Made by a program: the position numbers and the translations under genes. Positions 1-64,000 of a stretch of 64,000 nucleotides of DNA are shown here, piece after piece. Position 1 is the first letter of the stretch, and each line of letters starts with the position of its first letter. The notes beneath the pieces were generated by a model. That model did no database searches. It was not told where the DNA came from and was given only the letters and a program-made list of their open reading frames with translations. Source of the DNA: Pelagibius sp. CAU 1746 (lineage in GTDB: Bacteria; Pseudomonadota; Alphaproteobacteria; Kiloniellales; Kiloniellaceae); NCBI RefSeq assembly GCF_039839785.1, contig NZ_JBDOQT010000001.1, positions 3,038,001 through 3,102,000 of the forward strand, in the 5' to 3' direction.

Positions 1-345
1 GCGCTGCGCGCGGCCGACATCGACTTGGCCCAGCGCCGCGCCTCCCTATCGCCGTCGGCCTATGCCGAGGAACGCAGCAAGCTGGAGGACGAAGGCGTCG
101 CCCTGCAACGCGAGGCGCAGGAACAGCGCCGCCAACTGGACCAGATCTTCAGCCGCGGCATGAGCCAGGTGCAGCAGGTGCTGGTTCAGATCTCCCAGGA
201 CATCGCCCGGGAGAACAATCTCGACCTGGTCCTTGCCAAGACCACGGTTATCCTGGTCCGGCCGGAATTCGACTTCACTCAGGAAGCGTTGAAGCGCCTC
301 AATTCCCGCCTATCCGACGTCGCCCTTCCAGACGTAGCCAACTAA
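1..345 (+). CDS. skp: OmpH/Skp family periplasmic chaperone, C-terminal part
   Basis: The frame is already open at base 1 and ends at a TAA at 343-345, so only the last 114 codons are present. The peptide is a long charged, Gln-rich helix (for example EERSKLEDEGVALQREAQEQ) followed by a short hydrophobic/beta segment, as in the tentacle helices and body domain of Skp/OmpH chaperones, which escort outer-membrane proteins through the periplasm. The family assignment leans on context: skp sits between bamA and lpxD in most proteobacteria, and lpxD starts only 9 bases downstream. The signal peptide and N-terminus lie outside the window. Confidence 0.8.
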   Translation, partial: ALRAADIDLAQRRASLSPSAYAEERSKLEDEGVALQREAQEQRRQLDQIFSRGMSQVQQVLVQISQDIARENNLDLVLAKTTVILVRPEFDFTQEALKRLNSRLSDVALPDVAN

Positions 346-354
346 AGGTGGCCC

Positions 355-1389
355 ATGGCAGACCGCAGTTTCTTCGATAATGCCGGGCCCTTCACCCTGG
401 CTGAACTTGCCGCCATCGCGGAGGCCGAGCTGCCGCCGGGGACCGCGAGCGACCGCAGGCTGTCCGATGTCGCCCCGCTGGACACGGCAGGCCCTGACGA
501 CGTCAGTTTCCTCGACAATCGCCGCTACATCGGCCAGTTCGCCGAGAGCAAGGCCGGTGCCTGCATCGTCGATCCCGAGTTCGCCGAACGTGCCCCCGAA
601 GGCATGACCCTGCTCCTGACCAAGCGGCCTTACCGCGGCTATGCCAAGGTGGCTCAAGCCTTCTACCCGGCGCCGCAGCCGCGCCCGGGCCTTCATCCCT
701 CCGCGGTCGTCGATCCGGGCGCCGCGATCGGTGAGGGCACGGAGATCGGCCCGGGCGTCGTGGTCGCGGCGGGTGCGGAGATCGGCCGAGGCTGCCGCGT
801 CGAGGCGAACAGCGTGGTGGGCGAATCGGTCGCGATCGGCGACGGCACCGTCGTCGGCCCCAATGTCTCCCTGGCCTTCTGCCGCATCGGCCGGGCCTGT
901 CAGATTCACGCCGGGGCGCGAATCGGCACCCGCGGCTTCGGCTTTTCCATGGACCCGGAGGGCTTTGTGGACGTGCCCCAGTTGGGACGGGTGCTGATCG
1001 AAGACGGGGTTGAAATCGGGGCCAACACGACGATCGACCGAGGTGCCGGTCCGGACACGGTGATCGGAGCCGGGGCGAAGATTGATAATCTCGTACAGAT
1101 CGGGCACAACGTGCGCATCGGTCGTGGTTGCGTGCTTGTGGCCCAGTCGGGCATCGCCGGCAGCACGGTCCTGCAGGACTTCGTCGCCGTCGCCGCACAG
1201 GCAGGCATCTCCGGCCACCTGAAGGTAGGGGCCGGCGCACAGATCGGCGCGAAATCCGGGGTGATGCGGGACATTCCCAGCGGAATGACGGTTCTGGGCA
1301 GCCCGGCGCGGCCGGTTCGGGACTTTTTCCGGCTCGTGGCCCTGTGGGAGCGCCAGTTGAAGGCAAGAGGCAAGAAGAAGGATGAATAA
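355..1389 (+). CDS. lpxD: UDP-3-O-acylglucosamine N-acyltransferase LpxD
   Basis: This cytoplasmic enzyme adds the second hydroxyacyl chain (N-linked) in lipid A synthesis. The 344-residue length is typical. An N-terminal uridine-binding domain (about 1-105) is followed by a left-handed beta-helix built of hexapeptide repeats from about 112 to 320, with the expected catalytic histidine in NLVQIGHNV (H251). The ATG is preceded by AAAGGTGG at a good distance. The gene overlaps fabZ by 8 bases, and five lipid A/fatty acid genes follow without real gaps, so they are almost certainly one operon. Confidence 0.97.
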
Positions 1390-1852
1390 AGAGACCTCAG
1401 AGCAGGAAGAGATCGGCTCGTTGAACGTCCATGACATCATGGCGCTGCTGCCGCATCGCTACCCATTCCTCATGATCGACCGGGTGGAAGACATCGTCCT
1501 CGGCGAGAGTGCGACGGGTATCAAGAACGTCACCATCAACGAGCCTTTCTTCCAGGGCCACTTCCCGGAGCAGGCGGTGATGCCCGGCGTCCTGTTGGTC
1601 GAGGCCATGGCCCAGACCGCCGCGGCACTGGTGATGTATACTCTGGGCAAGGAGGCTCACGGCAAGCTGGTCTACTTCATGACCATCGACGAGGCGCGCT
1701 TCCGCAAACCTGTGGTGCCCGGCGATTCCGTACGCATTCAGGTGACGCGGATACAAAATCGCCGTAGCGTCTGGAAGTTCAAAGGCGAAGCCCTCGTAGA
1801 GGGCACTCTGGTCGCCAATGCAAGCTACTCCGCCATGATTGTGGGATACTGA
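1382..1852 (+). CDS. fabZ: 3-hydroxyacyl-ACP dehydratase FabZ
   Basis: FabZ dehydrates (3R)-hydroxyacyl-ACP in type II fatty acid synthesis and competes with LpxA/LpxD for the same acyl-ACP, which explains its place in this operon. The 156-residue protein carries the hot-dog fold signatures [12 protein letters not shown] and [20 protein letters not shown]; the catalytic pair is H60 and E74. Its start lies inside the end of lpxD (8-base overlap) and its TGA shares one base with the lpxA ATG, so translation is probably coupled on both sides. Confidence 0.97.
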
Positions 1853-2643
1853 TGCCGGAAATTCACCCGACAGCCGTCATCGACTCCGGCGCGAAGATCG
1901 CCGACGGCTGTTCCATCGGCCCCTACTGCGTGATCGGTCCCGACGTGACCCTGGGCGAAGGCGTCCAGCTCAACAGTCACGTCGTCATCGACGGGCGTAC
2001 CACGATCGGTGCGCGCACGCGCATCTATCCCTTTTCCTCCATCGGCCAGCCGCCGCAGGATCTGAAGTACAAGGGCGAGCCCTCTGAGCTGCACATCGGC
2101 AGCGACAACGTGATCCGCGAGCATGTGACCATGAATCCCGGCACGGAAGGCGGCGGGATGATCACGGAGGTCGGAAACGGCTGCCTCTTCATGCCGGGCA
2201 GCCACGTCGCCCATGACTGCCGCATCGGCAACAACGTAATCATGGCCAATAACGCCACTCTGGCCGGTCACGTGGTGCTGGAGGACTATGTCATCATGGG
2301 CGGTCTCTCCGGCGCCCAGCAGTTCGTGCGCATCGGCCGCAACGCCATCATCGGCGCCATGGCCGGCGCCAAGAGCGACGTCATCCCCTTTGGCATGGTC
2401 ATGGGCCGGCCCGGCATCCTGGCGGGGCTCAATCTGGTGGGCCTGAAGCGCGCCGGCGTCGACGGCAAGGAAATCCAGATGCTCATGAAGGCCTATGACC
2501 ATCTCTTCGGCGCCGAAGGCACTTTCGCCGAACGCGTCGACGCGGTGGCCGAGCAATACGGGGGCAGAGGAACCATCGACGCGCTGGTCGGCTTCCTGCG
2601 CGCGGAAACCTCACGCCCCATCCTGCAGCCGGAAGAAGACTGA
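1852..2643 (+). CDS. lpxA: UDP-N-acetylglucosamine acyltransferase LpxA
   Basis: LpxA makes the first committed acylation in lipid A synthesis. The 263 residues are nearly all hexapeptide beta-helix repeats (about 5-190) followed by the C-terminal helical domain. HVAHDCRIGNN contains the catalytic histidine (H121, with H118 nearby). Length and motif spacing match the family. Start and stop overlap those of fabZ and lpxI by one base each. Confidence 0.97.
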   Translation: MPEIHPTAVIDSGAKIADGCSIGPYCVIGPDVTLGEGVQLNSHVVIDGRTTIGARTRIYPFSSIGQPPQDLKYKGEPSELHIGSDNVIREHVTMNPGTEGGGMITEVGNGCLFMPGSHVAHDCRIGNNVIMANNATLAGHVVLEDYVIMGGLSGAQQFVRIGRNAIIGAMAGAKSDVIPFGMVMGRPGILAGLNLVGLKRAGVDGKEIQMLMKAYDHLFGAEGTFAERVDAVAEQYGGRGTIDALVGFLRAETSRPILQPEED

Positions 2644-3485
2644 TGACCGGGCCGCTCGGTATCGTTGCCGGCGGCGGGTCCCTCCCACGCCGGCTGGTGG
2701 ACGTCTGTCAGGCCAGCGGCCGCGGCGCCTTCGTCGTCGCCATCGAGCACCACACGGATCCGGCCACCGTTGTGGGCACGGAGCACCGCTGGATCCGCAT
2801 GGGCCAAAGCGAGAAGGCGGTGCAGGCCTTGAAGGAGGCCGGTGTTACGGAACTGGTGCTGGTCGGCGCGGTCAAACGGCCGAGCATGACCGAACTGCGT
2901 CCCGACCTGAAGACCTTCAAGTTCCTCGCGAAGATCGGCTTCAACAGCCTGGGCGACGACGGCCTGCTCGGTGCGGTCGTGAAGGGCCTTGAAGCCGAGG
3001 GCTTCGTCCTGCGCGGGATCGACGAGTTCGTCCACGACCTCCTGGCCGCCGAGGGGTGCTTCGGCCGCGAACAGCCCGACGAGACTGCCTGGCGCGATAT
3101 CCGCCGCGGCATCGAGGTGGTCCGGGCCATGGGGGCCGCCGACGTCGGCCAGGCCACCGTCATCCAGGACGGCCTGGTCCTCGGCGTCGAAGCTTTGGAG
3201 GGGACCGATGCCCTGCTCGAGCGCTGCGGCCCACTGCGCCGCGCCGGCCCCGGCGGCGTCCTCGTGAAACTCAGCAAGCCCGGCCAGGAACGCCGGGCCG
3301 ATCTGCCGACCATCGGCGTGAAGACGGTGGAGGGCGCCGCCGCCGCAGGGCTGCGCGGCATCGCCGTGGAGGCCAACGGCACCCTGGTGGTCGACCTGCC
3401 CGCCGTCGTCGAAGCCGCGGACCGCGCCGGGCTTTTCATCGTCGGGATTACGCTCGATGCGGCGGCCGGCGCCGCCGCCGGATGA
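2643..3485 (+). CDS. lpxI: UDP-2,3-diacylglucosamine pyrophosphatase LpxI
   Basis: LpxI hydrolyses UDP-2,3-diacylglucosamine to lipid X. It is the alphaproteobacterial replacement for LpxH and is not homologous to it. The 280-residue protein opens with LGIVAGGGSLPRRLVDV, typical of the family, and ends with the glycine/alanine-rich segment seen in LpxI. Its place between lpxA and lpxB is the usual one in species lacking LpxH. The stop overlaps the lpxB start as ATGA. Confidence 0.95.
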   Translation: MTGPLGIVAGGGSLPRRLVDVCQASGRGAFVVAIEHHTDPATVVGTEHRWIRMGQSEKAVQALKEAGVTELVLVGAVKRPSMTELRPDLKTFKFLAKIGFNSLGDDGLLGAVVKGLEAEGFVLRGIDEFVHDLLAAEGCFGREQPDETAWRDIRRGIEVVRAMGAADVGQATVIQDGLVLGVEALEGTDALLERCGPLRRAGPGGVLVKLSKPGQERRADLPTIGVKTVEGAAAAGLRGIAVEANGTLVVDLPAVVEAADRAGLFIVGITLDAAAGAAAG

Positions 3486-4642
3486 GCAGGCCCGAAAACT
3501 CCGACGGCGGAGAAGGAGAAGGTCCGCTGATCTTCCTCATCGCCGGCGAGCCCTCCGGCGACCTGCTCGGCGCGCGCCTCATGGCGGCCCTGCGTGAGGA
3601 GACAGACGGGCGTGTACGCTTCGCCGGCATCGGCGGCGAGGCCATGACTGCGGCGGGGCTGGAGAGCCGCTTCCCGATCCACGAGCTGGCAGTCATGGGG
3701 CTCATCGAAGTCCTGCCGCATCTCTTCACCATCCTGAAACGCATGCGCCAGACCGTCGCCGCGGTGAAGCAACTGCGCCCCGATGCCGTCGTCACCATCG
3801 ACTCGCCGAGCTTCACGCTGGAGATCGCGGAGCGCCTGAAAGGGCAGGGCATTCCGCTGATCCACTACGTTGCGCCGCAGGTCTGGGCCTGGAAGGCCTG
3901 GCGCGCGAAATCGGTCTCCCGCTATCTGGATCATCTGCTGGCATTGCTGCCTTTCGAGCCGCCCTATTTCGAGAAGCACGGCCTGCCTACGCACTTCGTC
4001 GGGCATCCGGTGGTCGAGTCCCACGCCGGTTCGCGGTACCGCGATACCGCGCGGGGACTCTGTCTGGCCGTGCTGCCCGGCAGCCGCAGGGGAGAGGTGA
4101 GCAAACTGCTGCCGGTTTTTGCCGAAGTCGTGCGCGCCCTGGCGGCCGGGCATCCTGACCTGCGGGTCGTAATCCCCACGGTGGAAACCGTTGCCGACAT
4201 GGTGCAGGCGCAGGTGCAAGACTGGCCCGTCGAGGTCGCCGTGGTGCGTGGCGCCGAAGCCAAGGCCAAAGCCTTCGACGAGGCGACGGCCGCCCTGGCC
4301 GCCTCCGGGACCGTGGCGCTGGAACTCGGCGTGGCGGGCGTGCCGACGGTCGTGGCTTATCGCTTTGCCGGCGTCGTCGGGCTGCTGCCGCCCTCCCTGC
4401 TGCGCGTGCCCTTCGTCAGCCTGGTCAACCTGATCGCCGGGCGGGAGGTGCAGCCGGAGTTCCTGCAGCGCCGTTGCCGGGCGGCGGAGATCCTGCCGGC
4501 GGTGGAACGTCTGCTCACCGACCCTGCAGCCCGCGCCGCGCAACGCGACGGCTGCAGCGGCGTGGTCGAAGCCCTGACCCCGCCCGAAGGCCGCCCCAGC
4601 CGGGCCGCCGCCCGGCGCATCCTGTCCTGCCTGAAGGCGTAA
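3482..4642 (+). CDS. lpxB: lipid-A-disaccharide synthase LpxB
   Basis: LpxB is a GT19 glycosyltransferase that joins lipid X and UDP-diacylglucosamine into the tetra-acyl disaccharide. The frame is open much further upstream, but ATG 3482 fits best: it overlaps the lpxI stop by four bases, gives 386 residues as usual for LpxB, and puts the signature LIAGEPSGDLLGARL near residue 20. The motif HYVAPQVWAWKAWRAK near the middle is also characteristic. It is the last gene of the operon; a hairpin terminator follows 20 bases after the stop. Confidence 0.96.
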   Translation: MSRPENSDGGEGEGPLIFLIAGEPSGDLLGARLMAALREETDGRVRFAGIGGEAMTAAGLESRFPIHELAVMGLIEVLPHLFTILKRMRQTVAAVKQLRPDAVVTIDSPSFTLEIAERLKGQGIPLIHYVAPQVWAWKAWRAKSVSRYLDHLLALLPFEPPYFEKHGLPTHFVGHPVVESHAGSRYRDTARGLCLAVLPGSRRGEVSKLLPVFAEVVRALAAGHPDLRVVIPTVETVADMVQAQVQDWPVEVAVVRGAEAKAKAFDEATAALAASGTVALELGVAGVPTVVAYRFAGVVGLLPPSLLRVPFVSLVNLIAGREVQPEFLQRRCRAAEILPAVERLLTDPAARAAQRDGCSGVVEALTPPEGRPSRAAARRILSCLKA

Positions 4643-4661
4643 CTCTCCGGCCGAGAATGAA

Positions 4662-4693
4662 AAAGGGCGCCGCTGCCGGTGCAGGGCGCCCTT
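4662..4693. terminator. bidirectional terminator between lpxB and gltA
   Basis: A perfect 10-base stem, AAAGGGCGCC at 4662-4671 and GGCGCCCTTT at 4684-4693, with a 12-base loop. It lies between the convergent lpxB and gltA genes and ends in T runs read from both strands, so it can serve both operons. Confidence 0.8.
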
Positions 4694-4714
4694 TCTTCGA
4701 CGTATAGCGGCCGC

Positions 4715-6028
4715 TCAGCGTTTGTCGAGCGGCACGTAGGCGCGCTCGGTTGCGCCGTGGTAGAGCTGGCGCGGGCGGCTGATGCGCTGCTTGGGATCCT
4801 CGATCATCTCGCGCCACTGGGCGACCCAGCCGACGGTGCGGGCCACGGCGAAGAGCACGGTGAACATCGAGGTCGGGAAGCCCATGGCCTTGAGGATGAT
4901 GCCGGAATAGAAGTCCACGTTGGGGAACAGCTTCCTCTCGACGAAGTAGTCGTCCTCCAGCGCGATCTTCTCCAACTGCATGGCCATTTCCAGCATCGGG
5001 TCGTTGATGCCCAGCTCACCCAGCACCTCATGGCAGGACTTCTGCATCACCTTGGCGCGCGGATCGTAGTTCTTGTAGACCCGGTGGCCGAAACCCATGA
5101 GGCGGAAGGGGTCGTCCTTGTCCTTGGCGCGCTTGATGAACTCGGGGATTCGGTCCTTGTGGCCGATCTCGCCCAGCATCTGCAGCACGGCCTCGTTGGC
5201 GCCGCCGTGCGCCGGGCCCCAGAGGGAGGCGATACCGGCGGCGATGCAGGCGAAGGGATTGGCGTTACTGGAGCCGGCGATGCGCACCGTCGAGGTGGAG
5301 GCATTCTGCTCATGGTCGGCGTGCAGGATGAAGATGCGGTCCATGGCGCGGGCCAGCACCGGGCTGATTTTGTACTCCTCGCAGGGCACAGAGAACATCA
5401 TGTGCAGGAAGTTCTCGGCGTAGTGCAGGTCGTTGCGCGGGTATACGAAGGGCTGGCCGACGGAGTACTTGTAGGCCATGGCGGCGATGGTCGGCATCTT
5501 GGCGATCAGCCGGTGCGAGGCGACCATGCGCTGATGCGGATCGTTGATGTCCGTGGAGTCATGATAGAAGGCGGACATCGCGCCGACCACGCCGACCATG
5601 ACGGCCATGGGGTGCGAATCACGCCGGAACCCACGGAAGAAATTGTTCATCTGCTCATGCAGCATGGTGTGATAAGTGATTGATTTCTCGAATGCCGTCT
5701 TTTCATCGGCTTTCGGAAGTTCACCATGCAGCAGCAGGTAGCAGACATCCATGAAGTCGCTGTGCTCGGCCAGGTCCTCGATCATGTAGCCGCGGTGCAT
5801 CAGGATGCCGACTTCGCCGTCGATGTAGGTGATATCGGAATCGCAGCTCGCCGTGGAAGTGAAGCCGGGGTCGTAGGTGAACATCCCCGTCTCGGCATAG
5901 AGCTTGCTGACATCGATGGCGCGCGGGCCGACGCTGCCGTCCAAAACCGGAAGTTCCAGGCTCTTCCCGGTGCTGTTGTCCGTCAGGGTCACTGTGGCCC
6001 TGTTGGCGGTCGGTTTGGCGTCGTTCAT
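4715..6028 (-). CDS. gltA: type II citrate synthase
   Basis: Condenses oxaloacetate and acetyl-CoA, the entry step of the TCA cycle. The 437 residues match the hexameric type II enzymes. The active-site region [16 protein letters not shown], the histidine in [12 protein letters not shown] and the segment [14 protein letters not shown] are all present. A TTG 15 bases upstream is in frame, but the ATG at 6028 is preferred: it has GAGGGATGGGA in front and matches family N-termini. It is transcribed towards lpxB, with a shared terminator between. Confidence 0.97.
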
Positions 6029-6137
6029 AGTCCCATCCCTCAACTGAAAAGTGCCCCCCGTCAGGGGGTGCCCGATGTTGGCGCGAGCATAGTGAACCGG
6101 ACCGATTCAATCAATTGCCGCGGCGCAACATAGAGCG

Positions 6138-7559
6138 CTAGGAAGAAGTGCTCTGATCGGCGATCCGGGCCAGGGATTCCTCCCGACCCAGGATGCTGGC
6201 GACCTCGAAGATTCCCGGCGATACATTCGATCCGCTGAGCGCCGCCCGCAGGGGCTGGGCCACGTCGCCCAGCTTGCAGTCCTCGGCCTCGGCAAAGGCA
6301 CGCACCGCCGCCTCGATGGCCGCCTCGTTCCACTCCGGCAATTGGCTCAGGCTGCTGTGCATGCGACCCAAACGGGCACGCGCTTCAGGCTTGAGGATCT
6401 TGTCTGCTTTGGGAGTCAGACTCAGCGGTCGCTCGATGACGTAAAATATCGCATTTTCAGCAAGTTCGACAAGGTTTTTCGCCCGCGCCTTGAGGCCATC
6501 CATACCGGCCGCGAGGCGCGCCCGAGCCTGCTCAGACAGCGGCCGTCCCAGGGTTTTCTCCAACTGCGGCACCAACAGCTCCACGAGACGCCCCGAGGCG
6601 GCCTCGCGCAGATAGTGGCCGTTCAGGCTCTCCAGCTTCACGAAGTCGAAGCGTGCCGCCGACTTGCCGACGCCCGCCAGGTCGAACCATTCGATCGCCT
6701 GCTCGGTGGAAATGATCTCGTCGTCGCCGTGGCCCCAGCCCAGGCGCAGCAGGTAGTTGCGCAGCGCTTCGGGAAGATAGCCCATGTCCCTGTAGGCCTC
6801 GACCCCCAGGGCGCCGTGGCGCTTGGACAGCTTTGCGCCGTCGGGGCCGTGGATCAGCGGGATGTGGGCGAAGAGCGGCGGTTCCCAGTCCAGGGCCCGG
6901 TAGAGCTGCGTCTGGCGGAAGGCATTGGTCAGGTGGTCGTCGCCGCGGATCACGTGGGTGACGCCCATGTCGTGGTCGTCGACCACCACCGAGAGCATGT
7001 AGGTCGGGGTGCCGTCGGCGCGCAGCAGGATCATGTCGTCCAGCTGGTCGTTGCGCACGGTCACCTCGCCCTGCACCAGGTCGGCGATCATCGATTCACC
7101 TTCCTGGGGCATCTTCAGGCGCACCACCGGGTCGATCCCGGCTGGCGCCTCGGAAGGATCACGGTCGCGCCAGCGCCCGTCATAGCGCATGGGACGCCCC
7201 TCGGCGCGGGCCGTGGCGCGCATCTCCTCCAGCTCCTCCGGCGAGCAGTAGCAGTGATAGGCCCTGCCGTTGGCCAGCAGTTCGCGCGCCAGTTCCGCGT
7301 GCCGCTCGGCACGGGAGAACTGATAGACGACGTCGCCGTCATGATCGAGGCCCAACCAGTCCAGGCCGTCGAGGATTGCGTCGATGGCCTCCTGCGTGGA
7401 GCGTTTTCGATCGGTGTCTTCGATGCGCAGCCGGAACTGGCCGCCGCAATGGCGGGCGAAGAGCCAGTTGAAGAGCGCCGTGCGGGCGCCGCCGATGTGC
7501 AGGAAGCCGGTGGGCGAGGGCGCAAAGCGCGTCACGACGGTACTGGTGTCGGTGGTCAT
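6138..7559 (-). CDS. gltX: glutamate--tRNA ligase
   Basis: Class I synthetase charging tRNA-Glu (in many alphaproteobacteria a non-discriminating form also charges tRNA-Gln). The N-terminal signature [16 protein letters not shown] holds the HIGH-type motif, and AKLSKRHG is the KMSKS equivalent. [12 protein letters not shown] and RWRDRD are typical of GltX rather than of the short GluQ paralogue, and 473 residues is full length. A GTG directly before the ATG is an equally possible start. Many alphaproteobacteria have a second gltX, so whether this is GltX1 or GltX2 cannot be decided here. Confidence 0.96.
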
Positions 7560-7743
7560 CACTCTATCGCTAGCTGGTACGGGGTGTGAGGGCAGGGAAG
7601 CTGCTGCCCCCCGCCCGAAATGAGATGGCGCGGTTTACCACGCCGGAAGACCCTCGGCAAACGGCCGCTATTCCTCTTTTGCGCGTAATTCACAGATATT
7701 ACAATCGCCAAGGTTAACGGCGAATTTGACGGGAGAGCCGGCG

Positions 7744-9909
7744 ATGCGGACGCTGCCCGGCACAGGGGAAAGCGGGCAGCAGCGACCCGCAGCGCACGAC
7801 ATCCCAGGGCCGGCCGGGCGGGCCCGGGACAACCTGCTGGCCGAGCGCGGCCGCTGGCCGCTCTGGGTGCCGGTACTGCTGGGCGCCGGTATCGGCGCCT
7901 ACTTCTGGAGTCCGTCGGAACCACCCGCCTGGCTCGGCCCCGCTGCCGTCCTGACATTTCTCCTCACCGCCTGGAGCCTCCGCCGGGCACCGGGCCTCAC
8001 CCTCGCGCTCCTCGCGTTGCTTGCCGTGGCCGCCGGTTTCGCCCTGGCCCAACTGCGCACGCAACTCGTCGCCGCGCCGGTCCTGGAGCGCGCCTGGGGG
8101 CCGGCCGAGTTGACGGCGGAGGTTCTGGCAAGCGAGCCACGGACACGCGGCTTTCGCCTCCACCTCAGGCCCCTCGCGATGCAGGGCCTGGCGGAGGACG
8201 CCCTGCCGGCGAGACTGCGCGTCACCGTGGCCGGAATGGCAGCCGCGCCGCTGCCGGGCAGCCGCCTTCGTCTGCGCGCATCCCTCAGGCCGCCGAGCCC
8301 GCCGGCCCTGCCGGGCGCCTTCGACTTCGCGCGCCAGGCCTGGTTCCAGCGCCTCGGCGGCATCGGCTTCGCCTACGGCAAAGCGGACATTCTGGCCCCG
8401 CCGCAGAGCAGCGGCGCGTCCGCGGCCTGGGCGCGCTGGTGGGCCGGGCTGCGCCAGACCGTCGCCGAGCGGATCGCCGCACGGATCGACGGACAAGCCG
8501 GCGCGGTCGCCGTGGCGTTGATCACCGGACAGCGCGGCGGCATCAGCGAGGCGGTCCGCGCCGACATGCGCGCAGCGGGCCTGGCCCATCTGCTGGCCAT
8601 CTCCGGCCTTCACATGGGCCTGGCGGCAGGCTGCCTGTTCTTCTTTCTCCGCGCAGGGCTGGCCCTGGTCCCCGGCTTGGCGCTGCATCAACCGATCAAG
8701 AAGTGGGCGGCGGTGGCCGCCGTGGCCGGGGCCTTCGTCTACCTGAACCTGGTGGGCACCAGCATCCCGGCTCAACGCGCCTTCCTCATGGTTGCCGTGG
8801 TTCTTCTGGCGGTCTTGCTGGACCGCCGTGCGCTCTCTCTGCGCCTGGTTGCCTGGGCGGCCGCGGTGATCCTCGTCACGGCACCGGAGAGCCTCATGTC
8901 GGCCAGCTTCCAGATGTCCTTCGCCGCCGTCACGGCGCTCATCGCCGCCTACGAAGCCTGGGAGGGACGCCGCTCGCGCCGTCGCGCGGCACGGGGGCCG
9001 GGTGTAAAGCTGATCGCCTACTTCGCCGGCGTCGCCGCGACTTCGGTCATCGCCATCCTCGCCACCGGTCCCTTCGCCGCCTTTCACTTCCAGCGCCTGG
9101 CGCTCTACGGCCTCCTCGCGAACCTGGTGGCGGTGCCGCTGACCGCCTTCTGGATCATGCCATGGGCCGTGCTGGCCCTGCTGCTCATGCCGTTCGGCGG
9201 CGAAGCGTTGGGCCTCGTGCCCATGAGCTGGGGCATCCAACTGCTGCTCGGCCTGGCCGGGACGGTCGCGGCCTGGCCGGCGGCCAGCCTGCAGGTCCCG
9301 CCCATGCCCGACTGGGGCTTGGGGCTGGCGGTCTTGGGCGGCTTATGGCTCTGCCTCTGGCAGCGGCCGTGGCGGTGCTTGGGGTTGGCGCTGGTCCTCG
9401 CCGGGGCGCTCTCTCCGCTGAGCTTCGAGCCGCCGAGCCTGCTGGTCAGCGGCGATGGCCGGCAAGCGGGCCTGCGCGACCCGGAAGGAACCCTCTGGGT
9501 CGCCTGGCCGCGCGGCAGCCGCTTCGTGCTCGACAGTTGGGCGCGGCAGTCCTTCGCGACCCAGACCCTCGCCTGGCCGGGCCTCGGGGAAGGGACCGCT
9601 GCCGGGTTGAACTGCGATCCCCTCGGCTGCCTCTACCGCGAAAAGGGCTCGACCCTGGCGGTGCTGCGCGACCCGCGCGGCGCGGCCGACGACTGCCGCC
9701 TGGCCGAGGTCCTGGTCAGCCTGGAGCCGCTGCGACGCCAGCCCTGCCGCGGGCCGCTGGTGGTCATCGATCGCTTCGATCTCTGGCGCCAGGGCGCTCA
9801 GGCGGTGTGGCTGGGACCGGGAGGCCCCGTCGTCAGGACCGTGGCCGGACAGCAGGGCGCACGGCCCTGGTCGCCCTATCCGGCGCGCAACACCTGGCGG
9901 AAGAGATAG
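7744..9909 (+). CDS. comEC: ComEC/Rec2 family membrane DNA-uptake protein
   Basis: Predicted polytopic inner-membrane channel for single-stranded DNA uptake. The 721 residues show a DUF4131-like N-terminal membrane and OB region (about 25-200) and then the competence core with the diagnostic HLLAISGLHMGLAAG and about eight hydrophobic segments to about residue 560. The C-terminal 140 residues contain no recognisable HxHxDH metallo-beta-lactamase motif, so that domain is degenerate or lost. An in-frame TTG at 7726 is possible, but GGGAG at 7730-7734 fits the ATG at 7744. It is convergent with lexA, 24 bases apart. I see no other competence gene in the window. Confidence 0.9.
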   Translation: MRTLPGTGESGQQRPAAHDIPGPAGRARDNLLAERGRWPLWVPVLLGAGIGAYFWSPSEPPAWLGPAAVLTFLLTAWSLRRAPGLTLALLALLAVAAGFALAQLRTQLVAAPVLERAWGPAELTAEVLASEPRTRGFRLHLRPLAMQGLAEDALPARLRVTVAGMAAAPLPGSRLRLRASLRPPSPPALPGAFDFARQAWFQRLGGIGFAYGKADILAPPQSSGASAAWARWWAGLRQTVAERIAARIDGQAGAVAVALITGQRGGISEAVRADMRAAGLAHLLAISGLHMGLAAGCLFFFLRAGLALVPGLALHQPIKKWAAVAAVAGAFVYLNLVGTSIPAQRAFLMVAVVLLAVLLDRRALSLRLVAWAAAVILVTAPESLMSASFQMSFAAVTALIAAYEAWEGRRSRRRAARGPGVKLIAYFAGVAATSVIAILATGPFAAFHFQRLALYGLLANLVAVPLTAFWIMPWAVLALLLMPFGGEALGLVPMSWGIQLLLGLAGTVAAWPAASLQVPPMPDWGLGLAVLGGLWLCLWQRPWRCLGLALVLAGALSPLSFEPPSLLVSGDGRQAGLRDPEGTLWVAWPRGSRFVLDSWARQSFATQTLAWPGLGEGTAAGLNCDPLGCLYREKGSTLAVLRDPRGAADDCRLAEVLVSLEPLRRQPCRGPLVVIDRFDLWRQGAQAVWLGPGGPVVRTVAGQQGARPWSPYPARNTWRKR

Positions 9910-9933
9910 GCGCAGAAGAGATCGGCGGGAGTC

Positions 9934-10668
9934 CTAGTAGCGCCTTAGCAAGCCGACGAGACGGCCCTGGATGGCGACGCGCTCGGGCGGAAAGATCCGG
10001 GTTTCGTAGTTCTTGTTGGCCGGCTCCAGGGCGATAGCGCCGCCCTTGCGGCGCAGCCGCTTCAAGGTGGCCTCTTCGTTGTCGACCAGAGCCACCACGA
10101 TGGTGCCGTTCTCGGCACTCTCGCAGCGCTCGATGATCACCGTGTCGCCGTCCAGGATGCCCGCGTCGACCATCGAATCGCCGTCGACCTCCAGGGCGTA
10201 GTGCTCACCGCTGCCCATGATGGAGGAGGGCACGTCGACGTAGTTCGAATAGTCGCGCAAGGCCTCGATCGGCGTGCCGGCGGCGATCCGGCCGTAGAGC
10301 GGCAATTGGATCGCGTCGCTGTCGTTGGCGGCCTGGGCGCCGGGGATCGACGAGGAGAACCCGCCCCGGATGACCTTGGGGGCGAAGCCGCCGCGGGCGT
10401 CGCCGCCCTGGGGCGCCGATTCCGCCGCCGCTTCCTCGGCCTCGCCGGCCATGTCATTGGGCAATCGCAGCACCTCCACGGCCCGGGCCCGGTGCGGCAG
10501 GCGGCGGATGAAGCCGCGCTCCTCCAGGCCGGTGATCAGCCGGTGGATGCCCGACTTCGACTTCAGGGCCAAGGCATCCTTCATTTCGTCGAAGGACGGC
10601 GAGACCCCGTGCTTCTGCAAGTGGCGGTGGATGAAGAGCAGGAGTTCGTGCTGCTTTTTGGTGAGCAT
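9934..10668 (-). CDS. lexA: SOS repressor LexA
   Basis: Transcriptional repressor of the SOS regulon that cleaves itself with RecA help. From [10 protein letters not shown] the protein is 244 residues: winged-helix DNA-binding domain 1-70, a long linker of about 50 residues, then the S24 peptidase domain. The scissile bond is expected at A130-G131 in GRIAAGTP; S165 (GDSMVDAG) and K203 (ATLKRL) form the catalytic dyad. A GTG four codons upstream is a less likely start. Upstream lie one perfect and one near-perfect GTTC-N7-GTTC operator, which implies autorepression. Confidence 0.97.
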
Positions 10669-10722
10669 GGATCGATACACCCCAGGGTGTCGTCATTCGT
10701 CTTCGAAGCGACACAAAATATG

Positions 10723-10737
10723 GAACAAAACAAAAAC
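10723..10737 (-). promoter_or_regulatory. second, imperfect LexA operator
   Basis: On the minus strand this reads GTTTTTGTTTTGTTC, that is GTTT-N7-GTTC, one mismatch from consensus and in the opposite orientation to the perfect box ten bases further upstream. It is closer to the lexA start and in an AT-rich stretch likely to hold the promoter. Confidence 0.5.
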
Positions 10738-10747
10738 CTGGGCACAT

Positions 10748-10762
10748 GTTCTAGTTTAGTTC
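10748..10762 (+). promoter_or_regulatory. LexA operator (SOS box) of lexA
   Basis: GTTCTAGTTTAGTTC is an exact match to the alphaproteobacterial LexA direct-repeat consensus GTTC-N7-GTTC, located 80 bases upstream of the lexA start codon. Confidence 0.85.
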
Positions 10763-10851
10763 TCATATGAGGTCAAGGGCTATGTCAGGAATCGGTCAGG
10801 TGCCGCCATCCGCCCCTGCGGCGAGCGGCGGCCTGACGGAAACGCCAGCGC

Positions 10852-12081
10852 CTAAAGACCGGGAACCATATCCGGAAAGGACAGCACCTCGACCAGGTCG
10901 CCCTTGGCAGCGGCGGGGGCGTGGGGCGCCCGGACGATGAGACCGTCCGCGGCCGCCAGCAGCGCCAGCATGGAGGAGTCCTGGCGCCCGTAGGGCGTCA
11001 CCGTCCGCCGTCCGTCGCCATTCTCGGCGACGGTGGCGCGCAGATAGTCCTGGCGCCGGTCGTTGGGTCCGAGATCGGCGCCCAGCACCATCTGCTGCAG
11101 CGGATGGGGCGGTAGATCAAGGCCCAGCAGGGCGTTCAGCGCGGGGCGCGCGTAGAGCAGGGAGCAGACCACGGCGGAGACCGGGTTGCCCGGCAGGCCG
11201 ATCATCGGCGTCCCGCCCAGTTGGCCGAATATCAGCGGCTTGCCCGGGCGCATGGCGATCTTCCAGAAATCGATTTCCAGGCCCCGCTCGCCCAGCACCT
11301 TCTGCACCAGGTCGTGCTCGCCCACCGAGGCGCCGCCCGTGGTGAGCAGCAGGTCGGCGCCCTTGGCGCCGGCCGCGAGCGCCGCCAACTGCTCTTCCTT
11401 GTCCGGCGCGATGCCGAGCTGCACCGGCTCGCCGCCGCAGGCGCGCACGAAGGCCGCCAAGGCAAGACCGTTGGAGCTGACGATCTGGCTGGAGCCCAGC
11501 GGCTCGCCGGGCATCACCACTTCGTCGCCGGTGGCAAGGATGGCGACACGCGGGCGCCGGCGGACCTGAACCCAGGGGTGGTTCATGGCGGCGATGAGGC
11601 CGACGTCGCGGACGCCGAGCAAACGTCCGGCGCGCGGTCCCGGATCGCCTTCGGCGAAGTCGAGGCCGGCGGGCCGCACGTAGTTGCCGGGCTTGCAGGA
11701 TTCCTTGACCGTGACCCAACGCTCGCCATCTGGGCCGTCGCCGGCCTCGGTGTCTTCCTGGATGACGATGGAATCGGCGCCCGCGGGCAGGGGCGCGCCG
11801 GTGAAGATGCGCACGGCTTCGCCGGCGCTCATCTCGCCCTCGAAGAGCCCGCCGGCCGGAACCGCGCCGATGACCTTCAGCGTCGCCGGTACCCTGGCGA
11901 CATCGGCGGCGCGCACCGCGTAGCCGTCCATGGCGGAGACCGCGTGCGGCGGCTGGGTCACCCGCGCGCGCACCTCGGCGGCCAGCACCCGGCCGAAGGC
12001 TTCCGCGATGCTCACCGTCTCGGCGGGCAGAGGAGCGAAGTTCTTGAGGATACGCTCCAGCGCTTCGGCCACGGAAATCAT
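10852..12081 (-). CDS. moeA: molybdopterin molybdenumtransferase MoeA
   Basis: Inserts molybdate into adenylylated molybdopterin to give Mo cofactor. The 409-residue protein has the MoeA N-terminal domain with SAMDGYAVRAAD, the MPT-binding core (RIFTGAPLPAGAD; TTGGASVGEHD; PGKPLIFGQLGG; GLPGNPVSAVV) and the C-terminal MoeA domain IV. It starts immediately after the moaC stop, so the two are co-transcribed with trpC, trpD and trpG upstream. Confidence 0.96.
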   Translation of the reverse strand: MISVAEALERILKNFAPLPAETVSIAEAFGRVLAAEVRARVTQPPHAVSAMDGYAVRAADVARVPATLKVIGAVPAGGLFEGEMSAGEAVRIFTGAPLPAGADSIVIQEDTEAGDGPDGERWVTVKESCKPGNYVRPAGLDFAEGDPGPRAGRLLGVRDVGLIAAMNHPWVQVRRRPRVAILATGDEVVMPGEPLGSSQIVSSNGLALAAFVRACGGEPVQLGIAPDKEEQLAALAAGAKGADLLLTTGGASVGEHDLVQKVLGERGLEIDFWKIAMRPGKPLIFGQLGGTPMIGLPGNPVSAVVCSLLYARPALNALLGLDLPPHPLQQMVLGADLGPNDRRQDYLRATVAENGDGRRTVTPYGRQDSSMLALLAAADGLIVRAPHAPAAAKGDLVEVLSFPDMVPGL

Positions 12082-12558
12082 CTACGAAGCCTCATAGGTG
12101 CCGGACTTGCCGCCGGCCTTGTGGGTCAGGCGCACTTCGGTGATGCGCATGCCGCGGTCGACCGCCTTGCACATGTCGTAAACCGTGAGCGCCGCCACGC
12201 TGACGGCGGTGAGCGCTTCCATCTCGACGCCGGTGCGCCCTTTCAACTTGCAGGTCGCCGTAATGTCGACGGCGTTGCGCGCCTCGTCGAGGGTAAGGTC
12301 GACCTTCACCGAGGTGAGCGCCAGCGGATGGCACAGCGGGACCAGGTCCGGCGTGCGCTTGGCGCCCATGATCCCGGCCAGCCGCGCCACCGACAGGACG
12401 TCACCCTTCTTCACGCCGCCGTCGCGGATCATCGCCAGGGTCTCGGGCTGCATGATCACGGAACCCTGGGCCGTGGCGGTCCGCTCGGTCACGTCCTTGT
12501 CGGAGACGTCGACCATGACGGCCTTGCCCTCGGCATCGAAGTGGGTGAATTCGGCCAT
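12082..12558 (-). CDS. moaC: cyclic pyranopterin monophosphate synthase MoaC
   Basis: Second enzyme of molybdenum cofactor synthesis; converts the MoaA product to cPMP. At 158 residues it is standard, with [15 protein letters not shown] at the N-terminus, PLCHPLALT, and the C-terminal [19 protein letters not shown] and KSGTYEA segments that shape the active site. There are nine bases between the trpC stop and its start. Confidence 0.97.
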
Positions 12559-12567
12559 CGCTTTTCC

Positions 12568-13389
12568 TTACGCCGCGTGAACGCGGCCCTGCACCAGCTC
12601 GGCGGTGGCGGCGGTGACGTCGTCCTGGCGCATGAGGGATTCGCCAATCAGGAAGGCCCGCGCGCCGGCGGCGGTCATACGCGCCAGGTCGGCCGGCTTG
12701 TAAAGGCCGCTCTCGGCCACCAGCAGGCGGTCCTTGGGCACGCGCGGCGCCAACTCCTCGGTGGTCTTCAAATCGACTGCGAGAGTCTTGAGATTACGGT
12801 TGTTGATGCCGACCAGCGGCGACTTCAGCTTCAGGGCGCGGTCCAGTTCTTCTCCGTCGTGCACCTCGACCAGCACGTCCATGCCGAGGTCGAGGGCCAG
12901 GCTTTCCAGCTCCACCGCCTGGGCGTCCTCCAGGGCGGCCATGATGAGCAGGATACAGTCGGCGCCCAAGGCGCGGGATTCGACGATCTGGTAGGGATCG
13001 AGCATGAAGTCCTTGCGCAGGCAGGGCAGGGGCACGGCGTCGCGCGCCATGACCAGGAAGCCGTCGGCGCCCTGAAAGTAGGGCTCGTCGGTCAGCACCG
13101 AAAGGCAGGCCGCGCCGCCGGCCAGATAGGCCTCCGCCAGGCGTGGCGGGTCGAAATCGGCGCGGATCAGGCCCTTGCTGGGCGAGGCCTTCTTGATCTC
13201 GCAGATGAGCGCGTTGGCCCCGCTGGCGGCCTTGGCCTCCAGAGCGGCGCGGAAGCCGCGCGGGGCCGAGGCCGCGGCGGCGCGCTCTTCCAGCACCTCC
13301 AGCGGCGTCACGGCCTTGCGGGCGGCGATCCAGTCGCGCTTGTCGGCGCAGATCTTCTGCAGGACGTCGCTCTTGGGTTTGGCACTCAT
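12568..13389 (-). CDS. trpC: indole-3-glycerol phosphate synthase TrpC
   Basis: Fourth enzyme of tryptophan synthesis, a TIM barrel. The 273-residue monofunctional protein (not fused to TrpF) has the catalytic region [15 protein letters not shown], the second lysine in [21 protein letters not shown] and the phosphate-binding [11 protein letters not shown]. Its start overlaps the trpD stop by four bases. Confidence 0.97.
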
Positions 13390-14423
13390 GCCGGCACCGT
13401 CTCGTTGGTGATGCGCACCAAGCGGTTCAGCGCCTCCAGCGCGCGGCCGGAATCGACGGCGTCCGCCGCCAGGGCCACGCCTTCTTTCAGGTCGCCCGCC
13501 TTACCGGCGATGACCAGCGCCGCGGCGCTGCCCAGCAGCACGATGTCGCGGTAGGCGCTGTGCTCGCCCTCCAGCATGGCGCGCAGCACCGCCGCGTTGT
13601 GCTCGCGGTCGCCGCCGACCAGGTCTTCCATCTTGGCGACCGGCAGGCCGGCGTCGGCCGGCGTGATCTCGAAGGTGGCGACCTTGCCGTCCTTCAGCTC
13701 GGCCACCTGCGTCGGGCCCAAGGTGGAGACCTCGTCCATGCCGCCGGCGCCGTGCACCACCCAGGCGCGCTCGTGGCCCAGGTCGCGCAGCACCTCGGCC
13801 AGCGGCTCCAGCCACTGCGGCGCGAAAACGCCGATCAGCTGGTGTCTCACCTTGGCCGGGTTGGACAACGGGCCCAGCAGATTGAATATCGTGCGGGTGC
13901 CCAGTTCGACGCGCGTCGGGCCGACGTGGCGCATGGCGCTGTGATGGCGCTGGGCCATGAGGAAGCAGGTCCCCGCCTCAACCAGGGCGCGCTCGACCAG
14001 GGTGAAGTCGGCCTCGATGTTGACGCCGAGCGCCTCCAGCACGTCGCTGGCCCCGCTCTTGGAGGAAGCGGCGCGGTTGCCGTGCTTGGCGACAGGCACG
14101 CCGCAGGCGGCGACCACGAACTGGCTGCCGGTGGAGATGTTGTAGGTGCCGGTGCCGTCGCCGCCGGTGCCGCAGATATCGATGGCGCCCTCGGGCCGCC
14201 TGACGGTGGTCATCTTCGAGCGCATGACCGTGGCGGCGCCGGTGATTTCCTCAACCGTCTCGCCGCGCACGCGCAGCGCCATCAGGAAACCGCCCATCTG
14301 CGCCGGGGTGGCGTTGCCGGACATCATGATGTCGAAAGCCTGCTCGGCTTCGTCGCGCGCCAGCCTGCCGCCGGTCGCGACCTTGCCGATCAGCCCCTTG
14401 AGGTCGGGCATGTCTCCGGTCAT
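13386..14423 (-). CDS. trpD: anthranilate phosphoribosyltransferase TrpD
   Basis: Transfers phosphoribose from PRPP to anthranilate. The signature [17 protein letters not shown] is the PRPP loop, followed by [21 protein letters not shown]. The frame opens 14 codons earlier, but ATG 14423 is chosen: GGAGG lies 8 bases in front, it leaves a 16-base gap after trpG instead of an overlap, and it gives the usual 345 residues. Confidence 0.97.
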
Positions 14424-14439
14424 CCGCAGCGCCTCCGCG

Positions 14440-15027
14440 TCAGGCCGCCGCGGCCGGGTCGGCAAGCTTGAGGAAGTTGCGCAGCAAGGCGTGACCGTGC
14501 TCGGAAGCGATGCTCTCCGGATGGAACTGCACCCCGTAGATCGGCAGCGACCTGTGTTGCAGGCCCATGATGACGCCGTCGTCGGATGTGGCGGTAACCT
14601 CCAGCTGGTCGCCGGGGAAGCTCGCCGGATCGATGGTCAGCGAGTGATAGCGCGTGGCGGTGAGCGGCGAGGGCAGCCCGGCGAAGACGCCTTTGCCCTC
14701 GTGCGTCACCTGGCTCAGCTTGCCGTGCATCGGCTCGGGCGCCCGCACGACCTTGCCGCCGAAGTGCTGACCGATGGCCTGGTGGCCCAGGCAGACGCCC
14801 AACAGCGGGACTTTACCGGCGGCGGCCGAGATCAGTTCCAGGCAGACGCCCGCCTTGTCCGGATCGCAGGGGCCCGGCGAGATGACGATGCCCTGGGGCT
14901 GCAAGGCCAGGGCCTCCGCCGCGGTGATCTTGTCGTTGCGGCGCACCTCGATCTTCGCCCCCAATTCCCCCAGGAAGTGGAAGAGGTTGTAGGTGAAGCT
15001 GTCGTAGTTATCGATTAGCAGAAACAT
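14440..15027 (-). CDS. trpG: anthranilate synthase glutaminase subunit TrpG
   Basis: Class I glutamine amidotransferase that feeds ammonia to TrpE. From ATG 15027 ([15 protein letters not shown]) it is 195 residues. The nucleophile elbow [13 protein letters not shown] and the catalytic His-Glu in [13 protein letters not shown] are intact. The frame is open 38 codons further upstream, but that extension has no family match. Its partner subunit gene trpE lies 2.2 kb upstream on the same strand with two plus-strand genes in between. No tryptophan-rich leader peptide is visible ahead of it. Confidence 0.96.
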
Positions 15028-15080
15028 TTCAGATGCTTGCGCCGCGCTTTTAACTCTTGTTTTCGCCTTTTGGTTCCCAC

Positions 15081-15109
15081 TTATAACAGGCCGGCGGGCG
15101 CTACGGAAA
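15081..15109 (-). promoter_or_regulatory. candidate promoter of trpGDC-moaC-moeA
   Basis: On the minus strand a TTATAA at 15081-15086 lies 17 bases downstream of TTTCCG (15104-15109), about 54 bases upstream of the trpG start. The -10 is good and the -35 weak; this is the only clear AT-rich candidate in the gap. Confidence 0.4.
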
Positions 15110-15150
15110 GCGGGCAAATCGCCGCTGACGGCCCTGGTCAAGGCCTTGGC

Positions 15151-15180
15151 TTGACCTTACAGTGACTAGAAGGTTGAATC
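15151..15180 (+). promoter_or_regulatory. MerR/CueR-type operator-promoter of cueR
   Basis: TTGACC (15151-15156) is a good -35 box. Across the following spacer lies the dyad ACCTTAC-N7-AGAAGGT (15154-15174), the 21-base geometry of CueR sites (ACCTT...AAGGT half-sites). The stretched spacer between the -35 and the weak -10 around 15175-15180 is what MerR-family activators need. It sits 34 bases upstream of cueR, so it implies autoregulation. Confidence 0.65.
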
Positions 15181-15213
15181 TCCACCAAATCGCCTCAGCC
15201 AGGGAGCAGACTC

Positions 15214-15609
15214 ATGAACATCGGCACCGCCGCAGCACATTCCGGGGTCCCGGCCAAGACCATCCGCTACTACGAGTCCGTCGGCCTGATCCAGCCCGCC
15301 GAGCGCACCGCCTCCGGCTACCGGGTCTACGGCAGGCAGGACGTCGAGACCCTGCGCTTCGTGCAGCGGGCGCGGAGCCTGGGATTTTCGGTGGAAGATG
15401 TCGGCAGCCTGTTGGCGCTGTGGCGCGACCGCAGCCGCTCCAGCGCCGAAGTGAAGGCGCTCGCGCGGCACCGGGTCGAAGACATCGACCGCAAGATCGC
15501 CGAGCTGACCGAGATGCGCGAGACCTTGCTGCACCTGATGGAACGCTGCCACGGCGACGAACGCCCGGAATGCCCGATCCTCCAGGGCCTCGCCGGCAAG
15601 GCGGGGTGA
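15214..15609 (+). CDS. cueR: MerR-family copper-responsive regulator, CueR type
   Basis: A 131-residue MerR protein: winged helix 1-70 (MNIGTAAAHSGVPAKTIRYY), dimerisation helix about 75-110, then the metal loop. The loop CHGDERPECPI places C112 and C120 exactly as in Cu(I)-sensing CueR, so a monovalent coinage metal is the likely signal. GGGAG precedes the ATG. A CueR-type dyad lies directly upstream. No copper ATPase, oxidase or chaperone gene is in this window, so its targets must be elsewhere. A 9-base inverted repeat (15621-15629 with 15655-15663) after the stop may help terminate transcription. Confidence 0.88.
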   Translation: MNIGTAAAHSGVPAKTIRYYESVGLIQPAERTASGYRVYGRQDVETLRFVQRARSLGFSVEDVGSLLALWRDRSRSSAEVKALARHRVEDIDRKIAELTEMRETLLHLMERCHGDERPECPILQGLAGKAG

Positions 15610-15730
15610 ACCGCCTTTCGAGGCGCCGCTCCCGTTTCCGCTGGCCGGCGGCGCGCGGCGCCTCCGTAGCCGGGACCTCGCATCTTTCGCCACAGCTTCG
15701 TTAACCATCGCGTGATAGGCTCCGCCGGCC

Positions 15731-16927
15731 ATGACGAAGGGCGATTCGCATAAGAACCGGCGGCGCCGCCGCAAGCCGAGCGGTGAGGCGCTGTGGAACA
15801 CCGCCGCGGTCTCCGGGCTGCTGCTCATCGGTCTGCTGCTGGGTGCGATCGCAGGAGTTTTCCTGGATCGTCAGGGTCTGCTGGGCCCGTCGCCGGCCGG
15901 GCTGCAGAGTGCCCTGCGCGAAGCCCCGGCACCTCCGGCCCCCAAGCCCTCACGCCCCGACCCCCGCGTCGTGGCCGCGGCGCCCGAGATCGACCGCGAA
16001 GCCCTGGAGGCCCAGTACCACGAGGTGCTGCGCGCCGAACAGACCGCCGAGGCGCCGGCGCCGTTGCCCAACATCCCCAGCGACTGGCAGAACGACAGCG
16101 GCGCGGCGCGGCAACTGCCGGCGATCCCTGTTCCCGATCGCGGCGTCACCGGGCCACCTCTATGGCAGCAGCATGCCGTGGCCGTTGCGCCGGCGCAGGG
16201 CCGTCCGATGATCGCCATCGTCCTCGACGATGTCGGCGTCAACCGGCGCGGCGCGCGCAATGCCATCGCGCTGCCGGGACCATTGACCCTGTCCTTCATG
16301 ACCTACGCCCATGACCTGCCGGAGATGACGGCACAGGCACGGGCCGCTGGGCACGAACTGATGCTGCACGTCCCCATGGCGCCGCGCAGCGCCGAGATGG
16401 ATCCCGGCCCCAACGTGCTGCGCGAGGACATCCCGCGCGCCGAACTGCTGCAACGCCTCACTTGGGGCCTGGCACGTTTCGACGGCTACGTCGGCATCAA
16501 CAACCACATGGGCAGCCGTTTCACCGCCGCGCCCGAGGGCATGGCTTTGGTCATGGGCGAGTTGAAGGCGCGGGGTCTGCTGTTCCTCGATTCACTCACC
16601 GCCGCCGACTCGGTCGCCGCGACATTGGCAGCGCGGGCGGAAGTGCCCTACGCGGTGCGCGATGTCTTCCTGGACAACGAGCCGGCCAATCCGGCCGCGA
16701 TCCACCGGCAGCTCGCGATCCTGGAACAACGGGCAAGGGAGCGCGGCTACGCCGTCGGCATCGGCCATCCCCACGACGGCACCGTCGCGGCGCTGAGGGA
16801 GTGGATTCCCGAAATGCAGGCGCGCGGCCTCGTCCTGGTGCCCATCTCCGCCATCGTACGGCACCGCCAGAGCCTCGCCATGCAACAGACCGCGGGCGCG
16901 GAACGGCGTTCGGCGGCTCTCCCTTAG
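15731..16927 (+). CDS. divergent polysaccharide deacetylase family protein (YibQ/DUF610)
   Basis: A 398-residue membrane-anchored envelope protein: Arg-rich cytoplasmic start (about 1-20), one transmembrane segment (about 25-47), a Pro/Ala-rich linker to about 140, then a periplasmic domain of the divergent polysaccharide deacetylase family. That domain shows IAIVLDDVGVNRRG, LMLHVPMAPR, NNHMGSRFTA and GIGHPHDGT, where the conserved Asp and His cluster. Enzyme activity of this family has not been firmly shown. It usually neighbours the EnvC/CtpA cell-wall genes, which are absent here. Confidence 0.85.
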   Translation: MTKGDSHKNRRRRRKPSGEALWNTAAVSGLLLIGLLLGAIAGVFLDRQGLLGPSPAGLQSALREAPAPPAPKPSRPDPRVVAAAPEIDREALEAQYHEVLRAEQTAEAPAPLPNIPSDWQNDSGAARQLPAIPVPDRGVTGPPLWQQHAVAVAPAQGRPMIAIVLDDVGVNRRGARNAIALPGPLTLSFMTYAHDLPEMTAQARAAGHELMLHVPMAPRSAEMDPGPNVLREDIPRAELLQRLTWGLARFDGYVGINNHMGSRFTAAPEGMALVMGELKARGLLFLDSLTAADSVAATLAARAEVPYAVRDVFLDNEPANPAAIHRQLAILEQRARERGYAVGIGHPHDGTVAALREWIPEMQARGLVLVPISAIVRHRQSLAMQQTAGAERRSAALP

Positions 16928-16950
16928 AAAGTTCCGGGGAGTAGAAACTC

Positions 16951-16976
16951 AAAAGGGGCCGCATCGCTGCGGCCCC
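16951..16976 (-). terminator. intrinsic terminator after the 26-codon ORF
   Basis: A perfect 9-base stem, GGGGCCGCA (16955-16963) with TGCGGCCCC (16968-16976), and a 4-base loop. The T run (16951-16954) follows on the minus strand, so it ends minus-strand transcripts; on the plus strand it has no T run but could still slow transcription from the deacetylase gene. Confidence 0.8.
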
Positions 16977-17029
16977 TCCATGAGCTGGTTCAGTCGAGGA
17001 CCCCGAGAACGGGATCCGCTTCGAAGGCG

Positions 17030-17110
17030 TTACGAGTCGGACGAAGGCTGCTCCATCAAACCCGTAAAACATCCAAGGCCCTGCGACTTCACCGAAATCT
17101 CATGCGACAT
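17030..17110 (-). CDS. 26-residue small ORF with perfect extended Shine-Dalgarno
   Basis: ATG at 17110, TAA at 17032-17030, product MSHEISVKSQGLGCFTGLME followed by QPSSDS. Directly upstream on the minus strand (17111-17125) is AAAGGAGGTGATCCA, complementary to the whole anti-Shine-Dalgarno tail of 16S rRNA, far beyond the 4-6 bases seen at most genes here. A strong terminator with T run follows 54 bases after the stop. I do not recognise the peptide; it has one Cys and no signal or membrane segment. It could be a small protein or a regulatory peptide. A one-base shift near its end would continue into RNAFEADPVLGVLD with stop at 16992-16990, so a frameshifted longer peptide is possible. Confidence 0.5.
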   Translation of the reverse strand: MSHEISVKSQGLGCFTGLMEQPSSDS

Positions 17111-17253
17111 TGGATCACCTCCTTTCAGCTGTTGAAACAGATCTGAACTATCCACCCGATTCGCGAGAACCGGCAAGACAATTCACGCCTTCAGAATGCG
17201 CTCAACTCGTCGTCAAAAGGTTAATTCGGCGCGACGAGTGCCGGAGAAAAGCC

Positions 17254-18765
17254 CTAGTTGCCGCGCCGGGCGGCGAAGCGTACCGCTTCCTCGGCGGCGC
17301 GCAGGATGGCGCGGGCCTTGTTCCAGCACTCCTGATGCTCGGACTCGGGCTTGGAGTCGGCGACGATGCCGGCGCCGGCCTGGATGAACATGGTGCCGTC
17401 CTTGACCACGGCGGTGCGCAGGGCGATGCAGGTGTCCATGGCCCCGCCGGCGCCGAAATAGCCGACGCAGCCGCCGTAGATGCCGCGGCGCTCCGGCTCC
17501 AGTTCCTCGATGATCTCCATGGCCCGCACCTTCGGCGCACCGGAAACCGTGCCCGCGGGGAAGCCGGCGATCAGTGCGTCCATGGCGTCCTTGCCCTCGG
17601 CCAGCTTGCCTTCGACGTTGGAGACGATGTGCATGACGTGGCTGTAGAGCTCGATGACGTTCTTCTCCGTCACCTTGACGCTGCCGACTTCGGCGACGCG
17701 GCCGACGTCGTTGCGGCCCAGGTCGAGCAGCATAAGGTGCTCGGCCAGTTCCTTGGGATCGGCCAGCAAGTCCTCGGCCAGCGCGCGGTCCTCTGCCGGC
17801 GTGGCGCCGCGCGGGCGGGTGCCGGCGATGGGACGGATGGTCACCGTGTCGTCGCGCAGGCGCACCAGGATCTCAGGGCTGGAGCCGACGATGGCGTGGG
17901 TGCCGAAGTCGATGAAGAAGAGGAAGGGCGAAGGGTTGAGCCGGCGCAGCGCGCGGTAGAGCGCGAAGGGCGGCAGCTTGAAGGGCAGGGAGAGGCGCTG
18001 CGAAAGCACCACCTGAAAGATGTCGCCTGCCAGGATGTAATCCTTGGCCTTGGAGACCATGGCCTGGTAGTCCGCCTGCGTCATGTTGGCGCTGGCCCCC
18101 GGCAGCTCTTCCAAATCGGCGATGACGTCGCGGCGCTGCGGCAGGGGCCGTTCGAAGTCCTGGGCCACGTCGGCCAGGCGCTCGCAGGCCTGAGCGTAAG
18201 CGGCGCGCGCCGAGACGTCGTCGCGCGGCCAGACCGGCGTAAAGACCGTCACCAGATCCTCGACCCGGTCGAAGACCGCGACCACCGTCGGCCGGATGAA
18301 GAGGCCGTCGGGCACCTCGATGGCGGTCGGGTTCTCCTCCGGCAGATCTTCCATCAGCCGCACCGTGTCGTAGCCCATGTAGCCCAGCAGGCAGGAGGCC
18401 ATGGGCGGCAGACCCTCAGGCAACTCGAAGCGGCACTCCTCGATCAGCGCGCGCAGGCTGTCCAGTACGGGCATGTCCAAGGGCTCGAAGCTGTTTGCCT
18501 CGAAGCGGGCCTTGCGGTTGATCTCCGCCTCGCTGCCATGGCAACGCCAGATGATATCGGGGCGCATTCCCAGGAAGGAATAGCGCCCGATAATGGAGCC
18601 GCCCTCGACCGATTCGAAGAGAAAGGCGTTGGGCTTGCCCTCGGCGAGCTTCAGAAAGGCGGAGACGGGCGTCTCCAGGTCGGCGATCAGCGCCGTGTAC
18701 ACGACCTGCGCGCGCCCGGCATCATAGGCCGCCTCAAAGGCGGTAAAGTCTGGTTCCGTCAGCAT
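17254..18765 (-). CDS. trpE: anthranilate synthase component I TrpE
   Basis: Makes anthranilate from chorismate using ammonia from TrpG. The 503-residue protein has the N-terminal regulatory domain (about 20-160) and the chorismate-binding domain with QVVLSQRLSLPF, PIAGTRPRG, LMLLDLGRNDVGRV, GTVSGAPKVRAMEII and GGCVGYFGAGG. The FLFESVEGG segment corresponds to the tryptophan feedback site of the family. It starts five bases after the ppiD stop, so the two probably share a transcript. Confidence 0.97.
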   Translation of the reverse strand: MLTEPDFTAFEAAYDAGRAQVVYTALIADLETPVSAFLKLAEGKPNAFLFESVEGGSIIGRYSFLGMRPDIIWRCHGSEAEINRKARFEANSFEPLDMPVLDSLRALIEECRFELPEGLPPMASCLLGYMGYDTVRLMEDLPEENPTAIEVPDGLFIRPTVVAVFDRVEDLVTVFTPVWPRDDVSARAAYAQACERLADVAQDFERPLPQRRDVIADLEELPGASANMTQADYQAMVSKAKDYILAGDIFQVVLSQRLSLPFKLPPFALYRALRRLNPSPFLFFIDFGTHAIVGSSPEILVRLRDDTVTIRPIAGTRPRGATPAEDRALAEDLLADPKELAEHLMLLDLGRNDVGRVAEVGSVKVTEKNVIELYSHVMHIVSNVEGKLAEGKDAMDALIAGFPAGTVSGAPKVRAMEIIEELEPERRGIYGGCVGYFGAGGAMDTCIALRTAVVKDGTMFIQAGAGIVADSKPESEHQECWNKARAILRAAEEAVRFAARRGN

Positions 18766-18770
18766 GGAAG

Positions 18771-20651
18771 CTAGAATCCCGCGACGACCGCATCGACGAG
18801 GCGCTGGTTCACCGTGACGTCGAAGTCTTGCTGCAGGGCGACCAGGAACTGCTGGAAAATATCGTCCTGCAGGGACGCCGTGAGCTGCTCTTCCAACTGC
18901 GCCAGCCGGGCGTCGCGGCCTTCTTCGGCCGGCGGCAGAACTTCCTTCAGCTTCACGACGATCTGGCTGCCGGGAACACTGAAGGTCGCGGCCTCGCCCT
19001 CAGCGAGTTCGAAGAGCTGCTGGGCGATCAGCGGGTGAGGGATGCGCTGCGCGTCGCTCTCGTTGCGCGTCACCGCCTGCGTCTCCAGTACCTCCAGCCC
19101 CTCGGCCTCCGCTACGGCCGCGAGATCCTCGCCCGACTTCAGGCGATCGGCGATGGCCTCGCCTTTCTCCCGCGCCAGGCGTTCACGCTCGAGCGCCTGC
19201 CACAGTTCGACCACCTCCTCACGGACCTCTTCCAGTGGCTTCTTCTCCGCCGGGGTGACGCCGTCGACCCGCACCATGAAGAAGTCGCCGGCGCTGGACT
19301 CCTTGAGGGTGCTGGATTCGCCGGCTTGGAGGGGATTAAGCGTGGAGAGGAAACCGGCCAGCGGCGGCAGGTCCTGCACCATTTCCCCTTCAGGATTGCG
19401 GCCCTGACTGTCGATCGCCGGAATTTCGCGCACCTCGAGATTCAAGAAGCCGGCGGCCTGTTCCATGCTGGAGCCGTTGGCCAGTTCCTCGTCGAACTGA
19501 TTGGCGATGCCGATCAGCACCTCGACGGCCTCGGCGGTCGCGACTTCCTTGCGCAGTTCGTCGCGGTGTTCCTCGAAGTCGGCTTCCTTGGCCGGTTCAA
19601 TCGCCGAGACGCTCAGCACGTGCCAACCGAGGGCGCTTTGGACCGGCGCGGTGACCTGCCCCATATCCAGGGCGAAAACGGCTGAACTCAGTTCGTCCGG
19701 CAGATTGTCCTGGGTCACCTGGCCCAGGTCGACCGGCGCGCGCCCGGTGACGTCTTCCACCACGGCGGCGAAGTCGCCGCCTTCCGCCAACTTGTCGGCG
19801 AGGGCCTGGGCCGCGGCCTCGTCAGGCAGCACCGCCTGGCTCACGCTCCGCCGCTCGGGCTGGAAAAACTCCGCCTTGCGCGTCTCGAAGGTTTCGATCA
19901 GCCGGTCTTCGGGCACGGCGACCTTCGATGCCGCCTCGGCCAGGTTCAGGAAGACCAGAGAGACGCTCTTGTAGGACGGTTTCATGAAGCGTCCCGACGC
20001 CTCGTCGTAAACCGTCTGCAGCGCCGCGTCGTCGGGTGCCTCCAGGTCGTCGAAGCCCGCCTGGGGGATCTCCACGTAGTCGGCGACCCGGCGCTCCTCA
20101 CGGTAGGCGAAGACCTGTTCGGCCAGGCTCACCGGAGCCGCGGCGCCCTCGATGACGGCTCCGACGATCTGCCGGCGCTTGGTGTCGTCGCTGACCTGCG
20201 CCATATAGCCCTGCTCGCTCATGCCGATCTGGCGCAGGAAGGTGGCGAAACGGTTACGGTCGAAGTTGCCGGCGCCGTCCTGGAAGGCCGGGTTCTCGAT
20301 GACCTGCTCTTTCATCTGCTGCTCGGTGACCAACAGGCCCATGCGCCGGGCCTTCTCGTCCAGCACGGCCCGGCTGATCATCTGGCTCAGCACCTGCTGC
20401 GGGATCCCGAAGGCGCGCACCTGGTCCCCGGTGAGCTGCGTGCCCAGCCGGCGGTTCAGGTTCGCCACCTCGCTCGACAGCTCGTTGGAGAAGTCGCGCT
20501 GTTCGATAACCGTGCCGCCGATTTCGGCCACCACCTGGGCCTGGCCGCCGCCGCGGAAGATGTCGCCAATGCCCCAAACGGCGAAGCTCAGGATCAGCAG
20601 GCTGAACAGGATGACCGTGACGATCTTGATGAGCAGGTTACGGGCTTTCAT
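18771..20651 (-). CDS. ppiD: SurA N-terminal/PpiD-type peptidylprolyl isomerase
   Basis: Inner-membrane-anchored periplasmic folding factor. The 626-residue protein has one N-terminal transmembrane anchor (about 7-29), a SurA-N-like chaperone domain (about 35-170), a parvulin-like region around residues 265-360 (VSQAVLPDEAAAQALADKL ... LGWHVLSV), and a long helical C-terminus. The architecture is that of PpiD. In alphaproteobacteria this gene commonly precedes trpE, as here. Isomerase activity is often weak or absent in PpiD homologues. Confidence 0.92.
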   Translation of the reverse strand: MKARNLLIKIVTVILFSLLILSFAVWGIGDIFRGGGQAQVVAEIGGTVIEQRDFSNELSSEVANLNRRLGTQLTGDQVRAFGIPQQVLSQMISRAVLDEKARRMGLLVTEQQMKEQVIENPAFQDGAGNFDRNRFATFLRQIGMSEQGYMAQVSDDTKRRQIVGAVIEGAAAPVSLAEQVFAYREERRVADYVEIPQAGFDDLEAPDDAALQTVYDEASGRFMKPSYKSVSLVFLNLAEAASKVAVPEDRLIETFETRKAEFFQPERRSVSQAVLPDEAAAQALADKLAEGGDFAAVVEDVTGRAPVDLGQVTQDNLPDELSSAVFALDMGQVTAPVQSALGWHVLSVSAIEPAKEADFEEHRDELRKEVATAEAVEVLIGIANQFDEELANGSSMEQAAGFLNLEVREIPAIDSQGRNPEGEMVQDLPPLAGFLSTLNPLQAGESSTLKESSAGDFFMVRVDGVTPAEKKPLEEVREEVVELWQALERERLAREKGEAIADRLKSGEDLAAVAEAEGLEVLETQAVTRNESDAQRIPHPLIAQQLFELAEGEAATFSVPGSQIVVKLKEVLPPAEEGRDARLAQLEEQLTASLQDDIFQQFLVALQQDFDVTVNQRLVDAVVAGF

Positions 20652-20812
20652 GGCAATACAACGACTTCACTGCGGTTCGTGGGACGGCCAGCCTGCGGGC
20701 CGCGTCCGGGCCGGAGGCCTCGGGGCGGTGACCAGCGTAGCGGGCGCGGCAGTGTAGAAAGGCGTCCTGGCCCCGGCAATACGCAATTCCGCCTCATTTT
20801 TGCGGCAGCGCC

Positions 20813-20828
20813 GGGCATGGCCATGCCC
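20813..20828. promoter_or_regulatory. perfect 16-base palindrome between ppiD and tpiA
   Basis: GGGCATGG followed by CCATGCCC, a perfect dyad in the 248-base gap between the divergent ppiD and tpiA. It lies where a -35 element would fall for the TAGTTA (20841-20846) that could be the tpiA -10. It may be an operator; no known regulator is recognised from it. Confidence 0.35.
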
Positions 20829-20899
20829 AAAACCCTGTGCTAGTTAGGCGCGGCCTGATGACACCCAAATCCTGACAGGAGGCACTCGGGGGAGCTGCG

Positions 20900-21643
20900 A
20901 TGAGAGCATTGATTGCCGGCAACTGGAAAATGAACGGCCTGACCGAGGACGCCAAGGCCCTCGCTGCTGGCTTGAAGGCGCTGGATGGGCAAGGGGAGTC
21001 GAGCGCCGAACTGCTGGTCTGTCCGCCGTTTCCCTATCTGGGGCTGGTGGCGCAGCAACTGGCCGGCAGCCGCATCGCGCTGGGCGGCCAGGACTGCCAC
21101 GGCGCCGCCGCCGGCGCTCATACCGGCGATACCGCTGCCCCCATGCTGCGCGACATCGGCTGCAGCTACGTGATCCTGGGCCATTCCGAGCGCCGGGCGG
21201 ACCACGGCGAAACCGATGTCCAGGTGCGCGGCAAGGCCGAGTCCGCTCTGGCCGCCGGGCTGGTGCCCATCGTCTGCGTCGGCGAGACCGAGCAGGAGCG
21301 CAATGCCGGCCAGGCCCTCAACGTCATTGCCCGCCAGGTGAAGGGCTCGGTGCCCGCCGGCATGGAGGCCGAGCGCCTGGTGGTGGCCTACGAGCCCGTC
21401 TGGGCCATCGGCACCGGCCGTACGGCGACCCCGGCCGACGTGGTGGAGGTCCACACCGAGATCCGGCGCCTGCTGGTCGGGCTGGTCGGTGAGGGGGCCC
21501 AGAGCGTGCGGATCCTCTACGGCGGCTCGGTAAAGCCCGACAACGCCGCCGAGCTGCTGTCCCAGGCCAACGTGGACGGCGCCCTGGTCGGCGGCGCCAG
21601 CCTGAAGGCCGAGGATTTCTGGGCCATCGCCCGCAGCGCCTGA
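20900..21643 (+). CDS. tpiA: triosephosphate isomerase
   Basis: Interconverts DHAP and glyceraldehyde 3-phosphate. The 247-residue TIM barrel has the N-terminal AGNWKMNGL (catalytic Lys), [10 protein letters not shown] (His), the catalytic glutamate in [12 protein letters not shown] and the phosphate-binding [16 protein letters not shown] precedes the ATG. Confidence 0.98.
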
Positions 21644-21842
21644 GCCGGGGCAGGGTGGCCGCATCGCGGCCTGCCGGCAGCCGGAAAGGCCCATTTTCTG
21701 ACTGTTTTCTCTGGTCTTTCCGGGCCGGAACCATTACATAGCCGGGCGAAGCCAGCCCCCCTCATCGGCGCTGGGGACCCGATCCGGCGCCCGCGCGAGA
21801 GGCGCGGCGGGCCCGCAGGCAAGCCAGCAGGTAAAAGTCATC

Positions 21843-22196
21843 ATGGTAGAAGTACTTCTGGTTGTTCACATTCTTCTGGCGCTGGCGCTGATCGGCGTGG
21901 TGCTGCTGCAGCGGAGCGAGGGCGGCGGCCTGGGCATCGGCGGCGGTGGCGGCGGTGGCGGCGGCATGGGCGGCTTCCTGACCGGCCGCGGCACGGCCAA
22001 CCTGCTGACCCGGACCACGGCGATCCTGGCGGCCGGCTTCATGGCGACCAGCGTTCTGCTGACCATCCTGGCGGGCGCCGACAAACCGACGTCGATCCTC
22101 GACACCCTGCCGGGCCAGACGGGCCCCTCGGGGACCGCCGCACCGGCAGTCCCGGCGCCGGCCGGGCCGAGCGAACCCACCGTTCCGACCCAATAA
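21843..22196 (+). CDS. secG: preprotein translocase subunit SecG
   Basis: Small subunit of the SecYEG channel. The 117-residue protein has two transmembrane segments (about 3-22 and 56-78) around a glycine-rich cytoplasmic loop with nine consecutive glycines and the conserved GFLTGRGTANLLTR. The C-terminal 35 residues form a Pro/Ala-rich tail, longer than in E. coli but common in alphaproteobacteria. It lies between tpiA and pyrG as usual. Confidence 0.95.
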   Translation: MVEVLLVVHILLALALIGVVLLQRSEGGGLGIGGGGGGGGGMGGFLTGRGTANLLTRTTAILAAGFMATSVLLTILAGADKPTSILDTLPGQTGPSGTAAPAVPAPAGPSEPTVPTQ

Positions 22197-22288
22197 CCGG
22201 CAACGCCGCGGACGAATCGGCGCGCCCGGCGCGCTTGGATTCGCACGCGCCATTGGTCCCGCGAGGGGTTCCGACACCCCACCGACTG

Positions 22289-22309
22289 GGCCACGCTGAC
22301 GGCGTGGCC
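22289..22309. terminator. hairpin between secG and pyrG
   Basis: An 8-base perfect stem, GGCCACGC (22289-22296) with GCGTGGCC (22302-22309), and a 5-base loop. No T run follows, so it is a weak terminator or an RNA-stability element. The rest of the 235-base gap shows no gene; I looked for a tRNA here and saw none. Confidence 0.4.
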
Positions 22310-22422
22310 TGCCAAGAGCGATGAACTTCGCCAGGATTCCGGCGGGGTTTTCAATTCCGGACCTGCGCCATCGCAGAGTCATCCTAGGAAGGCTTGCTTA
22401 CTCCCTCATGATTGTTCAATAG

Positions 22423-24057
<1,635 letters not shown>

Positions 24058-24094
24058 AGGCTCCGGTTTGGCGAACTGCGACCAAAGGAGCGCC

Positions 24095-25072
24095 ATGCGC
24101 TTTCTCTCACGCCTAGTGGCGCTGTCCAGCCTCCTCCTTGCCGCGGCGGGCGGCGGCGGGGCGGCGGCCCAGATCGCCAGCGAGACGGTCGAGTTCCCGT
24201 CGGGCAGCGAGGACGTGACCCTGCGGGGGTCGCTGCAGGGGGCGGAGATCGCCATCTACGAGGTCGCCGCCGTCGAAGGAAAGAAGCTGGGCGTCGGCCT
24301 GGAGACCAGCAACCCCGCCAACTATTTCAACATCTCGGCGCCGGGCGCCAAGGAAGCCGCCTTCATAGGCTCGACCCAGGGCAACTACGGCGAGGTTGTG
24401 CTCTCCCAGCCGGGTGCCTACCGGATCACGGTCTACCTGATGCGCAACGCCGCGCGCCGAGGCGAGATCGCCGACTACAAGCTGTCGGTCAGCCTGCTGC
24501 CCGCCAGCGATTTCGCCGACGGGCTCTCCGGCGGACCGGACTACTGGGAAGTGCATGGCGTCGGCAGCGCGCTGCGCCTCAGGGCCGGACCGTCGCGGGA
24601 GCACGGCGTGATCGGCGCGCTCGGCAACGGCGAGGTGGTGCGCAACCTCGGCTGCCGGATGAGCGGCGACGCGCGCTGGTGCCGGGTCGAGACGCTGCGC
24701 GAGGGGCAACAGGGCTGGGCGGCCGGCGGTTTCCTGCGAGAGGGGACGCCGCCGCGCGAGCCCGACCGCCGGAACCTGGCGGGCAACGGCCAGCGCTTCG
24801 ACGCAACCGGCGTGCTGCCCTGCGCACCGCTTGCGGGCCAGCCGACCGCCTCCTGCGACTTCGGCGTGATCCGCGAGCGCAAGCCAGGCTACGCCGGCCT
24901 CTGGATCAGGATCGGGGAGGGGGCCGAGCGCTATTTCCTCTTCGAGGAGGGCAAGCCGGTCTACACCAACGGCGCCGGCGAGATTTCCGTCGAGCGCCTC
25001 GGCGATCTACAGCTCCTGCGTCTTGGCGAGGAGCGCTACGAGGTCCCCGACGCGGTCATCTACGGCGGCTAG
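24095..25072 (+). CDS. secreted SH3-like domain protein of unknown function
   Basis: A 325-residue protein with a signal peptide (MRFLSRLVALSSLLLAAAGG, cleavage probably before QIASETV) and no lipobox. Residues about 30-140 form a beta-rich domain reminiscent of bacterial pre-peptidase C-terminal or inhibitor-like domains (VTLRGSLQGAEIAIYEV). Residues about 155-215 form an SH3-like module: LRLRAGPSREHGVIGALGNG. The last 100 residues contain a Cys pair (LPCAPL, ASCDFGVI). AAGGAG fits the ATG at 24095; a TTG nine codons earlier is less likely. Its TAG stop is part of the CTAG at the left edge of the palindromic element. Confidence 0.75.
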   Translation: MRFLSRLVALSSLLLAAAGGGGAAAQIASETVEFPSGSEDVTLRGSLQGAEIAIYEVAAVEGKKLGVGLETSNPANYFNISAPGAKEAAFIGSTQGNYGEVVLSQPGAYRITVYLMRNAARRGEIADYKLSVSLLPASDFADGLSGGPDYWEVHGVGSALRLRAGPSREHGVIGALGNGEVVRNLGCRMSGDARWCRVETLREGQQGWAAGGFLREGTPPREPDRRNLAGNGQRFDATGVLPCAPLAGQPTASCDFGVIRERKPGYAGLWIRIGEGAERYFLFEEGKPVYTNGAGEISVERLGDLQLLRLGEERYEVPDAVIYGG

Positions 25073-25209
25073 AGCAGCTCAGGGTCGGCTGGAATCGCCG
25101 AAGGCGATCCACCGGCCCTGTGAATCTGCTCTTTACCTTTGAGATAGATCGGATTCACACGTTTAGGCGGAACCACAATGTGATTCCGCCTAAACGTGAT
25201 CCGATCTAG
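25069..25209. mobile_element. MITE-like palindromic element bounded by CTAG
   Basis: The whole space between two convergent genes is filled by two adjacent long imperfect palindromes: 25072-25131 (GAGCAG...CTGCTC, apex ATCGCC-GAA-GGCGAT) and 25146-25207 (arms with CACGTTTAGGCGGAA and TTCCGCCTAAACGTG). It is flanked by CTAG at 25069-25072 and 25206-25209, as a 4-base target duplication would look, and the ends agree at 10 of 13 positions as inverted repeats. The two CTAGs form the TAG stop codons of the SH3 gene and of kdsA. No coding capacity. Confidence 0.55.
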
Positions 25210-26066
25210 TAAGCGTTGTAGCCGTGCACGGCGGTGTGCAGGGCCTTCAGCTTTCCGAGCAACTCGGCGGCGCCTGACAGCGGCAGACAGCTCGGCCCGT
25301 CGCAGAGGGCCTTGTCCGGGTCCGGGTGGAACTCCAGGAACATGCCGTCGACGCCCGCCGCCACGGAGGCGGCGGCGAGGACCGCGACGCCTTCGCGCCG
25401 GCCGCCGCTGGCCACCCCGTCGGCGTCCTTCCGGGCGCCGGGCAACTGCACCGCGTGGGTCGCGTCCATGGTGACCGGCACGCCCAGCCTCTGCATCTCC
25501 GGGATCGCCAGCATGTCGACCACCAGGTTGTTGTAGCCGAAGGAAGAGCCGCGCTCGCAGAGGATGGTCATGTCCTTGGCGGCGGCCTCCTCGATCTTGC
25601 GCAGCAGGGAATGGCAGTCCCAGGGCGCCAGGAACTGGGCCTTCTTCACGTGCAACAGCCCCTCGTTCTTCAGGGTCGCACGGGCGGCGGCCACCACCAG
25701 ATCGGTCTGGCGGCACAGGAAGGCGGGGATCTGCACCAGGTCGGCCACTTCGGCCACCGGCTCGGCCTGCTCGACCTCGTGCAGGTCGGTGCAGATCGGC
25801 ACCTGGAAGGTCTCCTTCACCTCCGCCAGGACCTTCAGGCCCTCCGCCATACCGGGGCCGCGGTAGCTCTTGAAGGAGGAGCGGTTGGCCTTGTCGAAGC
25901 TGGCCTTGAAGACGAAGGGCAGATCCAGGGCCGCCGTCACCTCCTTCAGGTGGCGGGCGGTCTCCAGCGCCAGGTCCCGGTCCTCCAGCACGTTGAGCCC
26001 CAGTATGCAGAAGAGCTTCTGGCCGCTGCCGATCGACAGGTTCCATTTGCGGAGGGTGAGTTGCAT
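25206..26066 (-). CDS. kdsA: 3-deoxy-D-manno-octulosonate 8-phosphate synthase KdsA
   Basis: Condenses PEP and arabinose 5-phosphate, first committed step of KDO, the inner-core sugar attached to the lipid A made by the lpx genes. The 286-residue TIM barrel has ILGLNVLEDRD with Asn at residue 25, where metal-dependent enzymes carry Cys, so it should be the metal-independent type. FKASFDKANRSS, PICTDLHE, MDATHAVQLPG and FLEFHPDPDKALCDGP are further family motifs. Its stop lies in the right CTAG of the neighbouring element. Confidence 0.97.
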   Translation of the reverse strand: MQLTLRKWNLSIGSGQKLFCILGLNVLEDRDLALETARHLKEVTAALDLPFVFKASFDKANRSSFKSYRGPGMAEGLKVLAEVKETFQVPICTDLHEVEQAEPVAEVADLVQIPAFLCRQTDLVVAAARATLKNEGLLHVKKAQFLAPWDCHSLLRKIEEAAAKDMTILCERGSSFGYNNLVVDMLAIPEMQRLGVPVTMDATHAVQLPGARKDADGVASGGRREGVAVLAAASVAAGVDGMFLEFHPDPDKALCDGPSCLPLSGAAELLGKLKALHTAVHGYNAY

Positions 26067-26246
26067 GAAGGAGATCCTCTGGCGAGACGGGAAAGGAGCG
26101 GCCTTGGCCGCCGCAGCTTCTTAACCCCAGCCCCTGGAGGCCGCAAGAGGGGAAGAGGGCAAGGGAAGGCGGCTGATCGGAGGCGAGAAAATGGCGGCCG
26201 GAAGCGAATGTTCAGCAGCTTCTTGTGAGGCAAGGCCGCTCGCCGG

Positions 26247-27636
<1,390 letters not shown>

Positions 27637-27652
27637 CGCCCTTTAACCTGCG

Positions 27653-27733
27653 GTCATGCTCGGGCTTGTCCCGAGCATCCAGGGCAACCGGCCCTTCATT
27701 GGCCCTGGACCCTCGGCACAAGGCCGAGGGTGA
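27653..27733. repeat. REP-like palindrome pair (head-to-head)
   Basis: Two perfect hairpins in opposite orientation: ATGCTCGGG/CCCGAGCAT (27656-27664, 27670-27678) and CCCTCGGC/GCCGAGGG (27710-27717, 27723-27730). Read outwards-in, both conform to GTCAyyCTCGGnCTTGT followed by the matching arm and CCAGGG. This is the layout of alphaproteobacterial extragenic REP/BIME elements; a second copy of the family is at 34264-34420. Confidence 0.75.
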
Positions 27734-27878
27734 CGGGAGGAGGGGCTCCTTACCCGCTTGATCCCCGCGCCCAGGTTCAATAGGCGACTCCGGGTTTGAG
27801 TCCAAAACGCGAACCTCAGCGCTTTCGAGTCGTTTTTTGAATCTATTTGGAATCTTTGACTCTTTTTGCCTTGACCGG

Positions 27879-27899
27879 GCGAATCGGGATGTGATTCGC
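27879..27899. promoter_or_regulatory. hairpin just upstream of ftsB
   Basis: Perfect 7-base arms GCGAATC (27879-27885) and GATTCGC (27893-27899) with a 7-base loop, ending 7 bases before the ftsB ATG. It occupies the ribosome-binding region and could be an operator or an RNA structure; no regulator is recognised. Confidence 0.3.
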
Positions 27900-27906
27900 T
27901 CCGGAC

Positions 27907-28248
27907 ATGAGATTGCTCCGCGAAATAAAGTCAAGGGCCCGCCAGGCGGCGCCTCAGGTGCTGGCCGCCTGCATGGTCGCCTACTTCGCCTACCACGCCC
28001 TGCATGGCGACCGGGGCTTCTACGCCTGGATCATGCTGAAGCAGGAAAAAGCCCAGACCGAGGCCGCGGCCGAGCGTATCGCCGCCCAGCGCAGCGAACT
28101 GGAACACCGCGTCGGCCTGCTGCGCCGCGACCATCTGGATCCCGACTTGCTGGAAGAGCGGGCACAGGCGATCTTGAATTACGGCCTGCCGAACGATCAT
28201 ATTATCTTTCTGGACGCGGAGCTGAGGCGATCCGGCGGCAGGCCCTAA
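27907..28248 (+). CDS. ftsB: septum formation initiator FtsB/DivIC family
   Basis: Bitopic division protein that links FtsL and FtsQ. The 113-residue protein has a short basic cytoplasmic start, a transmembrane segment (about 17-36), a coiled coil (about 43-80: QEKAQTEAAAERIAAQRSEL) and the family end with LDPDLLEERAQAILNYGLPN. The position between eno and pdhA is the usual one in alphaproteobacteria. Confidence 0.93.
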   Translation: MRLLREIKSRARQAAPQVLAACMVAYFAYHALHGDRGFYAWIMLKQEKAQTEAAAERIAAQRSELEHRVGLLRRDHLDPDLLEERAQAILNYGLPNDHIIFLDAELRRSGGRP

Positions 28249-28276
28249 ACGGGCCGGCTACCGGAAAACACAGCGT

Positions 28277-28360
28277 TTAACTTATTTTCGGTTTATTGCA
28301 CTTTTTATAATATAACTCAGTAAGTTAACTATGATTGAACTTCTCCCGGCATTAAGTTAA
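28277..28360 (+). promoter_or_regulatory. pdhA promoter region with three TAAGTTAA copies
   Basis: The otherwise GC-rich sequence turns AT-rich. TATAAT at 28306-28311 is a consensus -10. TAAGTTAA occurs three times in 84 bases: inverted at 28277-28284, direct at 28321-28328 (within AGTTAACT) and direct at 28353-28360. One copy is upstream and two are downstream of the -10, as repressor sites often are. A GAGGCGG/CCGCCTC hairpin (28373-28393) follows before the start codon. Confidence 0.5.
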
Positions 28361-28425
28361 AGTGCAGCTTGAGAGGCGGCCTCGGACCGCCTCCTTTCCT
28401 TTGCGCGAAGGCTGGGAGTCCCCTG

Positions 28426-29460
28426 ATGGCAAACACCAAATCGACGGGCACGCGTGGCGGCGGCAAACGCAAGGCAGCCGCGCCGCCGCTGAAGGCCAGC
28501 GTCGAGGAGATGCAGCGGTATTACCGCGACATGCTGCTGATCCGCCGCTTCGAAGAAAAGGCCGGCCAGATGTACGGCATGGGCCTGATCGGCGGCTTCT
28601 GCCACCTTTACATCGGCCAGGAGGCCGTGGTCGTCGGCATTCAGGCGGCCATGGGCCCCAAGGACACCGTGCTGACGTCCTACCGCGATCACGCCCACAT
28701 GCTGGCCTGCGGCATGGACTCGAAGGGGGTCATGGCGGAGCTGACCGGCCGCGAAGGCGGCTACTCCAAGGGCAAGGGTGGCTCCATGCACATGTTCAGC
28801 CACGACAAGCGCTTCTACGGCGGCCACGGCATCGTCGGCGCCCAGGTGCCGCTGGGCACCGGCTTCGCCTTCGCCCACCGCTATCTGGATGAAGACGCGG
28901 TCTCCGTCACCTACCTGGGCGACGGCGCGCTGAACCAGGGCCAGGTCTACGAATCCTTCAACATGGCCGCCCTCTGGTCGCTGCCCGCGGTCTACGTGAT
29001 CGAGAACAACAAGTACGGCATGGGCACCTCCACGGAACGGTCCTCGGCCAAGTCCACCGAGCTCTATCACCGCGGTCAGGCCTACGGCATTCCCGGCGTG
29101 CAGGTCGACGGCATGGACGTGCTGGCCGTGCGCGAGGCGGCGGAGAAGGCCCTGGCCCACGCCCGCTCCGGCAAGGGGCCCTACATCATGGAGATGCTGA
29201 CCTACCGCTACCGCGGCCACTCCATGTCCGATCCGGCCAAGTACCGCTCCAAGGAAGAGGTGCAGAAGGTGCGCCAGGAGCGCGATCCCATCGAGCGCCT
29301 GCGCGGCATCATGATCGAGCGCAAGGTGATGGACGAGGCCAAGCTCAAGGAACTGGACAAGGAAGTGAAGGCCATCGTCTCCGAGGCCGCCGACTTCGCC
29401 CAGACCAGCCCGGAGCCGGATGTCTCGGAGCTCTACACGGATGTCTACGTCGGTGCCTGA
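28426..29460 (+). CDS. pdhA: pyruvate dehydrogenase E1 component, alpha subunit
   Basis: Thiamine-diphosphate-dependent decarboxylase subunit (alpha2beta2 type). ATG 28426 with GGGAG 7 bases ahead gives 344 residues; an upstream in-frame start would add 19 unmatched residues. The TPP motif runs from GDGALNQGQVYESFNMAALW to VYVIENNKYGMGT; TYRYRGHSMSDPAKYRSKEE contains the regulatory loop region. It heads the PDH cluster pdhABC-(three unknown genes)-lpd. Confidence 0.97.
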   Translation: MANTKSTGTRGGGKRKAAAPPLKASVEEMQRYYRDMLLIRRFEEKAGQMYGMGLIGGFCHLYIGQEAVVVGIQAAMGPKDTVLTSYRDHAHMLACGMDSKGVMAELTGREGGYSKGKGGSMHMFSHDKRFYGGHGIVGAQVPLGTGFAFAHRYLDEDAVSVTYLGDGALNQGQVYESFNMAALWSLPAVYVIENNKYGMGTSTERSSAKSTELYHRGQAYGIPGVQVDGMDVLAVREAAEKALAHARSGKGPYIMEMLTYRYRGHSMSDPAKYRSKEEVQKVRQERDPIERLRGIMIERKVMDEAKLKELDKEVKAIVSEAADFAQTSPEPDVSELYTDVYVGA

Positions 29461-29524
29461 CGGCGTCTGACGCAACAAGAGATCAGCGCGGGGCCTTGGC
29501 CCTGAACGACTTCCCGGAGGGGAT

Positions 29525-30907
29525 ATGCCAATCGAAGTTCTCATGCCGGCGCTCTCGCCCACCATGACCGAAGGCAAGCTGGCCAAATGGCTGAAGCAGG
29601 AAGGCGACGAGGTATCGTCGGGCGACATCCTGGCCGAGATCGAAACCGACAAGGCGACCATGGAAGTGGAAGCCGTCGACGAAGGGGTGCTCGGCAAGAT
29701 CATGGTGCCGGAAGGCACCGACGCCGTGCCGGTGAACCAGGTGATCGCCGTGCTGCTGGAGGACGGCGAGGACGCCTCCGCGATCTCCGAGGCCCCCAAG
29801 AAGGCCGAAGCCAAGCAGCCGGACCCCCAGGCCAAGGAAGCCCCCAAGGAGGAGTCCGGCAGGACCCACGCCGCGCCGCCGAAGGAACCCTCGCCGGAGG
29901 CGGAGCCGGAGTGGACCGGCCCCACCGTCACCCAGACGGTGCGCGAGGCCCTGCGCGACGCCATGGCCGAAGAGATGCGCGCCAACGACCGTGTCTTCCT
30001 CATGGGCGAGGAGGTCGCCGAATACCAGGGCGCCTACAAGGTCAGCCAGGGCCTGCTCGACGAGTTCGGTGCCCGGCGCGTGGTGGACACGCCGATCACC
30101 GAGCACGGCTTCGCCGGCCTGGGCGTCGGCGCGGCCATGTACGGCCTCAGGCCCATCGTCGAGTTCATGACCTTCAACTTCGCCATGCAGGCCATCGACC
30201 AGATCATCAATTCAGCGGCCAAGACACACTACATGTCCGGCGGCCAGGTCTCCTCGCCGATCGTGTTCCGCGGCCCCAACGGCGCCGCCGCGCGGGTCGC
30301 GGCCCAGCACTCCCAGTGCTACGCCTCCTGGTACGCCCATGTGCCGGGCCTCAAGGTCGTGGCACCCTATTCGGCGGCCGACGCCAAGGGCTTGCTGAAA
30401 TCCGCCATCCGCGACGACAACCCGGTCATTTTCCTGGAGAACGAGATCCTCTACGGCCAGAGCTTCGACGTGCCGGACAGCGCCGACTGGACCGTGCCGA
30501 TCGGCAAGGCACGCATCGCCCGGCCGGGCAAGGACGTCACCATCACCGCCTTCTCGATCATGGTCGGCAAGGCGCTGGAGGCGGCGGAGAAGCTGGCGGA
30601 GGAAGGCATCGACGCGGAGGTCATCGACCTGCGCAGCCTGCGCCCCCTGGACAGCGAAACCATCATCGCCTCGGTGCAGAAGACCAACCGCCTGGTGACC
30701 TGCGAGGAAGGCTGGGGCTACGCCGGCATCGGCTCGGAAGTCGCCTCGGTCGTCATGGAACAGGCTTTCGACTGGCTCGACGCACCGGTCAAGCGGGTCT
30801 ACGGCGCCGACGTGCCGATGCCCTACGCCGCCAACCTGGAAGCGCTGGCGCTGCCGCAGGCCGACACCATCGCCGCCGGCGCCAAAGAAGTCTGTTACCG
30901 CGGCTGA
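29525..30907 (+). CDS. pdhB: pyruvate dehydrogenase E1 component, beta subunit, with N-terminal lipoyl domain
   Basis: A 460-residue fusion: residues 1-79 are a lipoyl domain with the modified lysine K43 in [11 protein letters not shown], followed by an Ala/Pro/Glu-rich linker (about 85-130) and the transketolase-type E1 beta core from about 137 ([20 protein letters not shown]) to the end. Lipoyl domains on E1 beta are known in alphaproteobacteria. The lipoyl domain is almost the same as that of PdhC, with a 50-base identical DNA run. GGAGGGG precedes the ATG. Confidence 0.97.
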
Positions 30908-30931
30908 GCCCGGCGGGGGAGGAATAGCGAC

Positions 30932-32281
30932 ATGCCGATCAATATCCTGATGCCGGCGCTTTCGCCGACCATGACCGAGGGCACGCTGGCCAAGTGGCTG
31001 GTCAAGGAAGGCGACGAGGTGACCTCGGGCGATGTCATCGCCGAGATCGAAACCGACAAGGCGACCATGGAAGTGGAAGCCGTCGACGAGGGCACCGTGG
31101 GCAAGATCATGGTCGCCGAAGGCACCGACGGGGTGCCGGTGAACAAGGTCATCGCCGTGCTGCTGGAAGAGGGCGAGGACGCCTCGGCCATCGCCGAAGC
31201 GCCGGAGGCGCCCGCGCCAAAGTCCCCCGAAGTCGAAGCGGCGAAACCCGCGGCCGCCGGCAACGGCGTCACCCCGCCGACGGTCAATCCCCAGGTCACC
31301 GACGCGGTGACCCAGAGCGCCACCCCCGCGCCGGCAGCGTCTTCGGGACCCGAGGGCCGCGTCTTCGCCAGCCCGCTGGCCCGGCGCATCGCCAAGGACA
31401 AGGGCGTCGACCTGGCGGCGCTCAAGGGCAGCGGCCCGCACGGCCGCATCGTCAAGGCCGACGTCGAGGCCGCCCCGAAGAGCATTGGGCCTGGCGCCGC
31501 CGCGCCGGCGGCCGCCGCGGCTCCGGCGGCAACACCAGCTGCTGCGGCTCCCGCCGCCGCGGGCCCCGGCGCCAAGGCACTGGCCGACATGCTGGGCATG
31601 GCCTACACGCAGGAGCCGCTCAGCGGCATGCGCAAGACCATCGCCAAGCGCCTCACCGAGTCCAAGCAGCAGGTACCGCACTTCTATCTCACGGTCGACT
31701 GCGAGCTGGACGAACTGCTGAAGGTCAGGAAGGAGCTGAATAGCCGCTCCGACGCCTACAAGATCTCGGTCAACGACTTCGTCATCCGTGCCGTCGCCCT
31801 GGCCCTGAAGCAGGTGCCGGCGGCCAATGCCTCCTACGACGAGTCCGGCCTGCTGTTCTACGAGCACGCCGACGTCTCGGTGGCGGTGGCGACCCCCTCG
31901 GGCCTCATCACGCCGATCATCAAGGCTGCAGAGGGCAAGGGCCTGGCGGCCATCGCCAACGAGATGAAGGACCTCGCCGGGCGCGCGCGCGACGGCAAGC
32001 TGAAGCCGGAGGAGTACCAGGGCGGCACTTTCTCGGTCTCCAACCTCGGCATGTTCGGCATCAAGGAGTTCTCCGCCGTCATCAATCCGCCGCAGGGCTG
32101 CATCCTGGCGGTGGGTGCCGGCGAGCAGCGTCCGGTGGTGAAGGACGGCGCGCTGAGCGTCGCCACGGTGATGAGCTGCACCCTCTCGGTCGACCACCGC
32201 GTGGTGGACGGCGCGGTCGGAGCGGAGTTCCTGGCGGCCTTCAAGAAGCTGATCGAGGATCCGCTTTCCATGCTGCTGTAG
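30932..32281 (+). CDS. pdhC: pyruvate dehydrogenase E2, dihydrolipoamide acetyltransferase
   Basis: Core of the PDH complex; transfers acetyl from lipoamide to CoA. Domains of the 449-residue protein: lipoyl 1-79 (K43), flexible linker, peripheral subunit-binding domain about 145-178 (FASPLARRIAKDKGVDL), Ala/Pro linker, catalytic CAT-like domain about 226-449 with the active-site histidine in TLSVDHRVVDGAVGAEFL. GGGGGAGGAA lies ahead of the start. Lipoate for K43 would come from LipA, encoded further down. Confidence 0.98.
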   Translation: MPINILMPALSPTMTEGTLAKWLVKEGDEVTSGDVIAEIETDKATMEVEAVDEGTVGKIMVAEGTDGVPVNKVIAVLLEEGEDASAIAEAPEAPAPKSPEVEAAKPAAAGNGVTPPTVNPQVTDAVTQSATPAPAASSGPEGRVFASPLARRIAKDKGVDLAALKGSGPHGRIVKADVEAAPKSIGPGAAAPAAAAAPAATPAAAAPAAAGPGAKALADMLGMAYTQEPLSGMRKTIAKRLTESKQQVPHFYLTVDCELDELLKVRKELNSRSDAYKISVNDFVIRAVALALKQVPAANASYDESGLLFYEHADVSVAVATPSGLITPIIKAAEGKGLAAIANEMKDLAGRARDGKLKPEEYQGGTFSVSNLGMFGIKEFSAVINPPQGCILAVGAGEQRPVVKDGALSVATVMSCTLSVDHRVVDGAVGAEFLAAFKKLIEDPLSMLL

Positions 32282-32310
32282 CGGCGGCCAGACCCTAAGG
32301 GGGACATCCC

Positions 32311-32934
32311 ATGCGACGCCTGCTGGTACTCCTGTTCCTCCTGCTGCCGCTGCCCGCGGCGGCCGAGCCGCTCGACGACGTGAAGGAGAGCTTCCTGGCC
32401 TACAAGGTCGCAATCCTGGAAGCCGACGGCGAGGCGGCGGCCAGTGTCGTCACGCAGAACTCGCGGGACTACTTCCGCAACCTGGCGAATCACGCGCTGA
32501 CCCTGGACCGCGCCGGCCTGCATGAAATTCACCTGACCGACCGGCTCTACGCCATGCTGCTGCGCCACAACCTGGACCGCACTCAACTGCAGCAAATGTC
32601 TGGCGATCAGATCGTCTCCTATGCGGTCGATCACGGCTGGATCGGCCGCAGCGGCGCTTCGCAGCTTCGGCTCGGCCACTATCAGATCGAAGGCGACCGC
32701 GCCAGCGGCACCATCCTGCGGCCGGACGGCCTCAAGAGTGCCTTCAAGATGGAGTTCGTGAGGGAAGGCGGCAAATGGCTGCTCGATCTTGTCGCCCTGA
32801 TGGACCTGACCCGGACCGCCTTTGAGTACTCCGTCCAGCAGTCCGGCCTCGGCGAAGACGAATTCGTCCTGCTGATGCTGGAGCAGGGCACCGGCGTGAA
32901 GCCCGGCCCCGAGATTTGGGATCCGCCGTCATGA
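32311..32934 (+). CDS. secreted protein of unknown function, paralogue 1 of 3
   Basis: 207 residues with a signal peptide (MRRLLVLLFLLLPLPAAAEP, cleavage near A18-E19). The mature part starts with a helix FLAYKVAILEADGEAAASVV of the kind that opens NTF2-like domains, and shares LLRHN, MSGDQIVSYAV and the C-terminal GPEIWDPPS with the next two genes. I do not recognise the family. It is 29 bases after pdhC and overlaps the next gene by four bases (ATGA), so it is part of the PDH transcript and translation is coupled. The signal peptide points to the periplasm while PDH is cytoplasmic. Confidence 0.8.
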   Translation: MRRLLVLLFLLLPLPAAAEPLDDVKESFLAYKVAILEADGEAAASVVTQNSRDYFRNLANHALTLDRAGLHEIHLTDRLYAMLLRHNLDRTQLQQMSGDQIVSYAVDHGWIGRSGASQLRLGHYQIEGDRASGTILRPDGLKSAFKMEFVREGGKWLLDLVALMDLTRTAFEYSVQQSGLGEDEFVLLMLEQGTGVKPGPEIWDPPS

Positions 32935-33560
32935 GCCTGCGTTCCCTCATCGTTGCCTTCTTGTTGCTGGCCGCCGCGCCGGTCGAGGCGGCGCCGCAGG
33001 ACAATGTGTCGGCAACCTTCGCGGCCTACCAGGCCGCCCTGCTGGCGACCGACGGCGAAAAGGCGGCGGAAATCGTCACGCAGGGCTCGCGCGACCTCTA
33101 CCGGCACTACGCCAACCAGGCTTTGACCCTCGATCATGCGGCCCTCAACCGCGTGCACATCGCCGATCGCCTGACCATCCTGCTGCTGCGCCACAGTGTT
33201 GAGCGCGAGCGCCTGATGCAGATGAGCGGCGGCGACATCATCGCCTACGCGGTGGAGCAGGGCTGGATCAGCAAGGAAGGCACCGCCGGTATCCGGCTTG
33301 GCAATTTCCAGGTGGCCGGGGACCTCGCGACGGGGGCACTGCTGCGCACCGACGGCAGCGAGACTCCCTACAGGGTCGAGTTCCTCAAGGAGGACGGCGA
33401 CTGGCACCTGAACCTGAAGAAGATGCTCGAGTTTGCGCGCATCGGGATCGAGTACGCGGTTCAGCAGGCCGGCATGTCGGAAGACGAGTTCATCCTGACC
33501 TTGCTGGAATACTCCACGGGCAAGAAACCCGGGCCGGAGATCTGGAACCCGCCGTCATGA
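32931..33560 (+). CDS. secreted protein of unknown function, paralogue 2 of 3
   Basis: 209 residues from ATG 32931, which overlaps the stop of the previous gene as ATGA; an ATG five codons earlier is possible. Signal peptide MSLRSLIVAFLLLAAAPVEA. It is visibly close to paralogue 1 along its length (VTQGSRDLYRHYANQALTLD versus VTQNSRDYFRNLANHALTLD; EYAVQQAGMSEDEFIL versus EYSVQQSGLGEDEFVL) and ends GPEIWNPPS. The next gene starts inside its stop codon. Confidence 0.8.
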   Translation: MSLRSLIVAFLLLAAAPVEAAPQDNVSATFAAYQAALLATDGEKAAEIVTQGSRDLYRHYANQALTLDHAALNRVHIADRLTILLLRHSVERERLMQMSGGDIIAYAVEQGWISKEGTAGIRLGNFQVAGDLATGALLRTDGSETPYRVEFLKEDGDWHLNLKKMLEFARIGIEYAVQQAGMSEDEFILTLLEYSTGKKPGPEIWNPPS

Positions 33561-34204
33561 GCCTGCGTCTCGTCATCGCAACCCTGCTGATACTGCTGGC
33601 CGCGCCGGCCGCGGCGCAGTCCGACCCGGCGGCGGTTGCGCAGAGCTTTGCCGCCTACAAGCAGGCGCTGATCGACGGCGACGGGGCCAAGGCCTCGGCG
33701 CTGACGTCCTCGGATACCCATGCCTTCCTGAAACAGACCTTGGATCGGGCGCTGACCATGGAGGCGGACGAGGTTCAGGCCCTGCCGCTGCTCGACCAGA
33801 TCTCAGTGCTGATGCTGCGCCACAACATGAAGGCCGAGCAACTGCGCGAGATGAAGGACGGCGATCCCGTCGCCTACGCGGTGAACCAGAGAGCCTTCGA
33901 CATGAACGAGGTGGAGAAGCTGGAAGCCGAAGGCTTCACCATCAACGGCGACGACGCTCAGGCGCCGATCTCCAACCTCAAGGGCTCGCCGATCCCGGTC
34001 AACGTGCATTTCAAGGAAGAGCAGGGCACTTGGCGCTTCGATCTGCTGTCCTCCATCGCGCCGTTCCGCGCGGTCTTCGACGCCCAGGCGGGCATGCTCA
34101 GCGCCCTGAAGTCGAAGGACGGCAGCAATGGCGCCGTACCCTTGATCATTCACCTGATCACCGGCCGCGCGCCGGATCCCAACATCTGGAACCCGCCGGG
34201 ATGA
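33557..34204 (+). CDS. secreted protein of unknown function, paralogue 3 of 3
   Basis: 215 residues, signal peptide MSLRLVIATLLILLAAPAAA with cleavage before QSDP. More diverged than the other two but alignable: SFAAYKQALIDGDGAKASAL, MLRHNMKAEQLREMKDGD, VAYAV, and the end DPNIWNPPG. Its last third carries an insertion (SALKSKDGSNGAVP). It closes the translationally coupled triplet; a REP-like element and then lpd follow. Confidence 0.8.
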   Translation: MSLRLVIATLLILLAAPAAAQSDPAAVAQSFAAYKQALIDGDGAKASALTSSDTHAFLKQTLDRALTMEADEVQALPLLDQISVLMLRHNMKAEQLREMKDGDPVAYAVNQRAFDMNEVEKLEAEGFTINGDDAQAPISNLKGSPIPVNVHFKEEQGTWRFDLLSSIAPFRAVFDAQAGMLSALKSKDGSNGAVPLIIHLITGRAPDPNIWNPPG

Positions 34205-34263
34205 GGCAGAGGCATTCACTCGTTACCCGCAGGAAATGCGCACCACCGGACACCTCGGGGCTG

Positions 34264-34420
34264 TCGTCCCGGCACTTGATGCCGGGACCCAATGCCCTCT
34301 CCGCAGCCGAGGCCGTGGTGGTATTCCTGAGCATGGCAGGCGAGACCGAGAACGCAAAATCGCGGGACTGTGCAATGCACGACCGGCAATGGGTCCCGGG
34401 GTCAAGCCCCGGGATGACAA
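34264..34420. repeat. REP-like palindrome pair flanking a 106-base spacer
   Basis: TCCCGGCA-CTTGA-TGCCGGGA (34267-34287) and TCCCGGGG-TCAAG-CCCCGGGA (34394-34414), in head-to-head orientation and flanked by GTCrTCCCGG / GGGACCCA sequences. This is the common alphaproteobacterial extragenic palindrome. The spacer between them shows no gene. It sits in the 251-base gap before lpd and may end or stabilise the upstream part of the transcript. Confidence 0.8.
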
Positions 34421-34455
34421 CGGAGTATGGCTTCCGGGCCTAGAGGAGAGCTTTT

Positions 34456-35859
34456 GTGGCTGATACGAATTTCGATCTCATCGTCGTCGGCGGCGGACCG
34501 GGCGGCTACGTGGCGGCGATCCGCGCCGCGCAGCTGAAAATGAAGGTCTGCGTGGTCGAGAAGGCGCACCTGGGCGGCATCTGCCTCAACTGGGGCTGCA
34601 TCCCGACCAAGGCGCTGCTGCGCTCTGCGGAGATCTACCACTACATGCAGCACGCCGATGCCTACGGCCTCACCGCCGGCAATGTCGGCTTTGACGCCGC
34701 CAAGGTCGTGGCGCGCTCGCGCGCCGTCTCCAAGCAGCTCAACGGCGGTGTCGGCCATCTGCTGAAAAAGAACAAGGTCACCGTGGTCGACGGCGAGGCC
34801 AAGCTGAACGGCCCAGGCAAGCTGGTGGTGACCAAGGACGGCAAGAAGGTCAGCGACCTGACCGCCAAGCACATCATCCTGGCCACCGGCGCGCGCCCGC
34901 GGGCCCTGCCGGGCATCGAACCGGACAAGAAGCTGATCTGGACCTACTTCGAGGCCATGGTGCCCGAAGCCATGCCGAAGTCGCTGCTGGTCATCGGCTC
35001 GGGCGCCATCGGCATCGAGTTCGCCTCCTTCTACCACACCATGGGCGTGGACGTGACGGTGGTCGAGGTCATGCCGCAGATCATGCCGGTGGAGGATGAG
35101 GAGATTTCCAAGCTGGCCCGCAAGCAGCTTGAGAAACGCGGCCTCAAGATCATGACCGAGGCCAAGGTGACGGGCGTCAAGAAGGGGACCAACAACGTCA
35201 CCGCCACCGTCGAGGACAAGGCCGGCAAGAAGTCCGAGATTACCGTCGACCGCGTCATCTCCGCCGTCGGCGTGCAGGGCAACATCGAGGACCTCGGCCT
35301 GGAGACCACCAAAGTGAAGACCGACCGCGGCTGCATCGTCATCGATGAATACGGCGGCACCGCGGAGCCCGGCATCTATGCCATCGGCGACGTGGCCGGG
35401 CCGCCCATGCTGGCCCACAAGGCTGAGCACGAAGGCGTCATCTGCGTCGAGAAGATCGCCGGCCTGAACGACGTCCACCCCATGAAGAAGGAGCAGATCC
35501 CCGGCTGCACCTACTGCCACCCGCAGGTGGCCAGCGTCGGCCTGACCGAGAAGAAGGCCAAGGAGGCCGGCTACACGCTGAAGGTCGGGCGCTTCCCCTT
35601 CATCGGCAATGGCAAGGCCATCGCCCTGGGCGAGCCCGACGGCATGGTCAAGACCGTCTTCGACGCCAAGACCGGCCAGCTTCTGGGCGCCCACATGGTG
35701 GGGGCCGAGGTGACGGAGCTGATCCAGGGTTACGTGGTGGCCATGGGGCTGGAGACCACGGAGGCCGAGCTGATGCACACGGTCTTCCCGCATCCGACCC
35801 TCTCCGAGATGATGCACGAGTCGGTGCTTGACGCCTACGGCCGCGTCATCCACATGTAG
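34456..35859 (+). CDS. lpd: dihydrolipoamide dehydrogenase (E3)
   Basis: FAD enzyme that reoxidises dihydrolipoamide of PDH (and possibly of other 2-oxoacid complexes). The GTG start has GAGGAG ahead. In the 467-residue protein the FAD motif is VVGGGPGGYVAA, the redox disulfide is C43/C48 in GGICLNWGCIPTKA, the NAD site VIGSGAIGIEFASF, and the C-terminal TVFPHPTLSEMMHE holds the catalytic His-Glu. It follows pdhABC after the three unknown genes and a REP element. Confidence 0.98.
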   Translation: MADTNFDLIVVGGGPGGYVAAIRAAQLKMKVCVVEKAHLGGICLNWGCIPTKALLRSAEIYHYMQHADAYGLTAGNVGFDAAKVVARSRAVSKQLNGGVGHLLKKNKVTVVDGEAKLNGPGKLVVTKDGKKVSDLTAKHIILATGARPRALPGIEPDKKLIWTYFEAMVPEAMPKSLLVIGSGAIGIEFASFYHTMGVDVTVVEVMPQIMPVEDEEISKLARKQLEKRGLKIMTEAKVTGVKKGTNNVTATVEDKAGKKSEITVDRVISAVGVQGNIEDLGLETTKVKTDRGCIVIDEYGGTAEPGIYAIGDVAGPPMLAHKAEHEGVICVEKIAGLNDVHPMKKEQIPGCTYCHPQVASVGLTEKKAKEAGYTLKVGRFPFIGNGKAIALGEPDGMVKTVFDAKTGQLLGAHMVGAEVTELIQGYVVAMGLETTEAELMHTVFPHPTLSEMMHESVLDAYGRVIHM

Positions 35860-35887
35860 CATCGGAAGAGGGTAGGCGGACCGGCGA

Positions 35888-36025
35888 ATGAATGCAGCGC
35901 TCTATATCGCCTTGGGGTTTGGTGCGATCGGGCTGCTATTCCTGCTCCACAGGTATCCTCAACTGGCGGGTGCGGTCTTTCTGCTGTCGGCCGCCGTGGG
36001 CGGCACCATTTTGCTGCTGCAGTGA
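35888..36025 (+). CDS. 45-residue hydrophobic membrane protein
   Basis: ATG 35888 to TGA 36023-36025 gives MNAALYIALGFGAIGLLFLL, then a short polar turn (HRYPQ) and a second hydrophobic stretch AGAVFLLSAAVGGTILLLQ, that is a two-span hairpin. AGGCGGA precedes the start at about 10 bases. It lies 28 bases after lpd and 33 before lipA on the same strand. I do not recognise a family. Codon choice looks ordinary for this genome, which supports a real gene. Confidence 0.6.
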   Translation: MNAALYIALGFGAIGLLFLLHRYPQLAGAVFLLSAAVGGTILLLQ

Positions 36026-36058
36026 GGGCAAACAAGGTTTTGCAATCAGGACGACACA

Positions 36059-37021
36059 ATGAGTGATAGCGAAACGACAACCAAAACCCCGCGCCTCCGC
36101 CATCCGGAGAAGGCTCACAAGCCGGACCAGGAGGTCAAGCGCAAGCCGGCCTGGATTCGGGTGAAGGCCCCGGTTTCCCGCGAATACCAGGCGACCCGCC
36201 AGATCATGAAGGACAACAACCTTCACACGGTCTGCGAGGAAGCGGCCTGCCCGAACATCGGGGAGTGCTGGGCGCAGCGCCACGCCACCATGATGATCAT
36301 GGGCGGCATCTGCACGCGCGCCTGCTCCTTCTGCAACGTAGCGACCGGCAAGCCGGACGCCCTCGATCCCTTCGAGCCGACCAACGTCGCCCAGGCGGTG
36401 TCCAAGCTGGGCCTGAAGCACGTGGTCATCACCTCGGTCGACCGCGACGACCTGGCCGACGGCGGCGCCGAGCATTTCGCCCAGGTGATCGGCGCGGTCC
36501 GCGAAGCCGCACCGGAAACCACCATCGAGATCCTGACGCCCGACTTCCTGCGCAAGGACGGCGCCCTGGAGGTCGTGGTCACCGCCAAGCCGGACGTCTT
36601 CAACCACAACCTGGAGACCGTGCCGCGGCTCTATACCGAGGTGCGGCCCGGCGCGCGCTACTTCCACTCGCTGCGCCTGCTGGACGAGGTCAAGCGCCTC
36701 GACCCCTCGATATTCACCAAGTCCGGCATCATGGTCGGCCTGGGCGAGAGCAAATCCGAGGTGCTGCAGGTCATGGACGACTTGCGCTCGGCCGACGTCG
36801 ATTTCCTGACCATCGGCCAGTACCTGCAGCCGACCCCCAAGCACCACGTGGTCGACCGCTTCGTGACCCCCGAGGAATTCAAGCAGTACGAGGCCATGGC
36901 CTACAACAAGGGCTTCCTGATGGTCTCGGCGACGCCGCTGACCCGGTCCTCCTACCACGCGGGCGAGGATTTCGCCCGGCTGCGCGCCGCCCGTGAAGCC
37001 AAGTTGGCCGCGGCGGGTTAA
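36059..37021 (+). CDS. lipA: lipoyl synthase LipA
   Basis: Radical SAM enzyme that inserts two sulfurs into octanoyl groups on lipoyl domains such as PdhB/PdhC K43. The auxiliary cluster ligands are C59, C64 and C70 ([12 protein letters not shown]); the radical SAM cluster is C85, C89, C92 (CTRACSFC). The C-terminal RSSYHAGE supplies the serine ligand. 320 residues, full length. Its place next to lpd links lipoate synthesis to its main client. Confidence 0.97.
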
Positions 37022-37055
37022 AGGCTTGGCAAGCTAAGGCTTCTATTTTTCCGCT

Positions 37056-37526
37056 ATGCCGGTTCACAAAGAAAAGCGGGTGCTGCCCTACACCTCGAAC
37101 CAGCTCTACCGGCTGGTGGTGGATATCGAGCGCTACCCGGAATTCCTGCCCTGGTGCCTGGGCGCGCGTATCAAGACGCACCAGGACAGCCTGATCGTCG
37201 CCGACCTGATCATCGGCTTCAAAATGTTCCGCGAGCGCTTCACCAGCCGCGTGGTGCCCGACGCTGCCGCGCAGCGCATCGACGTCACCTACGCGGAAGG
37301 CCCCTTCAAGTACCTGGAGAACCACTGGATCTTCCTGGACCATCCGGAAGGCTGCGAGATCGACTTCTACGTCGACTTCGAGTTCCGCTCCAAGCTGCTG
37401 CAGAAGGTCATCGAGGGCCTGTTCCACGAAGCCGTGCGCCGCATGGTCGCCGCCTTCGAAACCCGTGCCCGCGACCTCTACGGCCTGCCCGATGCGGCAC
37501 CTTCGTCGAGTTCCGCAAGCTCCTAG
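37056..37526 (+). CDS. RatA/COQ10-like START domain protein
   Basis: A 156-residue member of the polyketide cyclase/START group related to E. coli RatA and mitochondrial Coq10. The N-terminal segment YTSNQLYRLVVDIERYPEFLPWC is the family hallmark; the rest alternates beta strands and ends in a long helix (LFHEAVRRMVAAFETRARDLYG). Coq10 proteins bind ubiquinone and assist respiration; RatA was described as blocking ribosome subunit joining. In alphaproteobacteria the gene regularly follows lipA, and a ubiquinone role is my preferred reading. Confidence 0.85.
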   Translation: MPVHKEKRVLPYTSNQLYRLVVDIERYPEFLPWCLGARIKTHQDSLIVADLIIGFKMFRERFTSRVVPDAAAQRIDVTYAEGPFKYLENHWIFLDHPEGCEIDFYVDFEFRSKLLQKVIEGLFHEAVRRMVAAFETRARDLYGLPDAAPSSSSASS

Positions 37527-37598
37527 TATTCAATCGGCGAAATCGCCGGCTGGTTGTGCTATTCTTCCCTCTCAAGAGGGCAGACAACGGCAGGCGAT

Positions 37599-37982
37599 GT
37601 GAAGAAATCCGCGTTGGTCACGGTCGGTTGGGCCTATGGGCAAGGCGAAGCGGCCCAGGCCATGGCGCTGCTCCGCGCTGCCGGGATCGAGGTCTTTCCC
37701 GACACCTGGTACTTTGCCTCGGCGGATTGGACAAAGACCCATGCTTTCGGCGGCATCGCGCTCCGGGTCCCGGCCGATCAGGCCGCCGACGCTCTTACCC
37801 TGCTTGTTGAGTATCCAATAACGTCCCGGCCGCGGCGCTGGACCGGACGATTGCTGGCAGCGGCGCTGTTCACCGCAATTTACCTCCTCATGGTATTCCC
37901 GCCGCCGCCGTCAGGTTTCTTTCCAGCCACGCTGCGTCCGGCCCCGGGACGCCTTGCCGAAGCCTCGGACGACACCGCCTAA
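37599..37982 (+). CDS. small membrane protein with DUF2007-like N-terminal domain
   Basis: From GTG 37599 the product is 127 residues; a TTG at 37554 would add 15 residues, and neither start has a strong RBS. Residues about 12-75 (AMALLRAAGIEVFPD ... FGGIALRVPADQAADAL) look like the ferredoxin-like DUF2007 domain, sometimes called putative signal-transducing protein. A transmembrane segment (about 85-104, LLAAALFTAIYLLMVF) and a Pro-rich tail follow. Function unknown. It is convergent with the CPBP protease gene 15 bases away. Confidence 0.6.
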   Translation: MKKSALVTVGWAYGQGEAAQAMALLRAAGIEVFPDTWYFASADWTKTHAFGGIALRVPADQAADALTLLVEYPITSRPRRWTGRLLAAALFTAIYLLMVFPPPPSGFFPATLRPAPGRLAEASDDTA

Positions 37983-37997
37983 GGGATATCGGCAGCG

Positions 37998-38723
37998 CTA
38001 GAACCCTTCCATCCCCGCCAGCCCGACGTAGAGCATGAGCGTCATGATGCTGTTGAAGACGCCGTGTACGACCATGCCGGGCAGGAGCGAACCGCTGCGC
38101 CAGGCAAAGGCCGCCAGCACCAGCCCCATGATGAAGAGGGCCGGCACCAACTGCGGCAGACCGTGAGACACCGCGAAGAGGATCGCACTGACCGGTGCGG
38201 CATAGACGAAGCCCAGCCGGCGGCGCAGCCAGCCGAGCAGCAGTCCGCGGAAGATGATTTCCTCGACGAAGGGCGCCAGCACACCGACCAGCAGCAGCAT
38301 GACGATGAGGCTCGCCCAATCGAAACCCTGCGGCGCCAAGGCCTGTAGTTGCGGGTTCTCCAACGGTGTCCCCATCAGGGTCTGCAGCAGCAGGTTGGCC
38401 GCGGAAACCGCCGGAACGCAGAGCACACCGCCGGCCACCGCGTAGCGGTACCAGCCTTGGTAGGTCGGCCGCAGGCCGATCTCGGCAAGGCTGAGGCGGT
38501 TCGGGCGCAGCACCGCCAGCCAAGTCAGAAGCAGCATCAACACCGACTGGCCGACGAAAAGACCGGCCACCACCGGCAGCGCCGTGAAGTCGGTCCCTGG
38601 CGCGAAGAGGGTCAGCAGCAGCGGCAAGGTGAAGATGCTGGCCGCCACGATCACCACCAGCAGCAGCAAATCGCGAAAGCGCAGCGGCGAGGGCGGCAGG
38701 GCAGGCAGGCGCGGGGGCAGCAT
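37998..38723 (-). CDS. CPBP family intramembrane metalloprotease
   Basis: A 241-residue integral membrane protein with about eight hydrophobic segments. The CPBP (CAAX prenyl protease 2/Rce1-like) motifs are present: EEIIFRGLLLGWLRRR (motif 1), FAVSHG (motif 2, His) and GMVVHGVFNS (motif 3, His-Asn). Bacterial members are involved in processing or immunity of small peptides, but the substrate here is unknown. Its start abuts the pncC stop. Confidence 0.88.
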   Translation of the reverse strand: MLPPRLPALPPSPLRFRDLLLLVVIVAASIFTLPLLLTLFAPGTDFTALPVVAGLFVGQSVLMLLLTWLAVLRPNRLSLAEIGLRPTYQGWYRYAVAGGVLCVPAVSAANLLLQTLMGTPLENPQLQALAPQGFDWASLIVMLLLVGVLAPFVEEIIFRGLLLGWLRRRLGFVYAAPVSAILFAVSHGLPQLVPALFIMGLVLAAFAWRSGSLLPGMVVHGVFNSIMTLMLYVGLAGMEGF

Positions 38724-39218
38724 TCAGTCCAGGGCCTCCGTGAGGAGCCTGAGCGCCTCGCGCACCGTCGCCAGGCGGACCGCCGCGCGGTCGCCGGGAA
38801 AGACCTGATGCAGGACCTGGGCGCCGCCGCCGCGCGAGGCCCAGCCGAGATAGACGAGACCGACGGGCTTGGTCTCCGTGGCGCCGCCGGGCCCGGCAAT
38901 GCCGGTGGCCGAGACGGTAACGTCGGCCTGGGAGGCATGCAGTGCGCCCGTGGCCATGGCGACGGCGACCTCGGCGCTGACCGCGCCCGGTCCCGGGGGC
39001 TCCAGGAGAGACGCGGAGACGCCCAGCATCTCCACCTTGGCTTCGTTGGAGTAGGTGACGAAGCCGCGGTCGACCACGTCGGAGGATCCGGCGATCTCCG
39101 TCAGGCAGCCGGCGATGAGCCCGCCGGTGCAGGACTCCGCCGTGGCCAGCTTCTTGCCGGCCCGGCGGTAGAGCGTCAGAACCTTCTCGGCCTCCTGCAG
39201 CATTTGATCGCTAAACAC
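38724..39218 (-). CDS. pncC: CinA C-terminal domain protein, NMN amidohydrolase PncC
   Basis: A stand-alone CinA C-terminal domain that deamidates nicotinamide mononucleotide in the NAD salvage route. GTG 39218 overlaps the pgpA stop (TAGTG) and has GGGAG 8 bases ahead, giving 164 residues; ATG 39203 is the alternative. Family motifs: LATAESCTGGLIAGCLTEIAGSS with the catalytic serine and lysine region, FVTYSNEAKVEMLGV, and ATGIAGPGGATETKPVG. Confidence 0.93.
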   Translation of the reverse strand: MFSDQMLQEAEKVLTLYRRAGKKLATAESCTGGLIAGCLTEIAGSSDVVDRGFVTYSNEAKVEMLGVSASLLEPPGPGAVSAEVAVAMATGALHASQADVTVSATGIAGPGGATETKPVGLVYLGWASRGGGAQVLHQVFPGDRAAVRLATVREALRLLTEALD

Positions 39219-39694
39219 TAGACCTTCTCCCAAAGCCACAGCAGGGCATAGACCAGGATCGCGGCGTAGAGCCCGGCGATGATGTCGTCGGCCATGATCC
39301 CGAAGGCGCCTTTCAGGTGGCGGTCGGCCCAGCCGACCGGCCAGGGCTTGGCCACGTCGAAGGCGCGGAAGAGGATGAAAGCCAGCACCACGCCCACCGG
39401 ATTGAGCCCGGCCGGAATGAGGGCCAGCCATTGGCCCGCCACTTCGTCGATGACGATGGCGCCGGGGTCCTTGATCGCTGCGACCTGCTCGTAGCTGTCC
39501 GCAGCCCAAAGCCCGATCGCGAAAACCGCGGCCGTGGCCAGCAGCAGTCCGAAGGGTCCCGAAAGCCAGAACAGCGCCACACCGAAGGGCAGCGCCGCCA
39601 GCGACCCCCAGGTCCCCGGCGCCCAGGGCAGAAGCCCGGCGCCGAACCAGGTGGCGAGCAGAGAAGAAGGCAGCCAGGGGGAGGGGGCGCTCAT
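39218..39694 (-). CDS. pgpA: phosphatidylglycerophosphatase A
   Basis: Membrane enzyme that dephosphorylates phosphatidylglycerophosphate to phosphatidylglycerol. ATG 39694 with TAGGA ahead gives 158 residues. Signatures: GLLPWAPGTWGSLAALP, IVIDEVAGQW with the acidic metal-binding pair, FRAFDVAKPWPVGWAD and GIMADDIIAG. Several hydrophobic helices lie between them. It sits between ispDF and pncC and overlaps the latter. Confidence 0.95.
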   Translation of the reverse strand: MSAPSPWLPSSLLATWFGAGLLPWAPGTWGSLAALPFGVALFWLSGPFGLLLATAAVFAIGLWAADSYEQVAAIKDPGAIVIDEVAGQWLALIPAGLNPVGVVLAFILFRAFDVAKPWPVGWADRHLKGAFGIMADDIIAGLYAAILVYALLWLWEKV

Positions 39695-39713
39695 CGGTCC
39701 TAGTTTATCGGAT

Positions 39714-40913
39714 TCAATCCGCCGGCGGCAGGGCCAGCGTGGCGGCCGCCTGGGCGGCAATGCCCTCGCCGCGGCCAGTGAAACCCAGTTTCTCGGTGGT
39801 GGTCGCCTTGACGCTGACCCGCTCGGCCGGCAAGTCCAGCAATTCGGCCACCCGCGCCACCATGGCGCCGCGGTGCGGGCCGACCTTGGGCCGCTCGCAG
39901 ATCAGCGTCACGTCGAGGTGCAGGATGCGCCCGCCGCGCGCCGCCACCAGGTCGCGGGCGTGGCGGATGAACCTGCCGGACTCCGCGCCTTTCCATTGCG
40001 GGTCGCTGGGCGGGAAGTGACTGCCGATATCGCCGGCGCCGAGTGCGCCCAGGATGGCGTCGGTCAGCGCGTGCAGTCCCACGTCGGCGTCCGAATGGCC
40101 GACCAGACCGGCGTCGTGATCGATACGGACGCCGCAAAGGGTCACATGATCGCCCGGCCCGAAGGCGTGCACGTCGAAGCCCTGCCCCACACGGGTTTCC
40201 GCCCCCACTTGCCCTGGGGCGCCGCGCAGCCAGTGCTCCGCCGTGCGCAGGTCGTCCTGGGATGTCACCTTGATATTCTCCCGGCTGCCTTCCACCAATG
40301 CCACCTCCAAACCGGCACGCTCGGCCACCGCCGCGTCATCGGTCAGTTCCTCGCCGGTTGCGGCGCGATGGGCCGCCAGGATCTCCGCGTAGCGGAAACC
40401 CTGCGGCGTCTGCGCACCCCACAGCCCCGAACGGTCCTGAGTGCCCGCGATATGCCCCTCCCGGTCCCGCTTCAAGGTATCGACCACCGGCAGGGCGGCG
40501 ATGGCGCCGGGAGAGTCCTCGAGAGCGGCCAGCACCCGGTCGATCACCGCTGCGGAGACGAAAGGACGAGCCCCGTCATGGATCAGCACCCGCGCCGGCG
40601 CTTCTTCGGCCAGGCTCTCCAACCCGCGCAACACCGATTCCTGGCGGCTGGCGCCGCCCGCGACCGGCTCCGCCAGGCACAATCCCTCGGCCGCCGCGTC
40701 GTAAAGATCCCGGTCGTCGGGATGGATCACCGCCCGGACCCGGCCAATCGCCGGGTGCGCGGTGAAAGCCCGCAGGGTATGGCGCAGCAGGGGGACTCCC
40801 GCCAGGGTCGCATACTGCTTCGGCAGGCTGCCGCCGAAGCGTTGGCCGCGGCCGGCGGCGACGATCAGCACGTCGGCCAGTGCATCGGCCGTCTTCCCGG
40901 AAGGGCTGGTCAA
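39714..40913 (-). CDS. ispDF: bifunctional IspD/IspF isoprenoid enzyme
   Basis: A 399-residue fusion of two non-consecutive enzymes of the MEP pathway. Residues about 12-230 are IspD (cytidylyltransferase: [42 protein letters not shown]); residues about 243-399 are IspF (cyclodiphosphate synthase: [34 protein letters not shown]). The fused form is common in alphaproteobacteria. The best start is a TTG at 40913 with GGAG 9 bases ahead; no ATG is available upstream of the IspD core. Confidence 0.96.
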
Positions 40914-41003
40914 GGTGCGGGACTCCGCGCGTCTTGCTGTGTTCTCGTTGCGCCGACCCTAGTGCCCTCTGGTGGCGCGGCCAAGAGGTGATATATAGGG
41001 GCC

Positions 41004-41804
41004 ATGAATAGCATGGTTTTGTCGCTCTCCGCCCTCGCATCGCTGCTGCCCGCGGCGCTCTTGCCTTTTGTGCGCCAGGCGGCGCGCGCCGACGCGGTTT
41101 TCTGGCTGCTGCTGGGAGCGGCATTGGCCGGCACCTCGGCGCTCAGCATCGTCTCCCTGGGCGCGCAGTGGCAGACCGGCCTGGCGACGGCCCTCTGGCT
41201 CGCCGTGGCGGCAACCCTGGGCCTCTTCGGCCTGCTGGTCATGGTCAGCCGCGAGGCGGTTCGCCTGGCGCCGCTGCTGCTGCCCTACCTGCTGGTCCTG
41301 GGCATCCTGGCCACCGCTTTCGGGATGGTGTCCGGCGCAGCCCCTTTGACGGGGCGCCCCGACGGCTGGCTGATCGCCCACATCACCGTGTCCGTCACCA
41401 CTTATGCGCTCTGCACCTTGGCCGCCGTGGCCAGTTCCGGCGTCTTCGTGCAGGAGCGCGCATTGAAACGCCGGGCGCCCAACGCCTTCACCCGCATGTT
41501 GCCTTCCGTGGCGGACTCGGAACGCCTGGAGGTACGCCTGCTGGCGGCCGGCGAGGTCATCCTGGGGCTCGGCATCGCAACCGGCATCTCGGAGCTCTAC
41601 GTGACGTCGGGGGCCTTCCTGACCTTCAATCACAAGACGCTGTTCTCCATTCTCGCCTTCCTGGTCATCGGCGGGCTGCTGCTGCTGCATTATCGCAGCG
41701 GACTGCGCGGACGCCGCGCCGCGCGGCTGGTTCTGGTCGGCTATCTGCTGCTGACCCTGGCCTATCTGGGGGTGAAGTTCGTCAGCGATATCCTGCTGGC
41801 CTGA
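41004..41804 (+). CDS. ypjD: YpjD/CcsA-like inner-membrane protein
   Basis: A 266-residue polytopic protein with about eight transmembrane segments, resembling the cytochrome c assembly (CcsA/CcmC) superfamily and in particular E. coli YpjD. The histidine-containing loops WLIAHITVSVTTYAL and LTFNHKTLFSILAFLVIGGL match that subgroup; there is no tryptophan-rich WWD heme-handling motif, so it is not a true CcmC. Function unclear. It is divergent from ispDF. Confidence 0.75.
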   Translation: MNSMVLSLSALASLLPAALLPFVRQAARADAVFWLLLGAALAGTSALSIVSLGAQWQTGLATALWLAVAATLGLFGLLVMVSREAVRLAPLLLPYLLVLGILATAFGMVSGAAPLTGRPDGWLIAHITVSVTTYALCTLAAVASSGVFVQERALKRRAPNAFTRMLPSVADSERLEVRLLAAGEVILGLGIATGISELYVTSGAFLTFNHKTLFSILAFLVIGGLLLLHYRSGLRGRRAARLVLVGYLLLTLAYLGVKFVSDILLA

Positions 41805-41897
41805 TCGGCGCACCTTCCCGCCCTACGGCCTCGCGGGCCGGCCTCCGCGTAACTTCCCCGCGGCTTGCAGCCGTCTGTCGGCAGCAGAGCCGCTCGT

Positions 41898-41914
41898 TGC
41901 ACGATTTTCGCGCA
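41898..41914 (+). promoter_or_regulatory. possible NtrC-binding dyad upstream of dusB-ntrBC
   Basis: TGCACG-ATTTT-CGCGCA is one mismatch from the NtrC pattern TGCACY-N5-RGTGCA. It lies in the 291-base gap before dusB-ntrB-ntrC, where NtrC autoregulation would be expected. A half-site GTGCA recurs at 41972-41976. The rest of the gap shows no gene. Confidence 0.3.
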
Positions 41915-42095
41915 TTCCGGCGCCGAACGCCTGCTCGAAGGGGTAATCTCTCGTGACAGCGCCTATTTTTTGTGCATCAATCCGCCCGGCAAAGGACGGG
42001 AGCCTGCTCCGATCGACGGCAAAGCGCCAAGAAGGCGGCTGCGGCCCCGGCGAAGCAGGCGCCCTGCGGCCCCCTTGCGTCGAATGAGGAACTGG

Positions 42096-43124
42096 ATGGG
42101 CATCACCCTTGGAAAGCTGGAATTGGAGGCGCCGGTCATCCTGGCGCCCATGTCCGGCGTCACCGACCAGCCGTTCCGCCGCCTGGTACGGCAGTTCGGC
42201 GCGGGACTGGTGGTTTCCGAGATGATCGCCAGCAACGCCATGATCCGGCAGATGCAGGACTCAGTGAAAGAATCCCGCAAGATGTCGGACGACTGCGCGG
42301 CGGAATATCCGCTTTCGGTACAGCTTGCCGGCAGCGACCCGGAGGTCATGGCCGAAGCGGCGAAGCTCAACGCCGACCGTGGCGCCGCCGTCATCGACAT
42401 CAATTTCGGCTGTCCGGCCAAGAAGGTGACCAACAAGGCCTGCGGCTCTGCGATCATGCAGGACGAAGCCCTGGCGGGGCGCATCATGGCCGCGGTGGTC
42501 GCGGCGGTCGATCTGCCCGTCACCGTGAAGATGCGCACCGGCTGGAACCTCGAAAACCGGAACGCGCCGCGGATCGCGCGCATTGCCGAAGACTGTGGCG
42601 TGAAGATGCTGACCGTGCACGGCCGCACCCGTTGCCAGAAATACGCTGGGGAGGCGGACTGGACCTTCGTGCGCCAGGTCAAGGATGCGGTGCGACTGCC
42701 GGTCGTAGTCAACGGCGATATCGTGACGGTGGAGGGCGCGGCCGAGGCCCTGGAACGCTCCGGCGCCGACGGCGTGATGATCGGCCGCGGGGCCTACGGC
42801 CGGCCGTGGTTTCTGCGCCAGGTGATGGACTACCTGCAGGACGGCACGCGCTTGGCCGATCCCGCGCCGGCGCGCCGCCTTGAGGTGATGCTGGACCATT
42901 ACGAAGGTCTTCTTTCGCTCTACGGCTGCCGTCATGGCGTGCGCATCGCGCGCAAGCACCTTGGCTGGTACGCCAAGGGGCTGGACGGCGCCGCCGAGTT
43001 CCGAGCCCGCATGAACCGGGAGGACGATCCGGAGCAGGTGAAGGGGATGATTCGTGCGCTCTTCGCACCGGTCTTGGACGGCACTTCCCGGACCGGGCGC
43101 ACAGTGGCGAAAGCGGCGGCATAG
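42096..43124 (+). CDS. dusB: tRNA-dihydrouridine synthase DusB (NifR3)
   Basis: FMN enzyme reducing uridine in the tRNA D-loop. The frame is open for 77 codons upstream, but ATG 42096 with GAGGAA ahead gives [20 protein letters not shown], the family start, and 342 residues. Motifs: [10 protein letters not shown] with the catalytic cysteine, [28 protein letters not shown] and [13 protein letters not shown]. In alphaproteobacteria it is the first gene of the ntrBC operon, historically nifR3; the ntrB start is one base past its stop. Confidence 0.95.
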
Positions 43125-43125
43125 A

Positions 43126-44280
43126 ATGGCCAAGGTTTCCGATGTCCTCGCCCGCAAGACCGCACGCAGCGGCAGCCCGGACCCCGGCTCGATCCTTTCG
43201 GCCCTGTCTGTGCCTCTCTTCGTGATCGACGGTGCGGACCGCCTGTCCTTCGTCAATCAGGCCGCCGAGCAGTTCTTCGCCTCTTCGACCTCCACGCTGC
43301 TGGGACGGCCGTTGAATGAATTCCTGCCGGACGACAGTCCTGTCTTCGGGCTGATTCATCAGGTGCGCGATGGCGGCTATTCGGTCTCGGAGTACGGCAT
43401 CACGCTTTCCGGCCCGAAAATCGGCTCGCACTTCGTCTCCATCGACGCCGCCAACCTGGGCGACCGGCCGGGCAGCGTCGTGGTCTCGGTTCATGAGCGC
43501 TCCATCGCCCGCAAGATCGACCACCAGCTCGTGCACCGCAACGCCGCCCGCTCCGTGACCGCCATGGCCGCCATGCTGGCTCACGAGGTGAAGAACCCGC
43601 TCTCCGGCATTCGCGGCGCCGCACAGCTTCTGGAGCAGAACGCCGAGCCCGAGGATCATCAGCTCACCCGCCTGATCTGCGAGGAAGCCGACCGCATCGT
43701 CGAGCTGGTGGACCGCATGGAGATGTTCTCCGACACCCAGCCCCTCGCGCGCGAACCGGTCAACATCCATGTGGTGCTGGAGCGTGTCCGCCGCCTGGCG
43801 GAAAACGGCTTTGCCCGTCATGTGAAGTTCATCGAGAGCTACGACCCTTCGTTGCCGCCGGTCTACGGCAACCGCGACCTGCTGATTCAGGCGATCCTGA
43901 ACCTGGTGAAAAACGCCGCCGAAGCGGTGCCGAAGGAGGGCGGGGAGATCACCCTCTCGACCCGCTATCAACAGGGCGTGCGCCTTGCCATTCCCGGCAG
44001 CGGCAGCCGCGTCGATCTGCCGTTGCAGGTGATGATCCAGGACAACGGCCCCGGCATTCCCGAGGATATCCAGCCCCATCTCTTCGATCCCTTCGTCAGC
44101 ACCAAGGCAGGGGGCAGCGGCCTGGGCCTGGCGCTGGTCGCCAAGATCATCGACGACCACGGCGGCGTGATCGAATTCGACAACCAGCCGCGGCGCACCC
44201 TGTTCCGCCTGATGCTGCCCATGGTGCCGCGGGAAACCGGCCCCGACGAAGCCGACAGAGACAGCGGGCCCGCGGCATGA
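43126..44280 (+). CDS. ntrB: nitrogen regulation sensor kinase NtrB
   Basis: Soluble histidine kinase/phosphatase that responds to PII proteins and controls NtrC. From ATG 43126 it is 384 residues: PAS domain about 20-125, H-box [15 protein letters not shown] with the phosphorylated H153, N-box [16 protein letters not shown]1 IQDNGPGIP and G2 [10 protein letters not shown]. No transmembrane segment. Its stop overlaps the ntrC start (ATGA). Confidence 0.96.
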
Positions 44281-45725
44281 GCGGCGCCACCATCCTGGTC
44301 GCCGACGACGATCGCGCGATCCGCACCGTTCTGACCCAGGCGTTGGGCCGCCAAGGCCATGTGGTGCGCACCACCGGCAACGCCGCCACTCTGTGGCAAT
44401 GGGTGAATGAAGGCGAAGGCGACCTGATCATCACCGACGTGGTGATGCCCGACGAGAACGGCCTGGACCTGATCCCCCGCATCAAGAAGCTGCGCCCGGG
44501 GCTGCGCATCCTGGTGATGTCGGCGCAGAACACCCTCTTGACCGCCGTCAAAGCCACCGAACGCGGCGCCTTCGAATACCTGCCCAAGCCTTTCGACCTG
44601 CGCGAGTTGATCTCGGTGGTCGACCGCGCCCTTTCGGAACCGGCCGGCACCGAAGGCCAGGCCAAGGCGCTGGCGGAGGAGGGCGAGGAGCAACTGCCGC
44701 TGATCGGCCGCTCCCAGGCGATGCAGGAGATCTACCGCGTTCTCGCCCGGCTCATGCCGACCGACCTGACGGTGATGATCTACGGCGAGTCCGGCACCGG
44801 TAAGGAGCTGGTGGCCCGTGCGCTGCACGACTACGGCAAGCGCCGGCGCGGCACCTTCGTGGCCGTGAACATGGCCGCCATCCCGCGCGAGCTGATCGAA
44901 AGCGAGCTCTTCGGCCACGAGAAAGGCGCCTTCACCGGCGCAACCGTGCGTTCCTACGGCCGCTTCGAGCAGGCCACCGGGGGCACGCTGTTTCTGGACG
45001 AGATCGGCGACATGCCGCTGGAGGCCCAGACGCGGCTGCTGCGCGTGCTGCAGGAAGGCGAGTACACCACGGTCGGCGGGCGCACGCCGATCCGCGCCGA
45101 CGTGCGCATCGTCGCCGCCACGCACCGCGACCTGCGGCAGATGGTCCGCCAAGGGCTGTTCCGCGAGGACCTTTACTATCGCCTCAGTGTCGTGCCCATC
45201 CGCCTGCCGCCGCTGCGCGAGCGCAGCGAGGACATCCCCGAACTGGTGCGCCACTTCTTCGCCGCGGCGCAAGACGAGGGCCTGGCGGCCAAGTCGATCG
45301 ACGCCGAGGCGATGAACGCCCTGAAGGCCTATCACTGGCCCGGCAACGTGCGTGAACTGGAGAACCTGGTGCGCCGCCTGACGGTGCTTTACAGCCAGGA
45401 GACCATCGACCGGGACGTCATCGAGAGCGAGCTGAGCGAAGGCAAGGCGGCCGAGCATGCCGCCGCCCCGCCGCCGGCCGAGTCGCTGAGTGGTGCCGTG
45501 GAGCAACATCTGCGTGCCTATTTTGCCGCACACGAGGACGGGCTGCCGGCCTCCGGCCTCTACGACCGTGTCCTGCGCGAGATCGAGCGCCCCTTGATCG
45601 AGCTATCGCTTTCCGCCACAAGGGGAAATCAGATCCGGGCGGCAAAGCTGCTGGGCTTGAACCGAAATACATTGCGGAAAAAGATTCGGGACCTGGACAT
45701 CCAGGTGATTCGCGGCCTTAAATAG
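44277..45725 (+). CDS. ntrC: nitrogen regulation response regulator NtrC
   Basis: Sigma-54-dependent activator of nitrogen scavenging genes. The 482-residue protein has a receiver domain 1-125 (phospho-acceptor D54 in [12 protein letters not shown]), an AAA+ domain about 145-380 with Walker [10 protein letters not shown], an intact GAFTGA loop in [12 protein letters not shown] and Walker [11 protein letters not shown], and a Fis-type HTH at the end ([20 protein letters not shown]). The intact GAFTGA indicates it can work with sigma-54, unlike the neighbouring NtrX. Confidence 0.97.
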
Positions 45726-45728
45726 CCT

Positions 45729-48080
45729 GTGGCTAATATACAACAGACCGGTGAACTCACCCCCCGCGCGGGCGGCGGAACCCGACCGGGCGCTCCGCCC
45801 GCGGAAGAGGGGGCGGCGCGCCCGCGGTTCGGCCGCCTGCTGGAATGGCTGGGACGCATCAAGGCTGAACGGACGGTCGCGCTGATTCTCCTGATCGGCG
45901 CGCTGGTCTGCGGCACGGCGACGTTCGTCGCGATGACCGGCAACCTCTCGACGACCGCCGATACCGACCATATTCTCCTGCTCCTCCTGGCCGACCTGGT
46001 CATCATCCTCGGCCTTGCCGCGCTGATCACCCGGCGCCTGGCCATCCTCTGGATCGAGCGTAAGAAGGGGCGGGCCGGTTCGCGCCTGCACGGCCGGCTG
46101 GTCGCCTTGTTCTCGGTCGTCGCCGTGGCGCCGACCATCCTGGTCGCGGCCTTCTCGGTCATTATCTTCGACTTGGGGCTGGAGTTCTGGTTCAGCGAGC
46201 GGGTGTCCACGGCCATCAAGAACTCGCGCGCCGTCGCCGCCGCCTATCTGGACGAGCACCAGCAGGCAATCGCCGCCGACGCCTTGGCGATCGCCCAGGT
46301 GCTGAACCGGGGAGGACCCTCGCTGGTCTACAACCCGGCGATCTTCAACAACGTCATGACCCGGCAGGCCAATCAGCGTTACCTGACGGAAGCGGCGGTC
46401 TACGACAGCTCCGGACGGATGCTGGCCCGCTCCTCGAGCTTCCTGCTGGCCTTCAACCCGGAAATTCCCGAGTGGGCCTTCGAGCGCGCCCGTAACGAAG
46501 GCATGGCCATCATGACTTCGGAGGAAGAGGACCGCGTGCGCGCCCTGGTTCGCCTGGACCTGGCCGCCGACGCCTATCTCTACGTCGGCCGCCTGGTCGA
46601 CTCCCGGGTCGTCGGGCACATGGAGAGTACCCGCTGGGCGGTGCAGCGTTACGAGGACCTGGAGGGCAACCGCTTCAGCCTGCAGATCACCTTCGCGCTA
46701 ATCTTCCTGGTGGTGGCCCTGCTGCTGCTGCTCGTGGCGGTATGGATCGGCCTGGCCTTCGCCAACCAGCTCACCGGCCCCATTGGCAGCCTGATCGCCA
46801 CGGCCGAGAAAGTCGGTAAAGGCGATCTCAAGGCCAGGGTCCAGGGCCCGCCGCGCCGCGACGAGATCGGAAACCTCTCCCGCGCCTTCAACAAGATGAC
46901 CGGGCAACTGGAGCGGCAACAAGACGCCCTCCTGGAGGCCAACGAGGAACTGGATAACCGCAACCGCTTCATCGAGGCGGTGCTGGGCGGCGTCTCGGCG
47001 GGGGTCTTCGGGCTGGACGAGCACGGCCACATCAACCTCGCCAACCGCATGGCCTGCGACTTTCTCGGCAAGAAGTTCCAATCCATGCGCGGTCATACCT
47101 TGACCGAGGTGATGCCGGAGATCGACGACCTGCTCGCGCGCGCCCGCAGGCGCCCGCGCAAGCTCGTCGAGCGGCAGCTTTCGATCCCGGATTCCAGCGG
47201 CTCGGAGCGGGTGCTTCTGGTGCGCATCTCCGCAGAACTGGAACACGGCGCCATCATGGGGTTCGTCGTCACCTTCGACGAAATCACCCAGTTGCTGTCC
47301 GCGCAACGAAAAGCGGCCTGGTCAGATATCGCGCGCCGCATCGCCCACGAGATCAAGAATCCGCTGACGCCGATCCAACTTGCCGCAGAGCGGCTGAAGC
47401 GCAAATATGTGAACCAGATCACCAACGACCCCGACACCTTCAAGATCTGCACCGACACGATCGTCCGCCATGTCGGCGACATCGGCCGCATGGTCGACGA
47501 ATTCTCGGCCTTTGCGCGGATGCCGACCCCCGACATTCGCAAGGAAGACATCTGCAAGCTGGTGGGAGAAGCCGTCCTCCTGCAACGCACGGCGCGCCAG
47601 GACCTGCGCTTCGACTTCAAACCGCCGGCCGAGAAAATCATCCTTGCCTGCGACGGCCGTCAGGTTGGCCAAGCCTTGACCAACCTATTGAAGAACGCCA
47701 TCGAGTCCATCGAGGGACGGCATATCCAAGAAGGCGAGGCGGCACCGCCTGGGCAGATATCGGTATCGATCCACAGCGAAGACAGCCAGTGCACCGTCGA
47801 CATCTGCGACAACGGCAAGGGCCTGCCAAAGGCGGATCGCAATCGCCTTACCGAACCTTACGTTACGACCCGCGAGCGCGGCACTGGACTCGGACTCGCA
47901 ATTGTGAAGAAGATCATGGAGGATCATGGCGGCAATCTTATTCTCCGGGACCGGGAAGAAGGCGGCGCGATCGTCAGTCTCATTTTCCCCTTGCGCGAAG
48001 AAGTGGTAGATAGCGGCGCTGGGCTGTCCGAGAACGAAGCCGAGGCGCCGGTTGTGGAAAGAGCTGCAGGACATGGGTGA
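45729..48080 (+). CDS. ntrY: nitrogen regulation sensor kinase NtrY
   Basis: Membrane histidine kinase, partner of NtrX. The start is GTG 45729, three bases after the ntrC stop. The 783-residue protein has two N-terminal hydrophobic hairpins (about 47-70, 80-105, 122-150), a periplasmic sensor of about 130 residues, another transmembrane segment (about 318-345), a HAMP domain (QLTGPIGSLIATAEKVGKGD), a PAS domain (about 415-510) and the kinase core with RIAHEIKNPLTPIQLAAERL, N-box and GTGLGLAIVKKI. Confidence 0.95.
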   Translation: MANIQQTGELTPRAGGGTRPGAPPAEEGAARPRFGRLLEWLGRIKAERTVALILLIGALVCGTATFVAMTGNLSTTADTDHILLLLLADLVIILGLAALITRRLAILWIERKKGRAGSRLHGRLVALFSVVAVAPTILVAAFSVIIFDLGLEFWFSERVSTAIKNSRAVAAAYLDEHQQAIAADALAIAQVLNRGGPSLVYNPAIFNNVMTRQANQRYLTEAAVYDSSGRMLARSSSFLLAFNPEIPEWAFERARNEGMAIMTSEEEDRVRALVRLDLAADAYLYVGRLVDSRVVGHMESTRWAVQRYEDLEGNRFSLQITFALIFLVVALLLLLVAVWIGLAFANQLTGPIGSLIATAEKVGKGDLKARVQGPPRRDEIGNLSRAFNKMTGQLERQQDALLEANEELDNRNRFIEAVLGGVSAGVFGLDEHGHINLANRMACDFLGKKFQSMRGHTLTEVMPEIDDLLARARRRPRKLVERQLSIPDSSGSERVLLVRISAELEHGAIMGFVVTFDEITQLLSAQRKAAWSDIARRIAHEIKNPLTPIQLAAERLKRKYVNQITNDPDTFKICTDTIVRHVGDIGRMVDEFSAFARMPTPDIRKEDICKLVGEAVLLQRTARQDLRFDFKPPAEKIILACDGRQVGQALTNLLKNAIESIEGRHIQEGEAAPPGQISVSIHSEDSQCTVDICDNGKGLPKADRNRLTEPYVTTRERGTGLGLAIVKKIMEDHGGNLILRDREEGGAIVSLIFPLREEVVDSGAGLSENEAEAPVVERAAGHG

Positions 48081-49464
48081 CGAAATCCTCATCGTCGACG
48101 ACGAAGTCGACATTCGAATGCTGATCACCGGTATCCTGCAGGACGAAGGCTACGAAACCCGGGATGCCGGAAACAGCGACACCGCTCTGGAAATGCTGCG
48201 CCAGAAGCGGCCGAGCCTCGTCATTCTCGATATCTGGCTGCAAAACTCGACGCTGGACGGCATGGAAATCCTTGATGTCATCAAGCGGGAGTACCCCTCG
48301 GTGCCGGTGGTGATGATCTCGGGTCACGGCAACATCGAGACAGCGGTCAACGCCATCAAACTGGGTGCCTACGACTTCATCGAGAAACCCTTCAAGTCCG
48401 ACCGCCTGCTGCTGATCGTACAGCGCGCCATCGAGGCCGCGCGCCTGCGCAGCGAGAATGAGGAACTGCGCCTGCGCGTTGGCCAGTCGGAGGATATGAT
48501 CGGTTCATCGTCCTGGTATCATCATGTGAGCCAGGCGATCCGCAAAGTGGCGCCGACCGGCAGCCGCGTGCTGATTACCGGCCCGGCGGGCGCCGGCAAG
48601 GAAGTGGTGGCCCGGCAGCTCCATACCTGCTCGCACCGCGCCTCGGCGCCCTTCGTAGCCCTGAACTGCGCGACCATGCATCCGGACCGCCTGGAGCCGG
48701 AGCTCTTCGGCATCGAACCGAACCCGGACGACGGCGAGGATACGGGCAAACTCGGGACCTTCGAGCGGGCCCATGGCGGAACCCTGTTCCTGGACGAGGT
48801 CGCCGACATGCCCTTGGAAACTCAGGGCAAGATCGTTCGCGTGCTGCAGGAGCAGACCTTCCAGCGGGTCGGCGGCAACAACCGCATCGCGGTGGACGTC
48901 CGCGTCATCGCCGCCACCAACCGCGATCTGCCGGCACTGATCTCCGAGGGTCAATTTCGCGAAGACCTGTTCTACCGCCTCAACGTGGTGCCCATCGAGG
49001 TGCCGTCGCTGCGCGAAAGGCGCGAGGATATCCCCGCACTGGTCGACTACTTCATGGAACGCGCGGCCGAGAACGCGGGTCTGCCGCCGCGCAACCTCAG
49101 CGACGATGCCTTGGCGGCGCTGCGCGCCTACGACTGGCCCGGCAACGTGCGTCAGCTCCGCAATATCATCGAATGGGTCCTGATCATGGCTCCGGGCCGC
49201 GTGCAGGATCCGGTGCGCCCGGACATGCTGCCGCCGGAGATCGGAGCCTCCTCGCCGGCCTCCTTACCGGGGGAAACGGGGGAGGAGATTATGTCTCTGC
49301 CGCTGCGTGAAGCTCGAGAGGTCTTCGAGCGCAAATACCTGGAAGCCCAGGTCATGCGCTTCGGCGGTAATATTTCCCGTACGGCCAATTTCGTCGGCAT
49401 GGAACGCTCGGCCTTGCACCGCAAACTGCGCTCTCTCGGCGTCGGCACGGTCGAACGCGCCTGA
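48073..49464 (+). CDS. ntrX: response regulator NtrX, without GAFTGA loop
   Basis: From ATG 48073 (8-base overlap with ntrY; GTG 48052 is an alternative) the protein has 463 residues: receiver 1-120 with D53 (VILDIWLQNSTLDG), AAA+ domain about 140-370 and a Fis-type HTH (FGGNISRTANFVGMERSALH). Where sigma-54 activators have [13 protein letters not shown] this protein reads ELFGIEPNPDDGEDTGKLGT, so the sigma-54 contact loop is missing. The P-loop GPAGAGKE is a variant of GESGTGKE. It should bind DNA but probably does not activate through sigma-54. Confidence 0.95.
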   Translation: MGDEILIVDDEVDIRMLITGILQDEGYETRDAGNSDTALEMLRQKRPSLVILDIWLQNSTLDGMEILDVIKREYPSVPVVMISGHGNIETAVNAIKLGAYDFIEKPFKSDRLLLIVQRAIEAARLRSENEELRLRVGQSEDMIGSSSWYHHVSQAIRKVAPTGSRVLITGPAGAGKEVVARQLHTCSHRASAPFVALNCATMHPDRLEPELFGIEPNPDDGEDTGKLGTFERAHGGTLFLDEVADMPLETQGKIVRVLQEQTFQRVGGNNRIAVDVRVIAATNRDLPALISEGQFREDLFYRLNVVPIEVPSLRERREDIPALVDYFMERAAENAGLPPRNLSDDALAALRAYDWPGNVRQLRNIIEWVLIMAPGRVQDPVRPDMLPPEIGASSPASLPGETGEEIMSLPLREAREVFERKYLEAQVMRFGGNISRTANFVGMERSALHRKLRSLGVGTVERA

Positions 49465-49491
49465 ATGAGCGACAGCGGAGCCATCTAGGAT

Positions 49492-50868
49492 ATGAAAGTC
49501 ATTATCTGCGGTGCCGGCCAGGTCGGCTTCAACATCGCGCGCTATCTGTCGAGCGAAAACGCCGACGTGACGGTGATCGACCAATCCCGCGAACTGATCG
49601 AGAAGATCACCGATTCTCTCGACGTCAAAGGATTGGTCGGCTTCGCGTCGCACCCCGACGTGCTGGAAAGCGCCGGCGCCTCCGACGCGGAGATGGTCAT
49701 CGCCGTGACCTACGCCGACGAAGTGAACATGGTCGCCTGCCAGATCTGCCACTCGATCTTCGAGGTGCCGACGAAGATCGCCCGCGTGCGCCACCAGAGC
49801 TACCTGGAACCCATGTGGTCGGATCTCTTCAGCCGCGACCATATGCCGATCGACGTCATCATCTCGCCTGAGATCGAGGTCGCGCGCGCCATCGAACGGC
49901 GCCTGCAACTGCCCGGCGCCTTCGACGTGCAGCCGCTCGCCGACGGAAAAGTCAGTCTCGTCGGGCTGCACTGCAGCGAGGAAACGCCGGTCATCAACAC
50001 GCCGCTGCGGCAGTTGACGGCGCTGTTCCCGGATCTGCACATAGTGATCATCGGCATCTCGCGCGAGGGCAAGGGCTTCGTGCCGACCCCCGACGACGAA
50101 ATGCGCGCCGGCGACGACGTCTACCTGGTCGCCGACACCTCGCACCTCGCACGGACCATGGCCGCCTTCGGCCACGAGGAGAAGGAAGCGCGCCGGGTGA
50201 TCATCGTCGGCGGCGGAAACATCGGGCTCAACCTGGCCCACGCGGTGGAGAAGAACCACCCTCAGGTCAATCTTAAGGTCATCGAAGTCGACAAACGCCG
50301 CGCCGAGACCGTCGCCCAAGCGCTGCAGCGGACCGTGGTGATCCACGGCGACGCCCTCGATACCGAGATCCTGGACGAGGCCAATGCCGCCATTGCCGAA
50401 ACGGTGATCGCGGTCTCCAATGACGACGAGGTCAACATTCTGACCTCGCTGCTGGCCAAGCGTTACGGCTGCAAGCGCGCCGTCACCCTCATCAACAAGA
50501 CATCCTATGGGCCGCTAGTGGGCACCCTGGGCATCGACACGGTGGTCAGCCCGCGCGCCATCACCGTCTCGAAGATCCTGCAGCACGTGCGCCGCGGGCG
50601 TATCCGCTCGGTGCACTCTTTGAGCGAGGACTTCGGCGAGGTCATCGAGGCCGAAGCGCTGGAGACCTCCAGCCTGGTCGGGGTGCCGATCCGCGAGGCG
50701 CGGCTGCCCGAGGGGGTCATCGTCGGGGCCATCGTGCGCGGCGACGAAGTGATCATTCCCCGCGGCGACACGGTCACCCGGCCCAACGACCTGGTGGTCA
50801 TCTTCGCACGCTCCGAGACGGTGAAGAAGGTCGAGAAGCTCTTTGCCGTGAAGCTCGAGTTTTTCTAG
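49492..50868 (+). CDS. trkA: Trk potassium uptake regulator TrkA
   Basis: Peripheral NAD(H)-binding subunit controlling TrkH/TrkG potassium channels. The 458-residue protein is an internal duplication of RCK modules: Rossmann 1 (MKVIICGAGQVGFNIARYL), TrkA_C 1 (about 140-225), Rossmann 2 (VIIVGGGNIGLNLAHAVE), TrkA_C 2 (about 370-455). AGGA precedes the ATG. No trkH is in the window. It follows ntrX by 27 bases, the usual alphaproteobacterial order. Confidence 0.96.
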   Translation: MKVIICGAGQVGFNIARYLSSENADVTVIDQSRELIEKITDSLDVKGLVGFASHPDVLESAGASDAEMVIAVTYADEVNMVACQICHSIFEVPTKIARVRHQSYLEPMWSDLFSRDHMPIDVIISPEIEVARAIERRLQLPGAFDVQPLADGKVSLVGLHCSEETPVINTPLRQLTALFPDLHIVIIGISREGKGFVPTPDDEMRAGDDVYLVADTSHLARTMAAFGHEEKEARRVIIVGGGNIGLNLAHAVEKNHPQVNLKVIEVDKRRAETVAQALQRTVVIHGDALDTEILDEANAAIAETVIAVSNDDEVNILTSLLAKRYGCKRAVTLINKTSYGPLVGTLGIDTVVSPRAITVSKILQHVRRGRIRSVHSLSEDFGEVIEAEALETSSLVGVPIREARLPEGVIVGAIVRGDEVIIPRGDTVTRPNDLVVIFARSETVKKVEKLFAVKLEFF

Positions 50869-50930
50869 GATCGCGCCCGAGCTTTCCCGTTTCCCGGAGT
50901 CGAAAGCAGAGTCGAAAGGAGAGGCCGCGG

Positions 50931-51794
50931 ATGCCCCGTCAAGCCTATGTCAACGGCCGCTATGTGCCGCATCGTGACGCCGCCGTGCACATCGAAGACC
51001 GCGGCTATCAGTTCGCCGACGGCGTCTACGAGGTGGTGCCGGTCTACAACGGTATCCTGGTGGACGAAGACTTGCATCTCGACCGCCTGGATCGCTCTCT
51101 GCGCGAACTGCGGATCGCGCAGCCCATGACGCGGCCGGCGTTGAAGCTGATCTCGCGCGAGCTGATGCGCCGCAACGGGCTGTCCAACGGCTTCCTCTAT
51201 ATGCAGGTGACCCGCGGCGTAGCGCCGCGGGATCACAAGTTTCCCAAGGCCGCCAAGCCGGCCTTGGTCATGACCACGCGTCAGACCAAGCCGCACAGCA
51301 CGCAACTGCTGGAAGACGGCCTTAAAGTCGTCACCGTGCCCGATCAGCGCTGGGACCGCTGCGACATCAAGTCGGTCTCGCTGCTGCCCAACATCCTCGG
51401 CAAGCAGGCGGCGGTCGAGGCGGGCGCCTACGAAGCCTGGCAGGTCGACCGGGACGGCATGATCACCGAAGGCACCTCGACCAACGCCTGGATCGTCACC
51501 CAGGACAACAAGGTCGTGACCCGTGACGCCACCCACTCGATCCTGGGCGGCATCACCCGGCACACCCTGCTGAAGCTGATCCGGGCCGAAGGCTATGACC
51601 TGGAAGAGCGGGCCTTCTCGGTGGAAGAGGCCAAGGCGGCGAAGGAGGCTTTCCTGACCTCCAGCACCTCGCTGGTGCTGCCGATCACCTCCCTGGACGA
51701 CCAGCCGATCGGCAACGGCCATCCGGGTATCCTGACCGGTAAGCTGCGCCAGGTTTACATCGACTACATGCAGAGCCTGAAGCAGTCTGCATGA
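50931..51794 (+). CDS. dat: D-amino-acid aminotransferase, class IV
   Basis: PLP-dependent fold type IV transaminase. The 287-residue protein starts AYVNGRYVPHRDAAVHIEDR as D-alanine transaminases do; the PLP lysine is K147 in CDIKSVSLLPN, and EGTSTNAWIV and LGGITRHTLL complete the cofactor site. D-alanine/D-glutamate formation for cell wall is the usual role; branched-chain or 4-amino-4-deoxychorismate substrates cannot be excluded by eye. AAGGAGAGG lies ahead of the ATG. The stop overlaps the next start (ATGA). Confidence 0.9.
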   Translation: MPRQAYVNGRYVPHRDAAVHIEDRGYQFADGVYEVVPVYNGILVDEDLHLDRLDRSLRELRIAQPMTRPALKLISRELMRRNGLSNGFLYMQVTRGVAPRDHKFPKAAKPALVMTTRQTKPHSTQLLEDGLKVVTVPDQRWDRCDIKSVSLLPNILGKQAAVEAGAYEAWQVDRDGMITEGTSTNAWIVTQDNKVVTRDATHSILGGITRHTLLKLIRAEGYDLEERAFSVEEAKAAKEAFLTSSTSLVLPITSLDDQPIGNGHPGILTGKLRQVYIDYMQSLKQSA

Positions 51795-52489
51795 CCCCGC
51801 CGCCCCCCAAAGCCGTCCTCTTCGACTGGGACAACACCCTGGTGGACAGCTGGGCGGTGATCCACCACGCCATGACCGCCACTTTCGAGGCCCTGGGGCA
51901 GCGGCCCTGGACCCTGGAGGAGACCAAGCGCAACGTTCGCAAGTCCGCCCGCGACAGTTTTCCCGAGCTGTTCGGGATGCGGGCGGAGGAGGCGACGGAG
52001 GTCTTCTACCGCACCTATGAAGCGGACCACCTGCAGCAGTTGAGAGCGCTGCCCGGCGCCGACGCCATGCTGCGCCGCCTGGCCACGGCCGAAGATCTAC
52101 TGCTCGGCGTGGTCAGCAACAAGCGCGGGCACCTGCTCCGCCTGGAAGCCGCGGAACTGGGCTGGGAGCGCTATTTCGGGCCGCTGGTCGGCGCGGCCGA
52201 TGCCGCCCGGGACAAGCCGGCGCGAGAGGTGATCGACTTCGCCCTGGCCGGCAGCGGCATCGCCCCGGGCCCGCAGGTCTGGTTCGTCGGCGATACGGAT
52301 ATCGACGTGCTCTGCGCCCGCAACAGCGGCTGCACGGCGATCCTGGTGCGCGCCGAACCGCCGGGGGAGGGGGAGTTCGGCAACTTGCCCCTGGGCGGCC
52401 ATGTGAGCGACTGCAAAACTTTCGCCCAGCTCACCCTTTCCGCGCTTGAAAACGGCAAGGTTGAACAGCAAATAAGGGATTTCTCGTAA
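51791..52489 (+). CDS. HAD-superfamily phosphatase
   Basis: A 232-residue phosphoglycolate-phosphatase-like HAD hydrolase. Motif I is LFDWDNTLVDS (D12, D14), motif II LLGVVSNKRG, motif III lysine in ARDKPAREV and motif IV VWFVGDTDIDVLCA. The cap domain lies between residues about 20 and 85. The substrate cannot be read from sequence. Translational coupling to dat and the nearness of hfq are normal for alphaproteobacteria. Confidence 0.9.
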   Translation: MTPPPPKAVLFDWDNTLVDSWAVIHHAMTATFEALGQRPWTLEETKRNVRKSARDSFPELFGMRAEEATEVFYRTYEADHLQQLRALPGADAMLRRLATAEDLLLGVVSNKRGHLLRLEAAELGWERYFGPLVGAADAARDKPAREVIDFALAGSGIAPGPQVWFVGDTDIDVLCARNSGCTAILVRAEPPGEGEFGNLPLGGHVSDCKTFAQLTLSALENGKVEQQIRDFS

Positions 52490-52616
52490 GAGAATTCGGC
52501 GCTTCCGCTACCCAACAGGATGATTTTTCATTTCCCAGAAGCCATGTTAGGAAGAGCTTTCTGGGGCGCGCTCGGGCGCGACGCGATCCGGTCGAATCTC
52601 TACATCGCAGAGGGAT

Positions 52617-52645
52617 TTGACGAAAGGTTCGCAAGGGCCAGAATA
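52617..52645 (+). promoter_or_regulatory. hfq promoter candidate
   Basis: TTGACG (52617-52622) and AGAATA (52640-52645) separated by 17 bases, 43 bases before the hfq start in a 198-base gap. The -35 is near consensus. This suggests hfq-hflX has its own promoter besides any readthrough from dat. Confidence 0.55.
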
Positions 52646-52687
52646 AAAACAGACGACCGTCGTTAAGAACAAGAACAAGGTGCGAAA

Positions 52688-52945
52688 ATGGCCGCTGAGA
52701 AAAACCAAAGCGTGCAGGACGTATTTCTCAATCACATTCGGAAAAACAAGGTCCCTGTGACTGTCTTTCTCGTTAACGGCGTGAAGCTGCAGGGCATTGT
52801 GACTTGGTTTGATAATTTTTCTGTTCTCCTGCGCCGCGATGCCCACTCGCAGCTGGTGTATAAGCACGCCATCTCGACCGTAATGCCGGCGACTCCGGTC
52901 CAGCTCTTCGACCCGACGAAGGAAGAAGAGGCCGCCGAGAGCTGA
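52688..52945 (+). CDS. hfq: RNA chaperone Hfq
   Basis: Hexameric Sm-like protein matching small RNAs with mRNAs. The 85-residue protein has the N-terminal [20 protein letters not shown], Sm1 with [19 protein letters not shown] and Sm2 with [11 protein letters not shown], then a short acidic tail ([11 protein letters not shown]) instead of the long tail of E. coli. hflX follows, as in many proteobacteria. Confidence 0.98.
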
Positions 52946-53033
52946 TCCCGGAACGGTCGGAACCCCGAAGGGCGTGCCTGAGACGGCATCTGCCGGCAGC
53001 AAAGCCCAGAAGATGCAGGACCTGAAGGAAAGG

Positions 53034-53052
53034 GGCGGCGTGGAGCGCCGCC
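53034..53052 (+). promoter_or_regulatory. hairpin between RBS and start codon of hflX
   Basis: GGCGGCG (53034-53040) pairs perfectly with CGCCGCC (53046-53052) around TGGAG, ending 7 bases before the hflX ATG. The only purine-rich RBS candidate (GGAAAGGGG) lies on its 5' side, so translation may depend on the structure bringing RBS and start together or on its opening. Confidence 0.4.
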
Positions 53053-53059
53053 AGCCCGC

Positions 53060-54400
53060 ATGACCGACCGTGCCCTCGTTGTGCACCCCGACTTGATGCA
53101 GCCCGGACTGCGCGCGCCCGCCGCGCGGCTGGAGGAGGCTGTCGGCCTCACCGCGGCCATCGACTTGGAGGTGGCGGCCAGCGAAGTGGTTCCGGTCAAG
53201 CAGGTCCGCCCCAACACCCTGATCGGCGGCGGCGCGGTGGAGCGGTTGGCCGGCGACATCCGTCTGCTGGAAATCGGCGTGGTGGTGGTCGACGCGTCGC
53301 TGACCCCGGTCCAACAGCGCAACCTGGAGCGCGCCTGGGACTGCAAGGTCATCGACCGCACCGGCCTGATCCTGGAGATCTTCGGCGAACGGGCACGCAC
53401 CAAGGAAGGCAAGCTGCAGGTCGAATTGGCGGCGCTGACCTATCAGCGCTCCCGCTTGGTGCGGTCCTGGACCCACCTGGAGCGCCAGCGCGGCGGCTTC
53501 GGCTTCATGGGCGGCCCGGGCGAAAGCCAGCTCGAAATCGACCGCCGCCTGATCACAGAACGGATCACCCGCCTGAAGAAGGAACTGGGCCAGGTCCAGC
53601 GCACCCGCGGCCTGCACCGCGGCGCCCGGCAGCGCGTGCCCTATCCGGTGGTCGCCCTGGTCGGCTACACCAACGCCGGCAAGTCGACTCTCTTCAACCG
53701 CCTGACCGAAGCCAAGGTGCTGGCCCGCGACCAGCTCTTCGCCACCCTGGACCCGACCATGCGGCGGGTGGTCCTGCCGTCGGGGCAGAACATCATCTTG
53801 TCAGACACCGTGGGCTTCATCTCCGAGCTGCCCACCGACCTGGTGGCGGCTTTCCGGGCCACCCTCGAGGAGGTGACCGAGGCGGACGTGATCCTGCACG
53901 TGCGCGACGTGTCGCACCCCGACAGCCAGGCCCAACAGGCCGACGTCCTGGCGGTGCTGGCCGATCTGGGCATCGACGAAAGCACCGGCCACGTGCTGGA
54001 AGTGCTGAACAAGGCCGATCTGCTGGCCTCGGCCGAGCGCGGCCACTTGACCCAGCGGGTCGCCGGCCAGGGCGAGAGCGTGCTCTGCTCGGCGCTGACC
54101 GGCGAGGGGTGCGAGGAGGTGCTCAGCCTCATCGACCGGCACCTATCGGCGCAGCGGCGCCAAGTCACCATCGTCATGAAACTGGAAGAGGGGGCCGCCC
54201 TGGCCTGGCTCTACGACCATGGCGAGGTGGTGGGGCGGCAGGACCGCGAACTGATCACTGAGGTAGACGCGAAGCTGGCGCCCCGGGACTTGGATCGTTT
54301 TCTTAAGAAGTTCGCCTCTTGCATTGAAAACCATGATATTTTGGCCGCCCAATCGGCTGAACCCCAGATCGCTGACAGGAACTTGGCCTCCGGCGGTTGA
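53060..54400 (+). CDS. hflX: ribosome-associated GTPase HflX
   Basis: GTPase that splits stalled or hibernating 70S ribosomes. The 446-residue protein has the HflX N-terminal domain (about 10-195) with GGPGESQLEIDRR and the glycine-rich GGFGFMGG, then the G domain: G1 LVGYTNAGKST, G3 LSDTVGFI, G4 LNKADLL, and a C-terminal extension. Its TGA overlaps the -35 box of the groESL promoter. Confidence 0.96.
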   Translation: MTDRALVVHPDLMQPGLRAPAARLEEAVGLTAAIDLEVAASEVVPVKQVRPNTLIGGGAVERLAGDIRLLEIGVVVVDASLTPVQQRNLERAWDCKVIDRTGLILEIFGERARTKEGKLQVELAALTYQRSRLVRSWTHLERQRGGFGFMGGPGESQLEIDRRLITERITRLKKELGQVQRTRGLHRGARQRVPYPVVALVGYTNAGKSTLFNRLTEAKVLARDQLFATLDPTMRRVVLPSGQNIILSDTVGFISELPTDLVAAFRATLEEVTEADVILHVRDVSHPDSQAQQADVLAVLADLGIDESTGHVLEVLNKADLLASAERGHLTQRVAGQGESVLCSALTGEGCEEVLSLIDRHLSAQRRQVTIVMKLEEGAALAWLYDHGEVVGRQDRELITEVDAKLAPRDLDRFLKKFASCIENHDILAAQSAEPQIADRNLASGG

Positions 54401-54425
54401 CTCTGCTTCCCCAGGCTTTTATATG
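54397..54425 (+). promoter_or_regulatory. groESL promoter
   Basis: TTGACT (54397-54402) and TATATG (54420-54425) with a 17-base spacer, directly in front of the CIRCE operator. The -35 box includes the hflX stop codon. This is a good housekeeping-type promoter; I do not see a clear heat-shock-sigma alternative. Confidence 0.75.
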
Positions 54426-54429
54426 CTCG

Positions 54430-54456
54430 TTAGCACTCGCCGTCGGTGAGTGCTAA
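54430..54456. promoter_or_regulatory. CIRCE operator (HrcA site) of groESL
   Basis: TTAGCACTC (54430-54438), 9 bases, GAGTGCTAA (54448-54456): a perfect CIRCE inverted repeat. It lies at the expected transcription start, so HrcA should repress groESL until heat or unfolded proteins keep GroEL busy. Confidence 0.97.
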
Positions 54457-54549
54457 CAGAGATCAATCGGCGGGGACTTCCTGGCGAGCCGACGAGGCTT
54501 CTGACGGGTCCGCGCCACTCCCATACACACCAGACAGGGTAGAAGTTCC

Positions 54550-54837
54550 ATGAAATTCAGGCCGCTGCATGACCGTGTCGTGGTCGAGCCGCTGGAGGAA
54601 GAAGAAAAAACCGCCGGTGGCATCATCATTCCCGACACGGCCAAAGAAAAGCCCATGCAAGGCAAGGTCCTTGCTGTCGGCCCGGGTACCCGGGGCGACG
54701 ACGGCAAGCTGAATGCTCTGGACGTCAAGAAGGGCGACAAGGTCCTTTACGGCAAGTGGTCCGGAACCGAAGTGAAGTTGGACGGCAAGACCATGCTGAT
54801 CATGCGCGAGTCCGACATCATGGGCGTTATGCAATAA
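54550..54837 (+). CDS. groES: co-chaperonin GroES
   Basis: Heptameric lid of the GroEL chamber. The 95-residue protein has [20 protein letters not shown], the mobile loop [16 protein letters not shown] and VGDKVLYGK-type strand ([16 protein letters not shown]). It precedes groEL by 15 bases in the CIRCE-controlled operon. Confidence 0.99.
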
Positions 54838-56502
<1,665 letters not shown>

Positions 56503-56530
56503 GCAGCCCCGCCATCCAGGCGAAAAGATC

Positions 56531-56560
56531 AAGGGCCGCGGTTTCGCCGCGGCCCTTTTT
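56531..56560 (+). terminator. terminator of groESL
   Basis: A perfect 9-base stem GGGCCGCGG (56533-56541) and CCGCGGCCC (56547-56555) with loop TTTCG, followed by TTTTT. It is 30 bases after the groEL stop and the clearest rho-independent terminator in the window. Confidence 0.95.
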
Positions 56561-56643
56561 CTTTCCCGCTTGCACATTTCATTGGGCCGGCCGGCAAGCT
56601 ATCTTCCAGGTCCCGCCCTACGATTCGCCGCTCCGGAGCCCTC

Positions 56644-57447
56644 TTGATCGATATCGCAAAAGTTTCCGCCGTCATCGAGGAAATCGCCGCGGCGGACGTG
56701 CTGCCGCGCTTTCAGGCCCTCGCCGCACACGAGATCGAGGAGAAAGCCGCCGGCGAGCTGGTCACGGTGGTCGACGTGGCGGTGGAGAACCTGCTCACGT
56801 CCCGCCTCAAGGACCTGCTGCCGGGCTCCCTGGTGGTGGGGGAGGAGGCGGTCCACGCCGACCCCACGCTGATGAAACAGGTCACGGCCGACGCCCCGGT
56901 GTGGATCATCGATCCCATCGACGGTACCCGCAACTTCGCGCACGGCCGCGAGGCCTTCGCCATCATGGTCGCGCTCGTCCAGGGAGACGAGAGTGAGGCC
57001 GCCTGGATCCTGGAGCCGGTCAGCGGCCGCTTCGGGGTCGCCGAGCGCGGCAGCGGCGCCTGGATGGGCGGACGCCGCCTGCGGGTCGCCGCGCCGGATA
57101 CGCCGGCGCGCATGACCGGCAGCCTCCACGCCTCCAGCTACGCGCCCAAGGAACTGGCCCGGCGGGTCGATCAGCGCCGCGACCGGGTGAAGGCCGTGAA
57201 GTCGTTGCGCTGCGCCGGGGCGGAGTACCTGCGCCTGGCCGCCGGAGAGACCCACTTCTCGCTCTTCACCCGCCTGATGCCCTGGGACCACGTCCCCGGC
57301 ACGCTGCTGCACCAGGAGGCCGGCGGCACCGCCCTCTGCTTCGACGGCACGCCCTATACCGCTGGCCGCTACCGCGACCTGGGCCTGCTCATGGCGCCTG
57401 ACCGGGCAAGCTGGGACGCCCTCTACGGGACACTGCTGGACGATTGA
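56644..57447 (+). CDS. inositol monophosphatase family protein
   Basis: Lithium-sensitive-type Mg-dependent phosphatase, 267 residues. Metal-binding motifs: GEE at VVGEEAVH, WIIDPIDGTRNFAHG and MPWDHVPGTLL. The start is TTG 56644 with CGGAG six bases ahead; no ATG is placed suitably. The substrate (inositol-1-phosphate, histidinol-phosphate, PAP or a sugar phosphate) cannot be decided. It stands alone between two terminator-like regions. Confidence 0.9.
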   Translation: MIDIAKVSAVIEEIAAADVLPRFQALAAHEIEEKAAGELVTVVDVAVENLLTSRLKDLLPGSLVVGEEAVHADPTLMKQVTADAPVWIIDPIDGTRNFAHGREAFAIMVALVQGDESEAAWILEPVSGRFGVAERGSGAWMGGRRLRVAAPDTPARMTGSLHASSYAPKELARRVDQRRDRVKAVKSLRCAGAEYLRLAAGETHFSLFTRLMPWDHVPGTLLHQEAGGTALCFDGTPYTAGRYRDLGLLMAPDRASWDALYGTLLDD

Positions 57448-57631
57448 AGCCTGCCGAAGGTGGCATCCGCTGGCCTCACCCCCTGAGAAAAACTGGCTCT
57501 GGAAGTAGACCATTGAACCGCCTAGGGTGCCGCTGAGCGCCGGGCGGTCGATCTCCGTTTCCGGCGCCTATGCTTAGTCAATGACAAGGCCGATGGAATA
57601 CCAGGCCGCAAAGACAGAGAGGACAAGTCAG

Positions 57632-58750
57632 ATGCTCGTGGGCGTGCCAAAGGAAGTGAAGAACCACGAATACCGGGTTGGCCTGGTGCCATCCTCGGTG
57701 CGCGAACTGGTTCACCACGGCCACAAGGTAATGGTCGAGACCGGGGCCGGCGCGGGGATCGGCTTCACCGACGCGGATTACCAGGCCGCGGGCGCCGAGA
57801 TCGCGGCAGACGCGGAAAGCGTCTTCACCAAGGCTGAGATGATCGTCAAGGTGAAGGAGCCGCAGCCGGCCGAATATGCCCGCCTGCGCGAAGGCCAACT
57901 GCTCTTCACTTACCTGCATCTGGCTCCGGATCTGGAGCAGACCCAGGGCCTGATCGATTCCGGCTGCATCGCCGTGGCCTACGAGACCGTGACCAACGCC
58001 CGCGGCGGCCTGCCTTTGCTGGCGCCCATGAGCGAGGTCGCCGGACGCATGTCCGTGCAAGTCGGCGCCCACTGCCTGGAGAAGGAGCAGGGCGGCTCCG
58101 GGATGCTGCTGGGCGGCGTGCCGGGCGTCGCCGCCGCGCGGGTGGTGATCATCGGCGGCGGTGTGTCCGGCACCAACGCGGCGCGCATGGCCATGGGCAT
58201 GGAGGCCCATGTCACGGTGATCGACCGGTCGCTGGAACGCCTCTACGAACTGGACCTGCAGTTCGGCCCCATGCTGAACACCATCTATTCGACCGTCGAC
58301 GCCATCGAACGCCATGTCGTCGGCGCCGACCTGGTGATCGGCGCCGTACTGGTGCCGGGCGCCGCGGCGCCCAAGCTGGTGACCCGCGAGATGGTGCGCC
58401 AGATGCGCCCCGGCTCGGCCTTGGTGGACATCGCCATCGACCAGGGCGGCTGCTTCGAGACCTCGCGCGGCACCACCCACTCGGATCCCACCTACATCGA
58501 GGAAGGCGCGGTCCACTACTGCGTCACCAACATGCCGGGGGCGGTTGCCCGCACCTCGACCTTCGCCCTCAACAACGCCACGCTGCCCTTCACCCTGGCG
58601 CTGGCCAACAAGGGCTACCGCAGGGCCCTGGCCGACGACCCGCACCTGAAGGAAGGGCTCAACGTGGCCGGCGGCAAGGTTACCTACAAGGCGGTGGCCG
58701 AAGCCCATGGCATGGACTACGTGGCGGCCGAAGAGGCCCTGGGGCTGTAA
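57632..58750 (+). CDS. ald: alanine dehydrogenase
   Basis: NAD-dependent oxidation of L-alanine to pyruvate and ammonia (reversible). ATG 57632 with GAGAGGA ahead gives [20 protein letters not shown] and 372 residues, the family length. Further motifs: [31 protein letters not shown] and the Rossmann loop [18 protein letters not shown]. The next gene is a pyruvate-using omega-transaminase that would make alanine, so the two could form a recycling pair. Confidence 0.96.
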
Positions 58751-58888
58751 GGCGGGAAAGGGGGCCGGAAGGCCCTCCGCTGGCCTCACGAATCGCCGCT
58801 AATTGGGTCTAGCTGCCCCTTTCCCGGGGGCGCTAGACTGCGCGATGAGGTGCCCTAACAACCCGAAAAACCTAGGAAAGCCAGGCCG

Positions 58889-60208
58889 ATGAACTTCATT
58901 CCGCCGATTCCGAATTCGCTCGAACAGCACTGGATGCCCTTTACGGCCAACCGCCATTTCAAGGCCAACCCGCGCATTCTGACCGGCGCCGAGGGCATGT
59001 ACTTCACCACCGACCACGGCAACAAGGTGATCGACGGGTCCGCCGGTCTGTTCTGCGTCGCCGCCGGCCACGGCCGCCGCGAGATCGCGGAAGCGGTGAA
59101 CGAAGCGCTGACCAAGATGGACTACGTGCCGCCATTCCAGTTCGGCCATCCGGCGTCCTTCGAGGTGGCCCGGCGCATCGCGGCGGTAACTCCGGGCGAC
59201 CTGGACCATATCTTCTTCTCCAACTCCGGCTCCGAAGCGGTGGAAACGGCGCTGAAGATCGCGCTGGCCTATCACAAGGCCAAGGGCGAGGGGCAGCGCC
59301 TGCGCCTGGTGGGGCGTGAGCGCGCCTACCACGGCGTCAACTTCGGCGGCCTGACCGTCGCCGGTATGATCAACAACAAGAAAGCCTTCGGTCTGGGGCT
59401 GCCCGGCGCCTGCCACCTGCGCCACACCCAGTTGCCGGAGCACAACTTCGTCGTCGGCCAGCCGGAAACCGGCGCGGAGCTCGCCGACGACCTGCAGCGC
59501 TTCGTCGAGCTGCACGGCGCGGACTCCATCGCCTGCTGCATCGTCGAGCCAATCGCCGGTTCGACCGGCGTGCTGGTACCGCCCAAGGGCTACCTGCAGC
59601 GGCTGCGTGAGATCTGCGACCAGCACGGCATCCTGCTGATCTTCGACGAAGTGATTTGCGGTTTCGGGCGCACCGGTAAGCAGTTCGGCGCCGACAGCTT
59701 CGAGGTCATGCCGGACATGGTCACCATGGCCAAGGCCCTGACCAACGGCGTGGTGCCCATGGGCGCCGTCGCGGTCAACGACAAAGTCCATCAGACCCTG
59801 ATGGACGCGGCGCCGGAGAACGCGATCGAGTTGTTCCACGGATATACCTATTCCGGCTGCCCCGTGGCCTCCGCCGCGGCCATCGCCACCCGCAACATCT
59901 TCGAGGAGGAGAAGCTGGTGGAGCGCGCGGCAAAGATGAGCCCGAAGTTCCTGGAGGCGCTCTACTCGCTGAAGGACCTCCCGGTGGTCACCGACATCCG
60001 CGGCTATGGCATGATCGGCGGCGTCGACCTGGCGACGAAGGGCAGCCCGGGCGTCCGCGGCCTGGAAGTGATGCAGGAGCTCTATGATGCCGGTTGCATG
60101 GTGAAGCTGACGGGCGACTGCGTGCTGGTTTCGCCGCCGCTGGTTTGCGAGGAGAACCACCTGGACGAGATCTTCACCAAGCTGCGCGGCGTTCTCACCA
60201 AGCACTGA
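58889..60208 (+). CDS. omega-amino acid:pyruvate (beta-alanine) transaminase, class III
   Basis: A 439-residue PLP enzyme of the class III omega-transaminases. LEQHWMPFTANRHFKANPRI and RERAYHGVNFGGLTVAGM closely follow beta-alanine:pyruvate transaminases of Pseudomonas type; LLIFDEVICGFGRTGK holds the PLP-binding Asp, MAKALTNGVVPMGAV the Schiff-base Lys, and HGYTYSGCPVA follows. Likely amino donors are beta-alanine, 4-aminobutyrate or polyamine-derived amines, with pyruvate as acceptor. An 11-base-stem terminator follows. Confidence 0.88.
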   Translation: MNFIPPIPNSLEQHWMPFTANRHFKANPRILTGAEGMYFTTDHGNKVIDGSAGLFCVAAGHGRREIAEAVNEALTKMDYVPPFQFGHPASFEVARRIAAVTPGDLDHIFFSNSGSEAVETALKIALAYHKAKGEGQRLRLVGRERAYHGVNFGGLTVAGMINNKKAFGLGLPGACHLRHTQLPEHNFVVGQPETGAELADDLQRFVELHGADSIACCIVEPIAGSTGVLVPPKGYLQRLREICDQHGILLIFDEVICGFGRTGKQFGADSFEVMPDMVTMAKALTNGVVPMGAVAVNDKVHQTLMDAAPENAIELFHGYTYSGCPVASAAAIATRNIFEEEKLVERAAKMSPKFLEALYSLKDLPVVTDIRGYGMIGGVDLATKGSPGVRGLEVMQELYDAGCMVKLTGDCVLVSPPLVCEENHLDEIFTKLRGVLTKH

Positions 60209-60232
60209 GCCTTGACGGCAGAGTTGGTAAGG

Positions 60233-60259
60233 ACGGCCCGCGCTTCTCGCGCGGGCCGT
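60233..60259. terminator. hairpin terminator after the transaminase gene
   Basis: Perfect 11-base arms ACGGCCCGCGC (60233-60243) and GCGCGGGCCGT (60249-60259) around TTCTC. The downstream T run is minimal (TTCC), but stem strength and position 25 bases after the stop support termination. Confidence 0.7.
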
Positions 60260-60344
60260 TCCGCATTAGAGCGCGGGCGTTGATTTCAGCGGTATGATCG
60301 CGCATCGTTGCCGGCGACAAAGACTGCTTGGAGAACGACGAGGT

Positions 60345-61073
60345 ATGGACAATCTCGATGCGGCACGGGCTGAACTAAGCGAGCCGACAAAGCTGCGCGT
60401 CGGCATCAATCTGGGCAACATCCTGCTGGTGACCGGCAAGGGGCCGGCCGGAGAGCCGCAGGGCGTCGCGCCGGACCTGGCCGCGGAGGCGGCGCGGCGT
60501 CTGGGCGTTGAGGTCGCTTACCGGACCTATCCGATGCCCGGCGAACTGGCCGACGCACTGGAGCACGACGAGTGGGACATCGGCCTCATCGCCGTGGAAC
60601 CCAAACGTGCCGAAAGCATCGCCTTCTGCGAGCCCTACGTGGAGATCGAGGGCGGCTACCTGGTGCCGCCGGACTCGCCGATTAAGGCCATCGAGGACGT
60701 CGACCGTCCGGGCCTGCGCATCGCCGTCGCCAACCGGGCGGCCTACGACCTCTACCTCAGCCGCAGCCTGAAGCACGCGGAGCTGTGCCGCGCCGAGGGC
60801 CTGGGCGGCGCCTTCGAACTCTTCGTTGACGAAAACCTCGACGCCCTGGCGGGCCTGAAGCCCGCCCTGCTGGACAACGCCGCGAGCCTGCCGGGCTCCC
60901 GCGTTCTGGACGGCAACTTCTCCACGGTCGGCCAAGCCATCGGCACCAAGCCGCGCAACGCCGCCCTCAAGGCCTTCCTCGACGCCTTTACGGCCGATGC
61001 CAAGGCCGTCGGCCTGGTGGCGGAACTGATCGACAAGCATGGCGTCAGCGGCAAGCTGCAGGTCCCACGCTGA
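60345..61073 (+). CDS. solute-binding-protein family 3-like protein without signal peptide
   Basis: From ATG 60345 the product has 242 residues. It matches the two-lobe extracellular solute-binding family 3 fold: LRVGINLGNILLVT opening strand, GVAPDLAAEAARRLGVEVAY, DIGLIAVEPKRAESIAFCEPY and the crossover ALLDNAASLPG. These proteins normally have a signal peptide or lipobox; here the N-terminus (MDNLDAARAELSEPTKLR) is polar, and the upstream in-frame start (60294) adds only an Arg-rich stretch. It may act in the cytoplasm as a sensor, or the true start may be missed. The ligand is unknown, though an amino acid is typical. Confidence 0.7.
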   Translation: MDNLDAARAELSEPTKLRVGINLGNILLVTGKGPAGEPQGVAPDLAAEAARRLGVEVAYRTYPMPGELADALEHDEWDIGLIAVEPKRAESIAFCEPYVEIEGGYLVPPDSPIKAIEDVDRPGLRIAVANRAAYDLYLSRSLKHAELCRAEGLGGAFELFVDENLDALAGLKPALLDNAASLPGSRVLDGNFSTVGQAIGTKPRNAALKAFLDAFTADAKAVGLVAELIDKHGVSGKLQVPR

Positions 61074-61203
61074 GGGCCCGCTGGCCGGCCGCTTGCCGGC
61101 AGCCTTACACACAAGCGTGCCGGATTTCATCTTTTGAGGGATGGTCGTAATAGACCCGGGCAGCTAAACTTCCGCGATCATTCTCGGGAGGGGGATCACT
61201 GGA

Positions 61204-61641
61204 ATGATCGAGAGGACTTTGCCCGCCAGGTCTCTTCTGGCGGTCCTGATGCTCACCGGCGTCGTCACGGCCTGCTCCGCAATCGACACCATCGATCCGC
61301 CGGACCTACGGCTCGACGCGGCCAGCTACTCCAACCTGCCGCGCGGCGACTACGTCGTGACCAACGGCAAAGGCGAAGTGCTGATGGAAGCGCCGAAGCT
61401 GCGGCCCGGTGACGAACGTACCGCCCGTTTCGACCTGGACAAGCTGGATGGCGTGATCAACATCGAAGTGCGCAACGTCGACAGAGTGACCTATAGCCAG
61501 ACCTTGCGGCACGCGCCCGGCAAGCCGATCAAGGTGGAGTGGAACGAGACGCGGGAAACCTTTCTCCTGACCGAGATACCGCCACCGGAACCGCCCCGCG
61601 GCTCTTCCACCCGCGATGGCGGCGGCGGCGGCAAGGATTGA
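61204..61641 (+). CDS. small lipoprotein of unknown function
   Basis: A 145-residue protein with a lipoprotein signal: hydrophobic LLAVLMLTGVVTAC and lipobox VTAC, so Cys24 would be lipidated. The mature part is beta-strand-rich (YVVTNGKGEVLMEAPKLRPG; INIEVRNVDRVTYSQTL) and ends in a Pro- and Gly-rich tail (PPPEPPRGSS, GGGGG). GGGAGGGGG lies upstream of the ATG. Family not recognised. It is convergent with potC, 12 bases apart. Confidence 0.7.
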   Translation: MIERTLPARSLLAVLMLTGVVTACSAIDTIDPPDLRLDAASYSNLPRGDYVVTNGKGEVLMEAPKLRPGDERTARFDLDKLDGVINIEVRNVDRVTYSQTLRHAPGKPIKVEWNETRETFLLTEIPPPEPPRGSSTRDGGGGGKD

Positions 61642-61653
61642 CGCCAAAAGCCT

Positions 61654-62532
61654 CTATCCGCCGACTTCCGCCGCCCGCTCGGCCTTGGCAGCGGCGGCCT
61701 TGGCCGCCCATTCCTTTCGCTGCTCGCGGCGCTGCGCAATCTCGATGGCCACGGCGCCGACCAGGGTCACGGCGATAATCAGCACGGCCAGGGCGGCCAG
61801 GTCCGGCTGGGTGCCCATGCGCACCTTGCCGGCCAGAACGGTGGTCAGGGTGCTCTCGGCCTGGATGGTGAAGACCGTGGTGTTGTAGTTCTCGAAGGAG
61901 GTCAGGAAGGCCAGACCCATGGCCGAGAAGATGGCCGGCCGCAGGAAGGGGATCAGTACCTTCCAGAAGACCTGGACGTGGGTAGCGCCGAGGTCGAGGG
62001 CCGCTTCCTCCTGGGTGCGGTCGAAGCGCTGCAGGCGCGCCAGAAAAATCAGCATGGTGTAGGCGGAAATGAAGGTCGACTGGCCGATGATGGTCAGGAA
62101 CATGCCGCTGTAATAGAAGCTCTCGTACTCGGCTTCCATGAAGGTACCGAGCTTGTCCCAGAACACCAGGGTCGAGATGCCGAGGATGACGCCGGGCATC
62201 AGCACCGGCGAAACCACCACGGTGTAGTAGACCGTCTGCAGCTTCTTGTGCACCTGTGTCATCACGATGGCGGCGGCCAAGCCGATGGGCACCGAGAGCG
62301 CCATGACGCCGATGCCGATCCAGATCGAGTTCACGAAACCCTCGATCATCAGGTCGTCGTCGAACAGCGCCGGGAACCAGCGCAGGGTGAAGCCCTCCCA
62401 GGGAATAACCTGCGGGAACTCCACGTCGTTGAAGGCCGCCGCGCCCATCATGAAGAGCGGCGCGAAGAGGAACAGGAAAAATAGCAGGATATAGAAGGAG
62501 ACCATCAACTTCTGGAGGCCCTGGGAGCTCAT
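61654..62532 (-). CDS. potC: spermidine/putrescine-type ABC transporter permease PotC
   Basis: Inner-membrane permease of 292 residues from ATG 62532 (overlapping the potB stop as ATGA); the frame is open further upstream inside potB but without family match. About six transmembrane segments; the EAA loop that contacts the ATPase reads EEAALDLGATHVQVFWKVLI. The order potA-potB-potC on the minus strand suits a polyamine uptake system; no binding-protein gene (potD) is in view. Confidence 0.9.
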   Translation of the reverse strand: MSSQGLQKLMVSFYILLFFLFLFAPLFMMGAAAFNDVEFPQVIPWEGFTLRWFPALFDDDLMIEGFVNSIWIGIGVMALSVPIGLAAAIVMTQVHKKLQTVYYTVVVSPVLMPGVILGISTLVFWDKLGTFMEAEYESFYYSGMFLTIIGQSTFISAYTMLIFLARLQRFDRTQEEAALDLGATHVQVFWKVLIPFLRPAIFSAMGLAFLTSFENYNTTVFTIQAESTLTTVLAGKVRMGTQPDLAALAVLIIAVTLVGAVAIEIAQRREQRKEWAAKAAAAKAERAAEVGG

Positions 62533-63440
62533 CGCGCGATCTCCCCAAGGCTGACCTTGAAGACCTTCATCACCGTCAGCACGAAGACAAGGCAAGCGAG
62601 CAACAGCACGATGGCATAGGCCGAACCCTGGGCCCAGTTGCCGCCGGTGTTGAACCACTGGTAGATGATCTGCGTGAACCACAGGCTCGATGGCCCGCCG
62701 AGGATCTGCGGCGCTGCCAGGGCACCTGCCGAAAGCATGAAGACCAGGGTGCAGCCCGAGGCGATGCCCGGCTTGGCGTGCGGCATGACCACCCGCCAGT
62801 GGATGCGCCACCACGGCGAGCCCAGGTCGCGCGCAGCCTCCACCTGGTTATGGTCCAGGCTCTCGATGGCGTTGTAGAGCGGGAAGACCATGAGGAGGAT
62901 ATAAGCGTAGGACAGACCCGCGTAGAGCGCGACGTCGGCGCGCAGGAAGTCGATAGGCTCGTCCAGAATTCCCATGGTCTGCAGAAAGGCATTAATGACG
63001 CCCGACGTGCCGAAGAGGATTCGGAAGGCGAAGGCCCGCAGAATCTCGTTCACCCAGAAGGGCAGGATCAACAGCAGGATCATGGAGCGTGCATAGCCGC
63101 CCTTGGCAACCTGGGCGATGTAGTAGGCGATCGGATAGCAGAGCGCGAAGTCCAGCAGCGTGACGAAGATCGAGGCGATGATGGTGCGCAGGAAGACCGT
63201 CAAGTGCAGGTAGTTGAACAGTTCCTCGTCGCCCGGCCGGCCGAACAGCAGGTATTCGTAGTTGCTGAGCGTGTAGACGTCGTTCGGCCCGCCAATCTGG
63301 TTTGGCAACAGATCGTGGCGGAAAGAGAAGTTCAGCATATAAGCCTGCGGCAGGACGATCATCATGACCACCCAGAAGAAAACCGCCAGCAGCAGGTAGG
63401 TCGAAATCGCCGCGCCGTTGCGCTGAAAGAAACCACTCAT
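62529..63440 (-). CDS. potB: spermidine/putrescine-type ABC transporter permease PotB
   Basis: 303-residue permease with six predicted transmembrane segments and a long first periplasmic loop (about 40-85), as in PotB-type proteins. The EAA loop is VEAARDLGSPWWRIHWRVVM. GGGAGG is present 10 bases before the ATG. It follows potA by about 50 bases and overlaps potC by four. Confidence 0.9.
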   Translation of the reverse strand: MSGFFQRNGAAISTYLLLAVFFWVVMMIVLPQAYMLNFSFRHDLLPNQIGGPNDVYTLSNYEYLLFGRPGDEELFNYLHLTVFLRTIIASIFVTLLDFALCYPIAYYIAQVAKGGYARSMILLLILPFWVNEILRAFAFRILFGTSGVINAFLQTMGILDEPIDFLRADVALYAGLSYAYILLMVFPLYNAIESLDHNQVEAARDLGSPWWRIHWRVVMPHAKPGIASGCTLVFMLSAGALAAPQILGGPSSLWFTQIIYQWFNTGGNWAQGSAYAIVLLLACLVFVLTVMKVFKVSLGEIAR

Positions 63441-63492
63441 CAGCCGTCAGCCTCCCGGCGCAAAACAGAGGGAAGCGGTGTAGAGGAGAGCT

Positions 63493-64000
63493 CTATTCAT
63501 CGGCCACTTCCCCCACCGGCAGCACCAAGGCCCGTTCGGCCTTGAAGGCAACTCGGGCCGATTGGCCTTCCCGGTATTGCGGCAGATCGCCGGAGTTGGT
63601 CATCGACATGACGATGTCCTTAGGCCCTTCGCCGCGCAGGAAAACCGAGAAGAAAGACCCTTCGAATTCGCTGTGCAGCACCTGGCTCTCGATGACGTTT
63701 TCGGCGTCGCCGTTGGCGAAGGACATGGACTCGGGACGCACGAAGAGCATCGCCGGTTGACCGGTCCGAAGGCCGCGCAGGTTGCGGCCGCGCAGGCGCC
63801 CAAAGCTGGTGTCGATCAGGGCGTCGCCGCCCTCGGTGCCGACCACCTGGCCGTGGAAGGGATTGTTCTCACCGACGAAAGAGGCGACGAAAGCGGTCTG
63901 GGAATTCTCGTAGACCTCGGTGCCGGTGCCGACCTGCTGGATGATGCCCTGGCTCATGACGGCGATGCGGTCCGACATGGTCAGTGCCTCGCCCTGGTCG
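63493..64000 (-). CDS. potA: ABC transporter ATP-binding protein PotA, C-terminal part
   Basis: The gene enters from the right edge; 168 codons plus the stop are visible. The fragment begins DQGEALTMSDRIAVMSQGII, the segment right after the Walker B and H-loop of importer ATPases, and continues through the regulatory TOBE domain (AMLFVRPESMSFAN; SEFEGSFFSVFLRGEG). Walker A, signature and Walker B lie outside the window. It is the first gene of the potABC order. Confidence 0.88.
   Translation of the reverse strand, partial: DQGEALTMSDRIAVMSQGIIQQVGTGTEVYENSQTAFVASFVGENNPFHGQVVGTEGGDALIDTSFGRLRGRNLRGLRTGQPAMLFVRPESMSFANGDAENVIESQVLHSEFEGSFFSVFLRGEGPKDIVMSMTNSGDLPQYREGQSARVAFKAERALVLPVGEVADE

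Follow-up and report, generated by a model that had tools for sequence, protein, structure and literature searches.

We begin by considering the NTF2-like superfamily, which includes SnoaL, ketosteroid isomerase and SgcJ/SgcE6. It has been surveyed (PMC3924330), and a passage of that survey describes a motif common to the whole superfamily as absent. The three proteins considered here are predicted to resemble this superfamily in a helix-first alpha+beta layout and in a sheet with a G-x-W-x-x-D hairpin. Their genes (P1, P2 and P3) lie inside a pyruvate dehydrogenase (PDH) operon of a marine bacterium of the genus Pelagibius, in a stretch of 64,000 nucleotides that is called the window below. 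The features of the locus are collected in Table 1.

Table 1. Features of the pdhC-lpd slot, in window coordinates
Feature	Coordinates	Strand	Remark
pdhC, dihydrolipoyl acetyltransferase E2, upstream slot border	30932..32281	+	79-92% identity in 8 genus genomes
P1, secreted paralogue (predicted), probable NTF2-like fold, type A, 207 aa	32311..32934	+	P. marinus orthologue 82% identical
P1 signal peptide, MRRLLVLLFLLLPLPAAA-E, predicted cleavage	32311..32364	+	from sequence; AF2 pLDDT about 55, residues 1-20
20-bp stretch CCGCCGTCATGAGCCTGCGT, P1/P2 junction	32923..32942	+	identical copy at P2/P3 junction
ATGA stop/start overlap P1/P2	32931..32934	+	
P2, secreted paralogue (predicted), probable NTF2-like fold, second type A copy, 209 aa	32931..33560	+	
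Second 20-bp CCGCCGTCATGAGCCTGCGT copy, P2/P3 junction	33549..33568	+	
ATGA stop/start overlap P2/P3	33557..33560	+	
P3, secreted paralogue (predicted), probable NTF2-like fold, type B, 215 aa	33557..34204	+	found in 8/8 genus genomes
P3-lpd spacer, two palindromes	34205..34455	.	P. marinus: 28 bp
lpd, dihydrolipoamide dehydrogenase E3, downstream slot border	34456..35859	+	

An earlier note on this DNA had described three translationally coupled genes between pdhC and lpd, and both junctions are indeed exact ATGA overlaps. The length of P2 is counted from its ATG, while the listed open reading frame of 214 aa begins at an upstream TTG. Because only 29 bp (with a GGGGGA ribosome-binding site within) separate the end of pdhC from the start of P1, and no promoter- or terminator-like sites are seen between pdhC and lpd, the three genes would be co-transcribed with pdh, and their co-expression with PDH is very likely. 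They may then be translated as a coupled block from the pdh mRNA. No Rfam RNA is found in the slot. The 251 bp between the end of P3 and the start of lpd hold a pair of GC-rich palindromes (GTCCCGGCA..TGCCGGGAC and CCCGGGGTCAAGCCCCGGG), and this spacer measures about 250 bp in one other Pelagibius genome (G019, locus L023) against the short form of P. marinus (L021). The palindromes look like an insertion of a dispersed palindromic repeat; the palindrome words tested have no further copies in the window. Upstream, pdhB (29525-30907) is an E1-beta/lipoyl fusion; in relatives its N-terminal lipoyl-type domain cross-matches the pdhC one with an identity of about 79-85%.

All three proteins end in P-x-I-W-(D/N)-P-P and have LRH and YAV in common. 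The motifs listed in the earlier note therefore stand with one exception, the M-x-GD block, which has to be written M-x-(x)-G-D...YAV because P1 reads MSGD and the other two are one residue longer there. P1 and P2 (50% identical) are closer to each other than to P3 (30% for P1-P3), as that note had it. The signal peptides that it recognised also bear inspection, since all three N-termini are hydrophobic and end in AxA-type sites. P1-P3 contain no cysteine and thus no lipobox, and from their sequences they would be periplasmic. The genes are real because they are conserved in eight genomes and evolve under purifying selection (dN/dS 0.18-0.19 against P. marinus). In the alignment of all homologues (A5), the invariant and near-invariant residues include R85, E152, W156 and D159 of P1. 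These do not suggest an obvious catalytic set, and no conserved polar set in the family points to a ligand or a reaction.

Within the genus, a set of eight genomes in which G017 is P. marinus, the family is found between pdhC and lpd without exception. It is present as a single type B copy in three genomes (G016, G020, G022), as one copy each of A and B in four (G017, G018, G019, G021), and as three copies only in the genome of the window, the only one with P2 alongside a P1 copy. Type A never occurs without type B. This genus-wide retention beside pdh is what the earlier note had expected, and so is the conservation of the IW-PP end within the genus; since single-copy genomes keep that end too, it is not merely a relic of duplication. 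The proposal of a local amplification with retention of all three copies fares worse. In the trees, P1 groups with the type A genes of G017 and G019, while P2, a long branch whose exact placement is unsure, stands apart, either beside the A copies of G018 and G021 (support 94/89 with an outgroup) or without a resolved position. The AU test does not reject the grouping of P2 with the G018/G021 A copies (p=0.35), and it rejects both P1 and P2 as sisters, that is, a recent duplication in the window genome (p=0.0012), and the grouping of these two with the A copy of G017 (p=0.019). Therefore either P1 and P2 had already duplicated before P. marinus split off and later lost P2, or P2 arrived by transfer. 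As the genus keeps one, two or three copies, all three are not generally needed. A candidate fourth paralogue elsewhere in the genome (C1:1501257, a weak match) overlaps an MlaC gene and was discarded. The copy number would shift between one and three by duplication and loss, plausibly driven by unequal recombination between the repeated gene junctions. The repeated CCGCCGTCATGAGCCTGCGT is a possible substrate, and recombination there would drop one gene and leave the overlap intact.

The family appears to be undescribed, as the earlier note had supposed. No Pfam or NCBIfam model exceeds its cut-off for P1-P3 or for 30 homologues, a sequence profile search of the PDB gives no match over threshold, scans of viral and plasmid sequences find no relatives, and the literature searched holds no description. 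What is now defined is a family of secreted proteins that has no Pfam or NCBIfam model.

Where else does the family occur? A single-sequence scan of GTDB contigs finds P. marinus as the sole match, and a profile search of 53 other genomes of the order finds no relative. Further away, 58 of the 82 genomes of one alphaproteobacterial family in the order of G110 (f58, probably Azospirillaceae) give a match, and most of the 58 have a full-length homologue, which is single-copy and secreted (E 1e-32 to 1e-67 for most). The Pelagibius and f58 profiles align with an E-value of 7e-25 over 174 columns, that is, over the full length. These relatives differ from the window proteins in lying away from pdh and in having no IW-x-PP end. 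In several f58 genomes (L138-L143, L147) the relative is adjoined by GGDEF/PAS, DUF2336, weakly J-domain-like and pentapeptide proteins; the neighbourhood is near ffh-rpsP-rimM-trmD and dapD/dapE in several genomes and differs in others. In another class (G775) the relative is fused, as the N-terminal domain, to Sel1 repeats (L133:1483-2922), again without the IW-x-PP end and not at pdh. Weak matches in G763, G797 and G702 (E 1e-4 to 7e-4) are partial, fall within other proteins and were rejected. The earlier note would have counted scattered, single or unsecreted relatives against its reading, and this holds by half: the relatives outside the pdh slot occur singly, at a distance from pdh and without the IW-PP end, and those of f58 are still secreted.

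A second lineage occupies the same slot. In a genus of a distant order (g141; genomes G173 and G439), two secreted paralogues, coupled by GTGA or ATGA, lie between pdhC and lpd. This pair first surfaced as a weak match (E 0.002). Comparing profiles with hhalign, the mature part of A5 and the alignment of the g141 pair (A6) give an E-value of 5e-9, and a Pelagibius-only set against A6 gives 3.4e-11, both values being single comparisons that are uncalibrated on a database; column shuffles (probability <0.4%) and a reversed control all stay below 1%. Taken singly, each of the four g141 slot proteins aligns over 138-144 columns and scores better than all of 146 unrelated proteins. Homology of the pair to the Pelagibius family over the first 150 mature residues is thus well supported. 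The g141 proteins differ in being about 90 residues longer (291-303 aa) and in ending in LAWW-x-x rather than IW-x-PP, and one member of the pair has a sub-threshold match to SnoaL_2 (E 0.0022). With f58 sequences only, hhalign does not connect the set to the pair, and the g141 proteins seem nearer to the Pelagibius slot proteins than to those of f58. The family may have arisen once in the slot and been lost many times since, or it may have entered the slot by transfer, through recombination in the conserved genes on either side. Transfer of the whole pdh block is disfavoured for the G173 pair, since the pdhC and lpd of that genome, at 69% and 67%, match the window's genes no better than those of other distant families do.

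The next question is whether the position in the pdh operon has a meaning. One answer, which we regard as quite possible though short of probable, is that the operon is strongly expressed and tolerates insertions between pdhC and lpd, and that the family exploits its transcription as accidental cargo with no tie to PDH. We measured the region downstream of pdhC in 59 other alphaproteobacterial loci. It spans at most 200 bp in 41 of them and more than 200 bp in 18, which mostly contain unrelated genes, identified by eye as cupin, SDR, VOC, chorismate mutase, DUF29-like and GNAT; the sampled sister genera have an empty slot of 15-40 bp. Together with the f58 and G775 relatives far from pdh, these findings speak for cargo and against a link to PDH. 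On the other side, a rare family known from four lineages occupies this slot in two, each time as coupled tandem secreted paralogues, and the position is kept throughout Pelagibius. Because the distant second lineage has coupled relatives in the same slot, the placement is probably not due to chance, and the g141 pair likewise speaks against the accidental link that the earlier note had allowed for. A role in physiology related to pyruvate or acetyl-CoA, rather than a ride on pdh transcription, can be held only tentatively. We think it unlikely, as a bolder extension, that the genes form a periplasmic arm of the pdh operon, in which coupled sets of NTF2-like binding proteins in two distant lineages would link the handling of a ligand to pyruvate oxidation. 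In any case, two distant lineages have the family at the same position of an operon that encodes a central enzyme complex of the cytoplasm. A functional link would tie a periplasmic process to pyruvate oxidation; otherwise the locus would show cleanly how a core operon can offer a permissive slot to cargo genes. As a separate observation, some slot occupants, all identified by eye, recur: a cupin-like protein of about 120 aa is found across several alphaproteobacterial families (L046, L051, L072, L099), VOC-like proteins are seen in L093 and L094, and SDR-like ones in L045 and L052.

A different proposal, made in the earlier note, is a heteromeric complex, here taken as a putative obligate assembly of A-type with B-type proteins. 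Consistent with it, the genes are coupled by ATGA or GTGA wherever a genome has more than one copy, type A is never seen in the genus without type B, and the g141 lineage likewise has two diverged paralogues. However, type B stands alone in three Pelagibius genomes and the f58 relatives are single, so the protein must be able to function as a monomer or homomer, and we consider an obligate heteromer doubtful.

We turn to the predicted fold, where the earlier note had suggested an NTF2-like domain. The AlphaFold model of P1 (from 30 sequences) has a pLDDT of 90.6 and a pTM of 0.83, and that of P3 (from 14 sequences) a pLDDT of 86.5. Foldseek places SgcJ/SgcE6, ketosteroid-isomerase-like and designed NTF2 entries at ranks 1-6 for the P1 model with probabilities of 0.97-0.99, the top PDB matches being SgcJ (4ovm), SgcE6 (4i4k), 3hx8 and a designed NTF2 (6w3f), followed by PBP2a. 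Structure prediction thus ranks NTF2-like domains at the top and agrees with the suggestion, though the best E-value is 0.0085, with none below 1e-3, and the query-normalised TM is 0.26-0.33. The top entries are mostly NTF2-like, and the order of elements in the model, N-terminal helices and then the sheet, is that of the NTF2-like cone. The IW-x-PP tail of P1 is predicted to be ordered (mean pLDDT about 94). On these models an NTF2-like fold of the family is highly probable. That the proteins are instead putative MlaC/Ttg2D-like periplasmic lipid carriers, with an NTF2-like core and a helical part shuttling phospholipid or another apolar ligand, is very improbable, since the secretion, the similar mature length and the best PDB match of a first model (the MlaC/Ttg2-type 8dte, probability 0.87, E 0.013) are set against a better model that puts MlaC types 18th (probability 0.6) after NTF2-like folds, PF05494 matching none of 30 members, and hhalign giving 14-26% probability over about 50 columns against the genome's own two MlaC proteins, which are encoded elsewhere, away from P1-P3.

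The reading that we prefer, and hold to be modestly probable as a whole, is that P1-P3 are NTF2-like binding proteins that work in the periplasm and are co-expressed with PDH. They would be soluble, cysteine-free members of one unnamed family, each built as an NTF2-like alpha+beta cone into which a helical segment is inserted (in P1 roughly residues 49-107), with an IW-x-PP tail that is ordered. Each would most likely act in the periplasm as a non-enzymatic or weakly enzymatic module for a small ligand, its binding being putative.

Among known systems, MlaC/Ttg2D (PF05494) shares with the family secretion, a similar size and, by fold search, an NTF2-related core. The commonest weak NCBIfam match, Rv0361_Cterm (NF051431; seen in 13 of 30 members, with an E-value of 0.0038 at best), reaches 15-16 bits with the window proteins, where the cut-off is 37, and spans the signal peptide and the first helices alone. 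P1-P3 give no significant Pfam or NCBIfam model or sequence match to the NTF2-like clan. They differ from this superfamily in being secreted, in a mature length of about 190 residues, in the extra helical insert before the sheet and in the IW-x-PP tail.
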